From a virus: a DNA stretch of 22,663 nt. The notes beneath the pieces were generated by a model. It was not told where the DNA came from. It made no database searches and saw only the letters and a program-made list of their open reading frames with translations. Shown one piece after another: positions 1 to 22,663 of this stretch (the first letter of the stretch is position 1; each line of letters starts with the position of its first letter). The position numbers and the translations under genes were made by a program. The stretch is taken from positions 1 through 22,663 of IMG/VR virus record IMGVR_UViG_3300009130_000149, one strand, 5' to 3'.

Positions 1-2523
1 AGATTTAGCTGTGCTAGGATTTGTATATAAATCTATTTTATCCATAGCAGCTAATCTATGGTAAGCCATGTTATACACCTCTTGGTGTTTTACCATAGCA
101 TCAAGATCTAGTTTTTCTGAAGCTTCTTTATATTTTCTTGCTGCATCATTTTTAATTTTAGCTATAGAGGTAGTACTTTTTAAATCCATTCCTTTTAAAT
201 GCGTTGCACCAAAAGCAGAACCTAAAGCTAAATCTATAATAGTTTGTCTTTGTAAAGCATCGTAATCACCGTATGTTTCTTCTAAGTAAGACTGCACTGT
301 TTCTTCACCTTCTAAATCTTTTATAGTTGATTCTAATAAACCACCAAATTTAGTACCTATAGCAAAAGCAGTAGAATTTTTAAACAACAGCTCGTTTACT
401 GTATTTAATTGACTATATTTAGATGTTAAGTTAAGTCCTTTATACCCAGCTGGCGCGCCTTTAAAAGTATAAGGTAGCATTTGACCACCTAAATAGAAAC
501 CAGCACCTGTACCAATGTCAAAATCTAAAGCACCAGCCATCTTAGCTTCTTCAAACATTACATTAATAATATGTCCTTTTAATTTAGCTGATCTACTAGC
601 GCCTATAGCTGTTAAACCATATTTTGTAGCGTAGTCAGCTTCTGATATACCTAGTACTCTAGCTCTTTTTTGAATATTAGCTTGTGTAAGTATTTTACTA
701 CCTCTCATGTATCTAGGTGCTTTAGAAGCAGCCATTACTCTACCTAACGCTCCCATGCTAGTAGCAACACCTTGCATTTTATTTAATCCATATAATTGAA
801 CTAATATAGAAGCGGCGCCACCAAAACCCTCAGAAAGATCATCACCCATACTTCTCGCTAAGGCGTCTTCTTGATCATCACTAAGTGTAATACCTGTTTC
901 AGCATATATATCACCTGCTAAATCTAAAACTTTTCTATTAGAAAAACCAACCTGGCCTTGAGTATATTTTTCACCAAATAAAGAATTACTAGCGGCTTCT
1001 GCTAAAGTTACTATATGTGCTTTACCTATTGTAGACGGATCTCTGTTTAACAAGAAAACATCTTTCATGGCTCTTTTTTGAGCAGCTAGGTCATACCCTT
1101 GATCATTATACCTAACTAAATAATCTTCAAACTGTTTTTCAGTCATAGAAGTTTCATCATCAAAAACAGGTATAATAAAGTTATCACTACCAGCTCCAGC
1201 TAAAAACTGACCAGTACTAAAAGTACCATCATCTTTAAACCTATCTGAATAAACAGCTATATCTTTCAGCTTTACATCTTTAAATAAAACACCTTTAGTA
1301 AAATCACCGTCTCTAGCAGACATTAATTTTTTTCTTTTTTCAGAGTATTCTGGATCATCTCCAGAAACCATGCTATAACCTTTTTCTTTTAATAGACTTG
1401 TAACACCTTGACTGTCTATCCAAACATCATAAGTTTTTTCACCTTCTTCTCTGTGACCAACTAAACCTAAATTAAGATCGTTATATTTATTTAATAATAA
1501 ATCTTGATCTTTTATAACTGATAGCTCAGCTACATGTTCTTGAACTCTGTCACCTATGTTTTTAATTGATGGATTTTTTTCAGCAAATGCTTTTGCTTCG
1601 GCTTCGGTAAGATTATTGCCTGTTAATGGATCGTAGAAGAACTTATAGTCTTCTCCAAATGTATCTTTTATTGTAGAGCCAATTACTTCAGCTCTTTCTA
1701 TTAAATCAGCTACTTGTTGATTGTCTAGTCCTAATTCTTCTTTATTTCTAATTTGTTTTAATAAAGTAGCTAATTCTTTTTCGTTTTTATTTAAAGCGTT
1801 TATATCTATATCTTCAAGATCACTCAACTGTTGCTTTAAGTCTTCGTTTGTTCTTGTAAGCTTTGATATACCTTTGTCTATCATTCTAGTATCAGCAGCT
1901 TCTCTTTCTTTTGATATAGTTTCATGCATAACCTGAGTTATAGCATCGTCAACGTCTTTTTCTGACAAACTAGGATATTCAGTTTGCTCTGTCCCTTTAT
2001 TAAACATAAGAGTGCCTACCCCAACACCAGTAGGATTAAGAGATATAGAAAAACCTTTAGTACCAAGGTTTTCTTTTATCTTAACTCTAACATCTCCAAA
2101 ATCATTATTGTTTTGTATAGATGTAAGGTTCTCGCTACCACCATATTCTTTTAAAAACTCTTTATCGCTAAACACAGATGTTCTCAACGATTCTTCAAGA
2201 GCGTTTCTATCAGCTATAAACTCTGGCTGTGATTTTCTTTCGTCTTCACTTTCTTTCCATGAATCATAGTTATCGGCAGGAGGAGTACCTATTGGTCCTC
2301 TATTTAAAGATGCTCTTGATGCTAGCGTTGTTCTAAACCCTAGTTTTAGATAATCCAAAAAACCAGGACCCGAGTTGGATTCCGTATTTTCTGGTGCTAC
2401 GAGTTTTTGGCCCGCAGTCGCACCGTTTTCCTGCGAACCTTTTTGAAAATCCTGTTCTACGTTAGGATCTTTATCTTCTTCAATGTTAACCCAAAGTCCG
2501 TTTTCAAGTTGTTTTCTAGGCAT
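1..2523 (-). CDS. Large internal virion / DNA-ejection-type protein, C-terminus cut by the window edge
   Basis: I read an uninterrupted frame from an ATG at 2523 to base 1, giving 841 visible residues and no stop, so the gene continues off the window. It starts 2 bases after the stop of the 394-aa gene, with an A/T-only leader. The N-terminal third is charged and hydrophilic, with a Glu/Lys-rich helical stretch around residues 165-240. The later part, roughly residues 545-720, is rich in Gly, Ala and Met with mildly hydrophobic segments and short basic patches. I see no lytic transglycosylase, peptidase or polymerase motif in the visible part. Size, composition and position at the end of a run of internal-protein-like genes fit the giant ejected proteins of podoviruses (T7 gp15/gp16 type, or the cargo proteins of crAss-like phages). 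That function is inference from context. The missing C-terminus could hold an enzymatic domain. Confidence 0.75.
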   Translation of the reverse strand, partial: MPRKQLENGLWVNIEEDKDPNVEQDFQKGSQENGATAGQKLVAPENTESNSGPGFLDYLKLGFRTTLASRASLNRGPIGTPPADNYDSWKESEDERKSQPEFIADRNALEESLRTSVFSDKEFLKEYGGSENLTSIQNNNDFGDVRVKIKENLGTKGFSISLNPTGVGVGTLMFNKGTEQTEYPSLSEKDVDDAITQVMHETISKEREAADTRMIDKGISKLTRTNEDLKQQLSDLEDIDINALNKNEKELATLLKQIRNKEELGLDNQQVADLIERAEVIGSTIKDTFGEDYKFFYDPLTGNNLTEAEAKAFAEKNPSIKNIGDRVQEHVAELSVIKDQDLLLNKYNDLNLGLVGHREEGEKTYDVWIDSQGVTSLLKEKGYSMVSGDDPEYSEKRKKLMSARDGDFTKGVLFKDVKLKDIAVYSDRFKDDGTFSTGQFLAGAGSDNFIIPVFDDETSMTEKQFEDYLVRYNDQGYDLAAQKRAMKDVFLLNRDPSTIGKAHIVTLAEAASNSLFGEKYTQGQVGFSNRKVLDLAGDIYAETGITLSDDQEDALARSMGDDLSEGFGGAASILVQLYGLNKMQGVATSMGALGRVMAASKAPRYMRGSKILTQANIQKRARVLGISEADYATKYGLTAIGASRSAKLKGHIINVMFEEAKMAGALDFDIGTGAGFYLGGQMLPYTFKGAPAGYKGLNLTSKYSQLNTVNELLFKNSTAFAIGTKFGGLLESTIKDLEGEETVQSYLEETYGDYDALQRQTIIDLALGSAFGATHLKGMDLKSTTSIAKIKNDAARKYKEASEKLDLDAMVKHQEVYNMAYHRLAAMDKIDLYTNPSTAKS

Positions 2524-2525
2524 AA

Positions 2526-3710
2526 TTATAATTTAAGTTTTTTAACTATTGGAGATAATGTTGCTGACGTTAAATCTTTAACGTATATCATTCCTTCTTG
2601 AGATCTTCTTCTGCTATCGACTATATAGTAACCTTTTATTTCGTCACTTTTTGAATCTGCATAAGCAGGTTCTAAATAATACTTACTACCAGCAAAAACA
2701 TTTTGCATCCAATCTTCTTTGGTTAAATTATTGTTTTTATTATTTTCCATCCAATTAACGACCTCGCTAGGTGTTTCAGTAGGATTATCATTTCCTTTGT
2801 TTTCTAGCTTTCTTTTATAACCAGCATCAGCGGAATCACCAAGCATTTTCATGTATGAATCTATTACTTTATTTCTAAGTTCATCTAATCTTTCTGGGTT
2901 ATATAAAAGATCTTCGTCTAATATACCTAAACCACCTTCAGTTATAAAATCGTCTGTTGCTAAAGATAAAACTTCATCTCTTGATTTAGTTATGTTTTGT
3001 AGTTTCATTCTAGCTAATCTTTTATTGCTATCACTTAAAGGTGTACCTGCTTGAAACAACTCTTCATTCATTTGTAATACTTCAGTAGCTCCTTTATTAT
3101 TTTTAACCGTATAATCAGGTATATCGTTTATATTTAAAAAACCTTCTTCATTTTGAAACACAATGTTACCATCATAATCAAATTTCATATCCATTTCATC
3201 TGTGTATACAGAAGCTAGCAATTCTCTTTTAGAAGGATTAACAGCATTACTTATCATACCGTCTTCAGCATCTTTTAAAAAATTATCTTTGTAATTTTTA
3301 AAATTACTTAAATTATTATCAACGTTTTGAAAAGCTGTTTCTATTTTATTCATTTCAGCCTTAGCTATTGTTAATCTTTGGTAATCTCCTTGTTCTTCTG
3401 CAATAGCAGCTTCTTCGGCATACTTACCAAAAGCTATTTGCATGTTCTTTGCCCAATCAGCTAAAGCAGGTTTATCACTAACAGGAACTTTAAATGTGTC
3501 AACGCCGTCGGGCATTTGATTTAAATACCTGGATATTTTAGCGTTAGATCTAGCTTTCGCAGCATCTGACTGTCTTTTGTTTTGTAAAATCCTAGCTAAT
3601 TGATCTTGAAAGTGTTTTGCTTGGCTAGAGAGATTAGCTGCTTCACTTGCTTCTGAAGCCGCTGGGTTAAACGCGTCTCCGCCTGAGTAATCTGGAATTT
3701 GCATATTCAT
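2526..3710 (-). CDS. Putative internal virion protein, mostly alpha-helical, 394 aa
   Basis: The protein is soluble and mainly helical with no signal peptide or membrane segment. The N-terminal ~60 residues are Ala/Ser/Gln/Lys-rich and probably coiled, followed by a long helical stretch to about residue 160 and an acidic central part. The C-terminal ~70 residues look beta-containing and end in a basic tail (KKLKL). It lies between the 207-aa membrane-active-looking protein and the >841-aa protein, 12 bases after the former's stop and 2 bases before the latter's start, so the three are surely co-expressed. Two Met codons are close together (MNMQ). The first is taken because the A-rich leader ending in AAAAAAAAT sits directly before it. 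I do not recognise the family. An internal core/ejection role comparable to T7 gp15 is inferred from neighbours only. Confidence 0.7.
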   Translation of the reverse strand: MNMQIPDYSGGDAFNPAASEASEAANLSSQAKHFQDQLARILQNKRQSDAAKARSNAKISRYLNQMPDGVDTFKVPVSDKPALADWAKNMQIAFGKYAEEAAIAEEQGDYQRLTIAKAEMNKIETAFQNVDNNLSNFKNYKDNFLKDAEDGMISNAVNPSKRELLASVYTDEMDMKFDYDGNIVFQNEEGFLNINDIPDYTVKNNKGATEVLQMNEELFQAGTPLSDSNKRLARMKLQNITKSRDEVLSLATDDFITEGGLGILDEDLLYNPERLDELRNKVIDSYMKMLGDSADAGYKRKLENKGNDNPTETPSEVVNWMENNKNNNLTKEDWMQNVFAGSKYYLEPAYADSKSDEIKGYYIVDSRRRSQEGMIYVKDLTSATLSPIVKKLKL

Positions 3711-3722
3711 ATTTTTTTTAAT

Positions 3723-4346
3723 CTATCCGGGTCTATTCATATTTCCGCCTGGTAAGAAACTAGCACCCATACCAACTAATTCTCCTGCCCCACCCATTAT
3801 ACTATTAGTGGCAGCTTGTCTAGCTTGGTTAGCAGCACTTAGTCTTTGACCAGCTCTTGATAACATACCTGTAACTTTACTAGCTTCCATCTGTCTTGAC
3901 ATCATATCTCCTTTAACCATGTTATCTTGCATTTTAGCTGCTTGCTGAGCTTGCATTTGCTGATTCGCTTGTTCTTGTTGACCTATACTAGCTGTTGCAG
4001 CTTGTAGATTTTGTGATTGTTGATTAGCCATTGATTGAGCTAAAGCGGCTATACCGCTGCCTCCAGCAGCGCCCTGCAAACTATCCATTGTGTTTGCTAA
4101 AGACTGTTGCTGTTGTTGTGACAGCATTTCTGCCTCTTGCTGATTTACAGTAAGATCTTCAAAAGTATTTTCTTGATTAGCAAATGGATTTGATGTGTCC
4201 ATGCCCTCAAGTCTTTGAAGTTGTTTATCGTAATTAGCTTGAGCTTGTCTTTGCTCTTTTTTTCTTTTTTTGGAGCCGATTATACCCCCGGCTATACTGC
4301 TAAGGGCCTTTACGCCTCCGACGATTAATGCTGGTGGTATTGGCAT
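3723..4346 (-). CDS. Putative internal core protein with membrane-active N-terminus (T7 gp14-like in character)
   Basis: The first ~24 residues form a Gly/Ala/Ile-rich hydrophobic stretch (ALIVGGVKALSSIAGGIIG) followed at once by a basic cluster (SKKRKKEQR), the pattern of a membrane-inserting helix with a positive anchor. Residues ~75-150 are extremely Gln/Ala/Met-rich and probably coiled coil, and the C-terminus is again Gly-rich (GGAGELVGMGASFLPGG). This composition is characteristic of podoviral internal proteins that are ejected and form a channel across the envelope, such as T7 gp14. It begins the run of three ejection-type genes after a 37-base A/T-rich gap. It ends with TAG, whereas most genes here end with TAA. 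Function is inferred from composition and order, not from a recognised family signature. Confidence 0.7.
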   Translation of the reverse strand: MPIPPALIVGGVKALSSIAGGIIGSKKRKKEQRQAQANYDKQLQRLEGMDTSNPFANQENTFEDLTVNQQEAEMLSQQQQQSLANTMDSLQGAAGGSGIAALAQSMANQQSQNLQAATASIGQQEQANQQMQAQQAAKMQDNMVKGDMMSRQMEASKVTGMLSRAGQRLSAANQARQAATNSIMGGAGELVGMGASFLPGGNMNRPG

Positions 4347-4383
4347 ATTTTTAAATTTTTATTGTTAATATTATAATTACACA

Positions 4384-4728
4384 TTATTTACTACTTATAA
4401 CTACTTCTCCACTAACATGGAAAACCTCTGCTTCAGTAGTAGAATCGTTTGTTAAATTTATTTCAGCAAAATAACCAGTTATACTAGCCACATTTACTCT
4501 ATTATCTTTACTGAATAATATAAAGTCGTTTGCTGATGGTCTGATTGTAGACGCGTCAATATCACAAGTTATAGAGTATTCACCTACAGCTGTTATATTA
4601 CCCATTTCAACTAAAGCGCCTCCTGTTAAAAAACCTCCAGTTGTACCTGTGCTCGTGTAATAAGCTACGTCTCCAACTTGTACTGAATCCTGAACTGGGT
4701 TATCAAATGTTAATGTTATACTTGGCAT
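4384..4728 (-). CDS. Small beta-rich virion protein, 114 aa, unknown function
   Basis: A short protein dominated by Thr, Ser, Val, Ile and Gly with alternating hydrophobic pattern, suggesting a compact beta-sandwich or beta-barrel. It starts MPSITLTFDNPVQDSVQVGD and ends in SGEVVISSK. There is no signal peptide or membrane helix. The start lies 2 bases after the stop of the 710-aa beta protein, so the pair is translationally linked, and both share the same composition. I think small proteins of this type (with DFILFSKDN and SITGYFAEI-like strands) recur in the structural modules of marine phages, but that is memory I cannot check here. A role as head decoration or minor tail protein is a guess. 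A structure prediction would be the quickest way to place it. Confidence 0.65.
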   Translation of the reverse strand: MPSITLTFDNPVQDSVQVGDVAYYTSTGTTGGFLTGGALVEMGNITAVGEYSITCDIDASTIRPSANDFILFSKDNRVNVASITGYFAEINLTNDSTTEAEVFHVSGEVVISSK

Positions 4729-4730
4729 AA

Positions 4731-6863
4731 TTATTGTTGTACGTTATCATATTCTACCATTAATTTTAATCTATACTCTTGACTAGTATTAATATTACTT
4801 GATGGCGATATTTGAGTGTTAGTAGTTCCTATTGTAGCGGTTCCAGTACCAACAGTGTAATTAGTTCCACCGACGTTTCCACTTAGTTTATTCATAACTG
4901 TTGGCCCAGCAACAACTGAGTTATTAGAGACAAGCTCTAGTTGATACTTAATTGTTATATCACCCATATTATCAACGTAGCTAGGCATAGTACCAGAAGC
5001 AGAGGTAACTGTCCAATCTGTAATCTGAACATTAAACGAAGAGTTACCGTTAGCAAAATTAGTTATAGTAGCTGTTCCTTGGTAAGATGAATTTGTAATT
5101 AATCCATAAGCAGGTGAACTTGCTTCTGTATCCATTTGTTGCCATCTAATCTGTGGAGTAGAATATGTACTACCTCCTTGTCCAGCACCTTGTATTATTA
5201 CGTTTACTTGGGCGGTGTTACTATCTTGAAGACCATCATTTACTTTAAAAGTAAAAGAATCAGCACCCGTAACCAAAGCGCTTGTTGGTGTATATGTAGC
5301 TGTTCCTAGTGAGTTTATTGTAACAGACCCTTTACTCGGCGCGCTTACAACACTATATGTTAACGCATCATTATCGTGATCTACAGCTGTTAAACTAATA
5401 GTTGTTGCTGTATTGTTTGCTATTTGTACTTGTGTAGTTATAGCTGTAGCAACAGGAGGTGTGTTGACTACGTTATTTATATTAAAAGCAGAAGTAACAC
5501 TTGAAGTTCCAGCTTCTTCAGCATAAAAACTACCAGCAACAGTAACAGTTGATGTTCCATCACCAGTAGCAGCTAAATCACTAATACTCCACTCTGTACC
5601 ACCGTTTGAACTAGGATCTATATTTGTAAAATCAACGGCGTTACCGTTTAAGTCAATAAATTCTGGTTGTTTTCTTATTTTAATATTACCACCACCAACT
5701 CTAGATATAGCTATAGATAAAGCTTTTGGATATTGAGGATCACCGTTTTCAGTTGTATAAACTCCGCCAGAGGTTAAACTACAAGTGTTATTAGATGATG
5801 CAATACTAAAAAAAGCAGGGTTGTTTTCTTGTGTAGAATTAACTACTAAAGATATAGGCGTTCCCTGAGATATTGAAGCTGTAAAAGCCGTGTTGTCACT
5901 CGTTGAACCAGCAGATGTTGTCGTACTACCAGTACCAACGCAGCTAAAATTATAGGTATCACCTGAAGAATTAACTGGTATTAATACAAAAGCACCAACT
6001 GATCCAGATGCTGGTATTGTACCTGTTAAAACAGTTGATGATGAAGTAAAGGTATTTGTTGTAAAATTATAAGTATCACTATTACTAGTTCTTGTTATTG
6101 TAAGAGAAAAAGTAGCGCCACTGTTTCCGGTTATAGTAATAGCTCTTCTACCGCCTTTAGAGTCTATTGCTGACTCATCTACAAATAAATCTGTTATTAA
6201 CACTTTTGGTGTTGGTATAGCTATTTGAGGACAATCAATAGTAATAGTATGGCCAGTAACGTTTTCCGCTGGATGAGTCCAATATAGTTTCAATGTAACA
6301 GAAGTTAATCTACCGTTAGTGTAAACTTGATTAACAGCTTCTCTAGTGTAGTTGCTCGCATAGTTACCAACACTGTGTAATACTATTGATGGTGTTGTTG
6401 GGAAAAAATGTGTCGACGTGTTAGACACAGTAACTACTTTTGTAAACAATAAACTTGTAGTACCTTCAGCACCGCTACCGCTAAAAGCTGAGTTTTCTTT
6501 AAGACTACTACTACATATAGTCTGAGTTAAAGTACCTGCTATAGTATATTCTAATTGCTCAGCAAGCTTGGCCTCACCATCTATATCTATTGTTAACGTT
6601 GTGTTAGAGTTAGTGGAAAAGTTATCATCAAGATCACATGTTACGAGTACAGTATTGTTAGCGTCATAAGCAGTTCCACTATTAGTTAACGTAATGCTAC
6701 TAATACCACTAATACTACCGCTGTTGTTTGCGAAATCAGCCGCGCTAACAACATAACCTGTATTAGGAGTTATTACTAAAACCTGATTAGAAACACCGCC
6801 TATAGCTTGACCCGCGTTTACTGTTACAGATGCTGAATTTATTGTACAATTTGTTAGTGCCAT
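4731..6863 (-). CDS. Beta-domain virion protein with a cadherin-like (Big_9-type) module, probable adhesin/tail surface protein
   Basis: A 710-aa Thr/Ser/Asn-rich, Cys-poor protein built of successive beta domains. The clearest is residues ~466-558. It opens with NTPPVATAI, then has TISLTAVDHDNDALTYSVV, then GTATYTPTSALVTGADSFTF and KVNDGLQDSNTAQVNVII. That is the standard pattern of cadherin-like Ig-fold repeats (Big_9/VCBS-type) used in bacterial and phage surface adhesion, including the Asp/Asn turn residues that often bind Ca2+. Other parts (residues 1-110, 110-230, 230-340, 560-710) also look like beta-sandwiches but I cannot name them. There is no signal peptide, consistent with a virion component. 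It starts 1 base after the stop of the nozzle-like gene, so attachment to the tail or a fibre role is likely. Confident on the module, less on the role. Confidence 0.75.
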   Translation of the reverse strand: MALTNCTINSASVTVNAGQAIGGVSNQVLVITPNTGYVVSAADFANNSGSISGISSITLTNSGTAYDANNTVLVTCDLDDNFSTNSNTTLTIDIDGEAKLAEQLEYTIAGTLTQTICSSSLKENSAFSGSGAEGTTSLLFTKVVTVSNTSTHFFPTTPSIVLHSVGNYASNYTREAVNQVYTNGRLTSVTLKLYWTHPAENVTGHTITIDCPQIAIPTPKVLITDLFVDESAIDSKGGRRAITITGNSGATFSLTITRTSNSDTYNFTTNTFTSSSTVLTGTIPASGSVGAFVLIPVNSSGDTYNFSCVGTGSTTTSAGSTSDNTAFTASISQGTPISLVVNSTQENNPAFFSIASSNNTCSLTSGGVYTTENGDPQYPKALSIAISRVGGGNIKIRKQPEFIDLNGNAVDFTNIDPSSNGGTEWSISDLAATGDGTSTVTVAGSFYAEEAGTSSVTSAFNINNVVNTPPVATAITTQVQIANNTATTISLTAVDHDNDALTYSVVSAPSKGSVTINSLGTATYTPTSALVTGADSFTFKVNDGLQDSNTAQVNVIIQGAGQGGSTYSTPQIRWQQMDTEASSPAYGLITNSSYQGTATITNFANGNSSFNVQITDWTVTSASGTMPSYVDNMGDITIKYQLELVSNNSVVAGPTVMNKLSGNVGGTNYTVGTGTATIGTTNTQISPSSNINTSQEYRLKLMVEYDNVQQ

Positions 6864-6864
6864 A

Positions 6865-9800
6865 TTAATCGTTGTTTTCTACAATTGTTATTGTTACTTG
6901 AGTTGGAGTAGTGTCACCAGTTACAGATCCGCTTAATTGACCTATACCTTGAACAGAAAATTCTGAAGTATCTATATTTGATAAATCTGTTCTAGTTCCA
7001 TGTATATAATTAAACCATTTACCTTCTTTTTTAACAAACTCTTTTACAAAGCCAGACTGCATATCTGTTTCTACAGAGCTAGCAAACCAACCATTTTTTG
7101 CAACATTATTATAGTATTGATTGTCATTTAAATCTTGATTCCATTTAGCTTGTGATCCTTCATAGTTTAAAGTTCTAAATGTTTTTACTTGGTCAGGCAT
7201 GTCATTAAATAGTAACTTAACGCTACTTTGATATTGAACACCATAGTAATTATTTCTAGTCTCATTGTCGTGTGAGTATATTTCACCATTTTTAAAAGTA
7301 TAAAACTCATCATTTATAGAAACACCTTGTTCTGGTATATAAGAAGCAAAACTAGTCCAACCTTGTACATCTTCTTTAAAATTTATAGTTTCACCACCAA
7401 CCTCTTGGTAACCTGGCTTTCTATTTAAAGTTAAAGAATAAACACCTTGTTGAACGTTAATACAACCTATAGCTGATGTTATATTTTTTAAAGAATCACT
7501 AAAATAGTCTGACATACCATAATCAGATATTTTAATAACACCATTCATAGATAATCTTAATACAGCTCCTCTAGCTCTATCTGTAAAGTAACATCTATAT
7601 CCATCTGCCGCAAAGCTTTCTGGGTTTTTACTTATACCAAATTCACCAAAAGTAGGTGGTATTATAGCTTGACCTAATACTCTGTTAGACGCTGTCAAGT
7701 TTGCGTTACCATCTGCGTTAAACAAAGCGTCTTTATTTGCTAATATTTTCACAACTTTATCTTCACAGAAAGCTAGTATATCAGTACCTCTAACGTGTAG
7801 CTTTTGTATACTACCATATTCAGGATTTAAATCTTTGGTTATTTTGTCAGCCATTATAAACTGGTTAGTTCCATTTAAACCTGATGTAGAATTATATATT
7901 TGTGAATATATTAATCCATTTTTTCTTCTTTCTTGCTTATATTGTTCTGCTAGTGGAGCAGAAGCTTTAACACCTTTTTTAATAAACGGTTGATTAAAGT
8001 CGTCTCTAACTCTATTTGACTCAACCCCGTTAGCAAAACTAAAACAATTATGATAATCTAAAGCATGATTAGAATTGTGTTGAGCAATAGGTATAGAGTT
8101 ACTAGCTTCGTAATATATATCTAGTTCTGCTTGCTCTTTAGGTTCTGTTTCCCATATTGCAGGGTTTTTTGTTCTGTAAGCTTCAGATGAATAATCTTCT
8201 ACAATTTCCCAAACTGTTCTTCTTGAAGACGTAGGATTTATACCATTAGGATCATCTGTAAAAATATCCCAGTCTTGAATTGGTCTATCTAATTTTATAA
8301 TAAAAACTCTTCTTTTGTTAGTCCACCAGCTATCTTTAGGATCATTACTACCATAAAAGAAATTACGGAAACTTCTACTTACATGCGCTTTTATTTTATA
8401 CACGTTTTGGTTTGGATCATCAGCAAACCTTATTTTAGTTCCAGCGCTAGTTATTCTATCTAAAAAGTCTCTATATAAACCATTGTCATTACCTCTTATT
8501 CCAGATAGACTTCTTTCAGCAGCAAAACCAATTTGAACAGTATCTCTACCTATTCTTATAGGCGCTATCTTTTCATCTGAAGCGTTCCAAGCATCTTTAG
8601 ACGTAAGAGGAACAGCCCAGCTTTGACCCATACCAGATCCTTCAAGATCATCTTTTATTCTATTAGGACCACAACCAGTCATGTGCCATTTTAATTGTCT
8701 TGTTTCGTTTGGACCATTGTTATCCCAGTGACCTTTACTACCACTTCCACCACAACTCTTTTTTGGTATACTAACAGGTGTTGAATTAACTATAGCATAC
8801 TCTTCAACAGCGTTTCCCTCTAAAATATTTCTTATTAAAGCAGCGTCTTTATATACTTTTACAAAAAACCTACCGGTAAACTCTGGTTTATTTTTAGTTT
8901 CTATTCTAGCTATTTCATAACCAATATTGCTTACTTCACTATTTAAAGTGCCGTCCGGATAAAACTGCAATACATCATTTTCAAATCTTCCTTGTAAATT
9001 AATTTGAAGATCTTTAGTTGTACCATGTGCACCTGTAAGAGATATGTTTCCTACATCATACCATCTACTTTTTTTGCCAGGAGCAACGATTCTAACAACT
9101 AAATTAGATGTAGATAATATTTCAGAACCACCAGACGTACTACCATCGTCTCCACGATTTTCTTTCCATTGACTTAGTAAAAAAGAAAAATAAGTAGCTT
9201 CAGGTCTAGGAAAGCCACTTTCATTTGCACCACCATGGACCGCTGCGAAACTATGTGTAGCTACACCGTAAGAAGCTTTTACTTCTTTTAACTCTGTAGG
9301 TGCCTCATTAGATATGTCTATAATTTTATATTTAGCAGAATCAGTTACAAGCGCATCGTCGTCGTGTTTCTTTTTTAATATTAAGAAAGTTTCTTCGTCA
9401 ACTTTATTTCTTTCTGATGAAGGAAAAGAAAGCCATATGTTTCCATCTTCTGCATCATACCACCTGTCTTGAGCTAAGTTGTAATACTGATTAGACGTAT
9501 CTTTTACAAAAAACTTAAAGCTTGTTGCGAAAGAAGGGGCTTCGTTATTTACTTTCACGTTTAATCTATTAAAGCTTGAAGCCGATGCTTTATTTATTAC
9601 GACACTTCCTGTTTGATCTGTCTGAACAGGTGTTTCTCTACCGTAACTATCTCTATAAACAACACCTAACTGATATGTTCTCATTGATTTTATAGATTTT
9701 TCAGGAGGTGGTAAAGAATCTTGTTCTACAGTTGTTGCGTTACTAAAACCTAAAGGATCTATAAAACTCGTAAAATCCATATCAATTTCACTACTCTGCG

Positions 9801-11181
9801 AGTCAACTAAATCAAACTGTTGTAAGTAATTTCCATAAACTATTCTATTAGCAACTAACTCTTGAGACTTAGCTTTTAACGGTACATTGTCAAAAGGTCT
9901 TAATAGCTGCATAGAAGGAAGAAGTTTGTATATTATTTCAGACTCTATTATGTAAGAATTATTACCCCAACCTTCACTAGTTGTTTTAAAACTTTTAACA
10001 CTGTATATATTAGTGCTTTCTTCTTTTTTAAATAACAACTCTGTTTCAATAACTTGCTTTGGTATATCGCTTGGTCTAAATCCGGATATTTTTAAATATC
10101 TTAAATTGTTAACCATACCTATATTATATCCTTGTGCTGGATCATATTCAAAAGTTCCTGGTAAAAAAGCAACTTGAGTAAATGGAGAAAAACAAGAATA
10201 TTCACCATCTTTATATTTATATCTATAAGCAAATCTAACAAGATCTTTTTCAAACAAAGGATCGTCTTGTTTAAGTTTTAAATTCCAAGAAACTGCCGTT
10301 GTTGGTTGTGTATCAGTAGCTGATTGCACCGTTAATACAACTGTTTGCTCATCAGCATCTTCAGCTATTACGTTTTGTATAATAAAGCTAACACCATACT
10401 CGTCATCAAAAACATCGCCATCTTCACCAGCTGTAGCTATAACAGTATCACCTATTTGCCAACCCATGCCATAAACTGTTATTTGAATTTGACTACCCAT
10501 TTCTACTAAACCATCACTGTTAGTAACATTAAATGTAGCTGTTGCATCAACTTCAGCTGGAACTGGGTTACCATTACTATCTTGGTTTTGTGGAAAAGGT
10601 TTAAATCTTTTTGTAGGAGACATAAATAAAGCCGGGGCAGTTGTTGGTCCTTTTTTAATAACAGTTACGTCTTCTTCTAAAAAATCATAAGCCGTACCAA
10701 CCTGATCCGTTAATTGTGTATGTGTAGTGAAATTAGTACAACCCTCTTTAAATTTTTCTATATTTATTACTTTTGGTTCTGAGTTGTCATCCGTGAAGAA
10801 TAATAAACCGTCTATTATGTTTATTCCGGTTATTAATGTTGATGGTCTAAATTGTAATACGTTGTTAGTGTCTATTAAAACAGGGTTTACAGCACCATTG
10901 TGGTATTCTAGTATTGCGTTTACTTGATTTGTTCTTTGAACAAACCAGTATATTTTATCATTTTCCTCATCAGCTATAGTACCTATACACTTAGCGCCGG
11001 TAGGCATAACATTACTAACCTGTTGATTACCAAGTACATTTTGTAAAGCCCCAACATCATCACCTTCAGATGTTGCTACCTGCACATTTAATGCGTGTCT
11101 ATATTCACCATTAGGAACTAACCTTTCGTCCAGGTCTTTATTCATTTTACCTGCGCGAAAGTGGTGTTTAATTTCTGGCAT
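6865..11181 (-). CDS. Very large tail nozzle/muzzle-like structural protein, 1438 aa
   Basis: The largest complete gene in the window. The N-terminus (MPEIKHHFRAGKMNKDLDER then LVPNGEYRHALN, residues 1-32) recalls the opening of tail nozzle proteins (T7 gp12 type), where a conserved Arg-x-x-Pro-Asn-Gly-x-x-x-x-Ala segment precedes beta-propeller strands. Residues ~60-130 (IGTIADEENDKIYWFVQ; GLLFFTDDN) and ~1110-1135 (LHVRGTDILAFCEDKVVKIL) look like propeller blades. It has no signal peptide or membrane helix. It follows a ring-type protein by 3 bases, the same order (ring protein, then giant muzzle) reported for crAss-like phage tails. T7 gp12 is about 790 aa, so this would be an enlarged version with insertions, including a central Gly/His/Trp/Cys-bearing segment near residues 795-835. 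Role as the distal tail tube through which DNA leaves is inference. Confidence 0.7.
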   Translation of the reverse strand: MPEIKHHFRAGKMNKDLDERLVPNGEYRHALNVQVATSEGDDVGALQNVLGNQQVSNVMPTGAKCIGTIADEENDKIYWFVQRTNQVNAILEYHNGAVNPVLIDTNNVLQFRPSTLITGINIIDGLLFFTDDNSEPKVINIEKFKEGCTNFTTHTQLTDQVGTAYDFLEEDVTVIKKGPTTAPALFMSPTKRFKPFPQNQDSNGNPVPAEVDATATFNVTNSDGLVEMGSQIQITVYGMGWQIGDTVIATAGEDGDVFDDEYGVSFIIQNVIAEDADEQTVVLTVQSATDTQPTTAVSWNLKLKQDDPLFEKDLVRFAYRYKYKDGEYSCFSPFTQVAFLPGTFEYDPAQGYNIGMVNNLRYLKISGFRPSDIPKQVIETELLFKKEESTNIYSVKSFKTTSEGWGNNSYIIESEIIYKLLPSMQLLRPFDNVPLKAKSQELVANRIVYGNYLQQFDLVDSQSSEIDMDFTSFIDPLGFSNATTVEQDSLPPPEKSIKSMRTYQLGVVYRDSYGRETPVQTDQTGSVVINKASASSFNRLNVKVNNEAPSFATSFKFFVKDTSNQYYNLAQDRWYDAEDGNIWLSFPSSERNKVDEETFLILKKKHDDDALVTDSAKYKIIDISNEAPTELKEVKASYGVATHSFAAVHGGANESGFPRPEATYFSFLLSQWKENRGDDGSTSGGSEILSTSNLVVRIVAPGKKSRWYDVGNISLTGAHGTTKDLQINLQGRFENDVLQFYPDGTLNSEVSNIGYEIARIETKNKPEFTGRFFVKVYKDAALIRNILEGNAVEEYAIVNSTPVSIPKKSCGGSGSKGHWDNNGPNETRQLKWHMTGCGPNRIKDDLEGSGMGQSWAVPLTSKDAWNASDEKIAPIRIGRDTVQIGFAAERSLSGIRGNDNGLYRDFLDRITSAGTKIRFADDPNQNVYKIKAHVSRSFRNFFYGSNDPKDSWWTNKRRVFIIKLDRPIQDWDIFTDDPNGINPTSSRRTVWEIVEDYSSEAYRTKNPAIWETEPKEQAELDIYYEASNSIPIAQHNSNHALDYHNCFSFANGVESNRVRDDFNQPFIKKGVKASAPLAEQYKQERRKNGLIYSQIYNSTSGLNGTNQFIMADKITKDLNPEYGSIQKLHVRGTDILAFCEDKVVKILANKDALFNADGNANLTASNRVLGQAIIPPTFGEFGISKNPESFAADGYRCYFTDRARGAVLRLSMNGVIKISDYGMSDYFSDSLKNITSAIGCINVQQGVYSLTLNRKPGYQEVGGETINFKEDVQGWTSFASYIPEQGVSINDEFYTFKNGEIYSHDNETRNNYYGVQYQSSVKLLFNDMPDQVKTFRTLNYEGSQAKWNQDLNDNQYYNNVAKNGWFASSVETDMQSGFVKEFVKKEGKWFNYIHGTRTDLSNIDTSEFSVQGIGQLSGSVTGDTTPTQVTITIVENND

Positions 11182-11184
11182 ATT

Positions 11185-12276
11185 TTAGTGTTTTATTTGC
11201 TTAGATTTACCTCGCATTATTTGAGTTAATTCTTCTGATTTTAAATTAGAAAGTCTAAGCTTAGCCGTTCTTATAGCATTGAACTTATCTCTTTTAAATC
11301 TATTTATTATATACTCTTGAACATTTGCTCTTGTAGATAATATAGCGTGAGCTATATACTTATACATTGCTTCTTCAGCAAACTTATGAACTATCATCTC
11401 AGCATCTGTACCTAAACTATCACTTATGTATTTTAATATAATAGTTTTACCGTTTAAATCAGAACTAAAATGTATTAAACCTCTTAAAGAGTCTATATAA
11501 AATACACCGTTTGACTGAGCTGTCTCTGGATTTATACCGTATCTTCTTCCAGCATCTGTTAAATAGTCATATAAACTAGCGCTAGGATCTTCTGTGTTTG
11601 TTAAATCAGTTGATCTATAATTATTAAACGCGTCTGAGTTTTGAGCGGTTAACAAACTACCGTCACTGTCAAATAAATAACCAAAATCTGCAGCTTGTAA
11701 TATAGCTGTAGGATTACTTGTTTTTCCAGTTGGATATATAATATGCTGTATACCAGCGTCATCTGACCAAGCTAGTTTTACATAATTTACATAATCATGT
11801 GGTAACTTCATTGTTAGTGATGGTGGTATTTCTATTTCTTGAGACTTAGTACATTTAAAAGTGTCGTAACTAAGTTCTTGTAAACCTCTTTGAGCATGAA
11901 AAGATACATCAGCTCTTTTTACTTTTGGTATTACTTTATCTTCACCAACATAAGATACAATAAAGTTATTTATAATATCGTTTAACCCTATAAATTGATA
12001 GTTACCTAGTTGCTCTTCAAAATTAAATTGTTGAACAAGTATAATAACACCATCAGCAGGAGCACTATCAAACGTTAATACACCTGTACTACTATTGTAA
12101 GGTGTTCCATCATATAAGTTTGTGTTTACCTCTGATCCATTAAAATATACTTTAAAGTCGTTTATACTTGTTGGTAGAGGTGAAAATGTTAGAGTAAAAG
12201 CAGTTGCACTACCGTCTCCAGTAAAAGACTGGCTATTATTGTAGTATTGTTGCTGTGTTCCTGTAAATAAAGGCAT
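11185..12276 (-). CDS. Tail/neck ring protein (tail tubular protein A-like) with an N-terminal fibre-type beta domain
   Basis: Two parts are visible. Residues ~15-85 carry the signature of the T7 fibre N-terminal type beta domain: FTGDGSATAFTLTFSPLP, then DFKVYFNGSEV, then GVLTFDSAPADGVIILVQQF. Residues ~95-363 look like a podoviral gatekeeper/ring protein: NDIINNFIVSYVGEDKVIPK, an early helix (ISFHAQRGLQELSYD-like), PPSLTMKLPHDYVNYVKLAW, and a long helical C-terminus from about residue 295 ending in a basic tail (MRGKSKQIKH). In T7 the counterpart gp11 (about 196 aa) forms the 12-mer ring under the portal, and this protein is longer by the extra domain. It begins 3 bases downstream of the 264-aa gene and is followed 3 bases later by the nozzle-like gene. 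The call is by position and pattern, not by an exact family match. Confidence 0.65.
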   Translation of the reverse strand: MPLFTGTQQQYYNNSQSFTGDGSATAFTLTFSPLPTSINDFKVYFNGSEVNTNLYDGTPYNSSTGVLTFDSAPADGVIILVQQFNFEEQLGNYQFIGLNDIINNFIVSYVGEDKVIPKVKRADVSFHAQRGLQELSYDTFKCTKSQEIEIPPSLTMKLPHDYVNYVKLAWSDDAGIQHIIYPTGKTSNPTAILQAADFGYLFDSDGSLLTAQNSDAFNNYRSTDLTNTEDPSASLYDYLTDAGRRYGINPETAQSNGVFYIDSLRGLIHFSSDLNGKTIILKYISDSLGTDAEMIVHKFAEEAMYKYIAHAILSTRANVQEYIINRFKRDKFNAIRTAKLRLSNLKSEELTQIMRGKSKQIKH

Positions 12277-12279
12277 ATC

Positions 12280-13074
12280 TTATAGTTTTTCTTCTTGAAT
12301 ATCGTTTTGAGTTTCGGTATTAGCTATTTGGTACATTGTTGGATCTTTTATTAAAACACCTGCTAAAGCTAATATTTTAAAAACTAAATTAACTTCTTCT
12401 GATTGGTGTAACTCAAAATCAACGGTTGTGGCAGAGTTGTATAACGCTTGTTCGTTAACAACTGTATAACCCCAGTTTACTTGCGCTGGTCTAGCTATGT
12501 AGTTACAAACAACATTACTTGTTATTGTAGTAGGATAAACTTGTATTGATCTTGACAAACTTATTTCATTTGCTGTGGTCGATGTTTGAGCTTGATCATT
12601 AGCATCGTTAGGAACTACGCCTCTAGTTCTAACATAAACCGGTTGGTTTAAGTTTGGTGCTGTTAATGGAGAGTTTATTATATGATGCACCTCATTTTGA
12701 TTCATTTTTTCTATCTCAATAAATCTAGCTCCACCAGTACATTCTGCATGGAAAAAATATAATTCACCTAATCTATAGTATAAAGGTAAGGTACCCATAC
12801 CATTTTGATTAGAATTTGTAGACATAACAACTGGTTGTCTATATCTTTCAAATACATCTATTTTTTCTTTAATAATATCAACAGGGTCACCATGAGTAGT
12901 ATCATTACCTGGTTGCTGCAAGAACTGTTTTAAATCAAAAAAATATTGTTCAAACAAGTCCATTTGAGCTTGATTAGCTAACAGGTTGAACTCTTGAGGT
13001 GTTATATAGCCTCTTTGTTCTTTATTAGCTATAGCTAAAACTCTTTGATATACTGTATCTATGCTTACTGCCAT
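12280..13074 (-). CDS. Putative neck ring / head-tail adaptor protein, 264 aa
   Basis: A soluble protein with a helical N-terminus (IDTVYQRVLAIANKEQRGYI, then TPQEFNLLANQAQMDLFEQY), a central beta part (LPLYYRLGELYFFHAE; PVYVRTRGVV; SIQVYPTTI) and a helical C-terminus (HQSEEVNLVFKILALAGVLI). Helix-bundle plus beta-wing layout fits connector or ring proteins that stack beneath the portal. The position between the capsid genes and the next ring protein agrees. I believe proteins with this GYITPQEFN opening recur in flavobacterial and marine phage structural modules, which I cannot verify. The start is the ATG at 13074, preceded by an A/T-only leader and 20 bases after the hairpin at 13095-13118. 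It is not enzymatic by any motif I can see. Confidence 0.65.
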   Translation of the reverse strand: MAVSIDTVYQRVLAIANKEQRGYITPQEFNLLANQAQMDLFEQYFFDLKQFLQQPGNDTTHGDPVDIIKEKIDVFERYRQPVVMSTNSNQNGMGTLPLYYRLGELYFFHAECTGGARFIEIEKMNQNEVHHIINSPLTAPNLNQPVYVRTRGVVPNDANDQAQTSTTANEISLSRSIQVYPTTITSNVVCNYIARPAQVNWGYTVVNEQALYNSATTVDFELHQSEEVNLVFKILALAGVLIKDPTMYQIANTETQNDIQEEKL

Positions 13075-13094
13075 AATTTTTTTATTTATAATAA

Positions 13095-13118
13095 TTAGGC
13101 TACCGTTAAGTAGCCTAA
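13095..13118 (-). terminator. Perfect 9-bp hairpin after the 253-aa gene
   Basis: TTAGGCTAC, a six-base loop, then GTAGCCTAA gives an uninterrupted 9-bp stem. It lies 14 bases after the TAG of the 253-aa gene and ends 20 bases before the ATG of the 264-aa gene. On the minus-strand transcript it is followed by UUAUUAUAAAUAAA, which is a poor U-tract. It may be a weak or leaky terminator, or an RNA 3'-end/processing structure. No promoter-sized space follows before the next gene, so full termination here would be hard to reconcile with expression of the tail genes. Confidence 0.5.
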
Positions 13119-13132
13119 CTACTATAGGTAAT

Positions 13133-13894
13133 CTATTTCATTTTCTTTTGTATACTTTTTAGAACTTCCATTCCTTCGTCTGTCTTAAACCAATCAGCTA
13201 TTGCTGGGTATGGATCTTGATCAAACGGTATACCTATTATTTTTTTACCAGTTTTTTCCCAAAGAAAAGCCCTGCCATCTGGTGACATTTTTATGACTTT
13301 TAATTTAACAGCTTTCATAGCTATGTTTTTTAAATGAAGATCATCATCTTGCATTAACTCTAAAAATTGTCCTGGGTTGTTTCTAGCAAAAACAATTAAA
13401 TCTCTTTTTATTTCTTTACTAGTCATAGAAGATACATTGCTTCCAGTTTCAACTCTTAATATTGCTTCAGCGTCATCAATATCTAATGAAGATGCTATTT
13501 TTAAAGCTTCAATCTCCATTTCTAAATAACTTAAATCAACTTCAGCTTCCCTTTGATCATCTTTTTCAAAAAAATGTCTGTTTCGCATTGGGTGATAAAG
13601 AGATAATAACTTTTGTAAGTTTTGTTTCTCTTTTGGTACCATTAGCTTGCCATCTCTAAAAAATATATGGCCTAAAGTTACCTGACCTTTTTGCTCATCA
13701 ACAAATGGTGAGTTTTGGTTTGTTGCGTATCTTAATTCTCTTTGAATACCTTTTTCTTCGTCAAACCATAATAAAGCTTTTGCTCTACTGTGTTTTGCAG
13801 GTACCGTAAATAATAAAGGTGTTTTTTCACCTTTTAATAAATAAACTCTATCTTTAATCTCCCAAGCTATAGGAGCTTTTTCTTGCTTTTTCAT
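13133..13894 (-). CDS. Unrecognised structural-module protein next to the capsid gene, 253 aa
   Basis: I do not recognise a named family. The N-terminal ~110 residues look beta-rich (RVYLLKGEKTPLLFTVPAKH; KALLWFDEEKGIQRELRYAT; GHIFFRDGKLMVPK). Residues ~130-245 are helical and charged, with a basic middle (LKNIAMKAVKLKVIKMSPDG) and a final lysine-rich tail (KSIQKKMK). There is no signal peptide, membrane helix or catalytic motif. The gene sits alone between two hairpins (13923-13949 upstream and 13095-13118 downstream), the only gene in the window isolated in that way. It lies between the major capsid gene and the ring proteins. It could be a head-completion, minor capsid or nucleic-acid-binding head protein, and the basic helical C-terminus makes the last thinkable. 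It ends with TAG. Confident that it is a real gene, not about its role. Confidence 0.6.
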   Translation of the reverse strand: MKKQEKAPIAWEIKDRVYLLKGEKTPLLFTVPAKHSRAKALLWFDEEKGIQRELRYATNQNSPFVDEQKGQVTLGHIFFRDGKLMVPKEKQNLQKLLSLYHPMRNRHFFEKDDQREAEVDLSYLEMEIEALKIASSLDIDDAEAILRVETGSNVSSMTSKEIKRDLIVFARNNPGQFLELMQDDDLHLKNIAMKAVKLKVIKMSPDGRAFLWEKTGKKIIGIPFDQDPYPAIADWFKTDEGMEVLKSIQKKMK

Positions 13895-13922
13895 AATATA
13901 ATATAATTTAATAAAAGTAAAA

Positions 13923-13949
13923 ACTACCCCACTAATACCGTGGGGTAAT
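13923..13949 (-). terminator. Intrinsic terminator-like hairpin after the major capsid gene
   Basis: On the minus strand ATTACCCCAC, a 7-base loop (GGTATTA), then GTGGGGTAGT pairs over 10 positions, 9 of them Watson-Crick and one T-G, and is followed by TTTTTACTTTT. The GC-rich core with a U-tract is the classic rho-independent layout and stands out in this AT-rich DNA. It begins 18 bases after the MCP stop. It would cap the capsid transcript, leaving downstream genes to read-through. Confidence 0.8.
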
Positions 13950-13967
13950 CTTTACATTAGTTATTGA

Positions 13968-15425
13968 TTAGTCACCAGTAACACCATCAGCATCTTTAAA
14001 TAAGATGAAGTTGTTAGCAGCTTGAACACATAAACATCTTTCTGATAAGAAATGAACGTTCATTGCATCCTCGTCGCTAGTGTAGTTACCACCAACAGAT
14101 CCAGTAATCCAAGACTTCATACGTCTGTCATCAGCTTCAGAAGCTCTATAACGAATATGTAAGAAAGGTCTTTTGATGTTTTTACCTAATTGCTGATCGT
14201 AAACAGTACTTGTTCCAGCAGGAACTAATACTCCTTGTACATCACCAATTAATCCTCTTGTAGTACCATCGTTTAGGTATTTCCAGTCAGACTTGTAAAA
14301 ATCGTAAGAACCTCTTCTAAATCCTGAGAATCCTAAATTAAGCGCCATATCTTCAGAGTTGTCAAATACACCGTAAGATGTACCGCCAGATCCGTAAGAA
14401 TTTTGAACAGCTAGCATGTTATCGATAGCTAAAGATGTTCCTCTGTTTAAGAATAACATGTTTTCTTCAATAGCACCTTGCTTATCAAGTTCTTGTAATA
14501 CAACGTCAAATTCAGTAATTCCTTCACCAGCAGTAGTAGAACCGAAATCAGGGTTATTGTAAATTAATCCTCTTTCTTCAATAGCAGAGAATAAACCTTG
14601 AGTTCCGTGTTGTCCTACAACAGCAGCAGTTTCAAATACACCTGCACCATCCATTTGGTTACCAGAAACTGGCTCAGCTTCAATCATCGCCATTTCTAAT
14701 TGGTCCTCAAATCTTAAACGTGCTTCGTGCTCTGATTTTAAATACCATAAGTATCCACCAGTTCCAGACTCAGTAGTTACTTCTACCCAGCCGATACTAG
14801 CAGTATCAGAACCATTAACACTGTACTTGTCTCTTAAGATAATTGGCTTATTACTAAAAGTAGTAAAGTCAGCATCTTTAGAGTTACCAGCATTAACAGA
14901 TCCTTTTTTATACTCAGAACCATATACAAATACATTTAGGTTAGCAGTGTCATTCGCAATACCAGCAGCAGCTAAAGTAGCAGCAGTGTAAGGAATAACA
15001 GTAGCAGTAGTTGCAGTTGGCTTAGCTGAAACGTAACACTTTACTGTAGTACCTCCAGTGTTAACGATGATAGTGTCATGAATTTCAATCATAGAAGCGT
15101 TAGCCGCTGATGAAAAAGTTAATTCGTTAGTAGCACCACCGTTAGCATCTGTAGAACAGTCACTAAAAGCAACGTGAATACGACCTTGCTCAGACCAAAC
15201 AACTCGGTCAGAAGCCATAGGCATTTCAGCTCCTACCATTTTTAAAAACCCAGCAACAGTTCTGTTACCAAATCTTTCAACTTCTTTTTCATAGACTTCT
15301 GGTAGGAATTGTCTAGTAAAGTTGTAATCATTACCTGTGATTGACAGATAATTCGACCCGTATAAATCTTTTACAGGTCTCGGGGTTAGGTGTGCCAAAG
15401 CAGCACCTGATGAATTAAAAGGCAT
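13968..15425 (-). CDS. Major capsid protein, probable HK97 fold
   Basis: A 485-aa protein that forms the icosahedral shell. Support comes from position (portal, scaffold, this, terminator), length in the usual range for phage MCPs, a balanced soluble composition with many Gly/Ala/Thr, and the best-optimised codon use in the window: all 22 Ile codons are ATT or ATC, none ATA. The N-terminus (residues 1-70) with RQFLPEVYEKEVERFGNRTV resembles the N-arm/E-loop lead of HK97-type capsids. The middle part, residues ~85-205, is Thr/Ala/Val-rich and could be an inserted surface domain. I see no obvious maturation-protease gene nearby, so cleavage of an N-terminal delta domain is not supported here. 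The A/T-only leader (15426-15448) precedes the ATG at 15425. A terminator-like hairpin follows. Family-level relationship to crAss-like MCPs is suspected, not shown. Confidence 0.85.
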   Translation of the reverse strand: MPFNSSGAALAHLTPRPVKDLYGSNYLSITGNDYNFTRQFLPEVYEKEVERFGNRTVAGFLKMVGAEMPMASDRVVWSEQGRIHVAFSDCSTDANGGATNELTFSSAANASMIEIHDTIIVNTGGTTVKCYVSAKPTATTATVIPYTAATLAAAGIANDTANLNVFVYGSEYKKGSVNAGNSKDADFTTFSNKPIILRDKYSVNGSDTASIGWVEVTTESGTGGYLWYLKSEHEARLRFEDQLEMAMIEAEPVSGNQMDGAGVFETAAVVGQHGTQGLFSAIEERGLIYNNPDFGSTTAGEGITEFDVVLQELDKQGAIEENMLFLNRGTSLAIDNMLAVQNSYGSGGTSYGVFDNSEDMALNLGFSGFRRGSYDFYKSDWKYLNDGTTRGLIGDVQGVLVPAGTSTVYDQQLGKNIKRPFLHIRYRASEADDRRMKSWITGSVGGNYTSDEDAMNVHFLSERCLCVQAANNFILFKDADGVTGD

Positions 15426-15448
15426 AATCTTTAATTTTAAATGTTAAA

Positions 15449-16612
15449 TTATCTCGTTTTGATTTTAAACTTAAAGTCTCCGATCTCATTATCAACACTT
15501 CTTACTGTGAACCCATTTGGATTTGGGGCCTTCTCGTGAGTTGACCTTGGTTCCATATCAATGTTTTTAGCTTTAGCCACGCTGCTTTTTACAGCATCAG
15601 CCTTGCCTTGTTCATAAAAATGTTGAGCTACTAAATCCGGATTCATAGCAGTAAATAAGCCTTTGTGATAACCCGCAGCATCAGACATCTCATTTTTTTC
15701 ATTCAAGAACTTCTTGACAAAATTATTAATGTCACTTTGGGTATCTTTGACTTTACTAGAATCTTTTACATTAAACCTATATTTCTTTTCACCAACCTTA
15801 TATTCAAAACCTTTGAACTGATCGTTAAAAACATTATTTGTTTTTTGTTGAAACACATTTTTATAGTGATCTTGTAATTTCTGATTTTCCTCAGACTCTT
15901 TGTTATATCTATTAAAGAACTCAACTGCTTTCTGTTGCTCTGGGAGCAAATTACTACCAGCTTTGATCTCTTCATAGTATTTAGACTTTAGCCCGTCTAA
16001 GTGGCTTTTAGCACTTGCAACCTGCTCTTTTAGTGCTAATTTTTTTCTCCTAACATCTCTTTCGTTGTCGACTTCTTCGTCAAATGAAAAATTATCTTCC
16101 ATTAAGAAGTTTATTTCGTCTTCTTCTAAGTGAGGTTTGGTTTGTTTGTAATATTCTTTTAGTAAAGCTTTATCATCATAATTACTAAAATCTTGATTTA
16201 GCTTTACATAATCTTCTAAGCTTCCACCAGTTTCTTCCATAAAGTCTACAACTTTTTGAATGTTTTCTGGTAAAGGTTTACCTGTTTGTTGAGCTTCAGC
16301 TATAGCTTCTTCAACTTCTTCTTGCACTTCTTCAGCTTGCTCAATAACTTCTTCTTCAGTTATTTCTTCAACAATAGGTGTTTCTTGTTCTTGACTTTCA
16401 ACTTGTTCTTCAACAACATCTGGTTGTTCATCAAGCTTAACTTCTTCTTCAGCTGGTTTAGCTGATAAATCAAGTTTAATTGTACCATCTTCTAAAACTT
16501 CAGATTTCGGTACGTCGTTAGCTGGTTCCTCTGGAACAGCTTCAGCTTGAACTTCTTGAGTTTGCTCTACAGTTTCTTCTTGAAGTTCTTCTTGTTTTTG
16601 TTCTTCTACCAT
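15449..16612 (-). CDS. Capsid scaffolding-like protein, 387 aa, acidic N-terminus
   Basis: Residues 1-~115 are an extremely Glu/Gln/Val-rich low-complexity acidic stretch (repeated EEV, EEQ, QEE runs). A predicted coiled/helical region follows at ~125-265 and a basic C-terminus at ~265-387, ending in FKFKIKTR. Acidic helical body plus a basic C-terminal capsid-binding end, encoded between portal and MCP, is the typical layout of a phage internal scaffold, which organises MCP assembly and leaves before packaging. It starts 28 bases after the portal stop. The codon use changes within the gene: the C-terminal ~200 codons favour ATT/ATC, AAG and GAG more than the N-terminal half does. A structural role inside the head, instead of a removable scaffold, is the main alternative. 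Confidence 0.65.
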   Translation of the reverse strand: MVEEQKQEELQEETVEQTQEVQAEAVPEEPANDVPKSEVLEDGTIKLDLSAKPAEEEVKLDEQPDVVEEQVESQEQETPIVEEITEEEVIEQAEEVQEEVEEAIAEAQQTGKPLPENIQKVVDFMEETGGSLEDYVKLNQDFSNYDDKALLKEYYKQTKPHLEEDEINFLMEDNFSFDEEVDNERDVRRKKLALKEQVASAKSHLDGLKSKYYEEIKAGSNLLPEQQKAVEFFNRYNKESEENQKLQDHYKNVFQQKTNNVFNDQFKGFEYKVGEKKYRFNVKDSSKVKDTQSDINNFVKKFLNEKNEMSDAAGYHKGLFTAMNPDLVAQHFYEQGKADAVKSSVAKAKNIDMEPRSTHEKAPNPNGFTVRSVDNEIGDFKFKIKTR

Positions 16613-16640
16613 AATATAATATTATAAAATTAATAAATAA

Positions 16641-19070
16641 TTACCTAGGTCCAAATGAACCTAAGTCAATGCCTCCACTCATATTATCATTACCTGAAGA
16701 CTCAAAGTTTTTAGGCGCTTTACCATTATTTCTTTGATCCATTAGTTCAGATTGTTGAGTAGCTTGCATTTTTGTTCTTTGATCTTTACGATCTTCTTTG
16801 TAAGCTTCTTTATTTTTAGCACCATCTACCTCTAACTTTTTAAGCTGCATGTTAAGTTGAAACTCATAATTCATAAGTTCTTTTTTATGCATTACTTCTT
16901 TAGCCATTTTAGCATCTTCTAATTGTGCTTGTAATTGTTCTAACTCTATTTTCTGTTGAGTTATAGCTTGATTTTTTTGTATTTCAGCCTGTGCAGCAAC
17001 TTGTTGTGCTTCAGCATTAGCTTGAGCTTGTGCTTGTATGTTTTGTTGCTGCATTATTTGATCTTTTTCAACTTTCTTTTTTCTACGTATTTTAAGCAAT
17101 TGATTTGCTAGTTTAACGTTTTTAATTTCTCTTAGATCAATAGCGTCTTCAAGTTCTATACCTCCACTACTAAGTGCCATCTGTATATTATTTTCAAGCA
17201 TTTGCTTTTGTTCTTCATCAGGAGATAACTCTATTGTTATACCAAAATCACATAAATGTAGGTTTTGCATTTCTGCTAAAGTTGCTACATTGTGTATACC
17301 TATTTTTTGTATAAAAGCATCTTTTGTTGGAGAATATTCTAATATATCAGAAACTCTTAATGAAACAGCTTCAGCAACTTCCGATGTTAGAAATAAACCA
17401 GACTGTAATATATGTCTTGTAGCTGTATTACTATTTGCTGCTGCTATTTTTTGAACACCAACTAAAGCATCTTTTGCAGGTGTAGAAGCATCTGAAGCTT
17501 CGTTTAAACCGGTCACATCGCGTATCATTTGTAAATAATAGTTGTAAGTACCAATTAAACTTTGCATTTTACCACCAGCATTACCATTCTGTATTTCTTG
17601 AATAGGTACTTTACCAGGGTTCATATCACCTTCGCTAGTCATAGATCTACCTATAATACTACCAGTCTGGAAAAACATATTTAATGCTTCTTGTGGATTA
17701 TAGCTTGTTCCATTACCTAAATCTATTTCCGCTAAACCATCTACATCTAAATATATACCATCAGGTGTCATTCTAGACATAACCTGCTGTAGTTTTAAAT
17801 GAGTTAACTGTATCATGTCAGCAAAACCAGTTATACGACTTACTAAGCTTTCTATTCTACCTTTATACATACGTGGTGCACATATAGCGTAGTTCATCTT
17901 AACTTTAGTGTAATCGCTCTTAGGTCTCATCATATTTTTACTCAAATTCCATTTAAGTAATATATCAGTACCTAATATTATAGCTCCTTCATATAAAACT
18001 TCAAGTGATTTTTGTAGTTTACCAAACTTCATTTCTAAAGCTTCATCTAATATAGGATTAAAACTATCGTCTTTTACTATAACTTTACTAGCTCCAGTTG
18101 CTGTTTCTTTTACTTTATATACTTCGTTAGCATATGTTTTATAATTAAAATATAAAACCTGTACTTGATTTTTATCAACTTGGTTTGATTCTGTAAGACT
18201 TCTATTATAAAAACCTTGATTTTGAAAACCTTGACCAGTTATTTTATTTAACTGATCATCTGTTAAATTTGGAAACTGTTTTTTAAGCTCATTAACAGGT
18301 ACGTTCTTAACTTCACCTACATAATAAACATCACTAAAGTAAGGATCTTCTGTATATGAATAAACCATATTAGCAGGATCAACGTACTCTACTTTTATAC
18401 CTTCAGCTTTATTATAAACAGTTTTAACAGCTCCAATACCTAAAACTGTTAAATCATAATTAACTCTTCTTCTTGTTAAATCGTATTTATTACCGTCTAG
18501 TACTACATTTATAGCTTGTTCCTCTGCCAGTTCTACAGCTTGTTTATAACTAAGCTGCATATGCAAATCTAACTCTTCTTGAGAATCAGGTAGTTTTTCA
18601 GGATCATTTTCAGCTAAGTTTATACCAAAAGACTCTTTAGCGAATGATATTAAATCTTGACTACGCATGTCTCTTAATACAGATTCCATATAAGCTGTTC
18701 TTTTACTAACACCTGAAGGATCTTGAGAATATGCTTTTATGTCATAAACCCTTTCTGATATACCGTTTACAACTATATCTACAAACTTTGGTATAACAGG
18801 CACTGGTTTCCAGTCTAAGTTTAAATAGCTTAAGTCACCGTTTATAGATAATTCGTCTTTATATTTTTGTATTGATTGTTCTCCTCTAGCGTATAGTCTT
18901 AGTTTATGAAATTCTGTTTGATTACCAAAAAATCTATTAGTACCAGAGTCTCTTTTAAACCACTCGCTTTCAATTGCTTTAGCAACTTTCAAACCGTAGT
19001 CTTTACTCATCTTTTCTAAATCGCTAGCGACTTGACTTGGAAAATAACCTTTAACAACTGATTCAGCCAT
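16641..19070 (-). CDS. Portal protein, 809 aa
   Basis: The portal is the dodecameric ring at the head vertex through which TerL pumps DNA. It follows TerL by 1 base, the usual order. The N-terminal half is mixed alpha/beta. Residues ~440-560 hold the recognisable portal core (TPDGIYLDVDGLAEIDLG; MIRDVTGLNEASDASTPA; LVGVQKIAAANSNTATRHIL), which I associate with portals of Bacteroidota phages, including crAss-like ones. The C-terminus, residues ~669-770, is a very Gln/Ala-rich long helix followed by a disordered Gly/Asn tail, probably the barrel extending into the head. At 809 aa it is larger than the T7 portal (about 535 aa) and in the range of crAss-like portals. The start ATG has an A/T-only leader. 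High confidence on function, moderate on lineage. Confidence 0.85.
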   Translation of the reverse strand: MAESVVKGYFPSQVASDLEKMSKDYGLKVAKAIESEWFKRDSGTNRFFGNQTEFHKLRLYARGEQSIQKYKDELSINGDLSYLNLDWKPVPVIPKFVDIVVNGISERVYDIKAYSQDPSGVSKRTAYMESVLRDMRSQDLISFAKESFGINLAENDPEKLPDSQEELDLHMQLSYKQAVELAEEQAINVVLDGNKYDLTRRRVNYDLTVLGIGAVKTVYNKAEGIKVEYVDPANMVYSYTEDPYFSDVYYVGEVKNVPVNELKKQFPNLTDDQLNKITGQGFQNQGFYNRSLTESNQVDKNQVQVLYFNYKTYANEVYKVKETATGASKVIVKDDSFNPILDEALEMKFGKLQKSLEVLYEGAIILGTDILLKWNLSKNMMRPKSDYTKVKMNYAICAPRMYKGRIESLVSRITGFADMIQLTHLKLQQVMSRMTPDGIYLDVDGLAEIDLGNGTSYNPQEALNMFFQTGSIIGRSMTSEGDMNPGKVPIQEIQNGNAGGKMQSLIGTYNYYLQMIRDVTGLNEASDASTPAKDALVGVQKIAAANSNTATRHILQSGLFLTSEVAEAVSLRVSDILEYSPTKDAFIQKIGIHNVATLAEMQNLHLCDFGITIELSPDEEQKQMLENNIQMALSSGGIELEDAIDLREIKNVKLANQLLKIRRKKKVEKDQIMQQQNIQAQAQANAEAQQVAAQAEIQKNQAITQQKIELEQLQAQLEDAKMAKEVMHKKELMNYEFQLNMQLKKLEVDGAKNKEAYKEDRKDQRTKMQATQQSELMDQRNNGKAPKNFESSGNDNMSGGIDLGSFGPR

Positions 19071-19071
19071 A

Positions 19072-21285
19072 TTAATTTTCTATTAATTTTGAATGTGTTC
19101 CGCTTTGTTTATATCTAGCAAAACTTATATTTATTTTTTCTTTTTCTACTTTAGCGTTAGGTGCATATAAATGCCTATTGCAACCCATTATAGCTAAACC
19201 AGAACTAATAGAAGCATCAAATTTTGTTCTATTATTTATATCGAATTTAGCCCAGTCTCCTAATAATTCATTAAAGTAAACTGTTCCGTAAGATCCATCT
19301 TGCTTAATACCAACATGGTCTTGTATATACATTTCAATAGCAGCAGCGTGTGCTTGCTTTATATCCTCACTTGAGTTTGGTATGCCACCAACTTCTTTTT
19401 CTGCAGTTGATAATTTATTCCAAACTTTATCAGGTCTATTCATCGAATATCCTCTATAACCACGCCTTCTTAAATAATACAATAGACGAGGTTTATTATT
19501 CTCTGCAAGTATAGGCATCCCGTAAAACACAAGTGCCATTAGAACGTCCTCAAAGAATATCTCGGCGGTCTGTGGCCTAGCTATATACTCTAAAAAGAAA
19601 TGATTAGCAGGTGAATCTTCCATACTAAACTTAGTTAAACCATGTAAAGCACCTTTAGATCCTTTACCATCAACTGTTCCTGATATATCATAACTATCAC
19701 AACCAAAACAACCCATGTGAACATTACCTGGTCTTTTTAAACCATTTTTTAGTACAACATTATTTTGTAAATGAGAAGGTGGTGTCCAGCTTAGTTTAAA
19801 TCTACCATTTTTATCTGGATAAAATATAACTTTACTATCTTTCACACCATTTAACCACTGAAAATTACCTGTTGTTATAGTGTTCTCGTATTTAGTTTCT
19901 TCGTTGTAATCTATTTGCTCGTATATTTTTGCTAAATTAAATATACTATTTTTAGTTTCATCTCTGAAAGCATGTTCTTCAGTTCTTGGAAACTGCCTAT
20001 AAAATTCATTTAAAGCATCTCCATCATTTTTTAACCCATCGGCTTCGTTGTTCCAATGCTCTATTATACCTATATCTATAGATTCACCATACGGTCCAAT
20101 AACTTCGGTCTCAGGGGTGTCGAACACAGGTAAGCCATAAGAATCAATGAATCCTTCGTAGTTCCATTCCATAGGTATGAACAAACTATATAATCCCGAG
20201 CTAGTCTGTCCATTTCGGTTTCTTTTTGTAACGTCTGAGGCATAATATAATTTTTTAAAGTTATCTCCACCTTTATCTAAGGCATTTGAAGTAGATCCCA
20301 TCATACATTTACCTATTATTCTACTTCCTAGTCTCAGCGTTGTTTTAGTAACACGCCAGTTATTTAATATATTATCAGGTCTTTCCCATTTACCAGATTC
20401 ATCGTGAACAAGTAATTTTAACTTTTCACCATCATATGAGTTGTCACCTGTATTTTTCCAATCAATAGTTGTATCTAATCCTTCAAGTATTTCCCTTTTG
20501 CTATTTTGGGTAATTGATTTTCTTGTAAGTTTAGATGCTGGTACTCTATAAGCCAGTTCGGTTTTTGGTCGGTCCATTCCATCTTGAATTGGTTTAAAGA
20601 AAAATGGGTAATGGGTTGATATAGGTACAACTTTGTCGGTAAACATTTTTTTTGCATCTGCACCAGTCTTTGATAATATTCCAAATCTACTATCTGATGA
20701 GATGGTAGCTTGGTTAACTGTTTCAGACGATGACATAAAGCTAAATCCAGACCGTCTATTTTTGAGGTAACAAATTCCGTAGCATCTCGTATCTGCCTTA
20801 CATGCTTCCCAGTAAATAAAGAATAATCTATTTGCTTCCCTAAATTCTGGTCTCCCAACATCAATCTTGGACCACTGCAGGTACATATAATGAGTGCCAG
20901 TAATATAAGTATCGTTGCCTTTATTGTTAAACCAAAACCCTTCATCACGGCTGGTAAATTCTTTATCAATGTATGCATACCACTTTTCTTTAAAATCTCT
21001 TGGATAAGTTTCCCAATCAAATATTGTTCGAATTCTTTTAAATTCTATTGGAAGATCTGACGCAGTCCACTTATCGTGTTTGCTATACACATCTTCTGCA
21101 AGTGGTAAAGCAATTTTAAGATTTTGTATTTCATATATTTCTCCTATTTTACCTGTCTTACTTATTACAATTACATCATGTTCTTTATTATAACCATATT
21201 TCCATGACTTAGATTTATTAAGTCTATGTATTGTAGTCCTTTTTATAGGTTCAATAACCTTATATAAAGTTTGCTCGTAAGCCAT
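19072..21285 (-). CDS. terL: Terminase large subunit (packaging ATPase/nuclease)
   Basis: TerL drives DNA translocation into the head by ATP hydrolysis and cuts the concatemer. The ATPase part shows a deviant Walker A at residues 175-182 (KNRRSGFS), Walker B at 289-296 (LKLLVHDE, with D295 and catalytic E296), and a probable coupling motif after it (CMMGSTSN). The nuclease part has an acidic motif at 530-533 (D530, D533 in CDSYDIS), with further acidic and His residues downstream and a terminal part ending in SKLIEN. The Walker A lacks the usual Lys before Ser/Thr and instead has Lys at the front, like lambda gpA (KSARVGYS). It is 737 aa, longer than most TerL but close to crAss-like ones. 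The start overlaps the previous stop in TAATG. Codons for residues ~85-270 differ from the rest, as described under findings. Confidence 0.9.
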   Translation of the reverse strand: MAYEQTLYKVIEPIKRTTIHRLNKSKSWKYGYNKEHDVIVISKTGKIGEIYEIQNLKIALPLAEDVYSKHDKWTASDLPIEFKRIRTIFDWETYPRDFKEKWYAYIDKEFTSRDEGFWFNNKGNDTYITGTHYMYLQWSKIDVGRPEFREANRLFFIYWEACKADTRCYGICYLKNRRSGFSFMSSSETVNQATISSDSRFGILSKTGADAKKMFTDKVVPISTHYPFFFKPIQDGMDRPKTELAYRVPASKLTRKSITQNSKREILEGLDTTIDWKNTGDNSYDGEKLKLLVHDESGKWERPDNILNNWRVTKTTLRLGSRIIGKCMMGSTSNALDKGGDNFKKLYYASDVTKRNRNGQTSSGLYSLFIPMEWNYEGFIDSYGLPVFDTPETEVIGPYGESIDIGIIEHWNNEADGLKNDGDALNEFYRQFPRTEEHAFRDETKNSIFNLAKIYEQIDYNEETKYENTITTGNFQWLNGVKDSKVIFYPDKNGRFKLSWTPPSHLQNNVVLKNGLKRPGNVHMGCFGCDSYDISGTVDGKGSKGALHGLTKFSMEDSPANHFFLEYIARPQTAEIFFEDVLMALVFYGMPILAENNKPRLLYYLRRRGYRGYSMNRPDKVWNKLSTAEKEVGGIPNSSEDIKQAHAAAIEMYIQDHVGIKQDGSYGTVYFNELLGDWAKFDINNRTKFDASISSGLAIMGCNRHLYAPNAKVEKEKINISFARYKQSGTHSKLIEN

Positions 21286-21557
21286 TATTTAGATCTTTTT
21301 TCAGCGAATCCACCAAAAGATTCTTTTTTATCTTCTATAGGTTTATTATCTAAAAGATTTTTTTCATTTTCAATTCTAGTAAGAATTTCAAAAGCATCAA
21401 ATATTGCTAACTTTTTTGTAGCAGCTGCATTTTTTAATCTATCAGCAGAAACATCATCCTCTGTTTGTACTATAGATTCTTCTGCAACTTTTACAAGTTC
21501 GTCTACAGCTTTATAACCAGCTTGGATTATATTCTTTTTCTTTTCCTTTATATTCAT
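21285..21557 (-). CDS. Small helical protein in the small-terminase position, 90 aa
   Basis: A short, charged, fully helical protein: KNIIQAGYKAVDELVKVAEE, then SADRLKNAAATKKLAIFDAF, EILTRIENEKNLL, ending in a basic Gly/Phe tail (GGFAEKRSK). It lies directly before TerL, whose ATG overlaps its stop, which is where the DNA-recognition subunit (TerS) usually sits. Its length is short for TerS (commonly 110-180 aa) and I do not see a clear helix-turn-helix, so TerS is a position-based suggestion. Its start overlaps the upstream gene by 47 bases, and this is the only in-frame Met. It could equally be a small packaging regulator. Confidence 0.6.
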   Translation of the reverse strand: MNIKEKKKNIIQAGYKAVDELVKVAEESIVQTEDDVSADRLKNAAATKKLAIFDAFEILTRIENEKNLLDNKPIEDKKESFGGFAEKRSK

Positions 21558-22098
21558 ATTTAATTGAAATTTCTTTTGTCATTACCCTGTATAATCTTTC
21601 ATCATTTATTGTGAATTCATATTCACTCCACGGGGTAAAACCTATTTTGTCTCCTACTTTTATAAAGTTACTATCGTCTTTATACTTTATAATACCTTGT
21701 AAAGATTTTTCTTTATCAAATGAATATTTATCATCATTTTCTAAAGGTTTAACAAAACAATATCCATTTGTAGCTTTCCATTTATTATTTTTCTTGTGTA
21801 AAAATATTTGATCTGGATAACAAAAATATTTATCGTCTTTAAAATAATCTTTACTATTTCTCTCAATACCTTTTACATCATTCCATCTTCTAAATATATT
21901 ATGATGAACTATTACTTCATCACCGGTTTCTATATCAGATTTAAATAATGTTGGTGTTTTAAGTATAATAGCGTTACGACTTACAAAAAGATGATTACTA
22001 AACTCAGTATTAAGAATAAGCTCATCGTCACCTATTTTCTTTATATTATCGTATCTATTATTTTTTGGCTTTATTAAATAAGAATGTAATGGTCTCAT
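21511..22098 (-). CDS. Tandem GroES-like protein, putative phage co-chaperonin
   Basis: It begins MRPLHSYLIKP, matching the GroES opening (MNIRPLHDRVIVK). Two GroES-like units can be traced. Unit 1, residues 1-102, runs from RPLH through SRNAIILKTP and ETGDEVIVHH (59-66) to DQIFLHK. Unit 2, residues ~109-183, runs from NGYCFVKPLE through KSLQGIIKYK and KVGDKIGFTP (147-156) to DERLYRVMTKEISIKYE. Compare GroES RPLHDRVIVK, STRGEVLAVG, VKVGDIVIFN and EEVLIMSESDILAIVE. The bacterial GroES is about 97 aa with one fold, so this is a duplicated, diverged form. The canonical GGIVL mobile-loop sequence is not visible in either unit. Phage co-chaperonins (T4 gp31, cyanophage and pelagiphage GroES) adapt host GroEL to fold capsid protein, and the location next to packaging and head genes agrees. 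Its start overlaps the previous stop in TAATG. Confidence 0.65.
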   Translation of the reverse strand: MRPLHSYLIKPKNNRYDNIKKIGDDELILNTEFSNHLFVSRNAIILKTPTLFKSDIETGDEVIVHHNIFRRWNDVKGIERNSKDYFKDDKYFCYPDQIFLHKKNNKWKATNGYCFVKPLENDDKYSFDKEKSLQGIIKYKDDSNFIKVGDKIGFTPWSEYEFTINDERLYRVMTKEISIKYEYKGKEKEYNPSWL

Positions 22099-22319
22099 TA
22101 ATATTCCAGATTATACTCTACAGATACTGCCATATTTTTATTAAAATCTTTCCACGGCAGTACATCATTTTCTTTTTTAATATATATAGAAAATTTATCA
22201 TCACCCTCTAATATATCACATATTATATGCCCACCATAAACTTCTTGACCAACTGCATAGTGCATTGCATCGTTTTTATAATCTTTGCCTATACTAATCT
22301 TTCTTATTAGTTTGCTCAT
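22098..22319 (-). CDS. Small unknown protein, 73 aa
   Basis: An in-frame ATG lies 39 bases further upstream at 22358. I prefer the one at 22319 (MSKLIRKISIGKDYKNDAMH) because it reduces overlap with the previous gene to 26 bases and gives a natural N-terminus. The sequence continues YAVGQEVYGGHIICDI and ends in acidic/aromatic residues (SVEYNLEY). It looks like a small beta-rich protein without membrane segments. Its stop overlaps the start of the GroES-like gene (TAATG), so the two are translationally coupled. I do not recognise the family. Confidence 0.55.
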   Translation of the reverse strand: MSKLIRKISIGKDYKNDAMHYAVGQEVYGGHIICDILEGDDKFSIYIKKENDVLPWKDFNKNMAVSVEYNLEY

Positions 22320-22548
22320 CTTCTTCGAGTTTTTGTATCTCTCCAGTATTAACATCAACAGTTATTTTACCGTATTGTTCCTGAAGTTCTAATTTTAACT
22401 CATTTAATTTTATTTCTTGTTGAGAATAAGCATGAGCTAACTTATGATTATTAATTGTATTTTTTGCAATTTCATTTTGAATCTCTGAAATAAAACTACT
22501 TATTTTTTGCAATTGTTCTAATTGCTCTTTTTTAACTTTCTTTTTCAT
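22294..22548 (-). CDS. Small coiled-coil protein, 84 aa
   Basis: A Lys/Glu/Gln-rich protein, with a heptad-like pattern over residues ~5-60 (LEQLQKISSFISEIQNEIAK; QQEIKLNELKLELQEQYG). It then has a short beta-like segment (ITVDVNTGEIQKL) and an acidic-to-basic tail. It is soluble, and no DNA-binding or enzymatic motif is visible. It follows a 28-base A/T-only spacer after the fibre-like gene, and its 3' end overlaps the next gene by 26 bases. It ends with TAG. Small helical proteins of this kind are common before packaging genes and could be chaperones or scaffolding aids, which is only a suggestion. Confidence 0.55.
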   Translation of the reverse strand: MKKKVKKEQLEQLQKISSFISEIQNEIAKNTINNHKLAHAYSQQEIKLNELKLELQEQYGKITVDVNTGEIQKLEEDEQTNKKD

Positions 22549-22576
22549 ATTTATTTAATTTAATTTAACTTAATTT
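22549..22576 (-). promoter_or_regulatory. A/T-only leader with TTAAA-type repeats before the 84-aa gene
   Basis: The spacer reads, on the minus strand, as nearly pure A/T with the unit TTAAA/TTAAAT repeated, then ATG. There is no GGAG-like element. This is the clearest example of the SD-less leaders used across the window and probably acts as an unstructured ribosome entry region. A promoter function is possible but no -33/-7 Bacteroidota motif is evident. Confidence 0.35.
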
Positions 22577-22663
22577 TTAATTTGCTTTGAATGCTACGTA
22601 TATAAAAGTTTCGTTATTGCCATTCAAATCTGTATCATTACCAATAGTCCATCCATCAGTATC
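22577..22663 (-). CDS. C-terminal 28 residues of a probable tail-fibre/surface protein (start outside the window)
   Basis: The minus-strand frame entering from the window edge is open for 28 codons and ends in TAA at 22577-22579. The peptide contains DGWTIGNDTDLNGNNETFIY followed by VAFKAN. The pattern Gly-Trp-x-Ile-Gly ... Asn-Gly-x-x-x-x-x-Phe/Tyr-Ile-Tyr-x-Ala-Phe is the typical closing strand of a beta-domain found at the end of many aquatic-phage tail-fibre-like proteins (endings of the TYIYMAFA style). A surface or receptor-binding role is therefore plausible, but with 28 residues visible the call is tentative. Confidence 0.5.
   Translation of the reverse strand, partial: DTDGWTIGNDTDLNGNNETFIYVAFKAN

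Follow-up and report, generated by a model that had tools for sequence, protein, structure and literature searches.

The window, by which we mean the whole 22.7-kb stretch of DNA analyzed here (22,663 nucleotides of the virus record IMGVR_UViG_3300009130_000149, a fragment), carries a packaging and structural cluster that consists of a gene for a tandem GroES-type protein, a 90-aa open reading frame (ORF), and genes for the large terminase subunit, the portal and virion structural proteins. The tandem gene occupies positions 21511..22098 on the minus strand, with the ATG at 22098 and the stop codon at 21511-21513, and its 195-aa product is assigned on the basis of the ORF itself, the match to PHROG 13932, an AlphaFold2 model and Foldseek comparisons; the plus strand across the same interval is riddled with stops. 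The ORF from which an earlier note on this sequence predicted two GroES folds in tandem is thus real, its strand is the minus strand, and the motifs quoted there are present in the product, namely MRPLH at the start, ETGDEVIVHH at residues 57-66 and KVGDKIGFTP at residues 147-156. The large terminase gene (19072..21285, minus strand; PHROG 6681, E 9e-169) is a neighbor outside the tandem protein and belongs to the conserved context. The intervening 90-aa ORF (21285-21557, minus strand) shows a weak resemblance to small terminase subunits (PHROG 445, E 0.07) and possibly encodes such a subunit that has escaped recognition. It is overlapped by the tandem gene over 47 nt (21511-21557), and the C-terminal tail of the tandem protein, YEYKGKEKEYNPSWL, which is encoded inside this overlap, is strongly conserved and is missing in the elemo and Cellulophaga-type members; given this location, dual coding may account for its conservation. 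An ORF of about 73 aa located upstream of the tandem gene (22098-22316, minus strand) is kept in all five annotated lineages compared, with 25-51% identity among them and with invariant RKI and WK motifs.

The arrangement recurs among the relatives. In the annotated genomes, the tandem gene lies directly upstream of the large terminase gene, in one case with a small ORF between the two, and a long ORF begins within 700 bp downstream of the tandem gene in 126 loci, a count that skips loci with no long ORF in reach and in which terminase identity applies to the window and the annotated records.

PHROG 13932 ("co-chaperonin GroES") is the sole full-length family match of the window protein (residues 1-177 of 195 against 1-195 of 200, E 1e-12) and is also matched by all 15 relatives tested; a full-length match to another family, which the earlier note had named as evidence against its reading, did not emerge. 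The window protein is a member of this family, which is already known and named GroES, the tandem build being the point absent from a label that is silent on two domains. We found no description of a phage tandem GroES in the open-licence literature, and an account elsewhere is possible. Relatives are present in at least 599 stretches of IMG/VR, and the annotated ones, at 26-38% identity, come from Maribacter phage Panino, Flavobacterium elemo phages, Cellulophaga phages phi38:1 and Calle_1, and a Manatee Spring podovirus; the family is marine and related to flavobacteria-infecting phages. Several relatives (L188, L193, L209, L195, and L200) reside in contigs binned as Woesearchaeota, Pacearchaeota, Euryarchaeota, Maricaulis, and Aliivibrio genomes, which likely represent mis-binned phage DNA rather than true hosts.

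Conventional sequence searches barely reach GroES from this protein. The Pfam Cpn10 profile, proposed in the earlier note as a check, yields a weak, partial match (residues 144-177, E 0.099) that remains under the curated cut-off (13.1 vs 21.1 bits), so that membership in the GroES family rests on profile-profile and fold evidence. Among the relatives, L146 and the Cellulophaga-type members L148 (at residues 110-191) and L149 (at residues 114-192) do pass this cut-off in the C-terminal domain. Searches against NCBIfam returned GroES matches below threshold only, and sequence searches against the PDB retrieved no GroES, which was reached only by structure and profile-profile comparison. Weak matches to NUDIX, Cas6, Connectase and others were rejected as partial, inconsistent across members and below cut-off.

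For the profile-profile comparison, each half of the tandem protein was compared with a profile of single-domain GroES built from 22 sequences from phages of the same kinds, drawn from the same genomes as the tandem genes, together with E. coli GroES, and significance was assessed with 150 column shuffles and with reversed profiles. The N-terminal half scored 29.7 (best shuffle 19.4, reversed 9.9) and the C-terminal half 33.7 (best shuffle 20.1, reversed 14.5), so that none of the 150 shuffles reached the real score for either half. Direct comparison of the two halves with each other was not significant, the score being reached by 9 of 150 shuffles. Hence the repeat is visible through GroES and not as an internal repeat, and a recent internal duplication is unsupported.

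Structure prediction leads to the same two domains. The full-length AlphaFold2 model, computed from an alignment of 82 sequences from the loci (two rows from annotated database records were left out), has a pLDDT of 87.8 and a pTM of 0.80 and displays the GroES-like strand order twice, in an N-terminal domain (residues 1-104; 21787..22098, minus strand) and a C-terminal domain (residues 105-181; 21556..21786, minus strand). In a Foldseek search of the PDB, the top match of this model is the Cpn20-sized chain R of 7ekq (194 aa; TM 0.56/0.56), which covers both domains, followed by 7ekq chain Q and then by GroES/Cpn10 chains; given that single GroES chains yield a TM of about 0.3 when normalized to the query, the value for 7ekq implies that both domains superpose. 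We take 7ekq, titled CrClpP-S2c, to be the Chlamydomonas ClpP complex with Cpn11/20/23, in which chains R and Q are presumably the tandem co-chaperonins and chain P (95 aa) the single-domain one. Folded alone, the N-terminal half gives a pLDDT of 89.6, and its 30 best PDB matches are all GroES, Cpn10, gp31 or 7ekq chains, with modest E-values (8e-3 to about 1) and high top probabilities. In a viral structure library, the best named match is the "Chaperonin cpn10" of Cellulophaga phi18:3 (200 aa). An additional viral model, BFVD A0A516L046 (304 aa), covers the tandem fold with a TMq of 0.73 and is perhaps a fusion of a tandem GroES with another protein. Taken together, the models and profiles render a GroES fold in both domains, along with family membership, well supported, and bear out the two tandem folds predicted earlier.

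The two domains are joined by a tight hairpin (residues 98-109; 21772..21807, minus strand), formed in the model by strands 98-103 and 106-109. In GroES rings, neighboring subunits touch through a pair of strands, contributed by the end of one subunit and the beginning of the next. The tight hairpin is accordingly the route expected for a side-by-side fusion of two GroES domains.

The mobile loops, through which GroES-type lids dock, have fared differently in the two domains. The N-domain equivalent (residues 19-30; 22009..22044, minus strand) is recognizable by conservation and by a predicted hairpin with strands at 19-22 and 25-28; the encompassing region P11-A43 spans 30-34 residues in the 82 sequences. 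Within it, the tripeptide L27-I28-L29 (22012-22020, minus strand) is hydrophobic in 82, 82, and 80 of the 82 sequences at its three positions, respectively, and is followed by an invariant N30; in the elemo phages, this stretch reads NGLILN, aligning with GGIVLT in E. coli GroES and SGLYLG in the single GroES of the same elemo phages. The corresponding region of the C-domain (residues 119-134; 21697..21744, minus strand) is shortened, with P118-G135 spanning 14-20 residues in 78 of the 82 sequences, the window protein included, and 28-29 in four Cellulophaga-type sequences, whose long C-domain loops still read NGLRV or GSIIV, such that both domains keep loops in these members. The suggestion that the loops are altered from GGIVL proves true in this asymmetric sense, and probably both loops are ancestral and one was shortened later. 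For the roof hairpin of GroES, the segment around RILENGEVKP, nothing of comparable length is present in the N-terminal half, in the C-terminal half or in the single GroES of the phages.

The most conserved patch across the 82 sequences is HHN[IV]FR, represented in the window protein by HHNIFRRW (residues 65-72; 21883..21906, minus strand), with H65, H66, N67, and R70 invariant. This patch aligns roughly with N68-Y71 of GroES, where Tyr71 faces the cavity, and so it may face the client. The invariant HHN-x-F-R signature is absent from GroES and may point to an extra function or to another one altogether. Together with the conserved place of the gene upstream of the terminase, beside the terminase and portal genes and away from groEL and groES, the loss of the C-domain loop, and the presence of a dedicated single GroES already beside groEL (see below), it counts against a lid function and agrees with a repurposed GroES fold that has given up its partnership with GroEL and serves as a structural, assembly or packaging factor. 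This alternative draws some weight from the location next to the packaging genes and from the HHN signature, and yet we consider it unlikely because the N-domain loop tripeptide is kept almost without exception, the Cellulophaga-type members retain loops in both domains, and the tandem protein is strongly associated with GroEL and GroES.

This association of the tandem GroES with a single GroES and a GroEL is a new observation of the present analysis. Among related contigs of at least 55 kb (a threshold picked after the table had been seen), a single-domain GroES is encoded in 13 of 13 and a GroEL in 12 of 13, several of these contigs being closely related so that they represent fewer than 13 independent lineages. 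When all 33 contigs tested are counted, a set with many fragments, GroEL is detected in 23, far above the background of 265 among 50,697 phage records. The phage single GroES (82-101 aa) passes the Pfam Cpn10 cut-off and adjoins groEL, and the two lie elsewhere in the genome, at a locus separate from that of the tandem gene; nearly all long contigs possess one tandem and one single gene. The phage GroEL encoded in contig G001 is full length (521 aa) and aligns with GroELs of solved structure over almost the entire protein (E 4e-108). The sole exception among the long contigs is G028, the 72.8-kb contig of relative L148 with a 32-bp terminal repeat, which carries the tandem and the single GroES and in which we found no match for GroEL, so that the two lids appear to go together even without a phage GroEL. 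In the 22.7-kb window fragment, neither groEL nor a single groES was found. A 2017 survey reported GroEL for 36 out of 78 phi38:1-group genomes (PMC5332604), and mass spectrometry has detected the GroEL of phi38:1 in the course of Cellulophaga infection (PMC13288928).

Given these observations, we infer that the tandem protein is probably a roofless lid component for a GroEL ring, most plausibly mixed with the single GroES of the phage and engaged in the folding of large phage proteins. The gene product would consist of two GroES beta-barrels linked head-to-tail by the tight hairpin and would form part of the lid on a GroEL-type ring, with the N-domain docking by its retained LIL tripeptide. 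This ring would most likely be built from phage-encoded GroEL, or from host GroEL in phages that lack the gene. The single GroES and the usual GroEL of the related phages offer a simple answer to the mismatch between a two-domain protein and seven-fold symmetry, and the presence of one tandem and one single gene in nearly all long contigs makes a ring of three tandem molecules and one single-domain GroES (3x2+1=7 GroES domains) the simplest solution. A precedent exists in chloroplasts, where Cpn20-type and Cpn10-type subunits form seven-domain hetero-oligomers, and six- and eight-domain lids function as well (PMC5780408). Given the shortened C-domain loop in 78 of 82 sequences, half of the domains of the tandem proteins may not dock, and in a 3+1 lid about four loops would be left for docking. 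Because both domains lack a roof hairpin, a feature also missing from T4 gp31, we expect an open lid and an enlarged chamber, as in the gp31 case. The clients could be phage proteins of large size, for example the capsid protein; with gp31 as its co-chaperonin, GroEL can fold the capsid protein of T4, which measures 56 kDa (PMC6318259). In its complete form, this proposal would amount to a chloroplast-like three-part chaperonin, capped by a roofless lid of three tandem and one single molecules in which about four of seven domains carry a docking loop, hence asymmetric and partly blank, and dedicated to phage proteins; we advance this fuller version only tentatively and regard it as rather doubtful.

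Two other lid architectures deserve consideration. Three or four copies of the tandem protein alone, providing six or eight domains, might cap GroEL asymmetrically while the single GroES serves apart. The separate loci of the tandem and single genes fit such an arrangement, as do the reports that GroEL accepts GroES/Cpn20 concatemers of six or eight domains and that, in E. coli, Plasmodium Cpn20 can stand in for GroES (PMC5780408). It appears improbable to us, however, because all 13 long contigs, including the one without GroEL, encode a single GroES, and because the loss of the C-domain loop would leave such a homo-oligomer with just three or four docking loops. Alternatively, seven copies would satisfy the symmetry if the N-domains made up the docking ring and the C-domains, which in most lineages are without a full GroEL-contacting loop, a second ring above it that enlarges the chamber. 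This stacked arrangement we judge to be highly improbable: in the model, the tight hairpin joins the last strand of the first domain to the first strand of the second, the pair that in GroES makes the contact between neighbors, and the 7ekq chain matches the whole protein, both domains included.

The closest parallel in build to the phage protein is found in the chloroplast Cpn20/Cpn21/Cpn23 proteins, which likewise fit a head-to-tail pair of GroES domains into about 195 residues, presumably include the solved chain that best matches the full-length model (7ekq chain R), and coexist with a single-domain Cpn10 and Cpn60, as the phage tandem does with a single GroES and usually GroEL. Identity in the structural alignment is about 13%, and the sequences have diverged too far for a reliable tree; the two are likened by build and not by descent. 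Moreover, the phage protein differs in the mostly shortened C-domain loop, the missing roof, the HHN insertion in the N-domain and the location of its gene in a packaging operon. Of the traits expected of a phage analogue of Cpn20, as which the earlier note saw this protein, the head-to-tail pair of GroES domains is present, whereas loops of the GroEL-binding type in both domains are kept only in the Cellulophaga-type members; judging from the sequences, the phage protein may work like Cpn20 at most in part, and we do not class it as a Cpn20 member. With T4 gp31 it shares a phage-encoded GroES fold, the lack of the roof hairpin and, if our proposal for the tandem is right, a large capsid client, but gp31 is a single-domain, heptameric protein that uses host GroEL, whereas the tandem phages have two domains in one protein and usually their own GroEL. 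The single-domain GroES of the same genomes displays the same fold, likewise without a roof and with a loop motif of glycine followed by hydrophobic residues, and differs from the window tandem in its one domain, its place beside groEL and its score above the Cpn10 cut-off, the tandem having two domains, a place in the packaging operon and a score below it.

Chloroplasts and apicoplasts are known to have tandem co-chaperonins, and the fit of a two-domain lid to the seven-fold GroEL ring is a long-standing puzzle there. The combination of a tandem lid, a single lid and usually a dedicated GroEL suggests a virus-encoded folding machine of three parts, in a compact system with cultured representatives, such as Cellulophaga phi38:1, the Flavobacterium elemo phages and Maribacter phage Panino. 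Such a system is suited to direct tests of mixed lids, of the need for seven docking loops and of cavity enlargement for capsid folding. Furthermore, the present analysis sharpens a thin "GroES" annotation for an abundant group of marine phages.
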